IMG/VR virus record: IMGVR_UViG_3300033996_001430
Location: 1 to 64,000 of that record
Reading direction: 5' to 3' (one strand)
Source of the DNA: a virus
DNA length: 64,000 nucleotides
In this document: piece after piece, positions 1-64,000 of the stretch
Position numbering within the stretch: the first letter of the stretch is position 1
Layout: every line of letters starts with the position of its first letter
Notes under the pieces: model-generated
Databases searched by the model: none
What the model was told of the DNA's origin: nothing
What the model saw: only the letters and a program-made list of their open reading frames with translations
Made by a program: the position numbers and the translations under genes

Positions 1-241
1 CAGGAATCTCTTCATCATCCTGATTATAGAATACACCATCGGAATAACTAACAAGAGGTGTCCCCTCCTCAACCTCATCATTATAGGCATTCATAATATC
101 TTCAGGGGATGCAGAACTACCAAGTACGTATTTAGCCCCACTATATTCCCCTGAAATACGAATCATATCTTTTTTCTCATTTATTAATCGTTTAACAATA
201 CGAGTCAAATCAGACTCAGTCAATCTTATAACTTTTTTCAT
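1..241 (-). CDS. Leader-peptide protein, C-terminus beyond the window edge
   Basis: This is the N-terminal 80 codons of a gene whose 3' end lies outside the window. It begins with a class D leader, MKKVIRLTESDLTRIVKRL, with L-T-E at residues 7-9. The gene at 1383-1763 has the same leader. The body is acidic and resembles nothing I recognise. A terminator at 280-301 and a TATATTTAT box at 257-265 precede the start, so this is the first gene of a transcription unit. Virion packaging is inferred from the leader only. Confidence 0.75.
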   Translation of the reverse strand, partial: MKKVIRLTESDLTRIVKRLINEKKDMIRISGEYSGAKYVLGSSASPEDIMNAYNDEVEEGTPLVSYSDGVFYNQDDEEIP

Positions 242-256
242 AATTTTAATTTAATA

Positions 257-265
257 ATAAATATA
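257..265 (-). promoter_or_regulatory. TATATTTAT box
   Basis: Exact 9-mer 15 nt before the start codon at 241 and downstream of a terminator. It is one of a family of identical boxes in this window and a candidate phage promoter -10 element. Confidence 0.5.
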
Positions 266-279
266 CGACAAAATAAAAA

Positions 280-301
280 ACCCCCATAATAATACGGGGG
301 T
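280..301 (-). terminator. Rho-independent terminator
   Basis: Stem ACCCCC/GGGGGT followed on the minus strand by TTTTTTATTTT. It closes the unit that ends with the gene at 315-662. Confidence 0.85.
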
Positions 302-314
302 AGTTTCAAAAAAT

Positions 315-662
315 TTATAGGTATTTGTGATATCTATGATCCAATCTCCTAAGGATAAACCCTTTTAAACTTTTTGGTATATCCCCAAAAGGTATAGAAT
401 AATATTCTTTTACATCGTTAGGTATTTCCTCGGACTCACCATATGAAATCAATCCGTGTTGAAACTCATCTGTATATAGTTGAATCAATATTTCCTTAGT
501 ATCAAAATGTATCTCAACAACATAAGCCTCATCACTACCGTTATATAATTCAATCCCCAATTCATTAACCACTCCATCAGGTACTTTAAGCCAAAGAGGT
601 TCCGTCTCAGTTAAAGATTCCATCAATACACCCCTAACTATTTTTCTTAACTTATTACCCAT
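315..662 (-). CDS. Small leader-peptide protein, unknown function
   Basis: Encodes about 115 residues. I choose the ATG at 662 (MGNKLRKIVRGVLMESL) because it overlaps the upstream stop codon as TAATG; the longer frame would need a TTG start. The N-terminus is a class A-like amphipathic leader with L-M-E near residue 13. The body is acidic with no recognised fold. It is translationally coupled to 662-994. Confidence 0.7.
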   Translation of the reverse strand: MGNKLRKIVRGVLMESLTETEPLWLKVPDGVVNELGIELYNGSDEAYVVEIHFDTKEILIQLYTDEFQHGLISYGESEEIPNDVKEYYSIPFGDIPKSLKGFILRRLDHRYHKYL

Positions 663-994
663 TATATACAACCTCTTGTTCTCTCTTTATAGAAGTTCCT
701 AATCTTATCACCATGTTCATCCATTAACATATTAATAAATCTCTCATAACCAATGTCGTCATGTATAAAATCAATCGTATCATAAATATGATAGTTGGGA
801 TGTTCATATTGTTCACCAATCTCATAAACAATACCCTCAACAAATCTTCTTAACGTGGGATAATTAACACAGAAGTCAACACCCTCATAAAAACCAACAT
901 CGTCAATCATATACTCCGCCTCATACATAATATCTCTTATCCTTCTAAGATAAGATAATTTCTTATTTTGATTCTCAGTAATAATAATCTTCAT
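662..994 (-). CDS. Leader-peptide protein with RR-domain
   Basis: Encodes 110 residues. A class C leader MKIIITENQ (I-T-E at 5-7) is followed by a domain that starts with YLRRI and ends with GDKIRNFY. The same domain pattern recurs in at least eight other genes here (for example 10561-10893 and 10893-11249), so this belongs to a lineage-specific paralogous family. The function is unknown. It is the first gene of a two-gene unit, with a TATATTTAT box at 999-1007. Confidence 0.75.
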   Translation of the reverse strand: MKIIITENQNKKLSYLRRIRDIMYEAEYMIDDVGFYEGVDFCVNYPTLRRFVEGIVYEIGEQYEHPNYHIYDTIDFIHDDIGYERFINMLMDEHGDKIRNFYKERTRGCI

Positions 995-998
995 AACA

Positions 999-1007
999 AT
1001 AAATATA
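999..1007 (-). promoter_or_regulatory. TATATTTAT box
   Basis: Exact 9-mer 4 nt before the start codon at 994. The short distance suggests a very short or absent 5' leader on the mRNA if this is a -10 element. Confidence 0.5.
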
Positions 1008-1286
1008 TTAACATTTACGTTCGTAGTATAATTCGGTTAACTCAACATAAAACATTTTCTTTAGTTCAGACATAATCCCATCATAATCAAAAGTGTTAAT
1101 CAAATAATATACAGGATGAAGTTCACCCATCATTATTAATACAAATTTTCTTTCATAATCAACAAAAGAAGTAAACTTACAAGGATTAACATAACTAACC
1201 GCCTCATCAAAACTATCCTTGACCAAATCGTATCTTCGTAGTAACCATATTTTATTATATTGTGACTCAGTAATAATAATCTTCAT
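1008..1286 (-). CDS. Leader-peptide protein, RR-domain-like
   Basis: Encodes 92 residues from MKIIITESQ; the in-frame upstream extension runs through the promoter-like box and is unlikely to be translated. Class C leader with I-T-E at 5-7. The body contains LLRRYD and ends with a Tyr-rich helix, resembling the RR-domain family of 662-994. It is monocistronic, between a TATATTTAT box and the next unit. Confidence 0.7.
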   Translation of the reverse strand: MKIIITESQYNKIWLLRRYDLVKDSFDEAVSYVNPCKFTSFVDYERKFVLIMMGELHPVYYLINTFDYDGIMSELKKMFYVELTELYYERKC

Positions 1287-1290
1287 AGTA

Positions 1291-1299
1291 ATAAATATA
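1291..1299 (-). promoter_or_regulatory. TATATTTAT box
   Basis: Exact 9-mer 4 nt before the ATG at 1286 and directly downstream of the terminator at 1312-1333. Confidence 0.5.
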
Positions 1300-1311
1300 C
1301 AAGAAATAAAA

Positions 1312-1333
1312 AACCCCACTAAATGGTGGGGTT
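1312..1333 (-). terminator. Rho-independent terminator
   Basis: Perfect stem AACCCCAC/GTGGGGTT with a short loop and a T-run on the minus strand. It ends the 1383-1763 transcript. Confidence 0.85.
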
Positions 1334-1382
1334 GAATTATTCATTTAAATGGTGGGGATTGACAACCCGAAGGGAAAAATTT

Positions 1383-1763
1383 TTATAAATTATCCAAAAT
1401 TGATCCTGATATTTCAGAACTTATAAAATCAAAATCAATATTCTTTCTACCCATATTCATTAAGTCAGTGATATTTTCATTGTAAACATCCTCATGAATA
1501 TCAGCCAATTCTCCATACTTTTCTCTAAATTCATTTTGGTATTTTTTTAAAATACTATCAAAATCAATATTGTTTAAAATATTATTAAACATTTCTTGAA
1601 GCTCCGCATCCATTTCAAAATATAGGTCAGAAGCATATTGATCTGCTTGTTTAAAATTTTCATAATAAAATTCATCTTCATCTGACTCTTCATCTGACTC
1701 TTTAACTAATCGTTTAATAATTTTAGTTAAATCAGATTCTGTTAATTTAATAATCTTTTTCAT
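1383..1763 (-). CDS. Leader-peptide protein, acidic, unknown function
   Basis: Encodes 126 residues from MKKIIKLTESDLTKIIKRL (class D leader, L-T-E at 7-9). The six codons upstream in frame lie in the promoter box, so I take this ATG. The leader is followed by a run of Asp/Glu/Ser and a helical body rich in Asp, Asn and Ile. I do not recognise the fold. The leader nearly matches that of the partial gene at 1-241. Confidence 0.72.
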   Translation of the reverse strand: MKKIIKLTESDLTKIIKRLVKESDEESDEDEFYYENFKQADQYASDLYFEMDAELQEMFNNILNNIDFDSILKKYQNEFREKYGELADIHEDVYNENITDLMNMGRKNIDFDFISSEISGSILDNL

Positions 1764-1767
1764 AACA

Positions 1768-1776
1768 ATAAATATA
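1768..1776 (-). promoter_or_regulatory. TATATTTAT box
   Basis: Exact 9-mer 4 nt upstream of the ATG at 1763. Confidence 0.5.
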
Positions 1777-1898
1777 ACCACCCGTTAATTAGTTCGGGGT
1801 AGTTCCAATTTTTTCCCAAAAATTTTTCCAGAATTTTTTTTACGAATATTTCATTTACGCCATTGAACCCCCTTTCTACCTGTCAAAAAGTCATATAT

Positions 1899-1924
1899 GG
1901 GGGGGATACGGAGGGGGGGAGGGG
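1899..1924 (+). other. G-run tract, possible G-quadruplex
   Basis: Two runs of seven G and one of four G lie within 26 nt, and further G-runs follow to about 1956 on the same strand. This is striking in such an AT-rich genome. The tract sits in the 283-nt gap between 1763 and 2047, which has no gene. It could fold into a quadruplex in single-stranded DNA or RNA; no function is shown. Confidence 0.45.
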
Positions 1925-2046
1925 TACCTATGTCAGATCCCCCATGAGGGAGGGGGTGTGCCAAACTATAAGGGGATCCCTACAAGTTATTAACAATATG
2001 GTTGTTGATAAGTTTACTTATGAGAAGTTATTAACATGACAACCCG

Positions 2047-2550
2047 TCAGTCATCAAATTGTGGTATGTTACTATCTTTGGCTATGTTGATACTGTCTAT
2101 GTTAATGGTTCTTGGTTTGTGTAATGAATCCAATGCCCAACTGGGGATCTGATTTTCGGGGGTATTACTATATCGGTTCACCCTCATGTTAACAGGTAGT
2201 TGACTATATGCCATAGTGATGAACTTCTCCATCTGTTTATTAAACCTCCATCCTGTGATGTCTTCGTACTTTTCATCAAAGAAGTGTACAACGAATGACA
2301 TATCATCACTATCATCCATATAGAACTTCCATAGTCTTGGGTTATTAATAAACTTTTCTCCTATAGGTATGTTAAAGTACTTACTGAGTGTCAATGGATC
2401 TATTGTTAACTTGATCCCCAACATACTCTCGTAACTATTGAAGGGGTGTTTCTTTGATAGTGTGAGTGATACCACGAATGGATATTCTGATTGGACTATA
2501 CTCTCCAAGATCTTTAATCCCTGTTCTTGTTTTCTTGTTAACATATTCAT
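2047..2550 (-). CDS. Hypothetical protein
   Basis: Encodes 167 residues, probably cytosolic and mixed alpha/beta, with no leader, signal peptide or membrane segment. I recognise no family. A near-match to the TATATTTAT box (TATTTAT) lies just upstream at about 2551-2559, so it is likely transcribed on its own. Codon use matches its neighbours. Confidence 0.65.
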   Translation of the reverse strand: MNMLTRKQEQGLKILESIVQSEYPFVVSLTLSKKHPFNSYESMLGIKLTIDPLTLSKYFNIPIGEKFINNPRLWKFYMDDSDDMSFVVHFFDEKYEDITGWRFNKQMEKFITMAYSQLPVNMRVNRYSNTPENQIPSWALDSLHKPRTINIDSINIAKDSNIPQFDD

Positions 2551-2594
2551 ATAAATATTAGGTTATGTCAAAAATTATCCGTACCTTTGTTATG

Positions 2595-2665
2595 TTGGTG
2601 GTTAAGTCCGAAACGGGCTGGGGGAAAGATAATCCCCTTGGAGTGTAGACTCCAACCTGCCTTAT
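2595..2665 (+). ncRNA. Candidate structured RNA or 5' UTR element
   Basis: Three small hairpins stack here. CCGAAACGG lies at about 2608-2616. GGGG at 2621-2624 pairs with CCCC at 2634-2637. A perfect 7-bp stem, TTGGAGT/ACTCCAA, spans 2638-2655. They lie just before the plus-strand gene at 2683. No poly-U follows, so it is not a simple terminator. It matches no riboswitch or ribozyme that I recognise. Confidence 0.35.
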
Positions 2666-2682
2666 AAAAAAAAATAAGGAAT

Positions 2683-2880
2683 ATGGTTTTTTTACATAAT
2701 GCTCTTGTCCCCCATGTGGAATTTACTTATACTTACATTATGAGAAATAGTATAGAAGTATTTGTTGTGTTGGGGTCACTCCTGTTCGGGATGGCGTTAA
2801 TTAATTGGGTACATAATTTTACCCCCTCGTTTATTTATAGAGATGAAACTGAAATAGTGATTGAAGATGATATTGCTTAA
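2683..2880 (+). CDS. Small single-pass membrane protein
   Basis: Encodes 65 residues, or 46 if the ATG at 2740 is used. One membrane segment (roughly residues 25-43, ending GMALINWV) is followed by a short acidic tail. AAGGA at about 2676-2680 would serve the first ATG. It is on the plus strand, opposite to most of the window, and overlaps the next tiny membrane gene. A holin- or spanin-like role is possible but unsupported. Confidence 0.5.
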   Translation: MVFLHNALVPHVEFTYTYIMRNSIEVFVVLGSLLFGMALINWVHNFTPSFIYRDETEIVIEDDIA

Positions 2881-3031
2881 GATCTTCCTATGGATGATTG
2901 TCGTAACCTTGACACTCATAACCTCACTATCAGTATGTGTCTTCATCATGACCAAGTTCCCCAAGTCTAAAGTGGGGAATTGGATCCGTAATCATATCAT
3001 TACAGATGAAGACCTTGAACCCCCAATCTAA
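2867..3031 (+). CDS. Small N-terminally anchored membrane protein
   Basis: Encodes 54 residues starting MILLKIFLWMIVVTLTLI. A long hydrophobic N-terminal helix (about residues 2-28) is followed by a short soluble tail with Lys and Glu. It overlaps the end of 2683-2880 by 14 nt in another frame and reaches the 3' end of the convergent gene at 3028. Two overlapping one-helix genes could be a lysis pair, but nothing diagnostic is seen. Confidence 0.45.
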   Translation: MILLKIFLWMIVVTLTLITSLSVCVFIMTKFPKSKVGNWIRNHIITDEDLEPPI

Positions 3032-3327
3032 CGTTGATCATTAAGGTAGTTCTCTACCTCACTTAATGAATGATCACGGATTAGTTTATTTATAGATGAA
3101 AGATCCTCACTACTCAGTGGGGATTTTTTGTGTATGTACTCTATCACATCCCCCATGTCAGTTGAAGTCAATACCAAAAAGTTTTGAACAATTGGTTTCT
3201 TTAGTCCCTTTGTAGTCACCTGTTCATAAACACACGTGCCAGAAAAGTTATGGTGACAATATGTCAGGGTTATGGTACCACCACTTTTGTTAATAACTTT
3301 GTTGAAAACTTCTAATATCTCTGTCAT
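3028..3327 (-). CDS. Hypothetical protein
   Basis: Encodes 99 soluble residues. The N-terminal half looks like a beta-sheet region (ITLTYCHHNFSGTCVYEQVT) and the C-terminal half is helical. No family is recognised. It converges on the small plus-strand genes and is followed upstream by the large non-coding region. Confidence 0.55.
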   Translation of the reverse strand: MTEILEVFNKVINKSGGTITLTYCHHNFSGTCVYEQVTTKGLKKPIVQNFLVLTSTDMGDVIEYIHKKSPLSSEDLSSINKLIRDHSLSEVENYLNDQR

Positions 3328-3600
3328 AGGGGGGAATTGTTAATAAATAAATATGTTAATTTTCTTGTTTTTGTCAAAATGTCAGTCGTGCTTTGAATAC
3401 CACACAATGCTTTTCCCACTTTTCCCCACTTGTAGTATAGTAAATGGTTCCCACCTTTTACCACCACTATTGGTCCTGTTGCTATGGTGAGAGTGAAAAA
3501 ATCCCCTCTGTAGATACCTACAGGACCACTTTTTTAGGTATATGAAAAGTCCAGCGAAAACTACATAGTTATAGTTCATTGAGCGTGTGTAGACATTTAT
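3328..3600. other. Gap with one weak ORF
   Basis: I see no convincing gene here. A 65-codon minus ORF (3382-3579) has an odd Trp/His/Arg-rich composition, no resemblance to neighbours and no promoter box. This is the proximal part of the roughly 1.1-kb non-coding region that continues to 4403. Confidence 0.4.
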
Positions 3601-3747
3601 GTCGTTAGTAGATCACTTATAGATAACTAATAGATCATTAAAAGATAACTTCAACGACCACTTTAGTGGACCTTTCAACCTTTGACCCCTTAAAAATAGA
3701 CAACTAATATAGGAAGTAAATGAGTGGTAATTAGTGGGTGATCTTTT

Positions 3748-3786
3748 ATATCATTCTCATCAGGTTTAACCTGACCTTAGTGATAT
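3748..3786. repeat. Nested palindrome
   Basis: A 15-nt palindrome, TCAGGTTTAACCTGA (3760-3774), sits inside an outer inverted pair, ATATCA/TGATAT. It could form a cruciform or bind a dimeric protein. Confidence 0.55.
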
Positions 3787-3841
3787 GATTCATACCCTTT
3801 CATCTACCAACTAATAACACACCATAACAATTACCTTCATC

Positions 3842-3896
3842 AAGACCATTGGTCTTCCATACAATTACACATAATGTGTTACGCAAAATGTGTAAT
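3842..3896. repeat. Cluster of palindromes
   Basis: AAGACCATTGGTCTT at 3842-3856 is a perfect palindrome with one central base. ATTACACAT (3864-3872) and ATGTGTAAT (3888-3896) form a 9-bp inverted pair, and ACACATAATGTGT nests inside it. These look like operator or origin sites. Confidence 0.55.
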
Positions 3897-3943
3897 GGAT
3901 TTGTCTACTTATAAATGGGGTCATTAGTTTATGTGGGGGAAAT

Positions 3944-4010
3944 TTATACCCGATAGGGACAGAATTATACCCGATAAGGTATAATCATAAAAACATTATA
4001 CCCGATAGGG
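3944..4010 (+). repeat. Three iteron-like boxes TTATACCCGATARGG
   Basis: Near-identical 15-mers lie at 3944-3958, 3965-3979 and 3996-4010. The start-to-start distances of 21 and 31 nt correspond to about two and three helical turns, so a protein could bind them on one face of the DNA. This suggests a replication initiator or regulator array. Confidence 0.6.
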
Positions 4011-4039
4011 TGTAAATAGAAAATATAAGGTTGTGAACT

Positions 4040-4347
4040 TATATACGTATTTATCCGTATATATACGAATCCATATACGAATGGTTTACACTAACCTGTT
4101 TACTGTAAACAACATCATAGATAAACGGATATATTCCGATTAACCTATTATATAATGTAAACTTTCTATACCTGAGAACCTCATCATGTAAACGAAATGT
4201 ACATTACAGTAATCCCCATTACGATAAAGGATATGTGGTAAAATATAGGACAGATCCTTAATAGAAATGTAAACGGTAAATAACTTACATTTTACCGTAT
4301 GGTCTGAATATGACGGTAAAAGAGTATAGGATAAAATTAGGAATGAA
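4040..4347. other. AT-rich non-coding tract with GTAAAC boxes
   Basis: No gene is visible. The tract holds repeated ATATACGAAT words, a GTTTACTGTAAAC palindrome near 4099-4112 and several further GTAAAC or GGTAAA boxes on both strands. Together with the iterons and palindromes upstream it is the best candidate origin or major control region in the window. Confidence 0.4.
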
Positions 4348-4394
4348 ATCCGTAGTGAGTTTACGAACGGTAGGATGGAATGAGTAAATTGATC
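4348..4394. repeat. 47-bp direct repeat, copy 1
   Basis: Nearly identical (one mismatch) to 7314-7360 in the same orientation. The two copies bound a block of four minus-strand genes. Each copy contains GTGAGTTTACGAACGGTAGG. They may be recombination footprints or shared regulatory sites. Confidence 0.85.
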
Positions 4395-4403
4395 ATATAC
4401 TCT

Positions 4404-5093
4404 TTATACTTTCCTTAGTTTTAATAATTTACTTATATCCATAGTAACATTCTTTGGTACGTGTGTTGGTGATAATGTTTCTTTCACATCTACTTTTGTT
4501 TTCTTCGCCAAATCATATATTGTTTTCTCTTCCGTTCCCACATTATATATTCCTTTCACATCAGAATTAATTAATCCCACAACCAATGATGATATTACGT
4601 CAGTGTAGTCGGCATTTGTTTTTACATCTGTCCACGCATGGTCATAAGTAAATGGATTATCTTTGTGTGATAATCTACAGATAAGATAATTGTTTGACAT
4701 TAACTCTATATGTGAATCACCTAATAGTTTAGTATATGAATACCAATTATTATCGTGTACAGGAACGTCGGTTTCTTTTGCTAATTCTACTGAGTTTGCG
4801 TATACATAGTCCGTTGATATATGTACTAACTTTGATCCCGTCTCATTACAATACGTTACAAGTTGTGATACAAATTTATAGTTAACATTCCATTGTTCTT
4901 CTTTTACGTTGGAGTAGGTGTTTGTGTTTGCAATACAGTTTACAATTACGTCATATCCGTTCATCTTATGAACCCATTCATCAAAATTATTTACATCTAT
5001 GTTATCCTTACCTCTTGATAAACTATCCCACCTTGTTTGGTAGGTTATCTCCCTTCCTAATTTTCCTTGTCCTAAAACTAATACTTTTAACAT
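4404..5093 (-). CDS. RmlD-like dTDP-4-dehydrorhamnose reductase (SDR)
   Basis: Encodes 229 residues of the extended short-chain dehydrogenase/reductase family. The Rossmann motif GQGKLG is at residues 8-13, followed by HISTDYVY (about 93-100) and the catalytic Tyr-xxx-Lys in YSYTK (about 119-123). By family it would reduce a nucleotide-linked 4-keto sugar with NAD(P)H. It is somewhat shorter than cellular RmlD (about 290 residues). A possible pathway partner, an RmlC epimerase, lies far away at 37314-37814. Sugar modification of DNA, virion or host surface is inference. Confidence 0.8.
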   Translation of the reverse strand: MLKVLVLGQGKLGREITYQTRWDSLSRGKDNIDVNNFDEWVHKMNGYDVIVNCIANTNTYSNVKEEQWNVNYKFVSQLVTYCNETGSKLVHISTDYVYANSVELAKETDVPVHDNNWYSYTKLLGDSHIELMSNNYLICRLSHKDNPFTYDHAWTDVKTNADYTDVISSLVVGLINSDVKGIYNVGTEEKTIYDLAKKTKVDVKETLSPTHVPKNVTMDISKLLKLRKV

Positions 5094-5111
5094 ATTCTAA
5101 ATATAATAAAA

Positions 5112-5137
5112 AATCCCCCATTTTTAAATGGAGGATT
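5112..5137 (-). terminator. Rho-independent terminator
   Basis: Stem AATCC..CATTT/AAATG..GGATT with a small internal mismatch, then a T-run on the minus strand. It lies after the gene at 5164-5691. Confidence 0.75.
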
Positions 5138-5163
5138 AGTTATTTTTTTATTTGTGTAATATA

Positions 5164-5691
5164 TTATTCTTTAATATATTTTCTACCGTTCTTGATATAA
5201 AAAGAATTACTTGGGTGAGTCGTTATATCTTTAATTTCTCTTCCAAGTAAATCATAGTAATTGTTATCCATTAATGACGAATTTTGAGTTTGTTCAGTAA
5301 GTGATAACGAATTACAATCGTTAAGATTAGTTCCTAAACGAACGTAAGACGAATTATTTTGATCAGTGAATGTAACAATGTTTCCATCGCAACTAAATAC
5401 CATAAGACTAACCAAGATATTTCCAAAATTGTAATCTATAGTAATCGTATTATTAGTCACGGAATAATTTTCTGTCCCTGGAATGTGATTACCATCTCCA
5501 GCCTCAAAGGTGTTGTATAAGGAATCACAATTTCCTGCTATACAATAATAAGTAAATCGTTCACCATTTTCAAAAATATACATCGTATTGTCAAAGTTTG
5601 GCATTTTCCATTTACCTTCAATTGTGTTGTTTTGTGAGAATGTGTTGGTTGTGATCAATAGTAGTAGAGCTCCTAATAGTAATTTTTTCAT
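5164..5691 (-). CDS. Secreted protein with short T9SS-like C-terminus
   Basis: Encodes about 175 residues from MKKLLLGALLLLITTNTFSQ, a signal peptide. I use this ATG because the upstream in-frame Met-Tyr-Thr stretch would precede the signal peptide unnaturally. The body is beta-rich with several Cys. The C-terminus (YYDLLGREI ... KYIKE) resembles a shortened type IX secretion type A sorting domain. It lies in the repeat-bounded cassette between two terminators. It is probably exported by the host during infection. Confidence 0.7.
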   Translation of the reverse strand: MKKLLLGALLLLITTNTFSQNNTIEGKWKMPNFDNTMYIFENGERFTYYCIAGNCDSLYNTFEAGDGNHIPGTENYSVTNNTITIDYNFGNILVSLMVFSCDGNIVTFTDQNNSSYVRLGTNLNDCNSLSLTEQTQNSSLMDNNYYDLLGREIKDITTHPSNSFYIKNGRKYIKE

Positions 5692-5744
5692 AGTTTTTGT
5701 TTTTTTATAAGTATACACATTATAATAATGTTTGTAAATAAAAA

Positions 5745-5768
5745 ATCCCCCACTTTACAATGGAGGAT
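5745..5768 (-). terminator. Rho-independent terminator
   Basis: ATCC..CCA/TGG..GGAT stem followed by TTTTTTATTTA on the minus strand, after the gene at 5793-6818. Confidence 0.75.
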
Positions 5769-5792
5769 CTTAATTATTTTATGTGGAATGTA

Positions 5793-6818
5793 TTATTTTA
5801 TAATTCTTGTTGTATAGAATTTACCACCATCATCTGTAAGAGTAATAACATATGTACCACTACTTAATGTATCAGAGTTAAACTGAATGTTCTTAGTGAA
5901 ATACTTTTGTTGATATACACATTTACCGTCAATTGACATGATCCTTAGTTGACCACTGTTTGAAGGAGTATTGATGTTTACAACACCCGATACAGGGTTT
6001 GGCCATACTTTAATGTTGTTGGTTAATTCTGTTACACCCACAGTATATTCAGGAACAATATGTAATGTGTAGTCCGTTACTAAACTACCAGGTGACCAAA
6101 AACCTAATGTGTCAATTGTAAATGTTAGACATGAATCAACAACACAACCGTCTAAAGAACTTGCCGCTAAACATACGTTATATGTTCCTGTCGAGATATA
6201 GTTCACTGTTGGATAAGGTAAATCAGATGATTGTCCGTTTCCGAAGTTCCATGTCCATGAAGTTGCGTTAACTGTTTGACATACAATAAAAATTCCATTT
6301 GGTTCTGTAACTAAAGAGTCAGCAACAAAGTACATACCAATTGATGGAGTTGCCTCAATTAATCCATCACAGTTGTTATCAATACCATCATAACATAGTT
6401 CGGTTGCTCCTGGATAGACAGTTGGATCAAATGGATTACAATCAATATTATCCATGAACCCATCAAAATCTGAGTCTTGGTTTTGAAGTACTATTGTAAA
6501 TGTCTGAACCCCTTGTCCAGGACCAAGATATATTGTTTCATTTATACAAGACTCACCTAAACATGGTGAAGTATAAATCGCACAGATACTAACATTTAGA
6601 CTATCAATTGCAGGTACAACCGCCACATAACTTCCTGTAGGTTGTTGTGCGAAAGTAATGGATCCTTGAACCCCACCTCCATAATAGTTTCCGAACAATG
6701 TATATGGACATCCGCCAAGGTTAATTACATCAACGTTAAACGACGTTAATACTTGTGATGATACACTCAGTCCAATGAATGTGAAAAGAGTTAAAAAGAG
6801 TAATTTAATTTGTTTCAT
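5793..6818 (-). CDS. Secreted PKD-domain protein with T9SS sorting domain
   Basis: Encodes 341 residues. The order is: signal peptide (MKQIKLLFLTLFTFIGLSVSS), an unassigned beta domain, a Ca/metal-binding type motif (about 125-152, with CYDGIDNNCDG), a PKD fold (about 185-235, with WNFGNGQ and STGTYNV) and a C-terminal type A sorting domain (about 270-341: VWPNPVSG ... GTYVITL ... RIIK). That domain is used by type IX secretion, which is known only from Bacteroidota. The protein is therefore probably made for the infected host's own exporter. It follows 6840-7235 by about 20 nt and is likely cotranscribed. Confidence 0.85.
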   Translation of the reverse strand: MKQIKLLFLTLFTFIGLSVSSQVLTSFNVDVINLGGCPYTLFGNYYGGGVQGSITFAQQPTGSYVAVVPAIDSLNVSICAIYTSPCLGESCINETIYLGPGQGVQTFTIVLQNQDSDFDGFMDNIDCNPFDPTVYPGATELCYDGIDNNCDGLIEATPSIGMYFVADSLVTEPNGIFIVCQTVNATSWTWNFGNGQSSDLPYPTVNYISTGTYNVCLAASSLDGCVVDSCLTFTIDTLGFWSPGSLVTDYTLHIVPEYTVGVTELTNNIKVWPNPVSGVVNINTPSNSGQLRIMSIDGKCVYQQKYFTKNIQFNSDTLSSGTYVITLTDDGGKFYTTRIIK

Positions 6819-6839
6819 TTTTGTTTTTTTTTATTTGTT

Positions 6840-7235
6840 TTATTTTAAAGGTATTAAATTGTAAATCCAAGCAAAGTCATTGTATTCAATAGCAAGAAAA
6901 TCTTCCCCCGATTCATTTTCTATTAAATAAAGTCTACAACGTTGTCCTGCCGTGTCATATGCGTACCAATATACTGCCGATCCTTCTACTTCCACATCTT
7001 CAGAATCCGAATAGATTGTATAGTGTTGACGTTGTGTCGAGTTAATAGTTATCACTGTTGGTTCAATCATAACCAATATGGACTCAATTACCTTAGGTCC
7101 TGACCAATCAAAATCTCCTGTTAATGTGTTTTTAACCCCCACATTTAATGTGGTTGCTCTTGCGTATGCGGCATCTTGAGTATACCCCACTAATAATAAT
7201 AGAGATAGTAAAAGTGTCGTTATTATTTTTTTCAT
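6840..7235 (-). CDS. Secreted protein, unknown function
   Basis: Encodes 131 residues with a clear signal peptide (MKKIITTLLLSLLLLVGYTQ) and a beta-rich mature part containing one Cys. No sorting domain is seen. It is the first gene of the secreted-protein cassette. A host-like promoter, TTG-N20-TACCTTT, lies at 7253-7282. Confidence 0.65.
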   Translation of the reverse strand: MKKIITTLLLSLLLLVGYTQDAAYARATTLNVGVKNTLTGDFDWSGPKVIESILVMIEPTVITINSTQRQHYTIYSDSEDVEVEGSAVYWYAYDTAGQRCRLYLIENESGEDFLAIEYNDFAWIYNLIPLK

Positions 7236-7252
7236 AGTTTTGTTTTTTGTGT

Positions 7253-7286
7253 AAAGGTAAGCAATTTTACCTTACTTGTCAATAAA
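7253..7286 (-). promoter_or_regulatory. Host-type (Bacteroidota) promoter
   Basis: On the minus strand, TTTATTG (7286-7280) and TACCTTT (7259-7253) are 20 nt apart, close to the Bacteroidota -33 TTTG and -7 TAnnTTTG consensus. The start codon follows 17 nt later. Confidence 0.5.
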
Positions 7287-7313
7287 GACTATGGGATTAA
7301 ATTATGAATGGAT

Positions 7314-7360
7314 ATCCGTAGTGAGTTTACGAACGGTAGGATGGAATGAGTAAGTTGATC
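7314..7360. repeat. 47-bp direct repeat, copy 2
   Basis: Same orientation as 4348-4394 with one mismatch over 47 nt. It lies between the secreted-protein cassette and the HNH gene. Confidence 0.85.
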
Positions 7361-7382
7361 CTATAATCTTTAATAACTTTGT

Positions 7383-7413
7383 TTTGATATACAAATAATA
7401 TTAACTATATTTG
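7383..7413 (+). promoter_or_regulatory. Host-type promoter of HNH gene
   Basis: TTTG (7383-7386), 19 nt, then TATATTTG (7406-7413) matches the Bacteroidota consensus exactly. The ATG at 7420 is 6 nt downstream, so the mRNA would be nearly leaderless. Confidence 0.6.
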
Positions 7414-7419
7414 TTTATT

Positions 7420-8220
7420 ATGGAAGATAAAGTTTGTCGTAAATGTGAATTATTACAACCACGAGAAAATTACTATAAGAACATCAGATCAAAAGACGGA
7501 TTAACCATTGATTGTAAATCATGTGTGAAAAGTTATGTGAAAGAAAACAAGACCGATGAGTCCATTAAAATGAGTCAACTTAAAAAGAGGGCTAAGAAAA
7601 GAAATATGGACTTAGAAGATATCATTAAAGAAGATAACATTATTGAAGAATCTAAAAGATTAGGTATGAAATATTGTTATAGTTGTTTAAGAATTTTAGA
7701 TAAGTCTTGTTTCGGTAAACATAAAATATCTTCTGATGGTTTAAATACTGCCTGTAAAGAATGTAGGGTTAAGGTAACTCGCGATTATTATATAAATAAT
7801 GTGGAGACTATCACCAAACAAAAATCTATATACACCAAAAACAATTTGGGACGCATTGTTAAACGTCAATCTAAATACACTAAAAAAAGGATGGCTGAGG
7901 ATCCCATGTTTCGTTTGACCGTTAACCTAAGAAAGAGAATTAAAAACTATATGAAAAGTATCGGGATTAGTCCTAAACTATCTAAAGAAACTCAGGAAAT
8001 GGTTGGTTGTTCACCACAATCACTAAGAGAATATATTGAAAGTAAATTTGTTGGTGGAATGTCGTGGGACAACTATGGTGTTAACGGATGGCACTTGGAT
8101 CACATAATCCCATTGGCTTCCGCAAAAACCAAAGAAGAAATAATTAAACTTAATCACCACACTAACTTACAACCCTTATGGTCCATTGAAAATCTTAAAA
8201 AAGGTTCTAAGATTATTTGA
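7420..8220 (+). CDS. HNH endonuclease with two zinc-ribbon modules
   Basis: Encodes 266 residues from MEDKVCRKC; the TTG nine bases upstream overlaps the promoter. Two CxxC...CxxC ribbons of the same type lie at about residues 5-34 and 80-112. A basic linker and a C-terminal HNH core follow (WHLDHIIPL, NHHTNLQPLW, ENLKKGSK). By family it cleaves double-stranded DNA, as free-standing homing endonucleases do. It is on the opposite strand to the cassette next to it, beside the 47-bp repeat, and may have mobilised this segment. Confidence 0.85.
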   Translation: MEDKVCRKCELLQPRENYYKNIRSKDGLTIDCKSCVKSYVKENKTDESIKMSQLKKRAKKRNMDLEDIIKEDNIIEESKRLGMKYCYSCLRILDKSCFGKHKISSDGLNTACKECRVKVTRDYYINNVETITKQKSIYTKNNLGRIVKRQSKYTKKRMAEDPMFRLTVNLRKRIKNYMKSIGISPKLSKETQEMVGCSPQSLREYIESKFVGGMSWDNYGVNGWHLDHIIPLASAKTKEEIIKLNHHTNLQPLWSIENLKKGSKII

Positions 8221-8363
8221 TCAGGGAAACCAATCTTAATAACTTTCTTCTTAAATGCTCACCCCTGACTTTAAACCTTTTATCTAAATCAGTTAAGAAC
8301 TTATCTAATGATTTGTTTGGTCTCTTCCCTTCTTATTCTTGTTATGGATTCTTGTAAATTCAA
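8213..8363 (-). pseudogene. Decayed leader-peptide/RR-domain gene
   Basis: A TTG at 8361-8363 begins a class A leader (LNLQESITRIRREET) fused in frame to the end of the upstream gene. After a one-base frame change an open stretch continues (SLDKFLTDLDKRFK ... HLRRKLLRL) and stops at 8213. LRRK resembles the start of the RR-domain. I read this as a truncated, frameshifted member of the leader family. Confidence 0.5.
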
Positions 8364-8645
8364 CCTGCCCCTTACATATTTAACAAGTGGCCTTTCATAT
8401 TTCAAATAAGATTCCCAATAATCCGCATCAGGACCAAACTCATATATGTCTGGGAACTTTCTTGATTTAATAAATTCTCTTGTACCATCGTAGATTGCAG
8501 TATCCAAACTCTCACCATAATCAATCAATTCTTTAACATCATTGACCAACCACTCAAGGTCCTCTTGAGTAAGCCTTCTTCGGATATATATTGGTAAATC
8601 AGTTTCTTCCTTTAATACTTTCCTTATGTGTTCCTGTAATCTCAT
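8301..8645 (-). CDS. Leader-peptide protein with RR-domain and a second leader at its C-terminus
   Basis: Encodes 114 residues. The class A leader MRLQEHIRKVLKEE (L-K-E at 11-13) is followed by YIRRRL and a helical body. The last 20 residues (LNLQESITRIRREETKQIIR) are themselves a leader sequence, evidently that of a decayed downstream gene read through after loss of a stop. It overlaps 8642-8992 by 4 nt. Confidence 0.7.
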   Translation of the reverse strand: MRLQEHIRKVLKEETDLPIYIRRRLTQEDLEWLVNDVKELIDYGESLDTAIYDGTREFIKSRKFPDIYEFGPDADYWESYLKYERPLVKYVRGRLNLQESITRIRREETKQIIR

Positions 8646-8992
8646 CTAATTAATACATTATACATTGATGTAATCCTTTCTTGATAGTGTTTGGTTAACT
8701 GTTTGGCTAAACCATCAATTATCTCTTCAGACATTTCTCCACCATAAAAATACTGTCTTACACTTAATGAAGTTAAAAGATCCATTATAACCATTCTTGA
8801 GAACTCTTCTTCTGTTAATAAACCTGGATCTGACTTAAAACTTTTTATAAATATTTTTGACACATAATGTAATGATGACCCAAATTCCTCATCCATCTTT
8901 TCTAAAATCCTTGAAGGTATTCTACGTAACATCATTCTTATGTAGTTAGTCTCCTCCTTTAATACTTTCCTTATTTGTTCCTGTAGATTCAT
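8642..8992 (-). CDS. Leader-peptide protein with RR-domain
   Basis: Encodes 116 residues. Class A leader MNLQEQIRKVLKEE, then MLRRIPSRIL and a helical domain of about 90 residues related to the RR family. Four-base overlaps with both neighbours indicate coupled translation. No catalytic motif is seen. Confidence 0.72.
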   Translation of the reverse strand: MNLQEQIRKVLKEETNYIRMMLRRIPSRILEKMDEEFGSSLHYVSKIFIKSFKSDPGLLTEEEFSRMVIMDLLTSLSVRQYFYGGEMSEEIIDGLAKQLTKHYQERITSMYNVLIR

Positions 8993-9309
8993 TTTTTTAA
9001 ACCTTTATATAGATCCCTTATTATATCATCAAAATAATCGGAAACCTCCGTAACAAATTCTATTTCTTCTTGTTCAGGTAAATCTTCCCATCCCAATTCA
9101 TATGTATTATACATAATTGCTTCCACCGCCCGTAAAGTTAACTCATATTTAAATTGTTTGTAACTTTTTGTTTCAAAAAACACTTGTCGTGAGTTAGTTG
9201 GAAGTAACAATTTAACCACATCTAAATTAATTCTTCTATGAAAGAACTTTGATTCATTAATGGTACCCATCATTGATTGTATTCTTGATATTTGCTCGTG
9301 TAGGTTCAT
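8989..9309 (-). CDS. Leader-peptide protein with RR-domain
   Basis: Encodes 106 residues. Class B leader MNLHEQISRIQSMMGTINES (I-N-E at 17-19) followed by FFHRRINLD. The body (FETKSYKQFKYELTLRAVEA) aligns by eye with 26130-26933 (FESKSLEEFKYKLVKATLEN), so these two form a subfamily. The function is unknown. Confidence 0.75.
   Translation of the reverse strand: MNLHEQISRIQSMMGTINESKFFHRRINLDVVKLLLPTNSRQVFFETKSYKQFKYELTLRAVEAIMYNTYELGWEDLPEQEEIEFVTEVSDYFDDIIRDLYKGLKK
9264..9309. repeat. Leader-coding DNA repeat, copy 1
   Basis: The 46 nt encoding the class B leader are nearly the same as at 9677-9725 and 10511-10559, with a few mismatches. The genes downstream of the leader are unrelated, so the leader module itself is repeated. 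Confidence 0.7.
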
Positions 9310-9725
9310 TGTAATATTATTTGATATTTCATATCGGAAACATATGGAATCATAGATTTGTCCCCTTGTTTTATAAACTTTAATCTATGTTTATGTTCAT
9401 TAAAAGGTTCTAACTTCGGGGCTTCATCTATTTCACCCATAACATATTTATGTGCTTGTGGATAGTTAATGGCATATATTTCTTTACCCTTTGAATACAC
9501 AATTCTAATGTCTTTTTCATTTCCTCCCCATAGTTCTAACTCTTGGGTGTATTTTGGTATATCATTTTTTTTAATAAACCAGCAATGTATTCCTTCATAT
9601 GGTAATTTATTTACTGTACCTTTATTATCAAACTTTTCAGTTCTAATAAAAACATAGTCATCATTGTTTTCACTAATAACCCCCATCATTGATTGTATTC
9701 TTGATATTTGTTCTTGTAGATTCAT
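9306..9725 (-). CDS. Leader-peptide protein, unknown body
   Basis: Encodes 139 residues. Class B leader with I-S-E at 17-19. The body is an alpha/beta domain (HCWFIKKNDIPKY, IRIVYSKGKEIYAI) that I do not recognise. It overlaps both neighbours by 4 nt. The leader DNA is a 49-nt repeat shared with 10212-10559. Confidence 0.7.
   Translation of the reverse strand: MNLQEQISRIQSMMGVISENNDDYVFIRTEKFDNKGTVNKLPYEGIHCWFIKKNDIPKYTQELELWGGNEKDIRIVYSKGKEIYAINYPQAHKYVMGEIDEAPKLEPFNEHKHRLKFIKQGDKSMIPYVSDMKYQIILQ
9677..9725. repeat. Leader-coding DNA repeat, copy 2
   Basis: 49 nt identical to 10511-10559 except for one base, although the encoded proteins differ completely after the leader. Confidence 0.8.
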
Positions 9726-10210
9726 TTGTCCCTTAATATTCTTTTAACTATTGGGTTATTTAAAAACTCTTCCATATCTTTCTTAACTCTTCCTGTATTA
9801 CAAAAAGTGTTATTGAAAAAGTATTCTGGTATTTCATTTGTTTCTTCATCAAATATTTCTGTCCTATACATTTCAGGGACAAGGTACCTTTGTCTTTCTT
9901 CCCACTCTTCCAATCTTTTCCACGCTTCATCCATTGTTGTTAACCCATTTGAATCCAATAACATATTATCAATTTTAATATAAGCATGAACCAAATAATC
10001 CTGAACTATCGTTTCATCCAACTCATCTATCTCTTGAGCCAGTAACAAATAATAATTAACCTTCTTCTTTGGGAACATCTTTCTAATCTTCCCAATAACA
10101 TTATAAACAAAGTAATGACAATATCCATATTGATAATCATAGTTCCCCTTATTCCATTTGGACTCAAGGGTCTCTCTCAATACTTTTCTTATTTGTTCTT
10201 GTAGGTTCAT
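9722..10210 (-). CDS. Leader-peptide protein, possible papain-fold cysteine hydrolase
   Basis: Encodes 162 residues. Class A leader MNLQEQIRKVLRE (L-R-E at 11-13). The body has a Cys in YGYCHYFVYNVI (about 28-39), a His in VHAYIKID and an Asp in LLDSNG. That Cys-His-Asp order and spacing suggests an NlpC/P60 or papain-like hydrolase, as in phage proteins that act on peptide bonds. This is pattern-based and unproven. Confidence 0.55.
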   Translation of the reverse strand: MNLQEQIRKVLRETLESKWNKGNYDYQYGYCHYFVYNVIGKIRKMFPKKKVNYYLLLAQEIDELDETIVQDYLVHAYIKIDNMLLDSNGLTTMDEAWKRLEEWEERQRYLVPEMYRTEIFDEETNEIPEYFFNNTFCNTGRVKKDMEEFLNNPIVKRILRDK

Positions 10211-10211
10211 A

Positions 10212-10559
10212 TTATGACATACTTCTAACTATTTGATTATATTTGTGAACGGCTAATGCTGTTTTTTGTATATTATCCCAATTCCCTTTCCATCCCATTA
10301 ATTTTTCTTCAGGTAATTCTTCCCATTCATACCACGCATTTGTATTTTCAGGTGTGACGATTGATATTAAATCAGGGTTCCATTCACCTCCTGTTTGAGC
10401 ACCTTCAGGTGTATGAACTAGTTTAAATGAATTACCATAGTTCTCGTCCCAATCAATGTAGTATTTTTCACCAAATTTATTTAATATAGGTTGTTCAGCT
10501 TCTTCTTTGATAACCCCCATCATTGATTGTATTCTTGATATTTGTTCTTGTAGGTTCAT
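10212..10559 (-). CDS. Leader-peptide protein, unknown body
   Basis: Encodes 115 residues from MNLQEQISRIQSMMG; four extra upstream codons would overlap the preceding gene. Class B leader with I-K-E at 17-19. The body is small, Trp-rich and acidic. It overlaps nothing downstream but abuts 10210. Confidence 0.68.
   Translation of the reverse strand: MNLQEQISRIQSMMGVIKEEAEQPILNKFGEKYYIDWDENYGNSFKLVHTPEGAQTGGEWNPDLISIVTPENTNAWYEWEELPEEKLMGWKGNWDNIQKTALAVHKYNQIVRSMS
10511..10559. repeat. Leader-coding DNA repeat, copy 3
   Basis: One mismatch over 49 nt with 9677-9725. Confidence 0.8.
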
Positions 10560-10560
10560 A

Positions 10561-10893
10561 TTAGTCTCCACAATTAATGTGAAAGTATTCTTTTATTTTT
10601 TCTCCGTATTTGTCTTTAATATAATTTTCAATATCATTATATATTTCATTCCATAATTTTCCATTATCATCCAAATTTGAAAAATGATTAAAATACATAA
10701 AGTCAATCACCGATTGTATTATACGATCCAATAAGTCTTCACCAGTTATATGTCTACATATATTATCAGGCATATAAACCTCTTTCATTAATCTATAAAA
10801 TTCATTATCAATTACCCCCAATCTTCTTCTGAGATAAATGTTTATCTTTGTTTCCTCTTTGAGTATCCTTCTTATTGTCTCTTGTAGGTTCAT
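10561..10893 (-). CDS. Leader-peptide protein with RR-domain
   Basis: Encodes 110 residues from MNLQETIRRILKEE; this ATG overlaps the upstream stop as TAATG. L-K-E lies at 11-13. The body (IYLRRRLGVID ... PDNICRHI ... MYFNHFSN ... YGEKIKEYF) is clearly paralogous to 10893-11249, the next gene, and more distantly to 662-994. Confidence 0.78.
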   Translation of the reverse strand: MNLQETIRRILKEETKINIYLRRRLGVIDNEFYRLMKEVYMPDNICRHITGEDLLDRIIQSVIDFMYFNHFSNLDDNGKLWNEIYNDIENYIKDKYGEKIKEYFHINCGD

Positions 10894-11249
10894 TACTTTC
10901 TTTTTTTTAAACAATTATCCACATAGTAATTTCTTATCTCATCACCATATTTAGAGTTTACATATTTAACCATATCATCGTATATATTAGGCCAATCTTC
11001 TCCCATATTACTAAAATAATTAAAATACATAGAGTCAATAGATCCCCCGATTATATTTTCAAGTAAGTCTTCTTCATCATTATATTGATGACATATTGTA
11101 TCAGGAGCATAAAAACCTTTACCCAATCTAGATTCAACTTCATAATCCAACATTTCTATTCTTCTCCTAAGAGAGTTGGATAGTTTTCTTTCTTCTTTTA
11201 ATAGTCTCTTTAATGAATTATTTTGACTCTCTGTGATAATAATTTTCAT
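10893..11249 (-). CDS. Leader-peptide protein with RR-domain
   Basis: Encodes 118 residues. Class C leader MKIIITESQ (I-T-E at 5-7), with a second L-K-E at about 17-19. The body (LRRRIEMLDYEV ... PDTICHQY ... MYFNYFSN ... YGDEIRNYY) matches 10561-10893 closely although the leader class differs, so leader and body evolve as separate modules. First gene of the cluster, with a box at 11255-11263. Confidence 0.8.
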   Translation of the reverse strand: MKIIITESQNNSLKRLLKEERKLSNSLRRRIEMLDYEVESRLGKGFYAPDTICHQYNDEEDLLENIIGGSIDSMYFNYFSNMGEDWPNIYDDMVKYVNSKYGDEIRNYYVDNCLKKRK

Positions 11250-11254
11250 ATTAT

Positions 11255-11263
11255 ATAAATATA
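11255..11263 (-). promoter_or_regulatory. TATATTTAT box
   Basis: Exact 9-mer 5 nt upstream of the ATG at 11249; a terminator follows at 11278-11299. Confidence 0.5.
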
Positions 11264-11277
11264 TGTATAAATAAAAA

Positions 11278-11299
11278 ATCCTCCATGTTAGTGGAGGAT
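11278..11299 (-). terminator. Rho-independent terminator
   Basis: Perfect 8-bp stem ATCCTCCA/TGGAGGAT with a T-run on the minus strand. It ends the tRNA-containing transcript. Confidence 0.85.
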
Positions 11300-11306
11300 C
11301 TTTATA

Positions 11307-11399
11307 TTGTCAGGACAGGATTCGAACCTGTAACGTCTCAAACAAATTATGAGCTCTTGAGGTCAACGTCCCTAGCATCTACCGTTCCGCCACCTGACT
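11307..11399 (-). tRNA. Type II (long variable arm) tRNA-like gene, isotype uncertain
   Basis: The acceptor strand AGTCAGG/CCTGACA (first pair mismatched), a leucine-like D arm (TGGCGGAACGGTAGATGC) and a perfect T arm (ACAGG TTCGAAT CCTGT) are clear. About 43 nt lie between the D and T arms, enough for an anticodon arm plus a long variable arm (CTCAA/TTGAG can pair). I cannot place a canonical anticodon stem with U33. It may be a diverged tRNA-Leu or a decayed or intron-bearing tRNA. Confidence 0.6.
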
Positions 11400-11416
11400 A
11401 TTTTGATTTAAATTTT

Positions 11417-11791
11417 CTACATTATATATGGTTGCCACATATTTAGCACCTTTCTTACTCCAACGTTTTCAACTTTTAATATTGTAATATCTCCACTTTC
11501 AATTAACATTTCATCTTCATTACCACCTTTCCACTTTTTGAATACAGGATTATCTACTCGTATGTGATATAAATATCCTTCTTCACCACCTTTCAGTGCC
11601 CTATATTCATTTTTACCAGTCTTTTCGTTCCAATTCATATGAACAGCAAACGAAGCAGCTCTATGGTTAGATGTTGATAAAAAAAGAGGAAATCTGAAAT
11701 CTTGTATTAATGTTTTGCTTCCGTGATAACCTTTAATAAACGTATCTTTTTCTTCGTTTATGAACTCTTCAAATATTTCATTTAATTTCAT
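11417..11791 (-). CDS. Leader-peptide protein, ADP-ribosyltransferase-like
   Basis: Encodes 124 residues. A leader-like start MKLNEIFEEFINEE has I-N-E at 11-13. The body has YHGS (22-25), an S-T-S-type strand LFLSTSNHRAASFA (37-50), YLYHIRVDNP (73-82) and DEMLIESGDITIL (93-105). This order matches the minimal fold of mono-ADP-ribosyltransferases and related NAD-dependent toxins, as in T4 Alt, which is also packaged. The catalytic Glu would be E94 or E98. Substrate unknown. Confidence 0.55.
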   Translation of the reverse strand: MKLNEIFEEFINEEKDTFIKGYHGSKTLIQDFRFPLFLSTSNHRAASFAVHMNWNEKTGKNEYRALKGGEEGYLYHIRVDNPVFKKWKGGNEDEMLIESGDITILKVENVGVRKVLNMWQPYIM

Positions 11792-11804
11792 AATATTATT
11801 TATT

Positions 11805-11813
11805 ATAAATATA
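11805..11813 (-). promoter_or_regulatory. TATATTTAT box
   Basis: Exact 9-mer 13 nt upstream of the ATG at 11791, between this gene and the second tRNA-like gene. Confidence 0.45.
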
Positions 11814-11827
11814 CTATTTTTATTTTG

Positions 11828-11894
11828 TAGTCAGGACAGGATTCGAACCTGCAATCTTCCTTGTTAGGAGCTCTGCCAATTGAGTTACCTGACT
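11828..11894 (-). tRNA. tRNA-like gene with shortened anticodon arm
   Basis: Acceptor stem AGTCAGG/CCTGACT is perfect, the D arm (ACTC..TTGG..GAGC) is near normal and the T arm (GCAGG TTCGAAT CCTGT) is normal. The segment between D and T arms is only 17 nt where about 23 is usual, so the anticodon arm collapses to a 3-4 bp stem around TAACAA. It is either a degenerate tRNA or a tRNA mimic. The acceptor and T arm are nearly the same as in 11307-11399. Confidence 0.55.
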
Positions 11895-11905
11895 ATTTTA
11901 CTATC

Positions 11906-12080
11906 AGCTCTTCGGCATTCTACTCCCCGCAACACGGAATTGTATCTTACTTAGCCCATCGTCAGCGGTATGGGTACCGAAGTTCACTAATAGTTTGAGG
12001 TTGAGAACCTCTGTGTTGTAAAGTAGATTAAATTCTTTCTCTCAACTCCTATTCCTTTCTCAAGGGAACAACACAATATT
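11906..12080. ncRNA. Candidate structured non-coding RNA
   Basis: This non-coding stretch next to the tRNA-like genes is full of pairing elements. CTTCGG (11910-11915) pairs with CCGAAG (11977-11982) and encloses CCCAT/ATGGG (11955-11974). GAGGTT/AACCTC forms a 3-nt-loop hairpin (11997-12011). TGTGTTGT (12012-12019) pairs with ACAACACA (12068-12075). It holds no ORF. I cannot assign it to a known RNA family or strand. Confidence 0.5.
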
Positions 12081-12086
12081 TTATTC

Positions 12087-12320
12087 TCAAACATTTGGTG
12101 TGAAACGTTCTGCCGCCTCCTTGTAGATAGACATCTGAGTCATCATCAAGTGGGTATAAACATTATCACCAACTATCTCGTGAACCATTTTACATTTCTC
12201 TCTAACAACTCCTTCTGTACGGACAAAACCTTGTGGTCCATCTTCTTTCATTTCTCTAACCGCTTGAGCCAATTCCAAGTCAGTCATATCAGAGAATACT
12301 TTTGTTACTTCGTTTTCCAT
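12087..12320 (-). CDS. Hypothetical protein
   Basis: Encodes 77 residues, predicted all-helical and soluble, starting MENEVTKVFSDMTDLELAQAV. No known domain is recognised. It stands alone just upstream of the structured RNA. Confidence 0.6.
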   Translation of the reverse strand: MENEVTKVFSDMTDLELAQAVREMKEDGPQGFVRTEGVVREKCKMVHEIVGDNVYTHLMMTQMSIYKEAAERFTPNV

Positions 12321-12388
12321 AGTTTGTTATTTTGATTTGACAAATCTACAACAAAAATACTCTCAAACAAAATTTATTTTATGTTCAT

Positions 12389-12580
12389 TTATTCACCCTC
12401 ATGTAATTTCTTATTTTTTTGTTCAGCCCAAAGGTCAACTAAAAGGAACAATCCCCACCACTTAACATCAACATATTCTTCAATTTTAGTTCCTGTAAAT
12501 GCTGAAATCAACAATAGTACAAAAAGGTAAAGAGCAACGATTAAGGGAAGTATTCCTATTATTTTTTTGAAAGTTTTCAT
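12389..12580 (-). CDS. Small two-helix membrane protein
   Basis: Encodes 63 residues. An N-terminal helix (about 8-29, IIGILPLIVALYLFVLLLI) and a second hydrophobic stretch (WWGLFLLVDLW) precede a charged tail. It is one of several small membrane proteins in the 12.4-13.2 kb block. Role unknown. Confidence 0.55.
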   Translation of the reverse strand: MKTFKKIIGILPLIVALYLFVLLLISAFTGTKIEEYVDVKWWGLFLLVDLWAEQKNKKLHEGE

Positions 12581-12674
12581 AATATATATTTTTTAGTTAT
12601 TTAGTTTAATTCATCAAATATTTTATAGGTAAAATCTGAATATCTTTTACCGAATGTTGCATATACTAATTATT

Positions 12675-12881
12675 TTAATCTTCTAAATCTAATAACCAAG
12701 TCATTTTATCCAACCAAAAACTAATAGTTGGAAATGCAATAGTAATTATTGCTAACATCCATCCCCATAGTTGCCATCCTATTTCTGTATCACTTTCATT
12801 AGTATATACACCCCAAATACCAATACCCATGATTGTATTTGTTACAATGAATGCTAAAATTCTTTTTAATATCTTTTTCAT
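12675..12881 (-). CDS. Small membrane protein
   Basis: Encodes 68 residues with two hydrophobic helices (about 8-25 and 38-56, the latter Trp/Ile-rich) and a short acidic C-terminus. Function unknown. Confidence 0.55.
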   Translation of the reverse strand: MKKILKRILAFIVTNTIMGIGIWGVYTNESDTEIGWQLWGWMLAIITIAFPTISFWLDKMTWLLDLED

Positions 12882-12895
12882 ATTTTTCTATTGTT

Positions 12896-13066
12896 TTAAT
12901 TTTCAATATGATTGTAAATCAATTTCATTACCCAAGCATTTTCAAGTTCATTTATACCACATACATGACACGCTTCTTCTTCAAGATTGTAATACATAAC
13001 ATTACCGTCTTTATCTTTCATGAAATCCATATTTCTAAGATCTATGATTACGTATTGTCCTTTCAT
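12896..13066 (-). CDS. Small hypothetical protein with CxxC
   Basis: Encodes 56 residues starting MKGQYVIIDLRNMDFM, with a single CHVC motif near residue 33. It ends just upstream of the membrane-protein gene at 12675-12881 and follows 13068-13184 after one base. I found it by reading the minus strand between larger genes. Confidence 0.5.
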   Translation of the reverse strand: MKGQYVIIDLRNMDFMKDKDGNVMYYNLEEEACHVCGINELENAWVMKLIYNHIEN

Positions 13067-13067
13067 T

Positions 13068-13184
13068 CTATTTCTTTTTAAATCGTTTCTCTTGTATCTT
13101 CTCTTTTACTAACCCCACGATCAGTAGTACCAATAAGGTTACGCTTACTATAAGGGTCATCCAATGTATCTCTATTCTATCCAT
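13068..13184 (-). CDS. Tiny single-pass membrane protein
   Basis: Encodes 38 residues (MDRIEIHWMTLIVSVTLLVL then a basic tail). One membrane helix spans about 8-26. Its ATG overlaps the stop of the upstream gene (13186-13184) as TAATG, which supports translation. Confidence 0.5.
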   Translation of the reverse strand: MDRIEIHWMTLIVSVTLLVLLIVGLVKEKIQEKRFKKK

Positions 13185-13354
13185 TACCTTTTTTTATTTT
13201 TTCTGAATATATTACGTTCGTATTCTAAATCCCAAATCCATCTTGTTCTACAAGTCCATACCCACAATCTAACTCTCCACCGATGTCTTAGTTTAACCTT
13301 CCATGGAAGTTTCTCCATTTCTTTGAGTAATCTGTCAACAGTTTTAGTTCTCAT
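13184..13354 (-). CDS. Small basic Trp/Arg-rich protein
   Basis: Encodes 56 residues with an unusual density of Trp and Arg (for example RHRWRVRLWVWTCRTRW). It overlaps 13344-13691 upstream and is coupled to 13068-13184 downstream. The charge suggests nucleic-acid or membrane binding; no family is recognised. Confidence 0.45.
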   Translation of the reverse strand: MRTKTVDRLLKEMEKLPWKVKLRHRWRVRLWVWTCRTRWIWDLEYERNIFRKNKKR

Positions 13355-13691
13355 GTTTCTCTGTGATTTTAATTAACTTAGTTAGACAAGATAATTCAGC
13401 CTCTTCGTAGGTGGGGTGAGAACTCATCATTAAACCATTCTTCAACAGGTTATAACCCAACTCAAGTTTCTTGTCATCAATGGGTTTAATCACTATGCAC
13501 AACCCACTCTCTCTAAACCATCTAAATGCTTGTTGGTATAGTGGTGTATTACATTCACCATCAAAATCCATAGAATCATATAATAACACTTTTTCACCTT
13601 TCATATCTTTGTAATAAGCAAAGCAAGGTTCATCAAATCCAAGTGTTTTGAGTTTCATTGCCAACTCATAGGGTACAAATTCTTTATTCAT
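13344..13691 (-). CDS. Conserved phage protein of unknown function
   Basis: Encodes 115 residues from MNKEFVPYELAMKLKTLGFD. The pattern PYELAxKLKxLGFDEPCFAYY ... QQAFRWFR ... TYEEAELxCLxKLI is one I know from many phage and prophage proteins without assigned function. The ten upstream in-frame residues are probably not translated. Confidence 0.75.
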   Translation of the reverse strand: MNKEFVPYELAMKLKTLGFDEPCFAYYKDMKGEKVLLYDSMDFDGECNTPLYQQAFRWFRESGLCIVIKPIDDKKLELGYNLLKNGLMMSSHPTYEEAELSCLTKLIKITEKHEN

Positions 13692-13959
13692 ATGACAAAT
13701 ATATTGCAATGTTCTTGTCAATCCAAATTTTATTTAGTGATTGATGTCTTATCTCGTTTATGGTATCTGGTCTATATGTTGTATCAGGATTCATTATTAT
13801 GGTCCCAAAGTTGTACACCGTCGTATCTTTCTTCTGTGTCACCATAATTGGTACCAGTTCCCCGTATTGATCCACCCAATATAAATCTTGTGATACCTTT
13901 GGTGAACATCCAATTAGTAGTAATACTATTATTATGTAATTACATATAATCTTCATCAT
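13684..13959 (-). CDS. Small lipoprotein
   Basis: Encodes 91 residues. A signal peptide ends in a lipobox LIGC (Cys18), so the product should be lipid-anchored. The mature part is short, with YWVDQYGELVPI and repeated Thr/Asp. It overlaps its neighbours on both sides. Confidence 0.6.
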   Translation of the reverse strand: MMKIICNYIIIVLLLIGCSPKVSQDLYWVDQYGELVPIMVTQKKDTTVYNFGTIIMNPDTTYRPDTINEIRHQSLNKIWIDKNIAIYLSYE

Positions 13960-14113
13960 CGTTATTATCTATTCTAATATAATTTTCATAATCCTTACAA
14001 TAACATTCAAAACATCTGTATATATCTTTTTCCGTATCAGAGTTGTTATATGTCAAGATAACAAAAACTTCTTCAGATCCGCAATTCATACATTTGTTTT
14101 TTGGTTCTACCAT
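13940..14113 (-). CDS. Small zinc-ribbon-like protein
   Basis: Encodes 57 residues: CMNC (about 8-11) and CFEC (about 35-38) form a likely zinc site, followed by an acidic tail. It overlaps the lipoprotein start by 20 nt. No further family evidence. Confidence 0.55.
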   Translation of the reverse strand: MVEPKNKCMNCGSEEVFVILTYNNSDTEKDIYRCFECYCKDYENYIRIDNNDDEDYM

Positions 14114-14116
14114 ATG

Positions 14117-14482
14117 TTACAATGTTTTATTCCAACTTATCAATTCCATTATCTGTCTTGTTAGATGTCCTGCCGTTTTTGTTCCGTCAATACTCCATCC
14201 GATAATTAAATGTTCAATCTCAGAATATAAAATATTTTCTCTTACCAATGTGGGTAAACTATCTTTAGTTTTTTCTAATACTTCATTAGCCTTTTTTAGT
14301 GATTCAGGGAATAAAACGTCCTGACGGTACTTTGGTATTGACACCACCTCATCGTACCACTGAAACCCATCTAAATCAGTTTCTTTCATTGAAAATAGAA
14401 GACTTTGGTACTCCATACCTGTTTCATAATAATTACTTATAAACCATTGGATCCTTTCATCATATGTTAATTCTTTTTCCAT
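14117..14482 (-). CDS. Hypothetical protein
   Basis: Encodes 121 residues from MEKELTYDERIQWF; the in-frame upstream codons lie in the intergenic promoter area. It looks soluble and helical. A terminator sits upstream at 14501-14525, so it starts its own unit. Confidence 0.6.
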   Translation of the reverse strand: MEKELTYDERIQWFISNYYETGMEYQSLLFSMKETDLDGFQWYDEVVSIPKYRQDVLFPESLKKANEVLEKTKDSLPTLVRENILYSEIEHLIIGWSIDGTKTAGHLTRQIMELISWNKTL

Positions 14483-14500
14483 AACAAAAATATACAAAAA

Positions 14501-14525
14501 ATCCCCCATATAATCAATGGGGGAT
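14501..14525 (-). terminator. Rho-independent terminator
   Basis: Perfect 9-bp stem ATCCCCCAT/ATGGGGGAT followed by TTTTTT on the minus strand, after the gene at 14540. Confidence 0.9.
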
Positions 14526-14539
14526 GAACCTACTTTACC

Positions 14540-15322
14540 TTATGAATTTTTTTCACATTCCTCTTTCACCTGAATAAAGATATCAGTTAATTCACGTTTC
14601 TTATAGTCAAGAATATAATCAGGAACATTCTTTTTTACCATCATATAAACATCATCATCAAACTTCGTTCTTGCCACCCATATAACATCATCTATTATAG
14701 CTTCAATAAACTCACCTGACGTTCTATAATCACATGGGTACACCTCCTCCAATACCGCTCTAATTAAAAGATCCAATTCATTTATTCTTCTCTTAAACTC
14801 ATTTGAAAACTTTCTTTCTTCTGTGACATTTTCTGTGACATTATCTATGACATCTTCTGTGTCATCTTCCATATCTTCATTCTCAATAACATGACAATCT
14901 AAAGATATTTTTGGTTTTGTACTAAAAAATACTGGGTGACCCACATCCCTAACATCAAAGGGAAAAAGCCTTTTAAACTTATCTAACATAATTTGTTTAT
15001 ACCAACTATCTATATGTGAAACATTATCATCAAAATAATGTTTTAAATGCACATCAATAATTTTACCACCTGATCTTCCAGTTCTTTCTTCTATAAACAA
15101 CACTTCTACACCTTCCACATTTTCAGAATAAATAAAATCCTTAACTAACTTAGCCTGATCGTTAATGTCATCAATATCAATTTCCAATATTTTCGCTAAC
15201 CTTTTAAATCCACCAACAGTTTTTGACGCTCGTTGAATACCGTCAGTCTTAATTAGATCAGTTAAACTATCTTTTAATGTTTCTTCATTTAATATTTTTC
15301 TTATACGTTCTTTTAGTTTCAT
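14540..15322 (-). CDS. Two-domain leader-peptide protein with C-terminal RR-domain
   Basis: Encodes 260 residues. Class A leader MKLKERIRKILNEE (L-N-E at 11-13). The N-terminal domain (SLTDLIKTDGIQRASKTVGG and on) is shared with 15920-16405. The C-terminal part (FKRRINELDLLIRAVLEEVYPCDY) is an RR-domain related to 22618-23262. Between them is a Thr-Glu-Asp linker with repeated VTENV/DVIDNV. It shows how bodies are recombined behind one leader. Confidence 0.75.
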   Translation of the reverse strand: MKLKERIRKILNEETLKDSLTDLIKTDGIQRASKTVGGFKRLAKILEIDIDDINDQAKLVKDFIYSENVEGVEVLFIEERTGRSGGKIIDVHLKHYFDDNVSHIDSWYKQIMLDKFKRLFPFDVRDVGHPVFFSTKPKISLDCHVIENEDMEDDTEDVIDNVTENVTEERKFSNEFKRRINELDLLIRAVLEEVYPCDYRTSGEFIEAIIDDVIWVARTKFDDDVYMMVKKNVPDYILDYKKRELTDIFIQVKEECEKNS

Positions 15323-15930
15323 ATCGTATTAACCTTAATCATATTATAAAATATATCAGCAATTTCATCAAAACTACTAACATTTTTTGATCTAATTGTG
15401 TCCTTTGTTTGTGAGATTAATCTTTCAAAATGGTTCAATGGAATATCTTTATACATTGATAAAGTTTTTCTATTTGGAACATTTATAAAACCTAACTTAA
15501 CAAATTCTCTTACTTTTCTATTGGCGAATTCATCCGCAATAATTTCAATTTTTTTCATTGCAATTGCAGCTTCTTTAACATCTGTTTCATCCAAATAAAA
15601 TTCATACATCTTTTCATCACCATATTTTTTATATTGGTACTGATGAGCAATCTCATGGAATATTATAAATAAAAAATCAGGTAATTGTTGTTTAAAAATT
15701 ACCTCATTAAATAAAACACCATTATGTACGGCTAACCCTAAAGCCGGATATTTAAACGTCGCAACTTCAATTTTTTTACAGTTTGAATTCTTTATAAATG
15801 ATTCAATATTATCAATAAAACCTTCAGTTTCAGGATATGTTTCCATTACTTGTATTAAGAATTGTTCAATACCTTGAGTTTCTTCCTTTAATATTTTTTT
15901 TATGGTTTCTTGCAGTATATTAGTTACCAT
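15319..15930 (-). CDS. Leader-peptide zinc metallopeptidase
   Basis: Encodes 203 residues. Leader MVTNILQETIKKILKEE (L-K-E at 14-16). A zincin active site HEIAHQYQ lies at 92-99, and EIIADEFANR about 40 residues later supplies the third zinc ligand. The size fits a minimal gluzincin-like domain. It may be delivered with the virion to cut a host or capsid protein; that is inference from the leader. Overlaps both neighbours. Confidence 0.75.
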   Translation of the reverse strand: MVTNILQETIKKILKEETQGIEQFLIQVMETYPETEGFIDNIESFIKNSNCKKIEVATFKYPALGLAVHNGVLFNEVIFKQQLPDFLFIIFHEIAHQYQYKKYGDEKMYEFYLDETDVKEAAIAMKKIEIIADEFANRKVREFVKLGFINVPNRKTLSMYKDIPLNHFERLISQTKDTIRSKNVSSFDEIADIFYNMIKVNTI

Positions 15931-16405
15931 TATAATACCTCCCTTCTAAATCTATTTCCCTCACCTCAAGACCTGAGTTATCCTCAAACCATCTTTTAAA
16001 TATAGGAACCCATTTATCATTAAATAAATTATTTAAGTCATTTATAACCCAATTACATATAAATAATACATATAAATTATCATAACCATCCCATTCACCA
16101 AGATAAGCATATCCTTCTAAATCATCTATTTCAAAGTGATATGATCCATATACTCTAACCTCCTCATCATAAAAATCAAATAACTCAGGACCCCAATTAT
16201 AATCAGGGTAATAGTTTTCAGTAAGGTATTGATATATAAATCCATTAAGATCTTCTTCATTAAGATTTAGTATCTTTATTAACCTATTCATTCCACCAAC
16301 GGCCTTTGACGTTTTTTTAATACCATCAGTATTGATCATATCAAACAAACTATCTTGTATTGATTCTTCGTTTAATACTTTTCTTATAGATTCTTTTAAA
16401 TTCAT
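15920..16405 (-). CDS. Leader-peptide protein, paralogue of 14540 N-domain
   Basis: Encodes 161 residues. Class A leader MNLKESIRKVLNEE. The following SLFDMINTDGIKKTSKAVGG matches the first domain of 14540-15322. The rest is Tyr- and acid-rich. Function unknown. Confidence 0.72.
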   Translation of the reverse strand: MNLKESIRKVLNEESIQDSLFDMINTDGIKKTSKAVGGMNRLIKILNLNEEDLNGFIYQYLTENYYPDYNWGPELFDFYDEEVRVYGSYHFEIDDLEGYAYLGEWDGYDNLYVLFICNWVINDLNNLFNDKWVPIFKRWFEDNSGLEVREIDLEGRYYNGN

Positions 16406-16407
16406 AT

Positions 16408-16899
16408 TTAGTATTTAAAAATATTCACAATTTTAACTTTTTTATCATCAATTATAGTGATTTCATCTTCGTTTGGGTGTAGGGAAAATGTTAATATGGT
16501 TTCATGGTAATCAATATTATTAGTTGGGGTTTTTATTTCTATAACCCATAAATCATCTTTTTGTAATTTTTTGTTTTCTTTTTTTGCATTGTAATATAAA
16601 TAATCTATCATTTGTTCGTGAAAATAATCCAACTCCCCAACAAAATGATGACCAATTTTTTTAGTATTTATATCTGTTTTTGATTTACTATAAACAAGTC
16701 TATATAATTTGATTTCAGATTTTTTACTTATCCTTTTTAATGTTTTTATTTTATCATTTAATAAATCTTCTGGTTCCACCCACGATATCCCTGTGTCTTT
16801 TGAAGAAATATTATCTAATAAATCTTCATAATTATGATCAAAAACCTTTTTGTTGGTTTCTTCCCTTAATATTCTTTTTATGGATTCTTGTAAGTTCAT
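16408..16899 (-). CDS. Leader-peptide protein, ADP-ribosyltransferase-like
   Basis: Encodes 163 residues. Class A leader MNLQESIKRILREE (L-R-E at 11-13). LYRLVYS (65-71, candidate Arg67), HHF (84-86), HETILTFSLH (132-141) and NEDEITI (143-149) follow the R / S or H / E-x-E order of ADP-ribosyltransferase exoenzymes. By analogy with T4 Alt it would modify a host protein on infection. The assignment rests on motifs only. Confidence 0.5.
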   Translation of the reverse strand: MNLQESIKRILREETNKKVFDHNYEDLLDNISSKDTGISWVEPEDLLNDKIKTLKRISKKSEIKLYRLVYSKSKTDINTKKIGHHFVGELDYFHEQMIDYLYYNAKKENKKLQKDDLWVIEIKTPTNNIDYHETILTFSLHPNEDEITIIDDKKVKIVNIFKY

Positions 16900-16902
16900 A
16901 TA

Positions 16903-17241
16903 TTAATCTTCCAAATCTTTCATTTCAGGATTATTTATATTAACTAACGCATCTTTATGTTGTAAAATATCTTTTTTGGTTAATTTCCTTCCCATTCTTT
17001 TTTCAAAACAACTTTTACATAAAGTTAATTTATCATTACCATGTTTATCCCATATATCATCATTAACCATATACATAGTGTAATCTTTTTCACCACAATC
17101 GGCACAAGTAAATCTTTCTTCTTCAGATTTTAAAAAATCTTCATCATCATCATTATTTTTAGGTGATTTAAACCAATCTAAAAAAGATTCGTCAACCCCC
17201 ATCATTTCTCTAATTCTTTGTATGTTTTCTTGTAAGTTCAT
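16903..17241 (-). CDS. Leader-peptide zinc-finger protein
   Basis: Encodes 112 residues. Class B leader MNLQENIQRIREMMGVDES; here the usual I-x-E is replaced by V-D-E. CADC (about 46-49) and CKSC (about 74-77) form a zinc ribbon (TCADCGEKDY ... LCKSCFEKR) typical of phage nucleic-acid-associated proteins. The tail is acidic. Confidence 0.65.
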   Translation of the reverse strand: MNLQENIQRIREMMGVDESFLDWFKSPKNNDDDEDFLKSEEERFTCADCGEKDYTMYMVNDDIWDKHGNDKLTLCKSCFEKRMGRKLTKKDILQHKDALVNINNPEMKDLED

Positions 17242-17266
17242 TTTGATTTAATTACTTTTGTATCTT

Positions 17267-18124
17267 TTATTTAACCCATTTTGAATTTTTTAATTCTGAG
17301 ATAGGGTAAAATCCGTCGGCATATTTGTCGTAACCACTTCCAAAAAATTTACCTCTATCAATTTTGTCTTGCCAATTATTAAATTGTGTGGTATACTTCC
17401 ATAATTCATCTTTATCTGTCATATAACCATTATTTTTAAGATAAGCACCAACCATTCCTCCAGTTCTATCCGCACCGTGAGCACAGTGAATTAATGTATC
17501 ACCTTGGTTTAAAATGTCACTAGTTTGTTGTATTGATGAAGTATAACCTTTACCTAATTTAAATCCACTATGAGCATTAATAAAATGGTAAGTACAATCA
17601 TTTTCCTCACATATTTTTTTTTCAGTTTCTCCAAGTGTTTTAGAATGGGAACTTATATGTCTAGAATCAGAATCTGTATCTCCGTTCATTCTCACTATAT
17701 TTTTTATACCATATTTTTTAATTACTGAAGGTAATACATCTGCAGTTATTTGAGCTGATCTCCAATTATTTGTCCCTCCAGGTATTTTATGAAATTTAAA
17801 TTCTTTTAAATCACTAACATCCACATCATCCACATACTCTTGTGCCATTTCAGTTTTTTTTGATTCAAACTCTTCTGGTGGTATTTCTTCTTTGTAAGAT
17901 TCATGTGCTGCCTTTGTAATTGGACCATATATTCCGTCAATACCATCTTTACTGTCACCAAATTTCCCAATATAATATCCTTTATTGATTAATTCTTTTT
18001 GGATTTCAATTACTTTTGGATCATATTTGTAAGAAATATCCATATCAATATCTTTTATCTCAGTTTCTTCTGTGATAAGTCCCATCATTTCTCTAATTCT
18101 TTGTATGTTCTCTTGTAAGTTCAT
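17267..18124 (-). CDS. Leader-peptide peptidoglycan-binding / dual-specificity phosphatase protein
   Basis: Encodes 285 residues. Class B leader MNLQENIQRIREMMGLITEE (I-T-E at 17-19). A peptidoglycan-binding-type helical domain (about 33-75, IDGIYGPITKAAHESY) precedes a protein-phosphatase domain with the P-loop HCAHGADR (213-220; Cys215, Arg220). Candidate substrate: host phosphoproteins or a phosphorylated sugar. This domain pairing is unusual. The first of its cluster, with a box at 18129-18137. Confidence 0.78.
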   Translation of the reverse strand: MNLQENIQRIREMMGLITEETEIKDIDMDISYKYDPKVIEIQKELINKGYYIGKFGDSKDGIDGIYGPITKAAHESYKEEIPPEEFESKKTEMAQEYVDDVDVSDLKEFKFHKIPGGTNNWRSAQITADVLPSVIKKYGIKNIVRMNGDTDSDSRHISSHSKTLGETEKKICEENDCTYHFINAHSGFKLGKGYTSSIQQTSDILNQGDTLIHCAHGADRTGGMVGAYLKNNGYMTDKDELWKYTTQFNNWQDKIDRGKFFGSGYDKYADGFYPISELKNSKWVK

Positions 18125-18128
18125 AGTA

Positions 18129-18137
18129 ATAAATATA
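18129..18137 (-). promoter_or_regulatory. TATATTTAT box
   Basis: Exact 9-mer 4 nt upstream of the ATG at 18124. Confidence 0.5.
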
Positions 18138-18156
18138 TCACTAATTGAAAATCAAC

Positions 18157-18639
18157 CTATACTAATTCCATTTTAAACCATTCAGGGATCTCTCTATTTT
18201 TCCACACGGCAATCTTTGATTTTTCCCCTATGTAATAATTTCTATATGATTCTACCACACTTGGAACTTTGTATTCATCTGGCATTGCTCTTGCAGGTTC
18301 GGTGAACCCTTTATCCACAATGTTTGGTTTGTTTACAATACACCACTCTATTACATCCTGAGACTTATGTCTCTTACCGTAACGATATGTATATTCTTTA
18401 CATAACTCTAATCCCAAGTCACATAGGTATAAATAATTGGATAGAGATTCTCTTGACCATATTGCACATGGATGATTTTTGTGGGATAACTTGTACGGTA
18501 CTTGGTCGGTTACTTGGTCGGTCATATGATGAACACCACACAATAGTTGTGCAGTCTCAAGGATCATCTTAACTACGTGCTTATCACAATGATATTGAGC
18601 ACACTTTCTTGTGTCTGTATCTAATAGAAAAATATTCAT
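18157..18639 (-). CDS. Conserved phage protein (CDKHVVKM family)
   Basis: Encodes 160 residues. The pattern MNIFLLDTD ... CAQYHCDKHVVKMILETAQLL ... HKNHPCAIW ... YRNYY is a widespread phage family, sometimes labelled a pyrimidine-dimer glycosylase without direct evidence. His and Cys residues are well conserved. No leader is present. Confidence 0.75.
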   Translation of the reverse strand: MNIFLLDTDTRKCAQYHCDKHVVKMILETAQLLCGVHHMTDQVTDQVPYKLSHKNHPCAIWSRESLSNYLYLCDLGLELCKEYTYRYGKRHKSQDVIEWCIVNKPNIVDKGFTEPARAMPDEYKVPSVVESYRNYYIGEKSKIAVWKNREIPEWFKMELV

Positions 18640-18702
18640 ATAACAAATATACGAATTTAATTTTTACTCACAAAAGTTTTTTAAACTATAATAAGATTAC
18701 AT

Positions 18703-19404
18703 TCAATTACTTGAAGAATGGTCCCAATGCCATGGTTCACTTGATAAGGGTTTGAAGTTGAATCTTGACGCATTATCAACTAACCATGTATGAACTTTAC
18801 TACCTCTCCTACAATGTTTAACGTCTATTGCACTACCTTTACCATGATTTGATGTGCCAGGTTTTGCGGCTCTATTACCTTTCCCTGATTTATATTTTAT
18901 CCATGCACACCACTGAGTAAAACCTTTACCACAACCTTCTTCTCTACTACCTAAAGGTCTATAACCTTGAGAAACTTTAATTTCAATCTTACCATCAGTT
19001 TCATCGTATGCCGTTTTAACCATATCATTATAGTCTTTAGCAGCTAAAGGATTTAATTTGTTTTTTGTTTGATTACCATCAGGATCCAACAAATTAACTA
19101 ATTGTCCATCAGGTATATTACCGTTACTACTTTTTTCACTATCTAATTCAATATCATAATATTCATCATCAACACTATCAATACCATTTTCTTTCTCCAA
19201 TTTATCTTTTTCCTCATCACTCAAATTCTTAATTTCATCAACATCAGTGGTTCCAAATTTATCCTGAATGAATGATTTAATATCTTGACTAACATTTGAA
19301 CTTTGTAACATATCAATAGTATCATCAATAAAACCTTCATTTAAATTATATAATCCCCTAATTTGTTTTCTTTCGTTTTCAGAAATAAGAAATCTTTTTG
19401 ACAT
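18703..19404 (-). CDS. Leader-peptide VanY-type D-Ala-D-Ala carboxypeptidase (M15)
   Basis: Encodes 233 residues. The N-terminus MSKRFLISENERKQIRGLYNLNE carries I-S-E and L-N-E. After an acidic linker (about 30-95) comes an M15 peptidase domain: SQGYRPL (about 144-150), GTSNHGKGSAIDV (His and Asp zinc ligands) and EPWHWDH near the end. By family it cleaves peptide cross-links of the bacterial wall. With the leader it is a good candidate for a virion entry enzyme. Confidence 0.85.
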   Translation of the reverse strand: MSKRFLISENERKQIRGLYNLNEGFIDDTIDMLQSSNVSQDIKSFIQDKFGTTDVDEIKNLSDEEKDKLEKENGIDSVDDEYYDIELDSEKSSNGNIPDGQLVNLLDPDGNQTKNKLNPLAAKDYNDMVKTAYDETDGKIEIKVSQGYRPLGSREEGCGKGFTQWCAWIKYKSGKGNRAAKPGTSNHGKGSAIDVKHCRRGSKVHTWLVDNASRFNFKPLSSEPWHWDHSSSN

Positions 19405-19418
19405 AATAGTGTTTTATT

Positions 19419-19427
19419 ATAAATATA
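19419..19427 (-). promoter_or_regulatory. TATATTTAT box
   Basis: Exact 9-mer 14 nt upstream of the ATG at 19404. Confidence 0.5.
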
Positions 19428-19443
19428 TCATTAATTTTAATTT

Positions 19444-19530
19444 ATGGAAACGTTTTTAATACTTAGTTGGACTGTTATTGTTGTTATGACAACATTTTAC
19501 CTAATCAAAAAAATTGATGGTAATAATTAA
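19444..19530 (+). CDS. Possible tiny membrane peptide
   Basis: A 28-codon plus-strand ORF, METFLILSWTVIVVMTTFYL and a basic tail, with a convincing single membrane helix. It fills the gap between two minus-strand genes and ends on the stop of 19527-20249. No clear start signal, hence low confidence. Confidence 0.35.
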   Translation: METFLILSWTVIVVMTTFYLIKKIDGNN

Positions 19531-20249
19531 AGGACGTTTATTATTTTCCAATTACCATCAAAATCTTCCACAAGACAGGTTGAGTTTTCACAGAAATCAC
19601 CTGAATTCATATAGTCATTCTCTATCTTAGGTTGGTGAATATGCCCACACACCGCAACATCATATCCCTTCTGTTTTGTTAGACCTTTTGCGTTTTCCTC
19701 AAAATCAGATACAAAGTTAATTGCACCTTTTACTGATTGTTTTATTGTATTTGCTAATGAATGATATGGTAATTTAAACCACTTTCTTATTTTGTTGTAT
19801 ATTGTATTAAACTTAATCACAATATCATATGACCATCCACCAATTACCGCCAACCATCTTGCCTCCATTATAACGAAATCTAATACATCCCCGTGAAAAC
19901 AAAAATACTTTCTATCATCTATCCCTGTATGTATATACTTCCTTACAATCCTAATGTTGTTTAATTTAAATGGAATGAAATCTTTTAAAAAGTCATCATG
20001 GTTTCCCCTTATATAAATTACCTTTGTATTCTTCTCAGACATCTTCATGAACTTTCTGAATATCTTGGTACAATCCTTTGTCCATTTACCATTACCTTTG
20101 AGAGCCCAACCATCTATTATATCACCGTTCAATATTAGTTTTTCGGTTGTGTTATTATCCAAGAAACTTATTATCTTATCTGTCTGTGATTGTCTTGATC
20201 CTAAGTGTAAATCACTCATGATTATCGTTTTCCAATTATTCATTCCCAA
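19527..20249 (-). CDS. Metallophosphoesterase, LpxH-like
   Basis: Encodes 240 residues. The calcineurin-type motifs DLHLG (about 13-17), GDIID, GNHDD and GHIHQP occur in the usual order, coordinating two metals. The arrangement resembles UDP-2,3-diacylglucosamine diphosphatase-like proteins. It overlaps the glycosyltransferase at 20240 by 10 nt, suggesting a joint role in surface sugar or lipid chemistry. Confidence 0.8.
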   Translation of the reverse strand: MGMNNWKTIIMSDLHLGSRQSQTDKIISFLDNNTTEKLILNGDIIDGWALKGNGKWTKDCTKIFRKFMKMSEKNTKVIYIRGNHDDFLKDFIPFKLNNIRIVRKYIHTGIDDRKYFCFHGDVLDFVIMEARWLAVIGGWSYDIVIKFNTIYNKIRKWFKLPYHSLANTIKQSVKGAINFVSDFEENAKGLTKQKGYDVAVCGHIHQPKIENDYMNSGDFCENSTCLVEDFDGNWKIINVL

Positions 20250-20947
20250 TATCCTTTATCATCCTCAAAATGATTTTTATTATTCCTGTTGAAGAATGAA
20301 CTAACCATAAGTTTTAACATATACCACACACCTTTCTGTTTGAACCTTCTTGGACTTGTGAATACCGTTGTATTCATGATATAAAACTTGCTTGGTTTAA
20401 CTTGTTTGGAGAATAGATAATCCTCAGCAACTCTTGCGTTTTCATCAAACCCACCGATTGTATTATATACTTCTTTCTTAACCATCATAAACCCACCAAG
20501 ACAAAATGGTGTTATTGGTTTGAATACCTTTTGTATGGTATCAAACAATCTGAATATACTATTATACTCACCCGTTGTTGATCTTACTTTACACGTAATC
20601 AAATCTGTGTTATGTAATAAGAACTCTAACATACAATTGTTTAATATGTCAAAATCCAATAAGAATATGTCGGCATCCAAAAATAGGACATAAGGTGTTT
20701 CCACATTCTTTGCTCCCTTATTTCTTGCAACAGACGGAAGTCCTCCTGAAATAATCTGTAGATTAAAATAATCTGATCTTCTATTTTCCAAAGAATAGGA
20801 TGTATAATCATCATCCGATGAATCACAAACAATAACTCTAACATCTTGTATTCCCTTTTGAAAGTTTAATAAGGACAACGTTTGTTCTATTATCTTACCC
20901 TCGTTCTTACAAGGGATTACAATGGTCAATAAATTTGATAAATCCAT
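20240..20947 (-). CDS. Family 2 glycosyltransferase
   Basis: Encodes 235 residues. GT-A fold motifs: LTIVIPCKNEGKIIEQTL (about 7-24), SVARNKGAKN and the metal-binding DAD in LFLDADIFLLD (about 89-99). It should transfer a sugar from a nucleotide donor. It heads a two-gene unit with the phosphoesterase. A possible membrane-near C-terminus (YMLKLMVSSFF) is seen. Confidence 0.82.
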   Translation of the reverse strand: MDLSNLLTIVIPCKNEGKIIEQTLSLLNFQKGIQDVRVIVCDSSDDDYTSYSLENRRSDYFNLQIISGGLPSVARNKGAKNVETPYVLFLDADIFLLDFDILNNCMLEFLLHNTDLITCKVRSTTGEYNSIFRLFDTIQKVFKPITPFCLGGFMMVKKEVYNTIGGFDENARVAEDYLFSKQVKPSKFYIMNTTVFTSPRRFKQKGVWYMLKLMVSSFFNRNNKNHFEDDKGYWE

Positions 20948-21009
20948 AATAATAAGTATAATTCATATTACACTTATTATATAACTTAACAATTTAATAA
21001 TAAATATTT

Positions 21010-21831
21010 TTATGTAATAAAATTGGTTACGTAACCTAACGCACCCCAGTGATTAACACCATCTGGAGTATCTGTTGATCCTGGAACAACACCTTTACCT
21101 CTAAAGTCTGTTGATCCTGTAATAACATTTTCATTTGGGACTCCCATAGAAACCGCATCATTTACTGAATCAAATACACTTGATGCCTTAGCGTAAGATT
21201 CTACAATAAATAACCTATCTTTGTATTTGATCTCTTCTGCAATCTGTGAAGAGTATTTACACGCAGCACTAAATAAAACAACATAAGACTCAGGGTTTTT
21301 TCTAATAGCATCTAATACTCCCTGTAAATTGTTATACCTAAAACCTATAATATTTTTATTTGGTAATTTATTTTTTAATACTTCAACTTGTTGGTCTATA
21401 TTAAGATCACCAGGTCTTGTATCTAAACCACCCATTAATATAACATCACCACTTGAGACATTGGTTTGTGAATCATCTTCTTTCTCAGGTTCGTCAACTT
21501 TTTTAATTATATCAATTGATTTAGAGTCAGTTTTACAAAAATCAGGTGTAACCCACTCAACTTTTCTATCCTCCAAATCTTTTAATTTACCTTTTGTTAT
21601 ATCCCCAACAATCCCGTCACTATCAATTTCCATTGCTTTTTGGAACTCTTGGACACAGGATTTTGTTTGTCTACCAAATTCACCATCTTTATGAATACCT
21701 AATAATTCTTGTAGTAATTCAACCTCATCACCGCTTGACCCTATTTTTAAGATAGATGTTATATCTGATACGGATTCAGTTATGATCCCCATCATTTCTT
21801 TAATTCTTTGTATGTTTTCTTTTAGGTTCAT
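21010..21831 (-). CDS. Leader-peptide peptidoglycan-binding protein, novel C-domain
   Basis: Encodes 273 residues. Class B leader MNLKENIQRIKEMMGIITES (I-T-E at 17-19). A peptidoglycan-binding domain (about 28-80: LKIGSSGDEVELLQELLG ... GIVGDITKGKL) is followed after a charged linker by an alpha/beta domain with SGDVILMGGLDTRPGD, VVLFSAACKYS and a final NHWGALGY. I do not recognise that domain; it may be a hydrolase. Confidence 0.72.
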   Translation of the reverse strand: MNLKENIQRIKEMMGIITESVSDITSILKIGSSGDEVELLQELLGIHKDGEFGRQTKSCVQEFQKAMEIDSDGIVGDITKGKLKDLEDRKVEWVTPDFCKTDSKSIDIIKKVDEPEKEDDSQTNVSSGDVILMGGLDTRPGDLNIDQQVEVLKNKLPNKNIIGFRYNNLQGVLDAIRKNPESYVVLFSAACKYSSQIAEEIKYKDRLFIVESYAKASSVFDSVNDAVSMGVPNENVITGSTDFRGKGVVPGSTDTPDGVNHWGALGYVTNFIT

Positions 21832-21836
21832 ATATT

Positions 21837-21845
21837 ATAAATATA
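21837..21845 (-). promoter_or_regulatory. TATATTTAT box
   Basis: Exact 9-mer 5 nt upstream of the ATG at 21831. Confidence 0.5.
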
Positions 21846-21854
21846 TTAAAAACA

Positions 21855-21892
21855 AAAAAGGAAATCTAAAATAGACTTCCTTTTTTGTAATA
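21855..21892. terminator. Bidirectional terminator-like hairpin
   Basis: A long A/T-flanked stem (ACAAAAAAGGAA / TTCCTTTTTTGT, with an inner TCT/AGA) can end transcription on either strand. It separates 22023-22613 from 21010-21831. Confidence 0.7.
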
Positions 21893-21906
21893 AGTGTGTA
21901 TAACAA

Positions 21907-21939
21907 ATGATAAACAACATTAAAACGATTGTTTATCAT
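21907..21939. repeat. 11-bp inverted repeat
   Basis: ATGATAAACAA and TTGTTTATCAT are perfect complements separated by 11 nt, just downstream of the gene at 22023. It may be an operator or an extra RNA hairpin. Confidence 0.6.
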
Positions 21940-22022
21940 CGGACGTTATGTGTAAGTGTTCTGTTCATCGTTCTAATCAACATTTCAGTTGAAAATTTTA
22001 AAAGAAAAATCCCACCCACATT

Positions 22023-22613
22023 TTATAACAATCCGTCTTTTATTATGTTTTCTTTTGGTATGTGTGGTATTTTATTTGATAAAACTAAAACTTCTTCTTC
22101 ATCCCTAAATCTATTTTCGTCTAATCCAATATAATCTATGACATTATTTATATCAAATAAAACATCATCATTATTTACATTAAATTTAAACACAATATAA
22201 TATTTATATCTTCTTTTTGATGTTTTCAATAAAACTGATTTTATTCCCTTTAATGATTTTGAACAAGCATAATATTTTTGATTTTCCAAAACATCAAACC
22301 CATTTTTTAAAACCTTTTCATACAAAGTTTTGCTTTTAGTTTGAAATACTCTATATAAAACACCTTCATATTTTAATTCTTGTGGTATATTTCCTTTAAA
22401 ATAATTTATAAAAATATCAATGTTTTCAACACTGTCCAATATAGTTCCACCATCTAAATGATAAAGTAATTTATCCTTAAAAATATTTTTGTTTTCGTTT
22501 AAGAACTCCTTAAAATTCTTAACTTTATCAATCATTTGTCTTATTTCTTTGCTCATAATTTTATCTTTAGTTTCTTCCCTTAATATTCTTTGTATGTTTT
22601 CAAATAAATTCAT
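22023..22613 (-). CDS. Leader-peptide ADP-ribosyltransferase-like protein
   Basis: Encodes 196 residues from MNLFENIQRILREE; the upstream in-frame start would be TTG. L-R-E lies at 11-13. A helical segment precedes a toxin-type ART domain: GVLYRVF (catalytic-type Arg88), YYACSKSL (Ser-x-Ser near 117-120), KYYIVFKF and EEEVLVLS (E-x-E at 172-174). This is the clearest of the three ART-like proteins in the window. Target unknown. Confidence 0.65.
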   Translation of the reverse strand: MNLFENIQRILREETKDKIMSKEIRQMIDKVKNFKEFLNENKNIFKDKLLYHLDGGTILDSVENIDIFINYFKGNIPQELKYEGVLYRVFQTKSKTLYEKVLKNGFDVLENQKYYACSKSLKGIKSVLLKTSKRRYKYYIVFKFNVNNDDVLFDINNVIDYIGLDENRFRDEEEVLVLSNKIPHIPKENIIKDGLL

Positions 22614-22617
22614 ATTT

Positions 22618-23262
22618 TTAAAATTCAATAGTAATTGTGTTAGGAAGTTTACTTAAACGATTAAAATGCTCCTCACAACTTTTACGATTATTGTCATTGT
22701 CGTCGTATCTGTCATCAATGGTCATAACAATAATATCCACACCTTTGAAGGTATTTCGTAATTTCTTTTGAATAAATGATTCGTACTTATCCATAGTATA
22801 TTTTATTTTAGTTACAATTGCAACCAAATAAAGTTTATTTCTACCTACGGTAACTGAAACAAAACAAGGTTTATAATTTGACCTACTTAAATATTCACCA
22901 CTCACTCCATCAATATATTCAGCAATAAATTCAATTTTTTTTAGGTCTGATGGTTTAACATCTTTATCTTCAGATTCATTTATATATTCATCACAACTTA
23001 ATTGTGCGTTTTCAAAGTAATCCAAAAACTCCTCAAAATATCTTTCTCTTATTAAATGATGCAGATCAATTGCAATATTATCATCCTCTAAATTGTTATT
23101 ATTTACAAAGTTTTCTACCACCCAATTAGTTATCTCCCTGAAGTATATATAAAACTTATCTTCATCGTAATCACAAGGTGTTACTTCATGGTAAACCTCA
23201 TCAATAAGATCATCAATTTGTTTCAGTCTTCTAAGTAAAAATGGATTAAAACGGTCTTTCAT
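22618..23262 (-). CDS. RR-domain protein without canonical leader
   Basis: Encodes 214 residues. MKDRFNPFLLRRLKQIDDLIDEV begins directly with the RR-domain (compare the C-domain of 14540-15322, which shares VxPCDY). The C-terminal half is a separate alpha/beta domain (FVSVTVGRNKLYLVAIVTK). A box at 23268-23276 precedes it. Function unknown. Confidence 0.68.
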   Translation of the reverse strand: MKDRFNPFLLRRLKQIDDLIDEVYHEVTPCDYDEDKFYIYFREITNWVVENFVNNNNLEDDNIAIDLHHLIRERYFEEFLDYFENAQLSCDEYINESEDKDVKPSDLKKIEFIAEYIDGVSGEYLSRSNYKPCFVSVTVGRNKLYLVAIVTKIKYTMDKYESFIQKKLRNTFKGVDIIVMTIDDRYDDNDNNRKSCEEHFNRLSKLPNTITIEF

Positions 23263-23267
23263 ATAGT

Positions 23268-23276
23268 ATAAATATA
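23268..23276 (-). promoter_or_regulatory. TATATTTAT box
   Basis: Exact 9-mer 5 nt upstream of the ATG at 23262. Confidence 0.5.
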
Positions 23277-23340
23277 TTTAAAAATTGTTTTAACGAAATA
23301 GTAATTGATTATCTCATATGTGATTGGTATTATTGTATTT

Positions 23341-23715
23341 ATGAACCTTGAAAAACAATTTCATTTATTCCAAGATTTCTTAATTGAAATGAGTAATGGT
23401 GCAATATCTCACGTTAGGTCAATTAATCTTAAAAAACTTGATAAACCAATATTAAGATATGAACTTGACCGTACCACTGTTAGTAGACCTGTTAGTAGAG
23501 AGTCATTTAATTATGAAGATTTGGATATGAGGGCTCACGTTACGGAATACATATTAACAATTGATATTATTGCTAAATGTAATATAGATAAAATATGGTG
23601 CGATGATTTGGTTAATATGTTTCGTGGAACATTTAGTTCTTTAATACCAGCAAAATGTAAGATTGATATAATACCGTTAACTAATGAACCTACCCCAAGA
23701 AATTGGTTAGCTTAA
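23341..23715 (+). CDS. Hypothetical protein
   Basis: Encodes 124 residues from MNLEKQFHLFQDFLIEMSNG. One of few plus-strand genes; it converges on 23712-24266 with a 4-nt overlap. The N-terminus recalls MNLQE leaders but lacks the L-x-E position. The body is soluble alpha/beta. No family recognised. Confidence 0.6.
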   Translation: MNLEKQFHLFQDFLIEMSNGAISHVRSINLKKLDKPILRYELDRTTVSRPVSRESFNYEDLDMRAHVTEYILTIDIIAKCNIDKIWCDDLVNMFRGTFSSLIPAKCKIDIIPLTNEPTPRNWLA

Positions 23716-24266
23716 CCCCATTGAATATGTATGTCATCAAATTCTATTCCAAATGAATGTGCGGTACTTTGAACAAAATCATTAATCATGTCTTTTATCT
23801 CAACATCTAATTCCCACCAAAGTTCTTCAGTTATTGATTCATGATCAGTTAAATCATATTCCATACCATTTGTTATTAATGTAACACTACCGTGAGTAAT
23901 ATCAAAATCAACAAATATTTCAACTTGATTATTTTCTTCTCTTACAAAAACACTTGGAAATTTAAATGAAAAATCATATCCACCTGTATAAACACCAGCA
24001 TCTTCCATGTCATCAGTACTGAACTCCTCTCTATTGGTCAGATATCTTTCAAACTCTTTTCTCAGGTCATATACATTACCCATATATTCTCTATAATAAC
24101 CTAATATATCCTTTGCTTTACTACGAAAACCAAGTTTTTTTACCATTACTGGGTTGAATCTTGGTACCTCACCTAAAGATTTTTGTTCATCCCAAAGATC
24201 AAAGAAATATTTCTTCACAGGATTAACCTTTTCTTCCATCAATATTTTCCTGATAAGATCTCTCAT
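23712..24266 (-). CDS. Leader-peptide protein, paralogue of 24491-25081
   Basis: Encodes 184 residues from MRDLIRKILMEEKVNP (L-M-E at 9-11). The body (KKYFFDLWDEQKSLGEVPRF ... GFRSKAKDILGYYREYMG ... DMEDAGVY) aligns well with 24491-25081. These are recent duplicates of one family with unknown function. Confidence 0.72.
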   Translation of the reverse strand: MRDLIRKILMEEKVNPVKKYFFDLWDEQKSLGEVPRFNPVMVKKLGFRSKAKDILGYYREYMGNVYDLRKEFERYLTNREEFSTDDMEDAGVYTGGYDFSFKFPSVFVREENNQVEIFVDFDITHGSVTLITNGMEYDLTDHESITEELWWELDVEIKDMINDFVQSTAHSFGIEFDDIHIQWG

Positions 24267-24295
24267 ATAAAATATAAATATCACATAAAAACAAA

Positions 24296-24318
24296 ACCTG
24301 AGACGTAGTTCCTCAGGT
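24296..24318 (-). terminator. Terminator-like hairpin
   Basis: ACCTGAG/CTCAGGT stem followed by TTTTGTTTTT on the minus strand, after the small gene at 24327-24467. Confidence 0.7.
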
Positions 24319-24326
24319 CAATGGTA

Positions 24327-24467
24327 TTAATCCACATTCTTATGTTTTTTCTTACGAGTGTAACATTTCTTACTCTTTTGAACAATAGGTCTTGTCGCAG
24401 CCCATATCTCTTGAATTGTAATCTCAATAGTTTTCATCTTTCCGTATGTTTGAATATTGTTTGACAT
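24327..24467 (-). CDS. Small basic protein
   Basis: Encodes 46 residues. MSNNIQTYGKMKTIEITIQE is followed by a strongly basic C-terminus (KSKKCYTRKKKHK), which suggests nucleic-acid binding. It lies between two paralogous leader genes and ends at a terminator. Confidence 0.5.
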   Translation of the reverse strand: MSNNIQTYGKMKTIEITIQEIWAATRPIVQKSKKCYTRKKKHKNVD

Positions 24468-24490
24468 AATTAATTATACAAATATACAAA

Positions 24491-25081
24491 TTATTTTAAT
24501 ATATCCACATCAGCATCAGTAATTTCTGTACCATATTTTATTGCGAAGTCAATAATAAATGATTGAACTATTGTTTTAATCTCATCCTGTACATCAAAAT
24601 AAGTAGACATATCATCTATTTCATTATTACCCCTTGAAATGTTGTACCTTACCTGAGTATATTCATCTTGATCTTCATCATATTCGTCTAAATTTATATA
24701 ACCTTCAAGTATATCAACATCAGCCTCAATGTTTTTATCTCCAAATATATATTTATCAACACGAACATTACTTAACTTAAACGTGAATATTAAATCTTCA
24801 TCACCCCATTGTCTTCTAAAACTAAGGTCATCAGAATGAAATACCTGAGACGATAAAAAATCCAATAAATTCTCTTCACCAACACTTTCCCCACCAATGT
24901 ATTCAGTATAGTAATCACTTATCTCTATTGATCGTTTTCTAAAACCAAGTTTACCAATCAAACTATAATCAATAGTCGGATATTCACCATTAGATCTCAT
25001 TTCATCCCAATGATCAAAGAAGAACTTTTTGATTGGGTTCATCTTTTCTTCTTTTAATATTTTTCTAATTAACTCTTTCAT
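24491..25081 (-). CDS. Leader-peptide protein, paralogue of 23712-24266
   Basis: Encodes 196 residues. Leader MKELIRKILKEEKMNP (L-K-E at 9-11), then KKFFFDHWDEMRSNGEYP, GFRKRSIEISDYYTEYIG and an acidic beta-rich C-half. Function unknown. Confidence 0.72.
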   Translation of the reverse strand: MKELIRKILKEEKMNPIKKFFFDHWDEMRSNGEYPTIDYSLIGKLGFRKRSIEISDYYTEYIGGESVGEENLLDFLSSQVFHSDDLSFRRQWGDEDLIFTFKLSNVRVDKYIFGDKNIEADVDILEGYINLDEYDEDQDEYTQVRYNISRGNNEIDDMSTYFDVQDEIKTIVQSFIIDFAIKYGTEITDADVDILK

Positions 25082-25087
25082 TATTCC

Positions 25088-25096
25088 ATAAATATA
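25088..25096 (-). promoter_or_regulatory. TATATTTAT box
   Basis: Exact 9-mer 6 nt upstream of the ATG at 25081. Confidence 0.5.
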
Positions 25097-25097
25097 G

Positions 25098-25229
25098 TTA
25101 AAAATACTCTACTATCGTATATTCTATAATATTTCCATAGGTGTTAATCCAATCAATACATTCCTGTTGTGTTGCGTTTTCCAACATGATATCCCTTGTT
25201 GATATTTCTATTACGTTATAAGTTTCCAT
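25098..25229 (-). CDS. Small hypothetical protein
   Basis: Encodes 43 residues, METYNVIEISTRDIMLENAT and so on, acidic and soluble. It directly follows the fibre-like gene by one base, so it is probably cotranscribed with it and might act as a partner. Confidence 0.5.
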   Translation of the reverse strand: METYNVIEISTRDIMLENATQQECIDWINTYGNIIEYTIVEYF

Positions 25230-25230
25230 A

Positions 25231-26130
25231 TTAACTAAATGTTAAAGTTATTGTTTGTGATGGAGCACCAACCGTAGATTGATTTGTTCCACCCCAGTTT
25301 GCATTATTAATCATAGGTCTAAGTGCGTATGTACTACTCGCAGTACAACTACCAACATTTGAGAACTCAACCGCAACACCACCAATTTTAGGGGTACCAC
25401 AACCTGTCCCAACAAACCAAACATTGGCTCCGATTGTAACATTTCCAACAGTTGCAGTTCTTAAGTTATTTGCAAGAGTTTGTACTTTTGTTGGGTCGGA
25501 AACCGTTATTGAACTTCCATTGGTACTTGACCAAACAAATTGTGTATATGTGGTACCAGTTAATTGACTTCTAAATGTATTCCAAGCAGTTTCCATAGCT
25601 GACGTTGGCGCAACTCCTTGAGTAAATGCCTGAAAGAATGTAACACCACTAGCTGGCACTGACGAAGTTGTAGGTGTTGGTGTCGGTGTACTTGTTAAGG
25701 TTTGTGTTGGTGTTTGCGTAGGTGTTTGAGTTGGTGTTTGAGTTTGTGTAGGCGTAGGTGTTGGGGTTAGAACAACAACCCATGAACTCCAAAAACCTAA
25801 CGATTCCAAATAATACTTACAATCATTCCCATTTGTAAAACTTTGTCCATAAACACCATTAACTAAATCAACAAATGATTGTTCTGTCTTAAGTTTAGAT
25901 CTATAAAATCTAACATAAGCAGGTACGTTATCAGGATTAGGTTGATTACCACTAAGGTTAGGTCTACATATAACATAACCCAAATCTTCATCAGGACCTT
26001 CCCACCATCTAACACCACCAATTCCACCTGTATAATCTAACGGATCAACACCAATAGCTAAGTCACCAACTTGGTCGGTGCCAGGTATTAATGACCCTGT
26101 ATTATATGCAAATGGTCTTGATGTTGGCAT
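25231..26130 (-). CDS. Putative tail-fibre or virion surface protein
   Basis: Encodes 299 residues. The N-terminus (MPTSRPFAYNTG, TDQVGDLAIG, GGVRWWEGPDEDLGYVIC) is of a kind I associate with structural proteins of Bacteroidota phages. A Thr-Pro linker of about 35 residues (TPTPTPTQTQTPTQ...) leads to a beta-rich domain (about 160-299) rich in Thr, Ser and Gly that could bind a receptor. No leader. Confidence 0.65.
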   Translation of the reverse strand: MPTSRPFAYNTGSLIPGTDQVGDLAIGVDPLDYTGGIGGVRWWEGPDEDLGYVICRPNLSGNQPNPDNVPAYVRFYRSKLKTEQSFVDLVNGVYGQSFTNGNDCKYYLESLGFWSSWVVVLTPTPTPTQTQTPTQTPTQTPTQTLTSTPTPTPTTSSVPASGVTFFQAFTQGVAPTSAMETAWNTFRSQLTGTTYTQFVWSSTNGSSITVSDPTKVQTLANNLRTATVGNVTIGANVWFVGTGCGTPKIGGVAVEFSNVGSCTASSTYALRPMINNANWGGTNQSTVGAPSQTITLTFS

Positions 26131-26933
26131 TATCTATTGTATGGTCTAAACCTCATTGGGTTTGCCTTAATTGCGGATTTAGGAAATCTTAATTTAGATC
26201 CCTGTTGTCTTGCATTTTTTAGTGTCCTTGCGTATTCCCACATTTCTCGTTTATTACTATTCTCCTGTTCTTTAATATTAAAGATAAAATGTATTCTCCA
26301 CTTATTAATTATTCTATCCGCAATAAGATAAATAAAATCATCATAATCAATCCATTCTGATATACTATTAAAAGTTAAATTTAAATCAACTTCAAACATT
26401 GGAATGGTACTTATACCTTTTCTTCTTTCTATATTTACAATACTTATTTTATCTATAGTATCAACAACATCGCAAGCTGAAGGTCTATAACCTTCCTCAT
26501 CAGATAGCCATTCAGGAAAATCGTTGGTATCCAGTTCTTCACAATTATGTTTAATTTCCTCTAACGTTTCGTCAACAATGTCTTGGAATGTTTCCGTCAT
26601 TGTTTCTTTACTTAACTTGTTATTTATAGATTCGTTTATACCACCTCTACTTTTTCTTTCGTCATAATAATAACCCTTAAGTAATGAATCGTAAGTTTTA
26701 ATCATATAGTCAATAAAATTATCCACATCATCCTGAGGTTGATCTTCAATTTCAATATTATATTTGTAATGTATATAATTTTCTAGTGTCGCCTTAACTA
26801 ATTTATATTTAAATTCTTCAAGACTTTTTGATTCAAAATAAATATAACCGATACCTTTCCTCATCATTTTTTCAAACTTATGATGGTCAATTCTTCTTTT
26901 AAAGAATGGTGATAAATTGTAATCTTCTGACAT
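26130..26933 (-). CDS. RR-domain protein, long C-terminal extension
   Basis: Encodes 267 residues from MSEDYNLSPFFKRRI, which lies 8 nt after a TATTTAT element; the longer start has less support. The RR-domain (FESKSLEEFKYKLVKATLEN) is closest to 8989-9309. INESI after the domain provides an I-N-E. The C-terminal half is alpha/beta and ends in a basic tail (FPKSAIKANPMRFRPYNR). Confidence 0.65.
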   Translation of the reverse strand: MSEDYNLSPFFKRRIDHHKFEKMMRKGIGYIYFESKSLEEFKYKLVKATLENYIHYKYNIEIEDQPQDDVDNFIDYMIKTYDSLLKGYYYDERKSRGGINESINNKLSKETMTETFQDIVDETLEEIKHNCEELDTNDFPEWLSDEEGYRPSACDVVDTIDKISIVNIERRKGISTIPMFEVDLNLTFNSISEWIDYDDFIYLIADRIINKWRIHFIFNIKEQENSNKREMWEYARTLKNARQQGSKLRFPKSAIKANPMRFRPYNR

Positions 26934-27025
26934 ATAATGATAAATACCAGTTAAATCAAAAAACATTTTGCCCATTGATAGTTCTTTTATTTTGTAAAGT
27001 CAAATGTTTTCACTATCTTTGAAGT

Positions 27026-27370
27026 ATGAAAGATATGAAAATTAAAGATATTGTGATGAAAGTTATTGACGTGTTGTACAACATCGTCGTTGGTGTATTA
27101 ACTATGTTAGGTAAGGTGATTGTATTCTTGATCACACTTGCTCAGTCAAGTAGTATTGAAAAGTCAAAGTCCGCAGTTGACTTTATCTTCTCAGATGTTA
27201 AACCTAAAGTTAAATCAACTGTAAATAACAGTTCAACAATTAATGTTGAGCCTAAAAACAAACGTCAAGAACTTGAGGATAGCCTTCGTTATTTAAAGTC
27301 CAAAGTTAAAAAAACCGTTCAAGATAAAAATAACATTGGAGTTATTGAATCCGTTCTTAAAAATATGTAA
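27026..27370 (+). CDS. Membrane-anchored protein with coiled coil
   Basis: Encodes 114 residues on the plus strand. A hydrophobic helix (about 12-42: VLYNIVVGVLTMLGKVIVF) is followed by a Lys/Ser-rich soluble part and a predicted coiled coil. Upstream TTTTGTAAAGTC and CTATCTTTGAAG resemble a host-type promoter. Function unknown. Confidence 0.6.
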   Translation: MKDMKIKDIVMKVIDVLYNIVVGVLTMLGKVIVFLITLAQSSSIEKSKSAVDFIFSDVKPKVKSTVNNSSTINVEPKNKRQELEDSLRYLKSKVKKTVQDKNNIGVIESVLKNM

Positions 27371-27384
27371 CGGTAATACTTTTA

Positions 27385-27624
27385 TCAAATGTGTTTAATG
27401 TTTTTTGTTATATTAGTAAACCAATTTGGACCATACTTATCTTTGTAATAATTATTGTTTTGTCCTCGTTTACTTTCTTTATCATAAAACCCACTTAAAT
27501 ATGCTCTATTAACAATATTTTCTTCAACAGATTTTAGATTATTTAATTTTTCTACAATCTGATCGTTAGTTGGGTTCTCCTCTTGAATAAATTTGATAAG
27601 TGCATCTACTGGTGTTTTTTCCAT
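27385..27624 (-). CDS. Hypothetical protein
   Basis: Encodes 79 residues from MEKTPVDALIKFIQEENP; the longer frame upstream overlaps the neighbouring gene. Helical, soluble. It converges with the plus-strand gene at 27026. Unrecognised. Confidence 0.55.
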   Translation of the reverse strand: MEKTPVDALIKFIQEENPTNDQIVEKLNNLKSVEENIVNRAYLSGFYDKESKRGQNNNYYKDKYGPNWFTNITKNIKHI

Positions 27625-27628
27625 AATA

Positions 27629-27877
27629 TTATAAATAAGTATCTTCAACAAAAATTGGTGTTTTCTCACCCACATAAGCCCCAACAATATTATAGTAATA
27701 ATGTTCAAGAGCGTCTTCCTCAGTCATATCCTCACTCATTAGTATTTCAATTACTTTTGATTTGGAATACACTAACCTCATACTATTCTCTTCTATCCCT
27801 ATGATACCATCATCAAGACCATCAGCCTTTAATATTTCCTCATCAGGATAATTCTCAACTATCTGATCAAGTATCAT
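27629..27877 (-). CDS. Hypothetical protein
   Basis: Encodes 82 acidic residues, MILDQIVENYPDEEIL. A segment MRLVYSKSKVIEI resembles LYRLVYSKSKTDI in the ART-like protein at 16408 and IRIVYSKGKEIYAI at 9306, hinting at a shared small fold. It overlaps 27874 by 4 nt. Confidence 0.55.
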   Translation of the reverse strand: MILDQIVENYPDEEILKADGLDDGIIGIEENSMRLVYSKSKVIEILMSEDMTEEDALEHYYYNIVGAYVGEKTPIFVEDTYL

Positions 27878-28080
27878 TTTCTTCTCCCTCTTATTTTTTG
27901 AAAGAAACTAACATATATAGTTGCAATCAAAATATATAATGTCGCACTAATCCACAATGGAGCAGTTACCCACCACCAAGACCAATCAATATAATTTGTA
28001 AGTTTTAGGACTAAGAATATTAAAAATAGAATGGTTCCTAAACCCATTCCTCCACCTGTGTTACTACTTTTATTTCCCAT
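27874..28080 (-). CDS. Two-helix membrane protein
   Basis: Encodes 68 residues. Two hydrophobic segments (about 14-30 and 37-60, with a Trp cluster DWSWWWVT between) and a basic C-terminus (FQKIRGRRK). It could be a holin-like or host-envelope protein; no family evidence. Confidence 0.6.
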   Translation of the reverse strand: MGNKSSNTGGGMGLGTILFLIFLVLKLTNYIDWSWWWVTAPLWISATLYILIATIYVSFFQKIRGRRK

Positions 28081-28107
28081 ATTTTAATTATATGGGTTTT
28101 GATTTAA

Positions 28108-28686
28108 TTAGTCAATATAGTCAGGATCATTTTCTGATAACCATTCAAACATTTCCAATCTACATTCTTCTAACCAATCAGTACAGGTATCAATAATACT
28201 ATCGTAGTAGTTTGAATTAAACCAATCTAATAACTCGGATATTTTATAAAACTCAAAATTAATCTCAACAGGATAATATAATTGTGGATCATTTTCATAA
28301 TTACGATTCCAATTATTATAAAAAATCAAATTTATTGGTAAAATATCACTACCATCCCAAAACATAGTTGCGTAACCGCCCATACTTTCTTTACTTTTTT
28401 TAAATGTAATTTCAAAAGTCCAAGATCCCACCATGCTATCAATATCAAGTTTAACATCAACACCCTTATTACTAAAAGTTCTTGGTAAAACTTTCTTTTT
28501 AAAAATATAATAACTTAATATATCATTACACTCTTCGTTAGTAAATGGTGTTGTTTTTTGAAACATTATATCAGCCAACTTAATAGGAAACTTATATCTT
28601 TTTAATGTTTCTATTAGACCAAACTCCTCAACAGATTGATCAACCTCATGTTTAATATTATCAATATTTGATTCACTAATAATCAT
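28108..28686 (-). CDS. Protein with shortened leader, unknown function
   Basis: Encodes 192 residues. MIISESNIDN looks like a class C leader lacking the first residues (I-S-E at 3-5). The body is acidic with aromatic-rich beta strands. It overlaps the start of 28686-30173 by one base (TAATG type). Confidence 0.62.
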   Translation of the reverse strand: MIISESNIDNIKHEVDQSVEEFGLIETLKRYKFPIKLADIMFQKTTPFTNEECNDILSYYIFKKKVLPRTFSNKGVDVKLDIDSMVGSWTFEITFKKSKESMGGYATMFWDGSDILPINLIFYNNWNRNYENDPQLYYPVEINFEFYKISELLDWFNSNYYDSIIDTCTDWLEECRLEMFEWLSENDPDYID

Positions 28687-30173
28687 TATGGTTGAAGTAT
28701 TGAAGAAGCGTATTTATAAGATTCTTCAGGTATTTTACCTCTAAGTTCAGTAAATGGCGTTTTATTTTTAAACGCTTCTGAATATGCTTTTAAGTTAGGA
28801 CCACTATTATATCCCGCAATTGAAAGATCAAGTCTTCCTGGAAATTTACTCAATAATACTTTCATCATTTTAGGATACGCTTTCAACGCATCACTAACAT
28901 TACAAGGATCACCACCACCCCCATAAGTTGGCCAAGTTCCCGGCATAAACTGAGCAATACCTTTAGCACCCGCACTTGAATTTCTCTTACATAACATAAC
29001 ATCAGGACTAAATGCAGACTCACTAAATAATTGTCTGATTGCAATTTTTGGGTCTAACCCAATCTCTTCAACATCAGACATAAACGTTTCATAACTATCT
29101 CCAGCAGCATTTTTGAATCTAGATTCAATATCTGACGGGTATTCTCTAACTTTTATACCTGGATTTTCAATTACCATTGGATTAAAGTTTTTATTACTCT
29201 TATCACTTTTACCAAAAGTATATCTCTTACCTGTTATTTTAAATAATAAATCGCTTATAATACCACCTGTCGTATCAGGTGTTAATTTACCTGTCTGTTC
29301 TAAATTATTGGTTTCTTGATAGTCCTCAATAGCCTGTGTTGTTTCACCATCTACTTGACCTGTCATTGGTAAATCGCTTTTATTTATAACATTCAAGGAA
29401 AATTGCATGGTTTTAATATCTTCAGGTGTCGCTCCACTTTCCATATTATCTTTTTTAGATAATATGGTTTGAATTGATTTAAAAAGTCTTTGGGACGCAG
29501 TTTGGGTTTCAGTATTAGTACTACTATCAGTATTAGCACCAACCGTTATATTTTTTAAATCACCCATATTAGCATAAACCTGATCTCTCATTAACTTGTG
29601 TTGCGCAGATCCTACGTGAACACCATCATTACTCCAACTCATATCACCAACTAATTTTGGTATTACTACCGCTCCAGTAATACTAGTCGCCAAATCAGTT
29701 TGGTATTTCACTCTTTTAGGTTTATAAGCTATCATACATTCTCTATCACAATATTTAGTTGGTTTAACTTTTTCCGGATTAAATATTGTTTCACTGTCAA
29801 ATCCTACCAATACAATTGCCTTTCCACCTTGACCATTAACTAAGTCAACCATTTTTTGTATATTACCAATTGGTTTTGTTATTGGTTGTGGAGACATTAC
29901 GTCATTTGCACCACCATAAATGAAAACTAAATCATATTTTTTTTCACTTAATTTTGTTGTAAGGTTTTCCAACATCCAATCAGTTCTCATCCCACCTTTA
30001 GCAACCTGAGTTACATCCCATTCAGGATGGTCTTTAGCAATTAAGTAGTTCCATGTCCATCCATCACCAGCACTATGACTATCACCAACAAACATAACAT
30101 TAATTTTCCCGTTATCTTCTTTGATGAGGTGTACTAAAGTTTTTAATTGTTCTTCACTTATTATAATCTTCAT
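28686..30173 (-). CDS. Leader-peptide SGNH esterase / PG-binding / lytic transglycosylase fusion
   Basis: Encodes 495 residues. Class C leader MKIIISEEQ (I-S-E at 5-7). An SGNH hydrolase follows (GDSHS 30-34, GGAND 87-91, DGVH near 199), then a peptidoglycan-binding domain (about 250-310) and a C-terminal soluble lytic transglycosylase (about 385-490: FSESAFSP, SSAGAKGIAQFMPGTW, AGYNSGP). It could de-O-acetylate, bind and cleave host peptidoglycan in one polypeptide, a strong candidate for a virion entry enzyme. Confidence 0.85.
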   Translation of the reverse strand: MKIIISEEQLKTLVHLIKEDNGKINVMFVGDSHSAGDGWTWNYLIAKDHPEWDVTQVAKGGMRTDWMLENLTTKLSEKKYDLVFIYGGANDVMSPQPITKPIGNIQKMVDLVNGQGGKAIVLVGFDSETIFNPEKVKPTKYCDRECMIAYKPKRVKYQTDLATSITGAVVIPKLVGDMSWSNDGVHVGSAQHKLMRDQVYANMGDLKNITVGANTDSSTNTETQTASQRLFKSIQTILSKKDNMESGATPEDIKTMQFSLNVINKSDLPMTGQVDGETTQAIEDYQETNNLEQTGKLTPDTTGGIISDLLFKITGKRYTFGKSDKSNKNFNPMVIENPGIKVREYPSDIESRFKNAAGDSYETFMSDVEEIGLDPKIAIRQLFSESAFSPDVMLCKRNSSAGAKGIAQFMPGTWPTYGGGGDPCNVSDALKAYPKMMKVLLSKFPGRLDLSIAGYNSGPNLKAYSEAFKNKTPFTELRGKIPEESYKYASSILQP

Positions 30174-30175
30174 AA

Positions 30176-31321
30176 TTAAACATTAAATAATGGTTCATTT
30201 TTAAATAACACTAACCCACCTTTACTTACAACTTCATAATCTTTGTTTTCAAATACCACATAGTTAGATCCATTGTCACTTATAAACATCAATAAATCAA
30301 CATAATTTGGATTATACATTTTCATGGAGTTTGTTGGTACCGCATATTTAAAACCATCAATTGTACTTGGTTTAAGTTTACCATTTAATGGTTTTATTTG
30401 GTAATATAAATTTTCACTATTCACTTTTAAATCTCTCCCATATCTTGTGTCTTGAATTGATCCAGGACAATATTCAGTTAAACCACCTTCTTCAATATTA
30501 TATATTTGTTTTAAAACATTAATCGCATTTTGCTCATTGGTAATACCTCTTTTTAATGTACTCCAATTTAATTCTTCTAAATCATCCAAATATATAGATT
30601 CAGGACCTAAAATTTCTTCACTGTTATTTACTAACCAACTTAAAAATTTAGTTTTAAAATCTTCAAAAATGTCTTTTTTACCTTCTAAACTTGTTTTTGT
30701 TTTGTTTGCATATATTTCAAGTAACTTTGATATAACTTCCGAGTTTGTATCAAAATAATTTAATATTGACCAATCAGATATTAAAGAAAAATTTTCACCA
30801 TATTTTACACCTCTATAATGTATAACACCTCTATTGGTTTTGCAATTTTCATCCTTAACTGACTCACCATACATTGTATCTCCATTCTCATCTGTCTTGG
30901 TTGAATAAATTTTTTGCAGTAACTGTCTAAGAGTTTTTTGATAAGTGTCACCATCTTTATCATATTTTAATAGATATGACAAAGTTCTGTCATTACCAAT
31001 AAGAACATTATATTTACCATCATTATTTAAAATGTATGGGTCCCAAGTAGGATTTTTAAATACAAACGTATTTTTACCAATTTTTACTTCTTTACCGTCT
31101 TTAACAAGGATAATATCTTTATCACGATTATTTTGTATTAATATTTTATCATCATTACTTATTCCTTTCACAACAATAAGTGATGTACTACCGTAAGATT
31201 TTTTTTCTGTCGCAGTATATTTAATTTTTAGAGGTCCACCATCAAGTTCTTCGCCTTCTTTAATGATACCCATTAAAGTTTTTATCCTATCCAACTCCTC
31301 AATAATTATATTTTTACCCAT
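30176..31321 (-). CDS. Leader-peptide protein, large unknown body
   Basis: Encodes 381 residues. Leader MGKNIIIEELDRIKTLMGII is a class B variant, with I-K-E just after it. It is shared with 53589-55085 (LILEELNRIKNLMGY). The body is alpha/beta without membrane segments; near the C-terminus DTRYGRDLKVNSENLYYQIKP looks nuclease-like (D...E.x.K spacing), but this is weak. Confidence 0.65.
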   Translation of the reverse strand: MGKNIIIEELDRIKTLMGIIKEGEELDGGPLKIKYTATEKKSYGSTSLIVVKGISNDDKILIQNNRDKDIILVKDGKEVKIGKNTFVFKNPTWDPYILNNDGKYNVLIGNDRTLSYLLKYDKDGDTYQKTLRQLLQKIYSTKTDENGDTMYGESVKDENCKTNRGVIHYRGVKYGENFSLISDWSILNYFDTNSEVISKLLEIYANKTKTSLEGKKDIFEDFKTKFLSWLVNNSEEILGPESIYLDDLEELNWSTLKRGITNEQNAINVLKQIYNIEEGGLTEYCPGSIQDTRYGRDLKVNSENLYYQIKPLNGKLKPSTIDGFKYAVPTNSMKMYNPNYVDLLMFISDNGSNYVVFENKDYEVVSKGGLVLFKNEPLFNV

Positions 31322-31333
31322 AACTTATAAATA

Positions 31334-32002
31334 TCACAATTTAATTTCTTTATGGAATCCGCTATATTTTAACACTTCATCTCTTATATTTAACTCAAGA
31401 TCAATTTTATTCCTGTCAACATTAAAATTACCTTCAGAACCAGCTTCTGTATTCCACCCATTTTTATTACTATTTAAAAATTTAACAAAAAAGTTCTCAA
31501 ATTGCATTATAAAACCTGGATCAGCATCACCATCCGCCCTTAGATAGTTAAACCCATAATCATTATGACCAGCCCAAAAATCAACACTAAACCAACTAAC
31601 TCCGTCATCATCCATCATTTCCACAATATGTACAGGAGTTTTTTCCTGATATTCATGTGGCGCGTATTCCATAAAATAACAATAACTTTTAATGTCTATT
31701 TTTTTCTCTTCAGGATATATTCTAAAAATTAATTCGTGATTATCATTAAGATCAAAGTCAACAAGATCAGTTAATAAATGCATATGATCTTTAGTATATT
31801 CCATAAAGAAATTACGAAAAGTACCAATCATAGGTACTTTTTTATTACTATTATGTGTTTGACCATCAAACAAAACTGTAGGTTGGAATGATCCTACATT
31901 TTCAATCTCATCACCGTAACAATGAACCAAAACCTCACAGGGACCAATGTCTTCAAGATAAAGAAATATTGCTTGAGCTATTTTATTTATCTTATTACTC
32001 AT
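31334..32002 (-). CDS. Hypothetical protein, paralogue of 31999-32664
   Basis: Encodes 222 acidic residues. AIFLYLEDIGPCEVLV near the start aligns with SFFLYLEQFNTDEASV in the adjacent gene, which it overlaps by 4 nt. Both end in a helical and charged C-terminus containing REQ/RDEV. No leader and no recognised domain. Confidence 0.62.
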   Translation of the reverse strand: MSNKINKIAQAIFLYLEDIGPCEVLVHCYGDEIENVGSFQPTVLFDGQTHNSNKKVPMIGTFRNFFMEYTKDHMHLLTDLVDFDLNDNHELIFRIYPEEKKIDIKSYCYFMEYAPHEYQEKTPVHIVEMMDDDGVSWFSVDFWAGHNDYGFNYLRADGDADPGFIMQFENFFVKFLNSNKNGWNTEAGSEGNFNVDRNKIDLELNIRDEVLKYSGFHKEIKL

Positions 32003-32664
32003 TCTATATCTTCAAGTTTTATTTCAAGATGTAAATCACTGTCAACCTGTTCTCTAGTATTCCAAATATGTTCAATTTCAATTTCTTGTTTAGTTACAGT
32101 TATTACTCCAGTAGCACCTTCATTGTTTTCCCAACCACCAAATGATCGTTCCAAATAAGTATAAACAACGTCTTCCATTCCCGCACTCAAATCATATTCA
32201 ACTCCATTATTTCCTTCACCTTTATCTTCAATGTGTCCATCATCTCCACCGCCTTCATATTTAACCGTAATTGATTCAAGGTTGTGTTCATCTAAAAATG
32301 AATTTACTTCCTCGTTACCATTTAATTCATAACTATCACCAGCAGATTCTTCACCATTTTCTGTTATTTCACTAGTAATAATCATAATTTTTGATTCCAC
32401 TTTAAATTTTATAAATAAACGGTAATACTCCTCCTCACTTTCACTTTGAGACCCATACCATATTTTATGACCATATTTTTCTATAATCATATCAAAAAGT
32501 GGTAAAAAATTAGACGGAATTTTAACGTCTTTACGTAATCCATTAATCCATACTTTTTCATCCCACCATTCTATACTAGTTATTTCCATGCTAAAATCAA
32601 CGGATGCCTCGTCGGTATTAAATTGTTCTAAATAAAGGAAAAATGATGTTAATAATCTTTTCAT
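31999..32664 (-). CDS. Hypothetical protein, paralogue of 31334-32002
   Basis: Encodes 221 very acidic residues with a Gly-Asp-Glu-rich centre (GGGDDGHIEDKGEGNNG). It begins MKRLLTSFFLYLEQF, an amphipathic helix. First gene of its unit, with a box at 32679-32687. Function unknown. Confidence 0.62.
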   Translation of the reverse strand: MKRLLTSFFLYLEQFNTDEASVDFSMEITSIEWWDEKVWINGLRKDVKIPSNFLPLFDMIIEKYGHKIWYGSQSESEEEYYRLFIKFKVESKIMIITSEITENGEESAGDSYELNGNEEVNSFLDEHNLESITVKYEGGGDDGHIEDKGEGNNGVEYDLSAGMEDVVYTYLERSFGGWENNEGATGVITVTKQEIEIEHIWNTREQVDSDLHLEIKLEDIE

Positions 32665-32678
32665 AATACTATTTTATA

Positions 32679-32687
32679 ATAAATATA
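32679..32687 (-). promoter_or_regulatory. TATATTTAT box
   Basis: Exact 9-mer 14 nt upstream of the ATG at 32664. Confidence 0.5.
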
Positions 32688-32689
32688 AG

Positions 32690-33043
32690 TTAATCGTCAA
32701 ATTTCATCTTCATTGTACGTATCATCCACATTGGTCTTTCGTTTGACTCAATAGCCTTTATCCAATCGTGAGCACTTGGAATATAATTATTACAATCTTC
32801 TTTGATGTGATCTTCCCCCACATATCGTGTATAAACGACTTTACCATCACTATTGATGAATGAGGACCCAAATATCTTTTCCATCTCAAAAATACCCTCT
32901 GAATGATGTCTAAACATCCTGTGTAAAGAATTTCCAACCCATGCTTTGGTCTCATCCAACCAATTATGTAAATGGATATAATCTTCTTCTTTACCTCCGT
33001 ATTTCTTAACTGAACTTTTTGCGTGTATTAATGGGTGTGCCAT
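32690..33043 (-). CDS. Conserved phage protein (DUF6915-like)
   Basis: Encodes 117 residues. MAHPLIHAKSSVKKYGG, HNWLDETKAW, HRMFRHHSEGIFEMEKIFG and RYVGEDHIKEDC match a conserved phage/bacterial family of unknown function that I know as DUF6915. Several conserved His residues suggest metal binding. Confidence 0.78.
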   Translation of the reverse strand: MAHPLIHAKSSVKKYGGKEEDYIHLHNWLDETKAWVGNSLHRMFRHHSEGIFEMEKIFGSSFINSDGKVVYTRYVGEDHIKEDCNNYIPSAHDWIKAIESNERPMWMIRTMKMKFDD

Positions 33044-33106
33044 GATAAATGATTTTTTTATATAATAGTGAATTTTATAATGGAATTGTAGTGATATTTA
33101 TTATAT

Positions 33107-33307
33107 ATGAAAATTATAATCACAGAGAAACAAGCCGATATACTATTTGGAAATAAGATCCATTGTTCAAAATGTGATCACTCATGGAAAAAAGAAAAGG
33201 ATGATAAACATCCTTATTTATGCCATTCATGTGGTTGGGATAACAAATCCAAAAAATATAATAAAGTAGAACTAAAAAAGTTTTGGGATAACCATACCAA
33301 AAAATAG
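33107..33307 (+). CDS. Leader-peptide zinc-ribbon protein
   Basis: Encodes 66 residues on the plus strand. Class C leader MKIIITEKQ (I-T-E at 5-7), then CSKC (about 20-23) and CHSC (about 39-42) forming a ribbon. GATATTTAT lies upstream in the same orientation, a one-base variant of the recurrent box. The leader on a plus-strand gene shows that it is not just a local duplication. Confidence 0.75.
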   Translation: MKIIITEKQADILFGNKIHCSKCDHSWKKEKDDKHPYLCHSCGWDNKSKKYNKVELKKFWDNHTKK

Positions 33308-33308
33308 G

Positions 33309-35075
33309 TTATGCACGTTTTTGAACATAATTATTAGTAATCGCTTTAGAGGTAACTCCTTTAACCATATCATTAGCTTTTTTGACCACATTATCATCAT
33401 TACTAGCAAGTTGGGTTCCTTTGTCTATAAGTTTACCAAATTGATCATATGCTTTATATCCTTTATCCGCAGTTTTTGCATAATCACCTGATTTAACCGC
33501 CCCTTTAAAATCTTTTGTAAGTATTTTTTTATAATCCCCAATACCATAACCTAATTCAAGTGCGGTCTTTGCTTTATCACCAGCAACATAACCCGTAGCG
33601 TCCGCAGTGTATCCTTTTACTTTATCTTTAGCCGGATCGTATATAACTTTCTGTGTTATTTTTTTAGCATCTGCTTTAATTTGATCTTGAGTCAATTTTT
33701 TAATTCCAAGATCGGTCGCAAGTTTGGTTTCCGACGCAGCTCCCGTACCAGACCATTTCACTATACCTTGGAAAAGTTGTTCCATCCACGCAGCAGCTTT
33801 AGTAACCATGCCACCAATAGTTGTCGCACCAAGTTTTTCAACTACCCATGTACCCGCTTGTTTTATTAGACCCGCCGCCCAACTCAACGCACCACCAATC
33901 TTACTAACCCAAGGTTTAACGTATTTAATAAACCAAGATTGTTTGGCAATCTTTTGAAAAAATGAACCAATTGTGCCTCCCGCCCCAAAAAATGGTTTTA
34001 GGAACTTACCAATGATTTTTGCTAATGCCCCCGCAGTACATAGACCAATTACGCTAAAAAATAATTTACCCCAAGAACCAATACCTGAAGCAATTTGTGA
34101 TACATCAAATAATGTTAATGCCGCCCATGCCGCGGTAACCCCAAGTGCCCCAACACCTGTATAATCTAATAATGTTTGTAGTATTGCCCCACCTGTACTC
34201 ATAAGAATATCTCTCATTTGTTCAAAGAACCAAGGTATTCCTTTTTCTTTTAACCATGTAAAACCTTTTTTAACCAAATCAACACCAGCACCCGCAGCCG
34301 CTAAAAAAGTATTATAATTGGCTCCACTATAACCCAAACCTTCTAATCTTTTCCAAATTGCTCGGTATTGAGTCGGATCAAAGTCTGACATCTCAGCATT
34401 AAGCCAAGCTCTAAGATTTCCATATGGTTTAATTTGATATGCAATTATTTCATTAACTTTATCTAAAATATTTTTATTTACAATAAGATCTATTGCTTTA
34501 ACCGCATCATCTTCATTTGTTCCGTCGTAGTCATCAAATACGTTATCACCATCAAGATCAAACGCCCTTTTTAACGCATTAACAACAGAATATGCCGCAC
34601 TATCATTTTTAGCTTTAATATCAGCCTCACTCTTTAAAAACGCCGCCTTTTGTTCAGGTGTCATTTTTGCAAGAGCGTCATTTCTTTTTTGATTTTCAGC
34701 ATCAATTTTTTTATCAATATCTTTAATCCATCCCCATCCCGACCAATCGTCGTCTTCTTCTTCAGATAATATATTTGACTTTGTAACTTCATTTACAAAA
34801 CTTTCTTTTAGAAACGAAAAGAATTTATCAACCTCATTTTTAGGATTGAATGTTGATTCAACAATTACGTCACCATTAAACTCCCTTTCGTAACTCTCTC
34901 TAATAGTTTTATTATTACCAAATAAATTAGTAATGTACTCATTCTGACTTTCCTTTAGGAATACCGCTTTATTTGTGAAGTTAGGATTTGTCTCCATCTC
35001 AAATAAATGTAATCCCCTATGAAAATCTAATTGTCTTTCAACTTTAGATAAGTAATAATTTAACCTATTGTCCAT
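33309..35075 (-). CDS. Large virion-like protein with candidate multi-site propeptide
   Basis: Encodes 588 residues. The N-terminal 110 residues contain five motifs of the (L/I)-x-E type (FLKES, TIRES, VIVES, FLKES, NILSEEE), as expected of a propeptide processed by a T4-type prohead protease. A Gln/Lys-rich helix region follows, then a Gly/Ala/Trp-rich hydrophobic centre (about 255-420) with several possible membrane-inserting helices and a Lys-rich tail. It may be an injected or inner-virion protein; no named family. Confidence 0.6.
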   Translation of the reverse strand: MDNRLNYYLSKVERQLDFHRGLHLFEMETNPNFTNKAVFLKESQNEYITNLFGNNKTIRESYEREFNGDVIVESTFNPKNEVDKFFSFLKESFVNEVTKSNILSEEEDDDWSGWGWIKDIDKKIDAENQKRNDALAKMTPEQKAAFLKSEADIKAKNDSAAYSVVNALKRAFDLDGDNVFDDYDGTNEDDAVKAIDLIVNKNILDKVNEIIAYQIKPYGNLRAWLNAEMSDFDPTQYRAIWKRLEGLGYSGANYNTFLAAAGAGVDLVKKGFTWLKEKGIPWFFEQMRDILMSTGGAILQTLLDYTGVGALGVTAAWAALTLFDVSQIASGIGSWGKLFFSVIGLCTAGALAKIIGKFLKPFFGAGGTIGSFFQKIAKQSWFIKYVKPWVSKIGGALSWAAGLIKQAGTWVVEKLGATTIGGMVTKAAAWMEQLFQGIVKWSGTGAASETKLATDLGIKKLTQDQIKADAKKITQKVIYDPAKDKVKGYTADATGYVAGDKAKTALELGYGIGDYKKILTKDFKGAVKSGDYAKTADKGYKAYDQFGKLIDKGTQLASNDDNVVKKANDMVKGVTSKAITNNYVQKRA

Positions 35076-35133
35076 AATATTTTTAATTCTTATATAATAA
35101 ATATTACCATATACTAAAAACTATGATTTTTAA

Positions 35134-35142
35134 TATATTTAT
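35134..35142 (+). promoter_or_regulatory. TATATTTAT box on the plus strand
   Basis: Exact 9-mer in sense orientation, 7 nt before the plus-strand ATG at 35150, in a divergent promoter region. This shows that the box follows gene direction. Confidence 0.55.
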
Positions 35143-35149
35143 ATAAAGT

Positions 35150-36121
35150 ATGAAAGATATTAAATTACATAGTATTATAAAAAGAGTATTGTTGGAAGAG
35201 GTTGACGATAAGGCTTTTACCAAAAGAGAAATAATATTCTTTAAATTTTTAAACGAGTTTAAAGAATCCGCTCAACCATCATCAGAAAAGTTAAGTAAAT
35301 TTATCCAAAGTAATATGTCTTCATTTGGTTTTAAACCTGAGGACTATACCGAACTTTCAAATAGGTACACTCAGAATTATAGAGAAGATGGCAGATACGA
35401 GGACACTAAAACAAGTGAACTTAAACAATATCACAACTTAAAAACTAAAAAGGTAACCAACACAAACGCATCCGAAAGAGTCTCAGAACTACTACCATTT
35501 AAAGGATCTAACTTAGAAGGTAGATGGGAACAAGACGGTAAAGGTGATTGGGGTTATGTCGTTCTTTCATATAATTGGTATCCTATATACATTTACAAAT
35601 ATAAAAAATGGTTTGAAACTTCTAATTCATATTCATCATCCACATCTAAACAGATGAGGAATACAAGACCAACAAGATGGAATAGTAAGATAGGAAAACA
35701 AATGTTGATTTGTGATCGTAATGAGATGGATCAGATAAGACGTGGTTCTATTAGTCCAGAACAATTAGTTGTAAATAAAAATAACAATTTTACTGAATCA
35801 ATTGATAAATTGATTGACTCACATACTTTACAAACAATCAGAGTTGGTTGGTTCCCAAGATTAAGATTATCGTTTTACTACACAGGAGTTAGATTCAATG
35901 AGAAAATGCCTGAGGTAGACATAAACATTGTTAAAGTTGATAAGATAATTGATAACAAAATAGATAGAGAATCAGGTGATTTCTTTACAGGTAATATGGT
36001 TGGTGTCACTGAAGAATATTTAAAAACCTCAGTTAATTCACACTTTGAAAGATCATTTACTGAAATGTTAGGTAGAGATCTATCCGAAAGTATAATAGTT
36101 AACATATCTTTTAAAAAATAA
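35150..36121 (+). CDS. Leader-peptide protein, unknown body (plus strand)
   Basis: Encodes 323 residues. Leader MKDIKLHSIIKRVLLEEVDD (L-L-E at 14-16), class A-like. The body is basic and Ser/Tyr-rich with no known domain. It is divergent from 33309-35075 and ends at a bidirectional terminator. Confidence 0.7.
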   Translation: MKDIKLHSIIKRVLLEEVDDKAFTKREIIFFKFLNEFKESAQPSSEKLSKFIQSNMSSFGFKPEDYTELSNRYTQNYREDGRYEDTKTSELKQYHNLKTKKVTNTNASERVSELLPFKGSNLEGRWEQDGKGDWGYVVLSYNWYPIYIYKYKKWFETSNSYSSSTSKQMRNTRPTRWNSKIGKQMLICDRNEMDQIRRGSISPEQLVVNKNNNFTESIDKLIDSHTLQTIRVGWFPRLRLSFYYTGVRFNEKMPEVDINIVKVDKIIDNKIDRESGDFFTGNMVGVTEEYLKTSVNSHFERSFTEMLGRDLSESIIVNISFKK

Positions 36122-36122
36122 A

Positions 36123-36146
36123 AAAGTCGGATCTAAGTCCGACTTT
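36123..36146. terminator. Bidirectional terminator
   Basis: AAAGTCGGA/TCCGACTTT stem with T-runs on both sides serves the convergent genes 35150-36121 and 36166-36402. Confidence 0.9.
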
Positions 36147-36165
36147 ATTTTTACAATCCTTAATT

Positions 36166-36402
36166 TTATAACCCGTAGTTAACTCTTTTATCACCTAACA
36201 ATTCCAAGGCTTTCTCAACCGCCATGTCTTTGTTTTTAAGACCACGTTCTTTAATCTTCTTACCATGTACGATTTGATAAGTAGTTGAAGCGACTTCTTT
36301 GTTATCACCTTTCCCAGATTGTTTTTTAATAGCTTCCATCGCATAAACATCTAAAAAACCAACTTTACAAATGTAACGACCTTTTGTTGAACCTTTTACC
36401 AT
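36166..36402 (-). CDS. Small basic hypothetical protein
   Basis: Encodes 78 residues, Lys-rich, MVKGSTKGRYICKVGFLDVY. It may bind nucleic acid. Not recognised. Confidence 0.6.
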   Translation of the reverse strand: MVKGSTKGRYICKVGFLDVYAMEAIKKQSGKGDNKEVASTTYQIVHGKKIKERGLKNKDMAVEKALELLGDKRVNYGL

Positions 36403-36448
36403 TTTTTTATTTTTTTGTTTTAATTAATACTTCTACAAATGTACGAAT

Positions 36449-36796
36449 TTATTTTTGATCTGACAACATAAAATTTAAAAATTTTCTTATTGTCCTAATA
36501 ATTTTTACTCTTTCAGGATCTTGTTCATCCATATCGTAAACATAATCAGTCATATCATTTTCATATAACATATTTACAATACTATTTTCCATGTCTTTTT
36601 TTGACATATACCCATTAAACCCATATCCTGGCAACCCTTCAAATTTGTATTCCTTAACTTTTAATCCTCCCCAGTCATCACCTATCTTTCTTTCGTTAAC
36701 CTTAAGTCTTCTAATTAAGAAATAAAACAATTTACTATCTATATCTTCGTGTTGTGAAGATATTTGTTCATTCTCATTCAAAGTTGACTTAATCAT
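36449..36796 (-). CDS. RR-domain-like protein with short leader
   Basis: Encodes 115 residues. MIKSTLNENEQ offers L-N-E at 6-8. LFYFLIRRLKVNERKI is the RR-type start, followed by a domain ending in a helical tail. It abuts the ferritin-like gene upstream without a gap. Confidence 0.62.
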   Translation of the reverse strand: MIKSTLNENEQISSQHEDIDSKLFYFLIRRLKVNERKIGDDWGGLKVKEYKFEGLPGYGFNGYMSKKDMENSIVNMLYENDMTDYVYDMDEQDPERVKIIRTIRKFLNFMLSDQK

Positions 36797-37285
36797 TTAT
36801 TTAAGAAATTTTAATTTGTAAAGAGTAGAATTTATTAGTTCTTCTACAGTATCAATTTGGTTCTGCAAATAACTTTCTTTAACTGAATCACGATTATCAG
36901 AAATAACATCCAATAACTCTTTAAAGTACTTAATTAATTGATCATTTGACTTATAATCAACCATATCAAAAGTTTTGTAATTTTTAACTAATCCGTGTTT
37001 ACCCTGATATGATTCAACTAACCCGTCAACTAATCCATCTATACCTTCATAATATTTTTGTAGTGCTTTATGTTCTGAATATGAAGTTGTTTGTAAATGA
37101 AGGATATGTACTTGTGTTTGTGAATGTAATAACTTACAAACTATTTCACAAAACTGATCATTACTTCCTTCGGACTCTGAATCATTTTCATTATTGTCAT
37201 CTTTGTCTTCAATTGTATCTTCCTGTTCGTATAAACCTTGTTTTTTTAATTCTTCAAACAATTTTTCTGTTAGATTTTTTTCCAT
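36797..37285 (-). CDS. Ferritin-like phage protein (DUF5856-like)
   Basis: Encodes 162 residues. After an acidic N-terminal stretch (about 15-45), the segment HSQTQVHILHLQTTSYSEHKALQ, YYEGIDGLVDGLVESYQG matches a phage family of Dps/ferritin-like four-helix proteins that I know as DUF5856. His and Glu positions resemble a di-metal site. Its N-terminus (MEKNLTEKLFEELKKQG, with L-T-E at 5-7) could be a leader. Confidence 0.7.
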   Translation of the reverse strand: MEKNLTEKLFEELKKQGLYEQEDTIEDKDDNNENDSESEGSNDQFCEIVCKLLHSQTQVHILHLQTTSYSEHKALQKYYEGIDGLVDGLVESYQGKHGLVKNYKTFDMVDYKSNDQLIKYFKELLDVISDNRDSVKESYLQNQIDTVEELINSTLYKLKFLK

Positions 37286-37297
37286 AGTTTTTTATTA

Positions 37298-37306
37298 ATA
37301 AATATA
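37298..37306 (-). promoter_or_regulatory. TATATTTAT box
   Basis: Exact 9-mer 12 nt upstream of the ATG at 37285. Confidence 0.5.
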
Positions 37307-37313
37307 CTCAAGT

Positions 37314-37814
37314 TTATGATTTTACAACCAAATCCTTTTCTGATATAATAATACTAGATTCATCAAACGTACTATCTAACCTTAATATCTCATTTTTAAT
37401 CTCAGAAAATGAAGACCACAATAACGATCCTTCAGTTTTTGGACTGTAATCATTATCAACCAAATATTGTACTATAATATTTTCTTCCAATGTTATGAAC
37501 CCATGAGCAAACCCTCTTGGGACAATTAATTCATCACCACCTTTCATTTCAAAAAATTGGCAGTTATTATACGATCTAAGTGGTTTCCTTAAATCCACCA
37601 CAAAATCTAAAATTCTACCATTAATGACCTTTACCAATTTTGCTTGGGAGGTTTCTCCTGTTTGATAATGTAATCCTCTTAATGTAAACTTTTTTGGGTT
37701 CACGCTAATATTACTTTGTTTCCATTCCTTGTCTAATTCAAACAACGAAAGAGGACTAAATGATCCTCTCTCATCATAGAATATTCTGTTGTTGATTATT
37801 CTTGGTTGTTCCAT
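37314..37814 (-). CDS. RmlC-like dTDP-4-dehydrorhamnose 3,5-epimerase
   Basis: Encodes 166 residues, near the usual family length. RGLHYQ (catalytic-type His), DLRKPLRSY and PRGFAHGFITL are the RmlC cupin motifs. By family it epimerises C3 and C5 of dTDP-4-keto-6-deoxyglucose. RmlD-like 4404-5093 would catalyse the next step; RmlA and RmlB are not in the window. The ATG overlaps the next gene's stop. Confidence 0.85.
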   Translation of the reverse strand: MEQPRIINNRIFYDERGSFSPLSLFELDKEWKQSNISVNPKKFTLRGLHYQTGETSQAKLVKVINGRILDFVVDLRKPLRSYNNCQFFEMKGGDELIVPRGFAHGFITLEENIIVQYLVDNDYSPKTEGSLLWSSFSEIKNEILRLDSTFDESSIIISEKDLVVKS

Positions 37815-38506
37815 TATATAAATTTAATTTCGTTAGTTATAGGGTCCCAATCAATATTCCATGGAGTATGTGAATAAAGATATCGTTCGTTCAATACAGA
37901 CGCATTGAAGTAGTGTGTGTGACCATCAAAGTAGTGTCCATGACCAGTATGGATATGACCACAGATATGGATCTTAGGTTTGATTTGTTTGATTCTCTCC
38001 GCAAGTAATTCACAACCCAAGTGAACATTGCGATTACCTTCAACATCATCTAATATTCCCCAAGCCGGTCCGTGAGTAATCAATATATCAATACCTTCAG
38101 GAATCATATCCCATTTTGCTTTCAACTCTTCACCATTTCGTGGTAAGTTAAATGCCCAATTGTAGAACTCAGGTTGCCAAGGAGATCCCCAAATTTTAAC
38201 TTCAGGACCATCACCATCTTGTGTAGTCATTAACTCATCTTGGACGTATTCAATAGTCTTGTACCCTGTTAATATATCTTTTACTTTCTCAACATTGTTT
38301 TGAAAACCCCAATCATGATTACCTGCAATGAATACTTTATGGTCATAGGTTACGATTTTATCGTACCAAGCAGCAAACTCACGTATCTCGTGTTCGTAAC
38401 CCATAGAACTAATATCACCCGCATGGATTAACAAATCACCACCAGGTAAATCGTGGTGTACGTGTTTGTGTTTTCCGTGTGTGTCTGATATGATAGTTAA
38501 TTTCAT
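37814..38506 (-). CDS. Metallophosphoesterase, calcineurin-like
   Basis: Encodes 230 residues from MKLTIISDTHGKHKH; five in-frame upstream codons are unlikely. Motifs SDTHG, HAGDIS, IAGNHDW, THGPAWGI and CGHIHTGHG occur in order. The architecture matches the UPF0046/MPPED-type family that hydrolyses phosphodiesters; substrate unknown. Confidence 0.8.
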   Translation of the reverse strand: MKLTIISDTHGKHKHVHHDLPGGDLLIHAGDISSMGYEHEIREFAAWYDKIVTYDHKVFIAGNHDWGFQNNVEKVKDILTGYKTIEYVQDELMTTQDGDGPEVKIWGSPWQPEFYNWAFNLPRNGEELKAKWDMIPEGIDILITHGPAWGILDDVEGNRNVHLGCELLAERIKQIKPKIHICGHIHTGHGHYFDGHTHYFNASVLNERYLYSHTPWNIDWDPITNEIKFI

Positions 38507-38523
38507 AATACAAATATACAAAA

Positions 38524-38916
38524 TTAATAGTGTAAATCCAAATAAAGATTGTCGTCATCTGTATATTTTACACAACAAAATGCAGGATGGTATTGGTCTT
38601 TCAAATCATCAGTTAACTCATGAATATGTTTTGAAGGATCATCCACATAGTACATTGGTTCTTCTCCATTCTTTCTCCTTTGGATTTCTTCTTCCATTCG
38701 GGCATTATGGGTCATAGACATATTATACTGTTCTCCTTCTTTCAATACCACACCCCATCCGTGTTGCTCATAATACTTATCTTCAACTCTTTGGGCAAGA
38801 ACAAGAGCATCATCAGGTAATTCAGGATGATCCTCCAAAAACTTTCTAAGTTTCCCGATGGTAAGGTAATATTCGTAATTACCTTTTAAATCATCAATGA
38901 CATTTATTTTACCCAT
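38524..38916 (-). CDS. Conserved phage protein, unknown function
   Basis: Encodes 130 residues. FLEDHPELPDDALVLAQRVEDKYYEQHGW is a pattern seen in several phage proteins without assigned role. Acidic, soluble, with a Cys pair near the C-terminus. Confidence 0.65.
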   Translation of the reverse strand: MGKINVIDDLKGNYEYYLTIGKLRKFLEDHPELPDDALVLAQRVEDKYYEQHGWGVVLKEGEQYNMSMTHNARMEEEIQRRKNGEEPMYYVDDPSKHIHELTDDLKDQYHPAFCCVKYTDDDNLYLDLHY

Positions 38917-38929
38917 TACACTAATTTTT

Positions 38930-39250
38930 TTATTTAGTTTTATAATCGTTCCACTTCCATCCTAGAAATAGTTTCATACATTTTCTATGTAACCAATTTG
39001 GTTTTTTCTCAAAATGAATACAAAACCCTTCGCCAGCACCAATACAATATTTGCCAACCTTCTTTACTATTTTATTTTCTTCACTTTTTGTAACATATGG
39101 TTTTTCTGAGTTATCAACTTGATGATTATCCAAATTTTCTTCAGTTATTACTTTTTTCTTTCTAGGTTTATAAGTCCTTTTTTTTGGTTTTTTTTCTACT
39201 ACAGGTCTACCCGTAGTAACCGTTTCTTTTAAAATTATTTTTTCTGTCAT
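38930..39250 (-). CDS. Small basic protein
   Basis: Encodes 106 residues. A Lys/Arg-rich N-terminal tail (KKPKKRTYKPRKKK) precedes a short Cys/Trp-containing C-terminal module (YCIGAGEGFCIHFEKKPNW). The tail suggests DNA or RNA binding. Family not recognised. Confidence 0.6.
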   Translation of the reverse strand: MTEKIILKETVTTGRPVVEKKPKKRTYKPRKKKVITEENLDNHQVDNSEKPYVTKSEENKIVKKVGKYCIGAGEGFCIHFEKKPNWLHRKCMKLFLGWKWNDYKTK

Positions 39251-39255
39251 TTTTT

Positions 39256-39984
39256 TTATTTTTTAATTTTTAATACTTCCTTTTTATAGTATTCATCAAA
39301 TCCATCTAAGTAATTTGTAATACTCTTACTTTTATCAACTCCAATAACTTCATCTATTAACCCAAACTCCATTGCCTCATCTGAGTTATACCATCTGTCT
39401 CTTTCAGAGAAGTCCAACACCTCTTGGAATGTTTTTCCACAATTCTCAGCCAAAATTTTAAATAAGATGTAATTGTATTTTTCACCTTCCATCTGATCAA
39501 TACGTGTGTCTTGAATGTTTCCTTGTGTACCATGACTTACTTGGTGAGTCATTACTTTAGAATGAATTAAAGATGATCTTTTACCTTTGGTACCTGAAGA
39601 AAGTAAAACAGATCCCATTGATGCACACATACCTAAATTAGTTGTGACAATATCAGAACTAACATAGTTCATAAGGTCAACAATACCAAGACCACACATC
39701 ACAGATCCTCCAGGACTATTAAGATACAACGTAATGTCTTTCTTCTCCACAGAATCCAAAAACAATAATTGAGCTTGTACAATATCAGACATATTTTGAT
39801 TTACAGGTCCTGATAACCATAATATACGATCACGCATCAACCTTGAGAAGATATCAATTTGAGTCGCACGTAACTCTCTTTCCTCCAAAATGTATGGTGT
39901 TAATGACGCTTCAAACTGATCTAATGCCATTGAACTAATCCCTTCGCTTTTTGCAAAACTTCTAAACTCTTTTCCGTAATTCAT
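39256..39984 (-). CDS. clpP: ClpP-like serine protease
   Basis: Encodes 242 residues. LNSPGGSV, the active-site Ser in MCASMGSVLL, the His in VMTHQVSHG and the Asp region DRWYNSDEAMEFGLID match ClpP, a self-compartmentalising protease that normally works with a ClpX or ClpA unfoldase. It is longer than cellular ClpP at the N-terminus (about 45 residues). Such genes occur in many phages; a role in capsid maturation or host takeover is inference. Confidence 0.88.
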   Translation of the reverse strand: MNYGKEFRSFAKSEGISSMALDQFEASLTPYILEERELRATQIDIFSRLMRDRILWLSGPVNQNMSDIVQAQLLFLDSVEKKDITLYLNSPGGSVMCGLGIVDLMNYVSSDIVTTNLGMCASMGSVLLSSGTKGKRSSLIHSKVMTHQVSHGTQGNIQDTRIDQMEGEKYNYILFKILAENCGKTFQEVLDFSERDRWYNSDEAMEFGLIDEVIGVDKSKSITNYLDGFDEYYKKEVLKIKK

Positions 39985-39988
39985 AATA

Positions 39989-40621
39989 TTATAATTTATT
40001 TTCTGTGTTTTTTATTTCGTAATAATAGTTGTTTGAATCTTCAGATACCCATTTATCCGATTGAGCTTCCACTGACTCAATGTGTGTATCAACTTTTAAA
40101 CTTGATGGTTCTATTGGGAATGGTTTGGTCACCCAATTTGAATCTTTCCAATATATTCTGTTGTTAGGTTGACAAAGTAGATAACCATCATCCGCAATTA
40201 GTATATGCCCACACTTATAATCAGATGGTTCATCAGAATATGGATTTCTATACCAGTCTACTGTCATAAGATAAGTAGCCCAAACTTTTGACCCGTCTTT
40301 TAATGCGACCTGACATCTTTTTTCATAAAGATAATCATAGGTAATAACACTTACATTTTCAGAGAAACAATCCCATAATTGTTTAAAATCAAATGGAATA
40401 TCATTTTTAGGTATTTCCATAAAAATTTCAGATATTGGGACTCTTGATCTTAACATTCCATAATCAGTCATAACATGAAATGTTAATATTTTACCCGCCA
40501 ATGATTGAACTGCAAATGCATAAGCTTTGTGATAATCGTCCTTATCTTCTTCTTTTTTTGTGAAGTGTGATGCTCTCACATAACACTTAAATAATTCAAT
40601 GTTTTCGTTTAATTTTGACAT
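39989..40621 (-). CDS. Hypothetical protein
   Basis: Encodes 210 residues from MSKLNENIELFKCYVRA. L-N-E at residues 4-6 recalls the leaders, but the rest of the motif is absent. The body is alpha/beta with several Trp residues. Not recognised. Confidence 0.62.
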   Translation of the reverse strand: MSKLNENIELFKCYVRASHFTKKEEDKDDYHKAYAFAVQSLAGKILTFHVMTDYGMLRSRVPISEIFMEIPKNDIPFDFKQLWDCFSENVSVITYDYLYEKRCQVALKDGSKVWATYLMTVDWYRNPYSDEPSDYKCGHILIADDGYLLCQPNNRIYWKDSNWVTKPFPIEPSSLKVDTHIESVEAQSDKWVSEDSNNYYYEIKNTENKL

Positions 40622-40622
40622 T

Positions 40623-41039
40623 TTAATTTTTTTTAATCCATTTATTTTCTGAGTCCAGTTCAAACTCCCCAACAAACTCTTGTCTCCATTCAGTTGGTCT
40701 TATTAATGATAAGAAATATTCCCCATTATTTCTACGGTATAGGTAATATTTTTCCCCAACAACAGGTTGGAAATTGTAATTTGATGAGTAAACCATTCTA
40801 TTCCACTCAAACTCATCAACCAATTTATTATACTCTTCCTTTATCTCATCATACCTTTTATTGAAGTAATGATTGGTTTTAAGGATCTTTTCATTTTTCC
40901 AAGTTGATACATTATCAGGAATTATGACCGGAGACCCAACATTTGTTGCATATGGAAGAAGATGGGCATAATAACCCTTCTCCTCACTCCATACTGCATT
41001 ATCGGGGTATTTATTTTCTTTTGGCATATCGTAAGACAT
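40623..41039 (-). CDS. DUF2452-like conserved protein
   Basis: Encodes 138 residues. HLLPYATNVGSPVIIPDNV, YSSNYNFQPVVGEKYYLYRR and FLSLIRPTEW match the DUF2452 family found in bacteria and phages, function unknown. Full length. Confidence 0.78.
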   Translation of the reverse strand: MSYDMPKENKYPDNAVWSEEKGYYAHLLPYATNVGSPVIIPDNVSTWKNEKILKTNHYFNKRYDEIKEEYNKLVDEFEWNRMVYSSNYNFQPVVGEKYYLYRRNNGEYFLSLIRPTEWRQEFVGEFELDSENKWIKKN

Positions 41040-41093
41040 TACACTTGGTAAATCAGAATACTGACACCATAAATCATCAGTGTGTACCTAAAA

Positions 41094-42146
41094 TTAATTT
41101 GATAACGGGAAATATATTTTTGGGTGTGATTGATAATTTTCTAAAACAATATCATCCAAAGTATATTCTGAAATATCATTTACTGCCCTTTCAGATAATC
41201 TAACATTCGGTAATGGATATGACTCCCTTGTTAATTGTTCTTTAACACCATCTATATGATTTAAGTAGATATGACAATCACCTAAACTACAAATAACCTC
41301 ATCAGGAACCATATTGACTTGTTTTGCCAACATCATAAGTAACAAAGAATATGAGCTGACGTTATACGGCCATCCAAGTGCCGAATCGACACTGCGTTGG
41401 ACCCACATTAAAGAGATTGCTCTGGTTGGGATATTATGTTTATCCATATATTCCATTGTTTTAGGTTCTTTGTAATGAACTGACACCCAGTTATCTAATT
41501 TTTTCATCAACTCATATCTTTCCTCCAAACTCAACTCTCTTGTATAACATTGAAATCCATAATGACAAGGTGGAAGCACCATCGTGTCCAGTTCTCCAAT
41601 ATTATAAGCATTAACCATCAATCGTCTTGAGTCTGGGTTTGTTTTAAGGTCACGGATTAGGTTTGCGATTTGGTCAATTCCGTACTCAATCCTTCTTACA
41701 CCTGCCTCTTTACTCTTATCTTCAACTACATCCCAACCTGTATGCCAACTTCTCCATTGCTTACCATACACAGGACCTAAATCACCCCACTTTCTAGCAA
41801 ACTCATCATCTGTTTTGATATGTTCAATAAAATCTTCTTTACTCTTTGGCCATCTTACTTCATCACTATCAACATATCTCTTATAAGCATCACCATCCCA
41901 AATATGACAATCATTATCAACAAGGTATTTGATGTTGGTATCACCTCTTAAAAACCATAGTAATTCAGTTACCATAGTTTTCCAAGCCATCTTCTTGGTT
42001 GTAAGAAGTGGAAATCCATCTTTCATATTATGACGAATCTGTCTACCGAATACAGATAATGTTCCTCCGTTTCTAGTTTCTTTTTTTACTCCGTTATCAA
42101 GAATGTCTTGAAGGAGTGATTGGTATGATTTATCTAGGTTGTTCAT
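41094..42146 (-). CDS. thyA: Thymidylate synthase
   Basis: Encodes 350 residues versus about 264 in bacteria. It converts dUMP to dTMP with methylene-tetrahydrofolate. The active-site Cys194 lies in LPPCHYGFQ; the Arg motif RRLMVNAYN and the C-terminal region up to HIYLNHIDGV are present. Two insertions account for the length: about 95-125 and about 200-235, between FQ and the QRSVDSALGWPYN motif. It supplies phage DNA synthesis. Confidence 0.95.
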   Translation of the reverse strand: MNNLDKSYQSLLQDILDNGVKKETRNGGTLSVFGRQIRHNMKDGFPLLTTKKMAWKTMVTELLWFLRGDTNIKYLVDNDCHIWDGDAYKRYVDSDEVRWPKSKEDFIEHIKTDDEFARKWGDLGPVYGKQWRSWHTGWDVVEDKSKEAGVRRIEYGIDQIANLIRDLKTNPDSRRLMVNAYNIGELDTMVLPPCHYGFQCYTRELSLEERYELMKKLDNWVSVHYKEPKTMEYMDKHNIPTRAISLMWVQRSVDSALGWPYNVSSYSLLLMMLAKQVNMVPDEVICSLGDCHIYLNHIDGVKEQLTRESYPLPNVRLSERAVNDISEYTLDDIVLENYQSHPKIYFPLSN

Positions 42147-42168
42147 ATTTTTCTATTGTTTATCTAAT

Positions 42169-42483
42169 TTATTCACAACTTTCGGTATTAAATTCAGTTT
42201 CGTCAGGAGTTTCCTCAATCATAGGTTGGTTTTCTAATCTCTCAATTACTATGTTAATTGCTTCAGGATAATGAGTATATCCCTGTCCGAAATTAATTCC
42301 CGTTAGTCCCAATACCTCATTGTTAATGTAATGTCGGTTTTTACCCTTACCTTTTAAAATCTCGTGGTCCATTGAAACATCGTTCCAATCTCTCAATACA
42401 AGTCCAGTACCACTAGGTTCCTTGTAATGTAACCTAATGATATTGTTATGACTAAAGTTCTTAATAAATTCTCCTAGTGTCAT
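42169..42483 (-). CDS. Hypothetical protein
   Basis: Encodes 104 residues. LRLHYKEPSG-like and DWNDVSMDHEILKGKG segments suggest a small beta protein, with an acidic Glu/Asp/Thr-rich tail. No family recognised. It precedes thyA by about 20 nt. Confidence 0.6.
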   Translation of the reverse strand: MTLGEFIKNFSHNNIIRLHYKEPSGTGLVLRDWNDVSMDHEILKGKGKNRHYINNEVLGLTGINFGQGYTHYPEAINIVIERLENQPMIEETPDETEFNTESCE

Positions 42484-42497
42484 ATTATTTTATTTAT

Positions 42498-42740
42498 TTA
42501 ATTGATGTCTTCCAATCCATCAATTTTATCTCTCAATGTGTTGATCGTTGAATGGACATATTCATCAAGTTCATGAGATACCTCCAAATACTTTCTTCTC
42601 AGTTCGTGGAACTTTTCATCCTGAACTTCTTTGAATGATGAGTAATGTTTGAAACAATAGTGGAAACCTTCATTCTCCATTCTATAACGAACCATTTCAA
42701 TTTCCTCTAATTGATTTTCTAATCTTTCTAAATCACTCAT
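42498..42740 (-). CDS. Coiled-coil protein
   Basis: Encodes 80 residues, almost wholly heptad-like with high Glu/Leu/Arg (MSDLERLENQLEEIEMVRYR). Likely an oligomerising helix bundle; function unknown. Confidence 0.6.
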   Translation of the reverse strand: MSDLERLENQLEEIEMVRYRMENEGFHYCFKHYSSFKEVQDEKFHELRRKYLEVSHELDEYVHSTINTLRDKIDGLEDIN

Positions 42741-42831
42741 TTCTTTAAAAATATATTTAATATAGATTGTTTTACCACATTAAGATAGTACAAACAGACA
42801 AACAAATAAATCTTTATCTTCTTCATTTGTT

Positions 42832-43242
42832 TTATACGGTGTGTTCTATATGAACTCTCACACAATTCTGAGGCATTCTATTCAAGTGTCTGTAATTGTT
42901 GATGTATCCCATCATATTACCGCTACCTACGGCATTTGCAGAGTGGATCACAACTTCTACTACAGGTTTACCATCCAACCATTGGTTAACCAACCATTTG
43001 GTGCAATCCATACCAGTTTTCTCAGTGATGTTATCGTAATTGATTATGTAGTTTTTCACAACACCGTAGTGCCATTCCGCCATCGCACTATCACCTAAGT
43101 CGTGATCCAACGATATTAATTCAATATTCTCCAACCCAATTGAGTTGATCTTTTGAACGAACTCATCATAAGAACGTACAACGATCCAACTTGGATCCAC
43201 TGGCGTTCTTACATCATCTAAATAAATTCTAACTTTGTCCAT
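42832..43242 (-). CDS. Cyclic-phosphate-processing receiver-like domain protein
   Basis: Encodes 136 residues. IYLDDVRTPVDPSWIVVRSYDEF, ISLDHDLGD, VVEVVIHSANAVGSGNM match the family predicted to act with RNA-repair systems on cyclic phosphate ends (PF20274-like). Asp-Asp and His residues are conserved. With the RNA ligase, kinase and HAD proteins in this window it suggests RNA repair. Confidence 0.72.
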   Translation of the reverse strand: MDKVRIYLDDVRTPVDPSWIVVRSYDEFVQKINSIGLENIELISLDHDLGDSAMAEWHYGVVKNYIINYDNITEKTGMDCTKWLVNQWLDGKPVVEVVIHSANAVGSGNMMGYINNYRHLNRMPQNCVRVHIEHTV

Positions 43243-43257
43243 ATTACAAATATACTT

Positions 43258-43560
43258 TTATTTTTTTATTAAACCTAATTCTAACCGATATTCTTTAATC
43301 TTAACTCTTGCTTCCTGATATTGATCACCATTATTGGCTTGATGACCTTTTGAAACCGCAAGAGTAATTTCCATTTCATTATCAATAATGTAAGATATTT
43401 TTTCCTGATCCGTTAGTTCACATGGTGTTATTTCATTCTTAATATAAGTTAAGATCAATTGTTTAATGTTAAGAACCTGTTTGTTAGGGTTGGTTTTACC
43501 ATTATAACTCATAACAGAAGAATCGTAGATATACTTACATAGTTGTTGTAGTTTATCCAT
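43258..43560 (-). CDS. Hypothetical protein
   Basis: Encodes 100 mostly helical residues (MDKLQQLCKYIYDSSVMSYN). EITPCEL resembles the PCxY segment of RR-domain proteins, but the remainder does not fit. Unrecognised. Confidence 0.58.
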   Translation of the reverse strand: MDKLQQLCKYIYDSSVMSYNGKTNPNKQVLNIKQLILTYIKNEITPCELTDQEKISYIIDNEMEITLAVSKGHQANNGDQYQEARVKIKEYRLELGLIKK

Positions 43561-43565
43561 TTCAA

Positions 43566-43826
43566 TTATATTAACTCAAATTCTTTATTTACCAATTCTA
43601 TTTCTTTATTCAATCTTTCAAGTTCTTTGGATATCATTTCTATGATAATCTCCTTGTTATTAAAACTTACATCACCTTTTACCATAAACGGTCCAGGATT
43701 CGTAAACTCAATTTTTACCCCCAACCCACAACCTTTAAGAGCACCTTCTAGTTTGTATTTTTGTCTTTCCAATCTATCAAGATTTTCTTTGATTATTTTT
43801 GCCTGTTCAAATTTTTCTATTTCCAT
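43566..43826 (-). CDS. Coiled-coil hypothetical protein
   Basis: Encodes 86 residues. Two long charged helices (about 3-30 and 58-86) flank a beta-hairpin-like centre with GCGLGVKIEF. This resembles a prefoldin-type arrangement by eye only. Confidence 0.55.
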   Translation of the reverse strand: MEIEKFEQAKIIKENLDRLERQKYKLEGALKGCGLGVKIEFTNPGPFMVKGDVSFNNKEIIIEMISKELERLNKEIELVNKEFELI

Positions 43827-43944
43827 TTTTATATTTTTTACGTAAGTATTCTTCCCAAACTTCTTGTTTTATTCCGTTCACAAAAAACCAACCAAGATTT
43901 AATTCAAACCATTTATTAATCCGATAAAAAGTTTTTTTGATCAT
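43807..43944 (-). CDS. Small Trp/Lys-rich protein
   Basis: Encodes 45 residues, MIKKTFYRINKWFELNLGWF and a basic tail. It overlaps the start of 43566-43826 by 20 nt and ends 3 nt after 43947. Found on reading the gap. Confidence 0.45.
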   Translation of the reverse strand: MIKKTFYRINKWFELNLGWFFVNGIKQEVWEEYLRKKYKNGNRKI

Positions 43945-43946
43945 AT

Positions 43947-44333
43947 TTAAAAATTTCTTAATTTTTGATAATCTTCTTTGGTTAAAACAATTTCATTTAA
44001 ATCTGAGTTTAAACCTCTAATGGTTTTCCAAGCTTCCTTAACTCTACCCCACAAAGATTTATTCCCATAAGTTTTATAAAACGTTATGTAATAATCGGTA
44101 TCATCATTGAACTTGTCAACAGACATACAGGTACAATTGTCAACACATTTAACAATTACTTCAGATCTTTCATTGTTTTCAACTTTCATCCTATTAATGT
44201 TGTCATTAATTTCCTTTAATTCAATTTCATCCAATATGACTTTTAATCTGATCATGTAGTCATAGGTAGGTTTTTCACCGTATATGTTAATAAGACGATT
44301 GTAAATAAATTGTAAGTGTTCTCTTTTTATCAT
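43947..44333 (-). CDS. Hypothetical protein beside the repeat gene
   Basis: Encodes 128 residues, alpha/beta, with three clustered Cys (CVDNCTC near 63-69). It follows the repeat gene by 3 nt and is probably cotranscribed, so it could be its partner. Unrecognised. Confidence 0.6.
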   Translation of the reverse strand: MIKREHLQFIYNRLINIYGEKPTYDYMIRLKVILDEIELKEINDNINRMKVENNERSEVIVKCVDNCTCMSVDKFNDDTDYYITFYKTYGNKSLWGRVKEAWKTIRGLNSDLNEIVLTKEDYQKLRNF

Positions 44334-44336
44334 TTT

Positions 44337-46235
44337 TTATTTCTTTAAATTAATTACACCATTTTCAATAACATCATTAACCATTGATTTTTGCATATAT
44401 TCTGTCCCTAAAGTGTGTTTCACTCCATTTTGGATAATATCATTAAACCTTTCATCACCATCTAACCAATCACCATCTTCAGTGTGTTTCACCCCATTTT
44501 GAATGGTATCTTTAACAGTGTTTTCTCGTGAAAGTTTAAGATCTATGGTGTTTTTCACCCCATTTTGGATTATTTCTTCAACTTGCCAATCAATATATTG
44601 TGTCATTGGGGAAATATTTCTCACCCCATTTTGAATGGTATCTTCAACTCCTGATTGAATCGATTCAGGCAAAAACAGGGTGTTTTTCACCCCATTTTGA
44701 ATGGTATCTTCAACAAGCTTCTTATTTTCAAAAATCTTTGGACTGGTGTTTTTCACCCCATTTTTAATAGCATCTTCAACTTTATTATATTGTGCCCACC
44801 CAATCTCGATGTGTTTCACCCCATTTTGAATGGTATCTTCAACCGCACAATCATTAAAGATGTCACCAATAACGGTGTGTTTAACTCCATTTTGAATGGT
44901 GTCTTTAACAACGCTGCTTCGTCGTAGACAAATATCCCCGATCTCTTTAACCCCATTTTGAATGGTATCTTCAACTGAAGTGACTGTCAGTTTTGACAAT
45001 GGAAAGGCGTACTTCACCCCATTTTGAATGGTATTTTCAACGCTTTTGGGACAATCTGTACTTGAACGATTGGTGCGTTTCACCCCATTTTGAATGGTAT
45101 CTTCAACTGCCAATGGTCTAACCCCTTTATGTAATTCAGTTTCCTTCACCCCATTTTGAATGGTATCTTTAACTCTCAACTTGTTCTTTTGTCCATTTTG
45201 GATGGTTTCTTTCACCCCATTTTGAATGATATCTTCAACATCATATTTACAGTTTCCAACAGAACTGGAGATGTATTTTATCCCATTTTGAATGGCATCT
45301 TCAACCTCAAACGAATCTTCTTCCTCTATCATTCGGGTGTATTTCACCCCATTTTGAATAATATCTCCAACCAGTTCCGGATGAAGATGACCAACCGTAG
45401 ATGTGCGTTTCACCCCATTTTGAATGGTGTCTTCAACTCTTTGGTGTTTCTTCCTGAAGTTCCTTCTGGTGCGTTTCACCCCATTTTGAATGGTGTCTTC
45501 AACTATCTGATGCAATGGATGATGATTTACCTTGATGTGTTTCACCCCATTTTGAATGGTATCTTCAACTCGTGTTGCGTTCTCTTTCCCTATATCTGAG
45601 GTGAGTTTCACCCCATTTTGAATGGTATCTTCAACTGAATCGGGTTGTTCAGAATAGTAAGTAGAGGTGTATCTAACCCCATTTTGAATGGTGTCTTCAA
45701 CTATAATGCTCAATGGTTCCAACGTACGATTGGTGTGTTTTACCCCATTTTGAATGGTATCTTCAACTACACTATTAATACGGATAATCGCTTTATTGGT
45801 GTGTTTCACCCCATTTTGAATGGTATCTTCAACACCCATGCACATCCACGGATTACTTTCTTCGGTGTGTTTCACCCCATTTTGAATGGTATCTTCAACT
45901 CTTTTCTCAGCATTAGCATTTGTTATGCTGGTGTGTCTCACCCCATTTTGAATGGTATCTTCAACCACCTCAGGTTTAAGAAATCTTGACTCAAACCATT
46001 CGGTTATATATTCTTGATTTTCCATAAGATCTAAAGATATTCCCTTAAATAAAGATTTAAATAAATTGTAGTTATACCACAATGTTTTTTCTTTAGTAAA
46101 TTCAACCATCCATTTTAATTCTTCGGTATTAATTAACCAAAAAGATCCATTATGGTTGTATATGTCCATGCCATTTGTGACATCATTAATGATCTCAAAT
46201 AAACATTCTTTTCTTTTTATTTTTTTATAATCCAT
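44337..46235 (-). CDS. Tandem-repeat protein with CRISPR-like unit structure
   Basis: Encodes 632 residues. Residues 1-90 form a non-repetitive domain (GSFWLINTEELKWMVEFTKE, LWYNYNLFKSLF). From residue 91 about 25 units of 22 residues follow: a conserved VEDTIQNGVKHT and a 10-residue segment that differs in every unit. Two units are one residue shorter or longer, so spacing changes only by whole codons, and no stop interrupts about 240 variable codons. That supports translation. The variable parts share no composition or motif. Function unknown. Confidence 0.75.
   Translation of the reverse strand: MDYKKIKRKECLFEIINDVTNGMDIYNHNGSFWLINTEELKWMVEFTKEKTLWYNYNLFKSLFKGISLDLMENQEYITEWFESRFLKPEVVEDTIQNGVRHTSITNANAEKRVEDTIQNGVKHTEESNPWMCMGVEDTIQNGVKHTNKAIIRINSVVEDTIQNGVKHTNRTLEPLSIIVEDTIQNGVRYTSTYYSEQPDSVEDTIQNGVKLTSDIGKENATRVEDTIQNGVKHIKVNHHPLHQIVEDTIQNGVKRTRRNFRKKHQRVEDTIQNGVKRTSTVGHLHPELVGDIIQNGVKYTRMIEEEDSFEVEDAIQNGIKYISSSVGNCKYDVEDIIQNGVKETIQNGQKNKLRVKDTIQNGVKETELHKGVRPLAVEDTIQNGVKRTNRSSTDCPKSVENTIQNGVKYAFPLSKLTVTSVEDTIQNGVKEIGDICLRRSSVVKDTIQNGVKHTVIGDIFNDCAVEDTIQNGVKHIEIGWAQYNKVEDAIKNGVKNTSPKIFENKKLVEDTIQNGVKNTLFLPESIQSGVEDTIQNGVRNISPMTQYIDWQVEEIIQNGVKNTIDLKLSRENTVKDTIQNGVKHTEDGDWLDGDERFNDIIQNGVKHTLGTEYMQKSMVNDVIENGVINLKK
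44348..45965 (-). repeat. 66-bp repeat array: 36-nt repeat, 30-nt variable segment
   Basis: The minus-strand repeat begins GTTGAAGATACCATTCAAAA and contains an inverted CCATT/AATGG. About 25 copies occur at 66-nt spacing; most differ by 0-3 bases while intervening 30-nt segments are unrelated. Repeats degenerate at both ends (FNDIIQNG, VNDVIENG at the 3' end). The geometry equals that of many type II, V and VI CRISPR arrays, but the whole array lies in one open frame. Confidence 0.9.
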
Positions 46236-46292
46236 TTTCTAATGTATTTGGGTAATATAAAACTTATTTATATTTCTTAAAGATACTAAAAA

Positions 46293-47036
46293 TTATTTGT
46301 ATTTCCAAATAAAACCTTGTGACTTTTTATATCCTTTCCTTAAACAATTATTTATTGCTTTGTAAGATAATTCTAATTCTTTTGAAGCAATTAAAGCATT
46401 CGTCCATTCTTTAATAAATTCATTGTCTAATGAAAATTGTAAAACAGGTTTAGATTTAGCGTGAGGTAATCCGGTTCGTTCTAAATATCTTTTATAATTA
46501 TTATTTTTACCCTTTGCGGATTCACTCATTTTAGTTTTTGTTTCGGAGGTCTTTAATTTACCCTTCCAAAATTCACTCATCTTCTTTTTTGTTTCATCGG
46601 TAATTTTTTTACCAAGAGCTGATTGACTCATTTTCTTTTTTGACTCTTCATTATGTTTCCTACCGTACCAAAATGGTTTTAATGTCCCATTCAAAACTAA
46701 CTCATCATCTTTTGGTACTCTATAAACTTTACCATTTTCACCCATATATTGTCCCAAACCAACAGTTTTAAAACCAACATCAGGAATATGGGCATTCCTG
46801 TTTAATTTATCGGAAATATGTTCAATGATTAACTCTCGTTCATATCTAATACAATCTTCTCTATTAATAAAATCACATTTAATAATAGTTTTAATTAATT
46901 TTTTTTTATCTGTTTTCCAAGACCTCATAGACCCCATATAATAAACATCTTTAGTTGGTTCAACTTTAGATGTTCTACTACCAAAATAAAATTCTTTTGT
47001 TTTCGGTAATTCTAATTTATAAACATAATGATACAT
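46293..47036 (-). CDS. GIY-YIG-type homing endonuclease with NUMOD motifs
   Basis: Encodes 247 residues. The N-terminal YHYVYKLELP...FYFGSRTS is a diverged GIY-YIG core. Two or three NUMOD3-type motifs (GRKHNEESKKKMSQSALGK; KKKMSEFWKGK; KTKMSESAKGK) and a C-terminal NUMOD1/IENR1 helix-turn-helix (ALIASKELELSYKAINNCL ... GFIWKYK) provide DNA binding. It lies immediately upstream of the repeat gene in transcription order. Typical free-standing phage homing endonuclease. Confidence 0.82.
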   Translation of the reverse strand: MYHYVYKLELPKTKEFYFGSRTSKVEPTKDVYYMGSMRSWKTDKKKLIKTIIKCDFINREDCIRYERELIIEHISDKLNRNAHIPDVGFKTVGLGQYMGENGKVYRVPKDDELVLNGTLKPFWYGRKHNEESKKKMSQSALGKKITDETKKKMSEFWKGKLKTSETKTKMSESAKGKNNNYKRYLERTGLPHAKSKPVLQFSLDNEFIKEWTNALIASKELELSYKAINNCLRKGYKKSQGFIWKYK

Positions 47037-47041
47037 ATCTT

Positions 47042-47050
47042 ATAAATATA
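47042..47050 (-). promoter_or_regulatory. TATATTTAT box
   Basis: Exact 9-mer 5 nt upstream of the ATG at 47036. Confidence 0.5.
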
Positions 47051-47086
47051 TTACGACATCCAAAAGAAAAATTTAAATGTTATAAA

Positions 47087-47686
47087 TTATAATGATTTAG
47101 GATAATATAATAATGTTGGGTTTTTTTTTACAATATCTATATCAGGATATACATTACTAAACTGCAAGACATCAAATCTATCGGTAATCAAATGATATCC
47201 GTTTTTGGTAGGGATTTCACTTATGATTTTATCTTTCCCAAAAGGAGCACAACTGTCAATTGCAAGTTTAACCTTTAATAACTCTTTGTTGTCCTTACTA
47301 TCAACATCAACAATCCACCTCTTCTCGTTGGTCTTTATTTGTCCAACAACTGAGTCAAACAAACCTTTCTGAATGTGTTGTCCGTTTTTAATTCTTTCAG
47401 CCAAGGACATCATCATCTCCAATGAAACATCCTTATGGTTTTGTTTCTGAACGTGAATGTATGCACGAGCCTTAAACATCTCACAAAGTTGTTTAATCTC
47501 ATCATATCGTTTCTCCAAGTATTCAATAGAATCAACACAATAAGTTTTGATGGTACGAACTGATTGGTGGTTGTCTCTCTCACCTTCAGGTTGATCTTTC
47601 TTACGTTTGAATACATACAACATATAGAAATCACCATCGTCAGTGAAGTTAAGTAATGGTTTTATAAGTTCAATATTGTTAATCAT
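47087..47686 (-). CDS. Conserved phage protein, unknown function
   Basis: Encodes 199 residues. RWIVDVDSKD, IPTKNGYHLIT, FDVLQF and DIDIVKKNPTLLYYP are a pattern I have seen in phage hypotheticals. The D-x-D and fold pattern could be primase- or nuclease-like, but I cannot support a function. Confidence 0.62.
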   Translation of the reverse strand: MINNIELIKPLLNFTDDGDFYMLYVFKRKKDQPEGERDNHQSVRTIKTYCVDSIEYLEKRYDEIKQLCEMFKARAYIHVQKQNHKDVSLEMMMSLAERIKNGQHIQKGLFDSVVGQIKTNEKRWIVDVDSKDNKELLKVKLAIDSCAPFGKDKIISEIPTKNGYHLITDRFDVLQFSNVYPDIDIVKKNPTLLYYPKSL

Positions 47687-47751
47687 GTTTGTATTTCTAT
47701 AAATAATATTTTACAAATATACAAATATTATCAGTACCAATCTAATTTATT

Positions 47752-48882
47752 TTACACTTTTTTATATATCAATCTATAACCATCGTAAATTTTAACATTT
47801 AAGTCATTTACCGTATTTAGGTGTCTACCAGGTGAAAACCAATATTCAAAACCTTTTTTTATGTGACTTACTGAAGAATATATAAAATTATCACCATCGT
47901 AAAAAATAATACTTAACTCTCTATCAAAATCTATATTACTTGAAATGTAATATCTATTTTCATCTAAATCTATTCTTGAGTTAAAAACATTATTTTGTAA
48001 TGTTACAATTTCATTTGACAACTCACCTTTAGCCCCATGGAAAAATAATATGTCTCTTCTCTTTTCTTTACTAGGAACTCTAACATAAGATGTCACCTCT
48101 TTTTCATTCTCATAGTTTGATTCATAATATTCTTTAACATTATTAATATCATCAATGTTCATCTGTAAAAATGGTAATCTTTTGTTGTACTTGTATTTCC
48201 ACAATAAAACATTCATGGTTGTCTCATCACTAAATGGATAGTAAAACTTAATTTCTTCAAGATCCAAATTAAATGCAAACTCGTTTAACCAATCGTATTC
48301 TTTGAGGAATTGTTTACAATTTTTATTGTAAACCATTACCGATGTAACAGAATAATGCGTTCTATTTTTTACCGGTATGTGGTTCATTTTCATTAATGGA
48401 TATTCCAAAATATTTGTCTCATCAAAACCTCCATTGTGGAATGGATTACCTCTACCGTAATTTATTTGATATTCAAACAACCCCTGTTGGATTAACGGAT
48501 AATCCTCAACCTGATCAAAATATTTAAATAGTCCAGATATATCACCTGTAGGTACCATATCAGAATCAATGTAGATTGCCTGATCTAAATTAAGATGCTC
48601 TAACGTATGTAATACTACCTTACTTTTGAAGAACACTGACTTAAACATATTCTTGTTGGATACATCATTTTTGTTTCCAACAAAACTCATATTGTTTTCA
48701 ATACTTAATGATTCAACAGGAACCGTGGTTAAGTTTGGTATTTCAGAATTATATTTAAAATTAAGTGTGTATAAATAAAAATCTAAATTATTATGATATA
48801 GATTTAATGACTTAACTAAATTCAAAGAGTTCTGTAAATAATTCTCAGTACAATGAAGTATAATTGATATCCTATTTTCCAT
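47752..48882 (-). CDS. GT-A glycosyltransferase (GT8-like)
   Basis: Encodes 376 residues. ISIILHCTENYLQNSLNLVKS at the start, the metal-binding DSD in AIYIDSDMVPTGD (about 103-115), HNGGFDE and DETTMNVLLWKYK are features of family 8-type transferases. A C-terminal beta domain of about 85 residues is extra. It is followed by a methyltransferase with a 3-nt gap, suggesting a joint glycan-modifying unit. Confidence 0.75.
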   Translation of the reverse strand: MENRISIILHCTENYLQNSLNLVKSLNLYHNNLDFYLYTLNFKYNSEIPNLTTVPVESLSIENNMSFVGNKNDVSNKNMFKSVFFKSKVVLHTLEHLNLDQAIYIDSDMVPTGDISGLFKYFDQVEDYPLIQQGLFEYQINYGRGNPFHNGGFDETNILEYPLMKMNHIPVKNRTHYSVTSVMVYNKNCKQFLKEYDWLNEFAFNLDLEEIKFYYPFSDETTMNVLLWKYKYNKRLPFLQMNIDDINNVKEYYESNYENEKEVTSYVRVPSKEKRRDILFFHGAKGELSNEIVTLQNNVFNSRIDLDENRYYISSNIDFDRELSIIFYDGDNFIYSSVSHIKKGFEYWFSPGRHLNTVNDLNVKIYDGYRLIYKKV

Positions 48883-48885
48883 AAA

Positions 48886-49503
48886 CTATTTTTTAATGAA
48901 CCACCAACTGGCAAGAAACTCATCGGTTTTATTTACTTTATATCCGTTGTTAAGACAGAATTCATCCACTGCCGGGTTAACACCAAACATTCCTGTATAT
49001 GTTGACTTCTCAGGTTGTCCATCAGGGAAAGTATATAAAGGTTGATCCTTTTCAATTTGACCCTCATAAAAATAATCAGGTAAATAATCATGACCCATAA
49101 TCAAACCACCCGACTTAACCTTAGGGTACCATAATCTAATATCTTCTTTAACTGCCTGATATGTGTGGTTAGCATCAATATACACAAAATCTAATGATTT
49201 ATCCTCAATGAAATTACAAGCGTGTTCACCCTTCATTCTTAACATATAAGCACGATCTTCAAATCCCTTAATGTTATCCATAGCCTGAGAATATGCGTCA
49301 ATGTGTTCTCTATGGTTTGAGACATCATCATACTCCTGATGAGGTAATTCTCTCCATACATCAACCATCAATAAGGTTCCACCCCAATTGTTTAATATTG
49401 TGTTCGCAAATTGCCCTTTGAAGGATCCTAATTCAACACCAATTCCATTTAAGTTATGAAACTTAATGAAATCACCAATCTGTTCTCTATTCGTAAAATT
49501 CAT
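48886..49503 (-). CDS. Class I SAM-dependent methyltransferase
   Basis: Encodes 205 residues. GVELGSFKGQFA (about 18-29) is motif I, MVDVW the acidic end of strand 2, and DFVYIDANHTYQAVKEDI with GGLIMGHDY complete a Methyltransf_24-type fold. This family often methylates sugars. Overlap-like spacing with the glycosyltransferase supports that. Confidence 0.8.
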   Translation of the reverse strand: MNFTNREQIGDFIKFHNLNGIGVELGSFKGQFANTILNNWGGTLLMVDVWRELPHQEYDDVSNHREHIDAYSQAMDNIKGFEDRAYMLRMKGEHACNFIEDKSLDFVYIDANHTYQAVKEDIRLWYPKVKSGGLIMGHDYLPDYFYEGQIEKDQPLYTFPDGQPEKSTYTGMFGVNPAVDEFCLNNGYKVNKTDEFLASWWFIKK

Positions 49504-49531
49504 ATTCTATTACTTTCCATTTTATATAATT

Positions 49532-49771
49532 TCAAACTTCATTCTCTAATTGTTTTTTTCTTAGTTCATCTCGTTTAAATTTCAATTCTAAATCTAAAGA
49601 AGATCTAACAGACCAAATTAAATTATGATCAACTTTATTACGACACATTTGACCCTCAAAATTAAGTATCAAACTTCTTACACCAAAAGTTTGTTCATAT
49701 GTCTCACATGAATCAATTACTTTTCTTACCCATTTGTCTACGTCTCCGTAATGTTTACTTCTATTTTCCAT
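49532..49771 (-). CDS. Hypothetical protein
   Basis: Encodes 79 helical residues (MENRSKHYGDVDKWVRKVID). Not recognised. Situated 6 nt after the nucleotidyltransferase gene. Confidence 0.58.
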   Translation of the reverse strand: MENRSKHYGDVDKWVRKVIDSCETYEQTFGVRSLILNFEGQMCRNKVDHNLIWSVRSSLDLELKFKRDELRKKQLENEV

Positions 49772-49777
49772 AATTTA

Positions 49778-50512
49778 TTAAATTTCCATTGTGGGTTTTA
49801 ACCACATTAATTTGTTTTCAAAAATATATCTTTTTAACGTTGGGTAATCGTTTAACATATCCAAAGTCAACATGGTGTCGTGTTTGAAACATTTCAACAA
49901 CTCCTCACGGATTCTTTCAGAAGAAACAACCTTCATCTTTGTTTCGTAATTGTAGTTGTTGATGTAGTAATCCAAGTGTTTCAAACTAAACCCTTTTGTG
50001 ATTGCAAATCTAATTGCTCTTAAGACACGAAGTGGATCATCATCAAATGTTTGTTTTGTTGGTAGTGGTGTACTTAAAACCATCTTCCCTAAATCCTTCA
50101 TTCCATCAAACAAATCTATAATCTCACCATCATCATCTTTTGCCATTGCGTTAACAGTGAAATCCCTACGTTCCAAATCATCTTTAAGGGTTCCTGGAAC
50201 AACGATAGGTGTTCTTGTACCTTCCACATACCCAATCTCTTTACGAGCCATTACAAAGTCTGCAACACCTTGATATTTGTGATCCTTAGGGAACTTAGCT
50301 CTAACAGTGAAACAATCAGGAGTTGAAAGAAATATCTCAAACTTTTCATTAGTAAGGAATGTCTCCAAAATAACAAACATTTCATGAGCACTTTTGTACT
50401 TTTCCAATAACGTATCACTTGGAACCGCAACATAGTCAACGTCTTTAGATTGAAGACCTAAGATCTCATCTCTAACTTTTCCACCTACCTCATAAATTTT
50501 AAATAAACTCAT
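49778..50512 (-). CDS. CCA-adding/poly(A) polymerase-type nucleotidyltransferase
   Basis: Encodes 244 residues from MSLFKIYEVGGKVRDEIL. GGKVRD and the D-x-D-like DVDYV form the class II head; RRDFTVNAMA and DDDPLRVLRAIRFA are the template and neck motifs. The C-terminal tail is short compared with cellular enzymes (about 400), as in other phage versions. It would repair or build tRNA 3' CCA ends. Confidence 0.85.
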   Translation of the reverse strand: MSLFKIYEVGGKVRDEILGLQSKDVDYVAVPSDTLLEKYKSAHEMFVILETFLTNEKFEIFLSTPDCFTVRAKFPKDHKYQGVADFVMARKEIGYVEGTRTPIVVPGTLKDDLERRDFTVNAMAKDDDGEIIDLFDGMKDLGKMVLSTPLPTKQTFDDDPLRVLRAIRFAITKGFSLKHLDYYINNYNYETKMKVVSSERIREELLKCFKHDTMLTLDMLNDYPTLKRYIFENKLMWLKPTMEI

Positions 50513-50513
50513 A

Positions 50514-50777
50514 TTACTTAGTTTCAATTATTGTGTACGTTCCTTCTATCAAACCCAAAGACGATTCTTCCTGAAATGTATATGTTTGACAAGAGTCCTT
50601 TGATGTCATTGGTCTTGTTAAATACCAAAGCTGAGTTTCTTTCCAAGTAATATTAACCAACTTTTGTCCTTTTGGTAATCTAAGGGTTCCATCCCCTCCA
50701 AAGTTTCTAACTCTTGAATTTTCTGTACAAGATGTTATCATAACACCCATTAAAATTGCTAAAAAAACTTTTTTCAT
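50514..50777 (-). CDS. Small phage lipoprotein
   Basis: Encodes 87 residues. Signal peptide with lipobox MITSC (Cys17); the mature part GGDGTLRLPKGQKLVNITWKE, LWYLTRPM, YTFQEESSLGLIEG is a conserved form in phages of Bacteroidota and others. It stops 2 nt before 49778-50512 begins. Confidence 0.72.
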   Translation of the reverse strand: MKKVFLAILMGVMITSCTENSRVRNFGGDGTLRLPKGQKLVNITWKETQLWYLTRPMTSKDSCQTYTFQEESSLGLIEGTYTIIETK

Positions 50778-50781
50778 TTTA

Positions 50782-51027
50782 CTATTTTTTATTTAAAGAT
50801 TTGTTAATTAAAGTATATGGTGGACTAATTCTTACCTGAGACCCGTCACTATTAAAGTAATATGCGGTATCACCATCAAAACTAATTGTGTCCGTTAACC
50901 ATATCGCATCTCTCATTTGGTTTGAACCTGAAGTAGAAACATTAACTTTACCATGAATTTCATACTTATATTCTTTCATGGTACAGGAAGTTATACCCAA
51001 TAACATAATAAACATTAATTTTTTCAT
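50782..51027 (-). CDS. Small lipoprotein
   Basis: Encodes 81 residues. Signal peptide with lipobox GITSC (Cys15), then KYEIHGKVNVSTSG and AIWLTDTISFDGDTAYYFNSDG. It pairs with 50514-50777 in one unit; two adjacent lipoproteins may act at the host envelope (exclusion or lysis), which is inference. Confidence 0.68.
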   Translation of the reverse strand: MKKLMFIMLLGITSCTMKEYKYEIHGKVNVSTSGSNQMRDAIWLTDTISFDGDTAYYFNSDGSQVRISPPYTLINKSLNKK

Positions 51028-51032
51028 AAATT

Positions 51033-51257
51033 TTATTCTTTGATTTTTTCGTGTTTTTCTTTAAACTTATTAAACAACTCAATTAACTCATCAAAGGAAT
51101 CAAACGACCATCTTTCTGTTTCAATTACAAAGAAGTCACCACCACCACCGTTATCAGTTTTGATTGTTAAGAATTGATCTTCCGTACTAAGGCAGTCCGA
51201 ATCTTGCGCAAACGTGAGTTTAAACTCCTGACTCAATATTTCAGCTTTTTTCACCAT
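51033..51257 (-). CDS. Hypothetical protein
   Basis: Encodes 74 residues. FLTIKTDNGGGGDFFVIETERWSFDSFDELIELFNKF is a small beta-alpha protein of a kind found in phages. No assigned function. Confidence 0.6.
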   Translation of the reverse strand: MVKKAEILSQEFKLTFAQDSDCLSTEDQFLTIKTDNGGGGDFFVIETERWSFDSFDELIELFNKFKEKHEKIKE

Positions 51258-51288
51258 ATCTTATTTTTATCAAAGATATGAATTATTT

Positions 51289-51591
51289 TTAGATAAACCT
51301 AATACTACCTTCAAAATTTTCAACCTCACATACACCTTCATCAATAGATAATATTCTATCAATATCCTCAGGGGTTAGTTTCAACTTATCTGGTCTTGCA
51401 TGGATCTTAAAACTTTTTGTTAAGGTTAATTTTGGATCCTTAATCAAATTTAATACTGTTTCGTTTTCACACTTAACAATCATTGGATATTGTCCGTTTA
51501 CCGTTACAATAGCGTCATCCCCAACAAAAATTTCTTCCGTTGATCCAAGATAAGGTTTCTCATCAATTACAAATAATTTTACTCTACTCAT
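51289..51591 (-). CDS. Hypothetical protein
   Basis: Encodes 100 residues from MSRVKLFVIDEKPYLGSTEE; the longer ORF upstream runs through 51584-51895 and is not used. Beta-rich (DDAIVTVNGQYPMIVKCENE). Overlaps its upstream neighbour by 8 nt. Confidence 0.6.
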   Translation of the reverse strand: MSRVKLFVIDEKPYLGSTEEIFVGDDAIVTVNGQYPMIVKCENETVLNLIKDPKLTLTKSFKIHARPDKLKLTPEDIDRILSIDEGVCEVENFEGSIRFI

Positions 51592-51895
51592 TTTTTTTTC
51601 TGTTATATATATGATTATGATTCCAATTACCACACTGATCACAAGATTCGTAATCCGTTGAATTCTCAACATCATACTCAAACTCATCTCCATGATTGAG
51701 AATCAAATGAACAATCTCTGTCCAATCATTCATACTTAATTTATTTTTTATTGATCTTAGGTTATCAATCAATTTATCCTGCAAATCATTTATTATCTCA
51801 GGACTCCTATTGTCGTACTCATGGATAAATAATGATTCATCATCTATCTCAACATCAACACCAAAACAATTTTCACTTAAACCAATCTTATTCAT
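51584..51895 (-). CDS. Hypothetical protein with CxxC and His
   Basis: Encodes 103 residues. The tail YESCDQCGNWNHNHIYN holds CxxC plus His residues, a possible zinc site. Helical centre. Overlaps the genes on both sides. Confidence 0.58.
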   Translation of the reverse strand: MNKIGLSENCFGVDVEIDDESLFIHEYDNRSPEIINDLQDKLIDNLRSIKNKLSMNDWTEIVHLILNHGDEFEYDVENSTDYESCDQCGNWNHNHIYNRKKNE

Positions 51896-52206
51896 ATCCT
51901 TAAATCATTTTTTGCGTTCATATCCATAATATAATTCTTTAAATTTTTAATTAAAGATTCAGAATCACATTTTTCGTACATACCAGGATATCTTTTTGAT
52001 AATTCGTTTGTTTCCTCCATGTCACGACAACTTGTTAATATATCCAATAACATAGATCTTAACATATGTTCTTTATCGTATGAATCCTCAATCTTCCTTT
52101 GAAGTACCTCGTCTTCAAGTTCTCTTGTGTACTCAACAAGTTCTTGAACTTCAGGTTCATCCATTAGATGTTTATTATTTCTGAATATTTGATTTATGTT
52201 CTTCAT
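51892..52206 (-). CDS. Hypothetical helical protein
   Basis: Encodes 104 residues from MKNINQIFRNNKHLMDEPEV. Strongly helical, with a Glu/Arg-rich middle. It overlaps 52175-52561 by about 30 nt. Unrecognised. Confidence 0.55.
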   Translation of the reverse strand: MKNINQIFRNNKHLMDEPEVQELVEYTRELEDEVLQRKIEDSYDKEHMLRSMLLDILTSCRDMEETNELSKRYPGMYEKCDSESLIKNLKNYIMDMNAKNDLRI

Positions 52207-52561
52207 AATGTTTATTACATAATGTTCTATACCAACCAATATCTGTTCTCATATCTCCCTTTTCCCCACAGGTTTCACAAATCTCATAACTTTGATTTTC
52301 AGCCAATGTTATTCTTTTAAAAATTTCATCAGATCCGGCATTGATGTAAAATCTTAACCCACCAAACTTTTCTTTAACCTGACATAATTGTTTGTCCCAA
52401 CCAAGTTTTATTAGATCTTCAATCAGTTCTTTAATCAATGGGTACCATCCACTATCAACATCAAACACCTCGCAGTGTTTAATAGTTGGTCTGTCTGAGT
52501 AATACCCATTCTCAAGCCCGCCTATAGATTCAAGAAATTCATTCATTTCATCTTTACTCAT
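52175..52561 (-). CDS. Conserved zinc-binding phage protein
   Basis: Encodes 128 residues. GWYPLIKELIEDL, CQVKEKFGGLRFYIN, and CETCGEKGDMR with CNKHYEEH are a pattern seen repeatedly in phage proteins. CxxC and CxxH should bind zinc. Function unknown. Confidence 0.7.
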   Translation of the reverse strand: MSKDEMNEFLESIGGLENGYYSDRPTIKHCEVFDVDSGWYPLIKELIEDLIKLGWDKQLCQVKEKFGGLRFYINAGSDEIFKRITLAENQSYEICETCGEKGDMRTDIGWYRTLCNKHYEEHKSNIQK

Positions 52562-53138
52562 CTCTCAGAAACTTTAATATTTTTTCTTTAATACTTAATT
52601 GTTTAATACCTTCACTACTTTTTGGAGTTAAAACAAAATTATCAATTCCCCAGTTTTTCCAGTCCTCACCATTCTTACCCATATTAAGATCGTCAACCGC
52701 AACCCAATGTGTTACTTCAGGGTGATCGTGTAGGTATTGGGTAATCTCAATAACACGAGTCATTTCCAAATTCCATCTTGGTGACCAAACCCAAACTTGA
52801 TCGTTATACCAAGTACACTGACCAAGATTAGTAGTTACCGCAATTGGTCGTTTGATGATCCCCTGACTTTCGTAGTAGTCACCAAGTTCTTCAAGAGTTG
52901 CGTGTAATTTCCAATCAGACGATACAACAATTTCAGCACCTGTCTCTTCAAGGATCTCATTAAGGATTTTAACCGCTTTCTTATCAAAGTCATCAAATCT
53001 TACAGATACCGGAGCATCTTTACGTTCCTTACTTGAATCAGGATTTGCTGAACGATATTTCGCCCATTTCTTTGTTCGTCCACCCCAATTGTTGGAGAGA
53101 CAAATTACACCATCGTTATCTAGAACTAATACTTTCAT
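52554..53138 (-). CDS. HAD-fold protein of the RNA-repair-associated type
   Basis: Encodes 194 residues. LVLDNDGVICL (HAD motif I, Asp7 and Asp9), FDKKAVKILNEILEETGAEIVVSSDWK (motif II) and WVAVDDLNMG (motif IV) fit HAD domains that occur in Swiss-army-knife RNA-repair proteins. It may be a phosphatase acting on nucleic-acid ends. Overlaps 52175-52561 by 8 nt. Confidence 0.72.
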   Translation of the reverse strand: MKVLVLDNDGVICLSNNWGGRTKKWAKYRSANPDSSKERKDAPVSVRFDDFDKKAVKILNEILEETGAEIVVSSDWKLHATLEELGDYYESQGIIKRPIAVTTNLGQCTWYNDQVWVWSPRWNLEMTRVIEITQYLHDHPEVTHWVAVDDLNMGKNGEDWKNWGIDNFVLTPKSSEGIKQLSIKEKILKFLRDE

Positions 53139-53140
53139 AA

Positions 53141-53416
53141 TTACATTATTGATCCTTTAATTTTAAAAACATATTCAATCCATTCTTCAATTATCTCATA
53201 TAAGTCATCTAACATTTCATCATCAATGTTTAACGCTTTACATATTGGTTGAACAAAATTTTTATATTCCAAATATATAACCTTTTCTTTTATGTTAAAT
53301 CTAAAATAAATCTCACCTTCTTTATGATAACAAAGATTTTTTGGACTACACACTAATTCACCATAATGTGTATCTAAAAAATTTAAAATAACAAATATTT
53401 TATTTTCTCCTATCAT
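53141..53416 (-). CDS. Hypothetical protein
   Basis: Encodes 91 residues, alpha/beta, MIGENKIFVILNFLDTHYGE. The helical C-terminal half (DDEMLDDLYEIIEEWIEYVF) is acidic. Unrecognised. Confidence 0.58.
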   Translation of the reverse strand: MIGENKIFVILNFLDTHYGELVCSPKNLCYHKEGEIYFRFNIKEKVIYLEYKNFVQPICKALNIDDEMLDDLYEIIEEWIEYVFKIKGSIM

Positions 53417-53513
53417 TTATAAACTTATTAAATGGATGGTCCTTATCTTTATTAATTTTCCCCATAAAAACAGAGATTATTATGATTAACAAAAAAAGTA
53501 TAAGTCCTACCAT
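53400..53513 (-). CDS. Tiny membrane protein
   Basis: Encodes 37 residues, MVGLILFLLIIIISVFMGKI and a basic tail. One helix. Overlaps the start of 53141-53416 by 17 nt. Small, but the hydrophobic segment and gene packing make it plausible. Confidence 0.45.
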   Translation of the reverse strand: MVGLILFLLIIIISVFMGKINKDKDHPFNKFINDRRK

Positions 53514-53543
53514 ATTGCAAATATAGTGAATTAATTCCAAATA

Positions 53544-53569
53544 AAAAACCCCACCTGGTAAGATGGGGT
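53544..53569 (-). terminator. Rho-independent terminator
   Basis: AAACCCCA/TGGGGTTT stem with a T-run on the minus strand, after the large gene at 53589. Confidence 0.85.
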
Positions 53570-53588
53570 TTAAAAATGTGTTAATATT

Positions 53589-55085
53589 TTACTTTTTACC
53601 ACATATTTTCTTAACATCTTCGTCATTGATGGTTTTGTTCTTTGTTTTTTCTTCTAATGCCTTTTCCGTTTCTTCTCCGAACTTACCATCAACACCAACA
53701 CCTAAACATTTTTGTAATTGCACTATTCTTGGTCCTTTACATCCTTTATGATATTCACCATTACAATTCACATACTCACTTTTTCCTGTCCCGTCATTAC
53801 CACCACCTGATGAACTTGGATCACATTTCCAATCAGAGTTTTTATAATCTTCCACAGATTTATGACCACATTTTTTAGCCTTTACTAATAAATCTTCTGA
53901 TTGTAAAACGTTACATTTAGGATCGTTAGGTATTTTTTTACAATATTTTTTTAAATTCTCAGCACATTCTTCAACGTGATCTTTACAATATTCTTCAGAT
54001 TCAGTTTGTGCGTATTTTTTAGTCATATCAACTAATGGTTCAGCAATGCCTTCCCAACCATAATCAAAATCACCATTTAACGCCTCTAACAAAGATTCTC
54101 CAAATGTATTTTCATATTTTTCACCTACCGCACAAAAATCACCAGGACTTTTAAATGATTTGAATACACCGTAAACCGCTTCTTCATCTGTACCCAAACC
54201 TTCCATGGCATGATATAATATCCCTGAATTCTTTTTAACCTCTGTATCACTCATATATCTTTTCCACTTATCCTTGTCACTACTTGATTGACAAATATCA
54301 AATAATTTTTCAACCATACCCATTTTATCGTCTTTTGTGTACGCCCAAACACCTAAAGCCGCGATACTCGCAACACCAATTATTGCCCAACCAACAGGAC
54401 CTAAACCTAAAAAAGTAGCCGCAGCCGCTGCCGCTTCACCACCACCAACCGCAGCGGCCGCTCCTGCCCCTACCGCGACCTCAGTACCTACCACCGCCGC
54501 AGCTTCCGCTCCTCCTACCACCGCCGCAGCTTCCGCTCCTCCTACTACTGCCGCGGTTTCCGCTCCTCCTACTACCGCCGCAGTTTCCGCACCTACCGCC
54601 GCAGCTTCTGCTCCTACCGCAGCTTCCGCTCCTACCGCAGCTTCCGCTCCCGCAACTTCAGCACCTACCGCAGATTCGGCTCCTGCAACTTCAGCACTTG
54701 ACGCAGCATTTTTTCCTATACCTGTGACTGATTTTACTACTTTACCTCCTCCAACAGTGTTTGTTGCAGTTTGAACGTTTTTATTAGACGCAACATCTTT
54801 TACCGCATCAATAACCTTTTCAGGTTTATTAATCCATTTTGAACCTTTAGGTGTTTTTCCTTTATCAACGGCAGAATCAAAAATATCACCATCTGGTGTC
54901 CTAAATCTTCTTGGTTTACCATCTGAAGTCCCATAAATATTAGTACCGGAATCACTATCTAAACTTTTTAATATATCAGCATAACCTTCATAACCTTCTT
55001 GTTCATTTAATGTCTTAGAACGATCGTAACCCATAAGGTTTTTAATCCTATTTAACTCCTCAAGTATAAGTTTTTTATCTTTCAT
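53589..55085 (-). CDS. Leader-peptide virion-like protein: Ala-rich repeats, annexin-like motif, PG-binding domain
   Basis: Encodes 498 residues. Leader MKDKKLILEELNRIKNLMGY with a later L-N-E (TLNEQ) is a class B variant. Residues about 130-225 are Ala/Gly/Val repeats (AETAAVVGGAE units) leading to a membrane-like helix (LGPVGWAIIGVASIAALGVWA). GILYHAMEGLGTDEEAVYGV (about 283-302) resembles an annexin repeat. A Cys-rich region and a C-terminal peptidoglycan-binding domain follow (about 450-490). Likely an injected or tail-associated wall-penetration protein. Confidence 0.7.
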   Translation of the reverse strand: MKDKKLILEELNRIKNLMGYDRSKTLNEQEGYEGYADILKSLDSDSGTNIYGTSDGKPRRFRTPDGDIFDSAVDKGKTPKGSKWINKPEKVIDAVKDVASNKNVQTATNTVGGGKVVKSVTGIGKNAASSAEVAGAESAVGAEVAGAEAAVGAEAAVGAEAAAVGAETAAVVGGAETAAVVGGAEAAAVVGGAEAAAVVGTEVAVGAGAAAAVGGGEAAAAAATFLGLGPVGWAIIGVASIAALGVWAYTKDDKMGMVEKLFDICQSSSDKDKWKRYMSDTEVKKNSGILYHAMEGLGTDEEAVYGVFKSFKSPGDFCAVGEKYENTFGESLLEALNGDFDYGWEGIAEPLVDMTKKYAQTESEEYCKDHVEECAENLKKYCKKIPNDPKCNVLQSEDLLVKAKKCGHKSVEDYKNSDWKCDPSSSGGGNDGTGKSEYVNCNGEYHKGCKGPRIVQLQKCLGVGVDGKFGEETEKALEEKTKNKTINDEDVKKICGKK

Positions 55086-55119
55086 AAAATGTTTTTAATA
55101 TAAATATGTGATAAAATAG

Positions 55120-55146
55120 AAACCCCCATCAAAATGAAGGGGGTTT
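55120..55146 (-). terminator. Rho-independent terminator
   Basis: AAACCCCC/GGGGGTTT stem (inner CAT/ATG) with T-rich flank on the minus strand, after 55158-55349. Confidence 0.85.
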
Positions 55147-55157
55147 TATAATTTGTT

Positions 55158-55349
55158 TTACCATTTACTCACATCTGTAAGATCTAAAGTTGCATTTGCT
55201 AATTTACTATAGACCTCTACTATTTGTCCAATACCATTTGAGGTGAATTTATATTCATACTGACCATATTCACCGTAGATAACCTTTATGTGTTCTTTCC
55301 ACTCATCCAATTTTTTAACCTGATCATCATCTAATGTAAATGTTTTCAT
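55158..55349 (-). CDS. Small conserved hypothetical protein
   Basis: Encodes 63 residues. MKTFTLDDDQVKKLDEWKEHIKV and YEYKFTSNGIGQIVEVYSKLA form a small alpha-beta protein seen in phages. Function unknown. Confidence 0.62.
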   Translation of the reverse strand: MKTFTLDDDQVKKLDEWKEHIKVIYGEYGQYEYKFTSNGIGQIVEVYSKLANATLDLTDVSKW

Positions 55350-55360
55350 ATTATATTTTT

Positions 55361-56356
55361 TTAAATTGGTAAATCATCACCAACCTCAATAGGGTTTCTT
55401 GGTCTTAATGTCTGTAATCTTTGTCTTAAATATTCTAACCCTTCATCTTGAATAATGCCCAGGTCATTGGTTCTTTCTTGTACATGATTTATTATCCCCT
55501 CCCCCATCATTTCTACCGGTATTGGTTCTTCACGACCAACCATTTCTTCTTCCGGCTCCTCATACCCACGATATTTTTTTAACTTTTCCAATTCACTTTC
55601 ACTAAATAACTTATAGTTAAAATTTTTATCTTTAACATCAGATTTTATTTCACTAAACAACTTATGTAATAATTCAAACGGAAGTCCTGTCTCCATTGAA
55701 TCTATTCTATCATCTTTTTGATCGTAGATATGAATTTGTTGTTTACCATGGAAAAACCCAAATTTAAAATTATTTATTTTATCAATTACATATACAAGTA
55801 CTCCATCTCTTGAGTGATTATAAAAGTAACTAGGGTCATGAACTGAAGCAGTACACCATTTTGTTTGATACCCATAAGATACAGATGCTTCATATGTTAA
55901 TGGTTTAATACATAAATATTGATCATCCTCATAAACAACTTTTACTTCTTTTTTTGCCTTTTTAAATAGATCACGATTCTTAGCCATATACACCTCACTT
56001 GAGACCATATCCCAACTATCGTATTTACTAATGTCTTTTTCATTAGTTAAACCTCTCTCCATATAGTCACAAAACTCAACAAATAAATTCATCTCATCCC
56101 AACCATACAGGTGTCCAATCAATCTCTTTGTCATCCAACTATCAAAACTATTATCACCTAAAACCTCATCAAGTTTTCTTTCTCTTGGTGACGCTTCTTT
56201 AAGTACATATTTCGAATCGTTGTTAAAACTTTTTATAAGTATTTTAACCAAAAATTGAGTGTATTTTTTAGTACTACTAGTATCTAGTTTACCCATCAAA
56301 TCAATTAAACTAATATTAACTAATTCGTTTTCTTTTTTAATTTTTTTAATTCCCAT
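55361..56356 (-). CDS. Conserved phage protein with WCTA motif
   Basis: Encodes 331 residues. Helical N-half; YEASVSYGYQTKWCTASVHDPSYF and GVLVYVIDKINNFKFGF form a beta domain common in phage proteins of unknown role; the C-half is acidic and helical. It overlaps the next gene by 11 nt. Function unknown. Confidence 0.65.
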   Translation of the reverse strand: MGIKKIKKENELVNISLIDLMGKLDTSSTKKYTQFLVKILIKSFNNDSKYVLKEASPRERKLDEVLGDNSFDSWMTKRLIGHLYGWDEMNLFVEFCDYMERGLTNEKDISKYDSWDMVSSEVYMAKNRDLFKKAKKEVKVVYEDDQYLCIKPLTYEASVSYGYQTKWCTASVHDPSYFYNHSRDGVLVYVIDKINNFKFGFFHGKQQIHIYDQKDDRIDSMETGLPFELLHKLFSEIKSDVKDKNFNYKLFSESELEKLKKYRGYEEPEEEMVGREEPIPVEMMGEGIINHVQERTNDLGIIQDEGLEYLRQRLQTLRPRNPIEVGDDLPI

Positions 56357-56546
56357 TTTCTATATTTTTTTCTTCTAATGATGTTCCAAGTATATATAAT
56401 TCAAAAACTATTGTTATTACAATTTGAAAGAATCCACTGAATAACCACCAATTAAGTGGATTGTAATCTTTTTCAATCCATATCATAATGGCGTAAAATA
56501 AAAGGTTCTTTGAAAAGAATGCAAACGTGTTTAACTCCTGTTTCAT
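56346..56546 (-). CDS. Two-helix membrane protein
   Basis: Encodes 66 residues with hydrophobic segments at about 6-23 and 33-54. Overlaps its neighbours by one to eleven nt. Unknown function. Confidence 0.58.
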   Translation of the reverse strand: MKQELNTFAFFSKNLLFYAIMIWIEKDYNPLNWWLFSGFFQIVITIVFELYILGTSLEEKNIENGN

Positions 56547-56818
56547 TATAAAGGTAATCTATCTGCAATTTTCTTAATCAATTCTTCCTCTTCGTTTGTT
56601 AATTGATGATATGAGTTCCATATCTTGGTTAAGTTGTCTCTCAACTCTTCTTCACCTGGCGATTCTTGTTCTCCTCTAACTACTTTACGTATATTAGGAT
56701 TTATATGTTCATCTAAAATACCATCATCATATAACAATTCCGCCATACCCATTTTATCTTGACGATCCATTTCGTCATAGATATCATCTAAATCAATATT
56801 AACATTTATCCAAGCCAT
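56546..56818 (-). CDS. Hypothetical acidic protein
   Basis: Encodes 90 residues; starts MAWINVNIDLDDIYDEMD and ends in an acidic helical tail. The start recalls small phage proteins of unknown role. Confidence 0.6.
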   Translation of the reverse strand: MAWINVNIDLDDIYDEMDRQDKMGMAELLYDDGILDEHINPNIRKVVRGEQESPGEEELRDNLTKIWNSYHQLTNEEEELIKKIADRLPL

Positions 56819-56845
56819 CTGTTATTTTTTTAATAATAAGTAAAA

Positions 56846-57568
56846 TTATTCATACTTCCAAATAAATCCGCCCGATTTTTTTGTTTTATTTGATAAATTA
56901 GATTTAATATCACCTTTAATATTATTGTCCTTCATCCAATTAAAGGCATCAGTCATACAATCATATTTTTTTAAAAAATTACCATCTAAATCAAATTGTA
57001 GAACACATTTACCATTTCTCTTTTTTGACTCCGATCGTTTTTTTATTAAATCATCACTTTGTTTTACACCTTTTAAAGGGCTTACATATCCCTCAGGAAT
57101 GTTTTTAGGTGTTCCCTTTCTTAACCTATTTCTTTCCGATAAATCTGGTCTTGGTATGCCTATTTTAGATAATGCGGTTTTTGGATTTGGTTTTCCTTTA
57201 TTATGAGCAGGACGACCTTTGTATTTTTTTGAGATTAACTTTGAGAACTCGTTTCGGATCCTTTGGTATTGTCTTGAGTTTACTTTATATCTCATACCAT
57301 TCCTATCTTGGTTACACATACCCCATAACGCAAATTTCAATTTGTATTCATCAGGATGTATCTCACAAAGTAATAAATGAGCAATAAAATGTTCCTTTGC
57401 TGTTAATAATACAATGTTTGGGTGTGTTTTCCACTCTACAGTTTTTCCTTCACCACCCAAACATTTTGGGATTATGTGGTGTGATTCATAGTATACCCCA
57501 CAATTTTTAATTCTATTTTCACTCTTCGCCCTCAGGATTATCTGGTCGTACACTTTTTTGTAGTTCAT
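56846..57568 (-). CDS. HNH homing endonuclease with NUMOD motifs
   Basis: Encodes 240 residues from MNYKKVYDQIILRAK. YESHHIIPKCLGG and NIVLLTAKEHFIAHLLL form the HNH core; a NUMOD3-type region (KGRPAHNKGKPNPKTALSK) and a C-terminal NUMOD1-like motif (GGFIWKYE) follow. The last motif resembles the end of the GIY-YIG protein at 46293. Its 5' end lies inside the 3' end of 57519-57689, as expected after an endonuclease insertion. Confidence 0.82.
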   Translation of the reverse strand: MNYKKVYDQIILRAKSENRIKNCGVYYESHHIIPKCLGGEGKTVEWKTHPNIVLLTAKEHFIAHLLLCEIHPDEYKLKFALWGMCNQDRNGMRYKVNSRQYQRIRNEFSKLISKKYKGRPAHNKGKPNPKTALSKIGIPRPDLSERNRLRKGTPKNIPEGYVSPLKGVKQSDDLIKKRSESKKRNGKCVLQFDLDGNFLKKYDCMTDAFNWMKDNNIKGDIKSNLSNKTKKSGGFIWKYE

Positions 57569-57689
57569 AATATTTCTCCATAGCAATTTTATTTATTCGT
57601 TCTTTGTTACGATGGTAATACTGATTAGCCCATTTTTTTTGAGCCTCTTTTTTCTCCTCTTCCGTTTTGTATTTTTTTAATCGTCCCAT
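57519..57689 (-). CDS. Small basic phage protein, 3' end overlapped by HNH gene
   Basis: Encodes 56 residues, MGRLKKYKTEEEKKEAQKKW and on. The start resembles the N-terminus of a common phage protein family (xxRPRKYxTEEEKxEA). It overlaps the endonuclease gene by 50 nt and may have been truncated by it. Confidence 0.6.
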   Translation of the reverse strand: MGRLKKYKTEEEKKEAQKKWANQYYHRNKERINKIAMEKYYELQKSVRPDNPEGEE

Positions 57690-57694
57690 ATAAT

Positions 57695-57703
57695 ATAAAT
57701 ATA
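57695..57703 (-). promoter_or_regulatory. TATATTTAT box
   Basis: Exact 9-mer 5 nt upstream of the ATG at 57689. Confidence 0.5.
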
Positions 57704-57740
57704 TTACTAATAGAAAAAAACTAATATAAATTAATATATT

Positions 57741-58874
57741 TTAATGTGAATCACCGTAATTATTTTTCTCACTTGCTATCAAATAATCAGGGTTAATGAT
57801 TTTAGCAATTTTGTGTCTACTACCATCCAAAGATTTAACAACAACACCTTCGTGAGGAACTTTAGTCCCTTGAATATAGTTACCGAACACGTATTTATCT
57901 TGTTTTTCTTTTGACCAAGGACCTGAATATAATGTTTCAACCTCATCTAATTCTAAACATTGGAAGTGTGTTGTTTGACTTAAATTATCTTCATAATGTC
58001 CATCAACCTCAACATCAAAACCAGCAAAACGAATCTCCGTTAAACCATAATCATAATTCTTTTGGATTCCGTGTCCGAAGATCTCACCATAGATAATAAA
58101 ACCAGAACCTATCCCATCAGGTGAATAAACATCTTTAACGTGATCCCAAAGTTTTCTACGAATATCGTATTTTATTGCTATGTCTTCCCACACATTTCTA
58201 TCATAAAATCCTTGTGAATCAGAACCTTTTTCTACATTATGGCTACCCACAACATATTCATATCCAATCCATTGATTACCAAACCATCCACGAATCTTAT
58301 CTAAGAATGAAAGTTTTTTCTTCCTTACAATTCCGTAACGAGCATTGGTCCCGTGTAATTTACGAGTAATACATACCTCATCGTCCTCATTAAACATATC
58401 CGGTACATTTTTCATATTTGGGAATTTGTAGTAAACGTGGAAGTTAGGGTTTTGGTGGTACTTGAATTTTCTACCCCCAACACTCATCTCAACCATCTTA
58501 ACTGGTGGTTCGTATTTGGTGATACCTAATAGTTCCATTAAATCTTCTCCTTCTGTAAGAGTGGGGTATTTTCTTAAAGCAGGAATAGTATTCTTACTCA
58601 TAATTAAACACTCAGAGTAAACTTTACGAAGTTTAACGGTACGAACTCTTTGACCTTTTCTTAGGTAATTAGTTACACCCATTAAATCAGATAATTCAAC
58701 GGGGATTACCGCATCGGTAGTTGCAACAACAACCTTATCACCAACACTGTATTCACCTTTCTTAGTAATGGCTTGCCAACCACCAACCAATGCAAGTTCA
58801 ATGTTATCCGCACCTTCTATTGGTATAATCTCTCCGATTATTCCAACATAACATACACTATTTAAATTTTCCAT
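57741..58874 (-). CDS. RNA ligase with N-terminal OB-like domain (Rnl5/DraRnl type)
   Basis: Encodes 377 residues. An N-terminal domain of about 140 residues resembles the OB-fold of Deinococcus-type RNA ligase. The nucleotidyltransferase core has the adenylated-Lys motif TRKLHGTNARYG (about 169-180), IIYGEIFG, GFDVEVDG, and EGVVVKSLDG as motif IV. It seals RNA nicks using ATP. In phages such enzymes repair tRNAs cut by host anticodon nucleases. Confidence 0.82.
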   Translation of the reverse strand: MENLNSVCYVGIIGEIIPIEGADNIELALVGGWQAITKKGEYSVGDKVVVATTDAVIPVELSDLMGVTNYLRKGQRVRTVKLRKVYSECLIMSKNTIPALRKYPTLTEGEDLMELLGITKYEPPVKMVEMSVGGRKFKYHQNPNFHVYYKFPNMKNVPDMFNEDDEVCITRKLHGTNARYGIVRKKKLSFLDKIRGWFGNQWIGYEYVVGSHNVEKGSDSQGFYDRNVWEDIAIKYDIRRKLWDHVKDVYSPDGIGSGFIIYGEIFGHGIQKNYDYGLTEIRFAGFDVEVDGHYEDNLSQTTHFQCLELDEVETLYSGPWSKEKQDKYVFGNYIQGTKVPHEGVVVKSLDGSRHKIAKIINPDYLIASEKNNYGDSH

Positions 58875-58884
58875 TTCTTATTTT

Positions 58885-59256
58885 TTAATTAATATCATAC
58901 AATCCGTTTTTTTGATCCTCTTCCATCATTTTTATCAAAAGAGCCTCTCTACTATATTTTCTAATTAACTTGAACGTCTCTTTGATATCTGTAAAATCAG
59001 ATGGTGGTGTATCGTTTCTCACAGGAAGAAAAATTATAGTAAATCCGTGATTTCCCGCAAACTTTTCTTTTACTCTGATACCACAGATTTCATCAATATA
59101 AACCCACGGGTAATTACCTGAAAGTTTAACTTCAATTCCAATTTTTTTCAATCTTTCAACAAACCTTGTGATCTTATCACCGGTTTTCTTTACATTAGTT
59201 TCTGTTTCCATTTCTATATAAGTTCCAAATTTAGTTTCTCTCTTCTTTTGATCCAT
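58885..59256 (-). CDS. Conserved phage protein, unknown function
   Basis: Encodes 123 residues. LKKIGIEVKLSGNYPWVYIDEICGIRVKEKFAGNHGFTIIF is a pattern found in phage hypotheticals. It lies directly after the RNA ligase gene. Overlaps 59231 by 26 nt. Confidence 0.65.
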   Translation of the reverse strand: MDQKKRETKFGTYIEMETETNVKKTGDKITRFVERLKKIGIEVKLSGNYPWVYIDEICGIRVKEKFAGNHGFTIIFLPVRNDTPPSDFTDIKETFKLIRKYSREALLIKMMEEDQKNGLYDIN

Positions 59257-59413
59257 AACATTCCAATTTTTTATTAGTTATATTCCACAAATCTTTTTTT
59301 CCTTCCGTCATATGACAATTATGTTTCTTTCCCGTTCTTTTACCAAACTCTACAATCATATCATTATGTCGGTTACGAATGGTATGAGGACATTCTTTAC
59401 AGGGTTTTTTCAT
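59231..59413 (-). CDS. Cys-rich small protein (DUF6283-like)
   Basis: Encodes 60 residues. MKKPCKECPHTIRNRH, CHMTEGK and a final LECYG hold four Cys and several His, probably a zinc site. The family is common in phages, function unknown. Confidence 0.65.
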   Translation of the reverse strand: MKKPCKECPHTIRNRHNDMIVEFGKRTGKKHNCHMTEGKKDLWNITNKKLECYGSKEERN

Positions 59414-59643
59414 TTCTTATCTAAGATTGAATCAACATATTCTTTTGCATCTTTCAACTTTTCAAAGTCATATTTAACATCATTAATGTTAACAACATAT
59501 GATTGCCACTTAGTGAATCTCTTATCGTCTTTCTGAAATGTGCGCGGGTCTCTACGTCTGAAATAATCTTTGACTTTTGATCCTTCAAACTTTGTGATTA
59601 TTACACCACGATATTCCCTTTTAGTTTCTTTAGTTGTCCACAT
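59410..59643 (-). CDS. Hypothetical basic protein
   Basis: Encodes 77 residues, Lys/Arg-rich, with alternating strands (YRGVIITKFEGSKV, YVVNINDVKYDF). Overlaps 59231-59413 by 4 nt. Unrecognised. Confidence 0.58.
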   Translation of the reverse strand: MWTTKETKREYRGVIITKFEGSKVKDYFRRRDPRTFQKDDKRFTKWQSYVVNINDVKYDFEKLKDAKEYVDSILDKK

Positions 59644-59680
59644 AGAAACAAAGGTAATAAATTAATTTGGATTTGACAAA

Positions 59681-60916
59681 CTATTTTTTGAATTTAAATT
59701 CGGTTTCTATTTTTCTTTTACCGTATTTTTTTTCCATCAGTTGTTGATGAAGTTCCCAATTGATTATAGATTCATTCATTGGTTGATCGTCTTCTGCCAT
59801 TGCGTAAAGTTTACCTAGTTTTTTAATAATTTTGTTTGCGTCGTCAGATAATTGTTTACATATATCTTTAAAGAACATAATAGGATCATCATCATACTTT
59901 GTCAAATAGTTGATGAATTTTTGTCTTACTTTTTGTAAGTTTTTTTCTTCTTCATCTTGCGGAAGTAATCCACCACCAAATGCATTATTAAATAAAGCCC
60001 TAATACCATATCTGTCTAAAGGTGTTGATGTCATTTGATCAAATAACTCAACGTTATTATTCACCAAGTTCACATAAACTAATTTTAATGTTATTTTAAT
60101 CTTTTCGTCTTCAGTTAAATTTTCATTATATTGTCCAATATGTTTAATTAACGCATCCACTCTATCCATTTGTTCTTTTAAACCATCAATTAACTTTTCA
60201 AAACTATAATCCCTAATTTCTAAAATCTCTTTAAATGATCTGTCTTCTTTAAGGAAATTTAAAAACTTAGATTTTAAAATTTTCCTTTGTCTCATTCTTG
60301 ACGCAAGTTCAGTTGGTCTAACTAAACTTTCGGCAACTTGCATAAAATAATTGTACCTCATAAACTTATGGTCAATCTCAGGTATTCCAAACCTTAAATT
60401 TCCTTTAGAGTAAGTTTGGTATTGAGCGTCTTTACCAATTAAATCAAATTGTTTTTTCTGTTTGTCGTACTTATGTTTTAACTCATGAGCCAAAGTGGAT
60501 TCAGTTTCAACACGATCTTGTGTAAATCTTTCATATAAATCTTCAGGTTCCCATTCATTACCAACGACAAATGTTATATGTAATTCTATTTCAGTATCTA
60601 ATAACTGAACTTTTAATTGTATTTTTCTATTATAATTAAAATTTTGACCCATAGCCATAGATGCAAGTTCAGCCTTCCCATCATAACCTGGAATATGCTC
60701 AACATTAACATGAAGATCAAGTGAATCAATCTGATAATCCGAAATAGTTAAATCAACACTTTGGTTAAAAATATATTCGTCTTTTTTATAATCAATTCCC
60801 TTAATTAAATTTTCAACTATTTCATATAAATCTGATGCAGTATCTAAAATACCTTCAGGAACCCCTAACGCTTCGTTAAGTATTTTGTATTGTGTTTCTG
60901 TTAATATAATCTTCAT
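59681..60916 (-). CDS. Leader-peptide zinc metallopeptidase, large
   Basis: Encodes 411 residues. Class C leader MKIILTETQ (L-T-E at 5-7) with L-N-E also at about 13-15. A zincin motif HELKH lies at 144-148 in VETESTLAHELKHKYD; ESLVRPTELASRM about 50 residues later may give the third ligand. The long helical C-terminal part (about 220-411) is unique. Likely packaged, possibly a virion protease. Confidence 0.72.
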   Translation of the reverse strand: MKIILTETQYKILNEALGVPEGILDTASDLYEIVENLIKGIDYKKDEYIFNQSVDLTISDYQIDSLDLHVNVEHIPGYDGKAELASMAMGQNFNYNRKIQLKVQLLDTEIELHITFVVGNEWEPEDLYERFTQDRVETESTLAHELKHKYDKQKKQFDLIGKDAQYQTYSKGNLRFGIPEIDHKFMRYNYFMQVAESLVRPTELASRMRQRKILKSKFLNFLKEDRSFKEILEIRDYSFEKLIDGLKEQMDRVDALIKHIGQYNENLTEDEKIKITLKLVYVNLVNNNVELFDQMTSTPLDRYGIRALFNNAFGGGLLPQDEEEKNLQKVRQKFINYLTKYDDDPIMFFKDICKQLSDDANKIIKKLGKLYAMAEDDQPMNESIINWELHQQLMEKKYGKRKIETEFKFKK

Positions 60917-60942
60917 ACATATAAATATGTTGGAGTTGTAAT

Positions 60943-61596
60943 TTAACCCACAACCCCAACAATATCATCTAAATGGTGATCATCGTTCATCTCAGAGACA
61001 ATATTTCTTTTATCCATCATGTGTACAATCTCGGTAATACTATATGGTTGGAGGTTGTTTCCATCCACACCAACGTCCAATCTTTTACCTTTACCCCATT
61101 TTCTACTTGCCGGTAAGTGAACGTGTCCGTGAAGGTGAACCACCCCTTTATTAAGACCATTCCAACTTTCAAATGGATAGTGAGTCATCACAAAGTTTTC
61201 TCCACCAATGTTAACCTGTAGGTAATCACTAACAGATAAGAACATATCTTTAATGCCATCTCTATTGTTTTTGATATGGTGATCGTGATTACCAAGAACC
61301 AAGTGAATGTTTTTACATACCAATCGGTCCAAGAAGATTCTAATAAACTCAAAACCACCAAAAGCAACGTCACCCAACATAATTAAAGTGTCGTCTTGAC
61401 CAACTTTAGAGTTGATGTTATCAACCAATGCGTTATTCATTAGTTCTAACGTTGGGAAATTTCTTGTACTATGGTCTGGCACTTTCCCATCAGTAGTTCT
61501 CCAATCAGTTACACCTCTACAAATGTTTTTATGGTTGTAGTGGGGATCTGATGTGACCCACACTCTACCTGTCGTTAATATTTTATCAAATTTCAT
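60943..61596 (-). CDS. Metallophosphoesterase
   Basis: Encodes 217 residues. VTSDPHYNHKNI, MLGDVAFGG, VLGNHDHH, MTHYPFESW and LHGHVHLP are calcineurin-like motifs in order. It belongs to the phage/bacterial group of small phosphoesterases. Third such enzyme in the window; adjacent to a P-loop kinase with a 3-nt gap. Confidence 0.82.
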   Translation of the reverse strand: MKFDKILTTGRVWVTSDPHYNHKNICRGVTDWRTTDGKVPDHSTRNFPTLELMNNALVDNINSKVGQDDTLIMLGDVAFGGFEFIRIFLDRLVCKNIHLVLGNHDHHIKNNRDGIKDMFLSVSDYLQVNIGGENFVMTHYPFESWNGLNKGVVHLHGHVHLPASRKWGKGKRLDVGVDGNNLQPYSITEIVHMMDKRNIVSEMNDDHHLDDIVGVVG

Positions 61597-61599
61597 TTC

Positions 61600-62001
61600 T
61601 TAAATTTTAATTTCAAATCTATCTTTCATTAACTGTATCTTATCTTCAGGGACTCCGTGTTGATTAATCCCACCATGTCTATTCTCAACAATCAAACAAA
61701 ACACTTTATAATCAAATATTTCCGCCATATCAAAATACGGTTTCATTTCCCATTCTTGAGTAAATGTGTTTGAAACAACAATTACGTTATTAATATTTGC
61801 GGTATGATTTAATATCATCGCAGTATTAACACTATCTTGACACCACTTATGTGCTTCCTTTATTTTGGTGAAGTCAAATTTATATTCACCATTATCCATA
61901 AAGAACATATCAGTCTCAAAATGAGCACCACCTAATGATTTAGCAAACGTAGATTTACCTGATCCAGGCACACCTCTAACAATATATAATATTTTTTCCA
62001 T
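61600..62001 (-). CDS. P-loop kinase, NEDD4BP2/Pnkp-like
   Basis: Encodes 133 residues. Walker A is GVPGSGKST (9-17); FETDMFF after it is the usual substrate Asp, and VIVVSNTF the second strand. The small size fits polynucleotide- or adenylate-type kinases. With the RNA ligase and the phosphoesterase it may form a 5'-kinase, 3'-phosphatase and ligase repair set. Confidence 0.75.
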   Translation of the reverse strand: MEKILYIVRGVPGSGKSTFAKSLGGAHFETDMFFMDNGEYKFDFTKIKEAHKWCQDSVNTAMILNHTANINNVIVVSNTFTQEWEMKPYFDMAEIFDYKVFCLIVENRHGGINQHGVPEDKIQLMKDRFEIKI

Positions 62002-62004
62002 AAC

Positions 62005-62217
62005 TTAATTTTTTACCCAACCAGATTTATTGTCAGGGTTAACTTTTATCAAACCTTTCTTTAACAAGTCATACGCAATGTTCCAAGCCTTATACCCAAT
62101 AACCTTGTCATATCCTTTTTTATCTTTAGTATCTAACAAAATGTGATCAAAAACCCAAACAACCCCTTCTTTTTCCAAGAGTTCCATAAATAATTGTTCT
62201 TTCTTTGTTAGTTTCAT
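62005..62217 (-). CDS. Small winged-helix-like protein
   Basis: Encodes 70 residues. MKLTKKEQLFMELLEKEGV and KAWNIAYDLLKKGLIKV look like a short winged helix, ending in a beta wing. Could be a regulator. Family not recognised. Confidence 0.55.
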   Translation of the reverse strand: MKLTKKEQLFMELLEKEGVVWVFDHILLDTKDKKGYDKVIGYKAWNIAYDLLKKGLIKVNPDNKSGWVKN

Positions 62218-62269
62218 ACCACAAATATAACGCTTTAATTGGAATATACAAAAAAAAATATCATAAAAA

Positions 62270-62289
62270 AAGGGAGATCTCTCTCCCTT
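62270..62289 (-). terminator. Rho-independent terminator
   Basis: AAGGGAGA/TCTCCCTT stem with a run of seven T on the minus strand, after the gene at 62312. Confidence 0.88.
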
Positions 62290-62311
62290 AATAAATTTTT
62301 AGTTTTAACTA

Positions 62312-64000
62312 TTAATATATTCTTACATTTCCTCCCGGTGTTGATACCTTTGGTTCTTCAGCTCCTCCCCCTCCAGTTGAAGATCCACCTGTAAGAGCCA
62401 TCATAATTTGATTTCTTGTATTTTGATCTCTTTTACAATCGACGGTTAATCCCGCATCTTTAGTGTTATTTAAATATTGTTTTACTTGTCTTAAAGCATC
62501 ACACATTTCTTTTTTACGTAAATCTCTTTGTCTTTGTCTTTCAGGATCTACATTACCTCCTCCTCCTCCACCACCACCTACTACTCCACTTCTTCTACCT
62601 CTACCACCTGTACCACCTGTACCACCTGTACCACCTGTACCACCTGAACCACCTGAACCACCACCTCTAATAACCTGGTCAGTACCCTCTTTTGCGTCTT
62701 CACCAAATAAAACTTTTTGTGTTGATCCACCACCACCAACGTTTTTATATTCAGCATCAATCACTACATTATATTCATCTAAAACATTTAAAATTTTAAA
62801 GTACCCATTATTATCACTTAGTTGTGTATCACTAGTATTAGGAGATACTTTAATCCATTTACCTTCATCCTTTGTCGTATAATTATGTTTTCTACCCGAA
62901 TACTTTATAGGTGATGCAGCATCATAAGCCATAATTTTTTTAAATGTTAACTCATCAACATCACCCGTATCTTCCAAGTTAGTATCTTTTTGTTGGAAAG
63001 CTAATACCGCTTTTTGCGTTTCAGGACCATAACCACCTTTAGTACTAATACCTAATTTTGTTTGTATTGCAACAACATCAGGACCCGTACTTTTAAGCGT
63101 TAAAGGTCTTGTGTATTCTGTTGCAGATGCGGGTAATTCTGTTGCAGATGCGGGTAAAACATTCCGTGCGTTAAAGGCTTCAGTACCTATTATTGCCTCT
63201 AAAGTTGCATCATCAACAACTCCATCAGTTCTTAATGGTGTTGGAAGTTTAGCTCCTTCAGTTGTTTGGAATTTAATTACCGCTTTTTGAGTGTCTTTTC
63301 CAAATTTGTTATCAACAGGTCTTAACTTTAATGCCTTTTGTATCAACCCAACATCAGGGTCTTCCGCACCTATCCATAAAGTTTGTTCTTCAGTTAATAA
63401 ATTATGTCTAAAACCTCTGATTCTATTGTTACTTACACTATCTTCTAATAAATTACGATTAGGTGCACCTTGGATACTATTGTCACTTTTACCATTATCA
63501 TTAAAATCGGGATCTGTAGTTAAAACTATTTTATTTTGTTCCGGTCCTGGAATTGCCCAACTAAAATATTCAGGGTTAATATATGGTACTATATCATCAT
63601 AACTCCAAGCATTAGTTGATAGTGAAAATTGTATTTTTTTATCATTACAATCAAACTCAGTTATAACTTTATTACTATCCATTTGTACCCCTACATCTGT
63701 GTAATCAGTACCTCTTTGGTCTTTTGCAACACCATAAACAAACTTATCAATAATAGGATTACCTGTGTTTAATTGATACCCAACACCTCCAGGTATTTGT
63801 TTCGGTTTATTCACTAATGCCGGATTACGTCTTGGAGAATTAGGGTCTATACAGTAATAACCTTCAAACGATACTTGATAAGAACCAATTTCTCCATCAC
63901 CAGTATGAGGGGTATATTTACGACCCACACATTTCCATGCTTCCCCATCACTACCCGCTCTATATGCCTCAATTGTATCATATCCACATTTTTTAGCATT
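62312..64000 (-). CDS. PG-binding, Gly-rich virion-like protein, N-terminus beyond the window
   Basis: The reading frame stays open to the right edge, so at least 562 residues are encoded; the GTG at 63928 is internal. From the edge: a KKCGYDTIEAY...WKC motif shared with 53589-55085, a region with the metal-like DPDFNDNGKSD, two peptidoglycan-binding domains (about 190-260 and 275-345, numbered from the edge plus 25), a beta domain, a Gly-Thr-Gly-Gly linker and a C-terminal helix with two Cys. Probably a virion entry protein. Confidence 0.72.
   Translation of the reverse strand, partial: NAKKCGYDTIEAYRAGSDGEAWKCVGRKYTPHTGDGEIGSYQVSFEGYYCIDPNSPRRNPALVNKPKQIPGGVGYQLNTGNPIIDKFVYGVAKDQRGTDYTDVGVQMDSNKVITEFDCNDKKIQFSLSTNAWSYDDIVPYINPEYFSWAIPGPEQNKIVLTTDPDFNDNGKSDNSIQGAPNRNLLEDSVSNNRIRGFRHNLLTEEQTLWIGAEDPDVGLIQKALKLRPVDNKFGKDTQKAVIKFQTTEGAKLPTPLRTDGVVDDATLEAIIGTEAFNARNVLPASATELPASATEYTRPLTLKSTGPDVVAIQTKLGISTKGGYGPETQKAVLAFQQKDTNLEDTGDVDELTFKKIMAYDAASPIKYSGRKHNYTTKDEGKWIKVSPNTSDTQLSDNNGYFKILNVLDEYNVVIDAEYKNVGGGGSTQKVLFGEDAKEGTDQVIRGGGSGGSGGTGGTGGTGGTGGRGRRSGVVGGGGGGGGNVDPERQRQRDLRKKEMCDALRQVKQYLNNTKDAGLTVDCKRDQNTRNQIMMALTGGSSTGGGGAEEPKVSTPGGNVRIY

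Follow-up and report, generated by a model that had tools for sequence, protein, structure and literature searches.

Phage-encoded cargo of the type IX secretion system (T9SS) is already known. Cryophage (Bellas et al. 2020, PMC7468147) encodes type A T9SS cargo, for which superinfection exclusion is one proposed role; its passengers are endoglucanase, GH39 and PA14 proteins, and phages that are otherwise near-identical differ strongly in their cargo genes. T9SS sorting domains have likewise been described in gut phage genomes (PMC6949934), although these are other phages and their T9SS proteins lie near BACON-domain genes or BACON repeats; a comparison of passengers does not figure in the parts of that paper on which we draw. 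Viral databases also hold such proteins: UniProt/BFVD entries named 'Secretion system C-terminal sorting domain [uncultured Caudovirales phage]' (A0A6J5L910 and others) gave a fold match at E 2.7e-9 and carry a viral annotation, and are database records only.

The DNA analysed here (the window, 64,000 nucleotides) comprises bases 1-64000 of a 74,836-base IMG/VR virus record (G000). It contains a unit of genes (4404-7235) flanked by two copies of a 75-nt repeat, with the following features:

4332-4406, no strand: 75-nt intergenic repeat, copy 1, overlapping the 3' end of the gene at 4404; 87% identical to copy 2, with a 38-nt identical core
4404-5093, minus strand: RmlD/NAD-epimerase-like protein, last gene of the unit (PF04321, 59.9 bits)
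5112-5137, minus strand: terminator-like hairpin 3' of the 175-aa gene
5164-5691, minus strand: 175-aa secreted protein with a signal peptide ending TFS before Q and a short T9SS-like tail; 85-86% identical relatives in 4 viral contigs
5167-5259, minus strand: short tail YYDLLGREIKDI...FYIKNGRKYIKE, residues 145-175, recognized by motif comparison only
5742-5771, minus strand: terminator-like hairpin 3' of the 341-aa gene
5793-6818, minus strand: 341-aa cargo made up of a probable signal peptide, a beta domain at the N-terminus, the MopE motif, a PKD domain and the type A T9SS sorting domain
5796-6008, minus strand: T9SS type A sorting domain, residues 271-341 (TIGR04183/PF18962; fold match to the mirolase CTD, 8qb1; motifs as in PMC11285876)
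6138-6299, minus strand: PKD domain, residues 174-227 (PF18911, PKD_4, 31.2 bits, cut-off 27)
6363-6443, minus strand: MopE-type metal-binding motif, residues 126-152 (PF11617, 47.6 bits)
6753-6818, minus strand: probable signal peptide MKQIKLLFLTLFTFIGLSVSS followed by Q, spanning residues 1-22 with the Q at +1 counted in, conserved among relatives
6840-7235, minus strand: 131-aa secreted protein with a signal peptide ending GYT before Q and no T9SS tail, directly upstream of the 341-aa gene
7298-7372, no strand: 75-nt intergenic repeat, copy 2, with the cassette between the copies; further copies in viral loci L166-L168
7411-8220, plus strand: endonuclease VII/HNH-like gene adjoining the cassette (PHROG 1035, 105 bits)

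The first-pass annotation had read 5793-6818 as a protein with a signal peptide, a PKD domain and a complete type A T9SS domain ending RIIK, and both its domains and its coordinates proved correct, the signal peptide being probable from sequence; the MopE motif was absent from that reading. Our assignment draws on Pfam/NCBIfam matches, on AlphaFold and Foldseek, and on relatives in more than 20 viral contigs. The C-terminal domain (CTD) exceeded the curated cut-offs of both TIGR04183 (4.8e-12, 45.7 bits against 23) and PF18962 (2e-11, 44.4 bits against 27), in keeping with type A T9SS cargo. The AlphaFold model of the tail, with a confidence of 63-84 by blocks, is all-beta, and Foldseek matched it to the mirolase T9SS CTD as solved by crystallography (8qb1; 18% identity, 2.4 A, TM 0.73 on the target), so that the tail is predicted to adopt the Ig-like CTD fold. 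Like the CTDs of RgpB, PorU, PorZ and mirolase (PMC11285876), it has a glycine-containing loop corresponding to Lb3b4 (IMSIDGKCV) and a C-terminal lysine (TTRIIK). Other whole-protein Foldseek matches, besides those of the CTD and the PKD domain, had TM values of about 0.2 and were dropped.

The 131-aa protein is a third secreted protein of the unit, missing from the first-pass annotation, and its gene is the probable first of an operon. In L012/L169 a T9SS cargo gene comes after a 79% relative, with one 79-aa ORF between them, and other relatives lie near endolysins. In all three secreted proteins (5164, 5793 and 6840) Q stands immediately past the likely cleavage site, MKQIKLLFLTLFTFIGLSVSS/Q in the 341-aa protein included, in agreement with the Bacteroidetes Q-rule (PMC5837995); signal peptides were called from sequence, by eye and with a simple pattern requiring Q at +1, rather than with SignalP. 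Terminator-like hairpins follow both cargo genes (5 sites in 4300-8300 against 1.5 expected), and no Bacteroidota-type promoter (TTG-N-TANNTTTG) was found upstream of them. Other viral contigs have one or several copies of the 75-nt repeat, some of them located where genes end. L167 has the left flank and one repeat copy in common with the window, followed by a different gene (methyltransferase-like by eye). The repeat may be a seed for recombination. As a structured RNA it was rejected, since its folding was not convincingly better than that of shuffles. We also observed that GC skew is near zero over 1500-9000, against about -0.25 across most of the remaining window, and that 3600-4330 is non-coding, rich in short repeats (ATACCCGATAGGG, TGTAAAC, TATACGAAT) and possibly a replication origin.

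Relatives of the 341-aa protein were found in more than 20 IMG/VR contigs, and PF18962 scored above its cut-off in 18 of the 21 records searched, the other three having been retrieved via the 175-aa protein. Three records carry a T4-type gp23 capsid gene and a terminase gene beside the cargo (G003, 59 kb; G015, 208 kb; G017, 242 kb), so the gene recurs in viral contigs with hallmark genes, as a phage-encoded gene should. No capsid or terminase gene was identified in G000 itself, the apparent T4-type kinship of which rests on shared genes: 24 of its 98 ORFs of at least 90 aa have relatives in G017, and its 65-74 kb run is largely collinear with 9.4-19.9 kb of G017. Since the latter is the site of the G017 cargo, the window cargo lies at a different place than in G017. 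The phages carrying the cargo probably infect Bacteroidota. Searches of INPHARED with the full 341-aa protein and with its tail gave nothing useful, and PHROGs held no T9SS family for the cargo. Further phage-borne T9SS cargoes, of other kinds, were seen at 124-1689 of L115 (G010; 521 aa) and 1492-3144 of L129 (G002; 550 aa, with a cohesin domain). As a separate observation, at least 17 ORFs between 662 and 33107 of the window (for example 8642, 8989, 9306, 9722, 10212, 10561, 15920, 16408, 16903, 17267 and 21010; 662, 1008, 10893, 28686 and 33107; and 1383) start with short leaders that they have in common (MNLQEQIxRI..., MKIIITExQ..., KIIKLTESDLTKI...), while the remainder of each protein is unrelated; the leaders resemble the sequences that act in capsid targeting, or as pro-peptides, in internal head proteins of the T4 type.

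Fifteen contigs (L002-L010, L099 and L104-L108) share one cargo locus, which differs from that of the window and runs from an endolysin (peptidoglycan-binding, GH19-like) through the cargo and an 87-89-aa ORF to a 322-aa epimerase-like gene. The gene upstream of the cargo in L002 was considered as a homing endonuclease, but only a peptidoglycan-binding domain is common to it and ORF 21010, and it is the endolysin. A small lipoprotein-like ORF of 90 aa lies between endolysin and cargo in L105 (7702-7974), L003, L104 and L106-L108; it is a possible outer-membrane spanin or exclusion lipoprotein. One of three unrelated passengers occupies the shared locus: PKD/MopE in ten contigs, a Kazal-type protease inhibitor in four (Pfam 30.1 bits, cut-off 21) and a 243-aa protein without an assigned kind in one. 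Up to and including codon 24, L003 and L105 agree at 99.1% over 3.07 kb; from the first tail codon onwards they agree at 92.9% over 3.25 kb, and their passengers are unrelated. The swap is therefore exact, replacing the passenger and leaving signal peptide and tail in place. A third allele, in L107, is 88.8% identical to L013, at another locus, over the signal peptide, the passenger and the start of the tail. Between the window and L003, dS was 0.25-0.39 for the N-terminal and MopE parts and 1.5-2.2 for the PKD domain and tail; such unequal values indicate that the domains have recombined and that the window gene is also a mosaic. In every domain of the cargo dN/dS was well below 1, and by this measure the passengers are under purifying selection. 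Cryophage resembles this locus in the variability of its cargo genes; here, in contrast, the signal peptide and the tail are fixed and exactly the part between them alternates (PKD/MopE, Kazal or a third passenger), the phages are related to T4-type contigs, and a host chromosome has a copy with another tail.

We consider it likely that the phage uses the host T9SS to put exchangeable passengers on the outside of the cell that it infects; that they are exported during infection, and to what benefit, is what we infer. The cargo would be exported via Sec and signal peptidase I, after which the host T9SS would recognize the CTD and attach or release the cargo at the outer surface. Signal peptide and tail would thus act as fixed address labels for an exchangeable working passenger (PKD/MopE, Kazal or others), and the surface of the infected cell would be redressed by the phage. 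Because a CTD of one species may fail in another (PMC11285876), species-specific CTDs would explain why the tail is kept while the passenger changes. The most likely benefit, lasting until lysis, would be a cell unattractive or unreachable to competing phages, or one shielded from extracellular proteases or grazers, and the Kazal passengers suggest protease control as an additional role. These surface roles (exclusion, protease shielding, adhesion), along with the altered predation raised by the first-pass annotation, are conjectural. The cargo had no similarity to PADLOC models, which says little. In F. columnare, sprA, gldK, gldM and gldN mutations arise under phage, and such T9SS/gliding isolates are phage resistant (PMC9233685), indicating that T9SS-dependent surfaces matter for phage entry. 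Other phages could accordingly be shut out either by masking or by occupation of the T9SS. That the cargo mainly competes for the T9SS, so that host receptor proteins are no longer displayed and the passenger is secondary, would fit the resistance of these mutants and also the existence of 156-aa cargoes, which are hardly more than a signal peptide, a small domain and a tail. We nevertheless think this unlikely, since jamming would need the tail alone, whereas the passengers are real, differing domains under purifying selection.

The first-pass annotation had suggested looking for homologues in host genomes, and full-length orthologs were indeed present in T9SS-rich Flavobacteriales, whose genomes have dozens of profile matches. 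In the MAG loci L019 and L020 they lie beside rpoC. These and other chromosomal PKD/MopE T9SS proteins (G085, G118, G233 and G301) have the same full-length architecture as the phage cargo; L019 and L020 are 29-31% identical to it, and in a tree the phage sequences formed a clade of their own, apart from that of the host proteins. Among 399 Flavobacteriales genomes surveyed, G127 had a phage-type copy (L158), which shares 85.7% identity over 266 aa with a protein encoded by the 208 kb phage and groups with it (support 97/91), while G127's own ortholog grouped with the host proteins. The copy lies just upstream of the gene for the T9SS response regulator, porX (806 bits), and a short tail (IIDETGRDA...NDGTIERKVII) replaces its type A domain; a neighbouring gene has the same kind of tail. 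This suggests transfer of cargo from phage to chromosome in G127, though L158 is a 14.5 kb MAG contig that could conceivably be chimeric, and makes the G127 lineage a plausible host of the phage. The chromosomal orthologs, together with the position of the window cassette between repeats in a region of near-zero GC skew, could also mean that host genes were passively captured, hitchhiking or transduced without specific benefit. We find this improbable given the low dN/dS in every domain, the recurrence in many phages, the conserved place beside the endolysin and the separate phage clade, and the intact copies in all relatives weaken it further.

Phage structural proteins often contain Ig-like and PKD domains. 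It is nonetheless highly improbable that the domains of the cargo serve the virion or its tail fibres, with the resemblance of its tail to a T9SS domain incidental, as the protein has a probable signal peptide and a specific CTD match, its neighbours are endolysin and epimerase-like genes rather than tail genes, and some alleles carry a Kazal passenger. The first-pass annotation had proposed virus-encoded T9SS cargo and named misassembly with host DNA as what would overturn it; although repeats flank the cassette, such a join is, on the sequence evidence, so unlikely that we give it least weight, because more than 20 independent viral contigs, drawn from many metagenomes, carry the cargo, three with T4-type capsid and terminase genes (one of 242 kb) and 15 at one conserved locus, and the phage clade stands apart from the host clade.

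The 175-aa protein at 5164-5691 had been described as having a shortened version of the same domain. Its signal peptide, ending S before Q, was upheld; no match to a T9SS family (TIGR04183/PF18962) was found at E <= 0.1, and the shortened CTD is recognized by motif comparison only. According to PMC11285876, both the glycine-bearing Lb3b4 loop and a C-terminal motif that has a lysine are essential in P. gingivalis; the paper also cites a signal inside the last 22 residues of HBP35. The 175-aa tail has YYDLLGREI and KYIKE, which fit the description of the two motifs, the search pattern having been written after the tails were seen. In L014-L017 the relative of the 175-aa protein is followed by a 338-aa ORF whose secreted product combines an SprB repeat (32.6 bits, cut-off 28) with a short tail containing VVDLMGKET and RYIKE, and the chromosomal copy in L158 has IIDETGRDA. 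Of 711 distinct viral ORFs, 8 matched this post hoc pattern, where shuffles gave an expectation of 0.1; the 8 belong to two families only, and all have a signal peptide followed by Q. The window copy fails the automatic signal test solely because the ORF list places the start of the ORF upstream. Though post hoc, the pattern supports a minimal T9SS signal, and the short tail of the 175-aa protein is a plausible export signal. A short-tail profile (A6) was present in just one of seven host genomes, so the short tail is no widespread label there. Aligning short and long tails automatically yielded nothing informative, and an AlphaFold model of the 175-aa protein was set aside (mean pLDDT 42). 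More tentatively, and with rather less confidence than an even chance, we propose a display cassette in which a fixed signal peptide and a host-matched tail would carry passengers traded among phages and with chromosomes, each variant giving a new coat, and in which short tails would be a second, minimal T9SS signal missed by models.

Within the literature searched, the exact exchange of passengers between fixed tags appears to be new, and so do the Kazal passenger, the short tails and the copy of the phage clade found next to porX; a search for Kazal domains in Bacteroidetes phages found no paper. Should the short tails prove functional, T9SS cargo is undercounted by current HMMs. PKD and Kazal alleles at one locus in near-identical phages are natural allele pairs for testing what is gained from an altered host surface. 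In Flavobacterium, sensitivity to phages is affected by surface structures that depend on the T9SS, and the phages described here encode cargo for that same export route.
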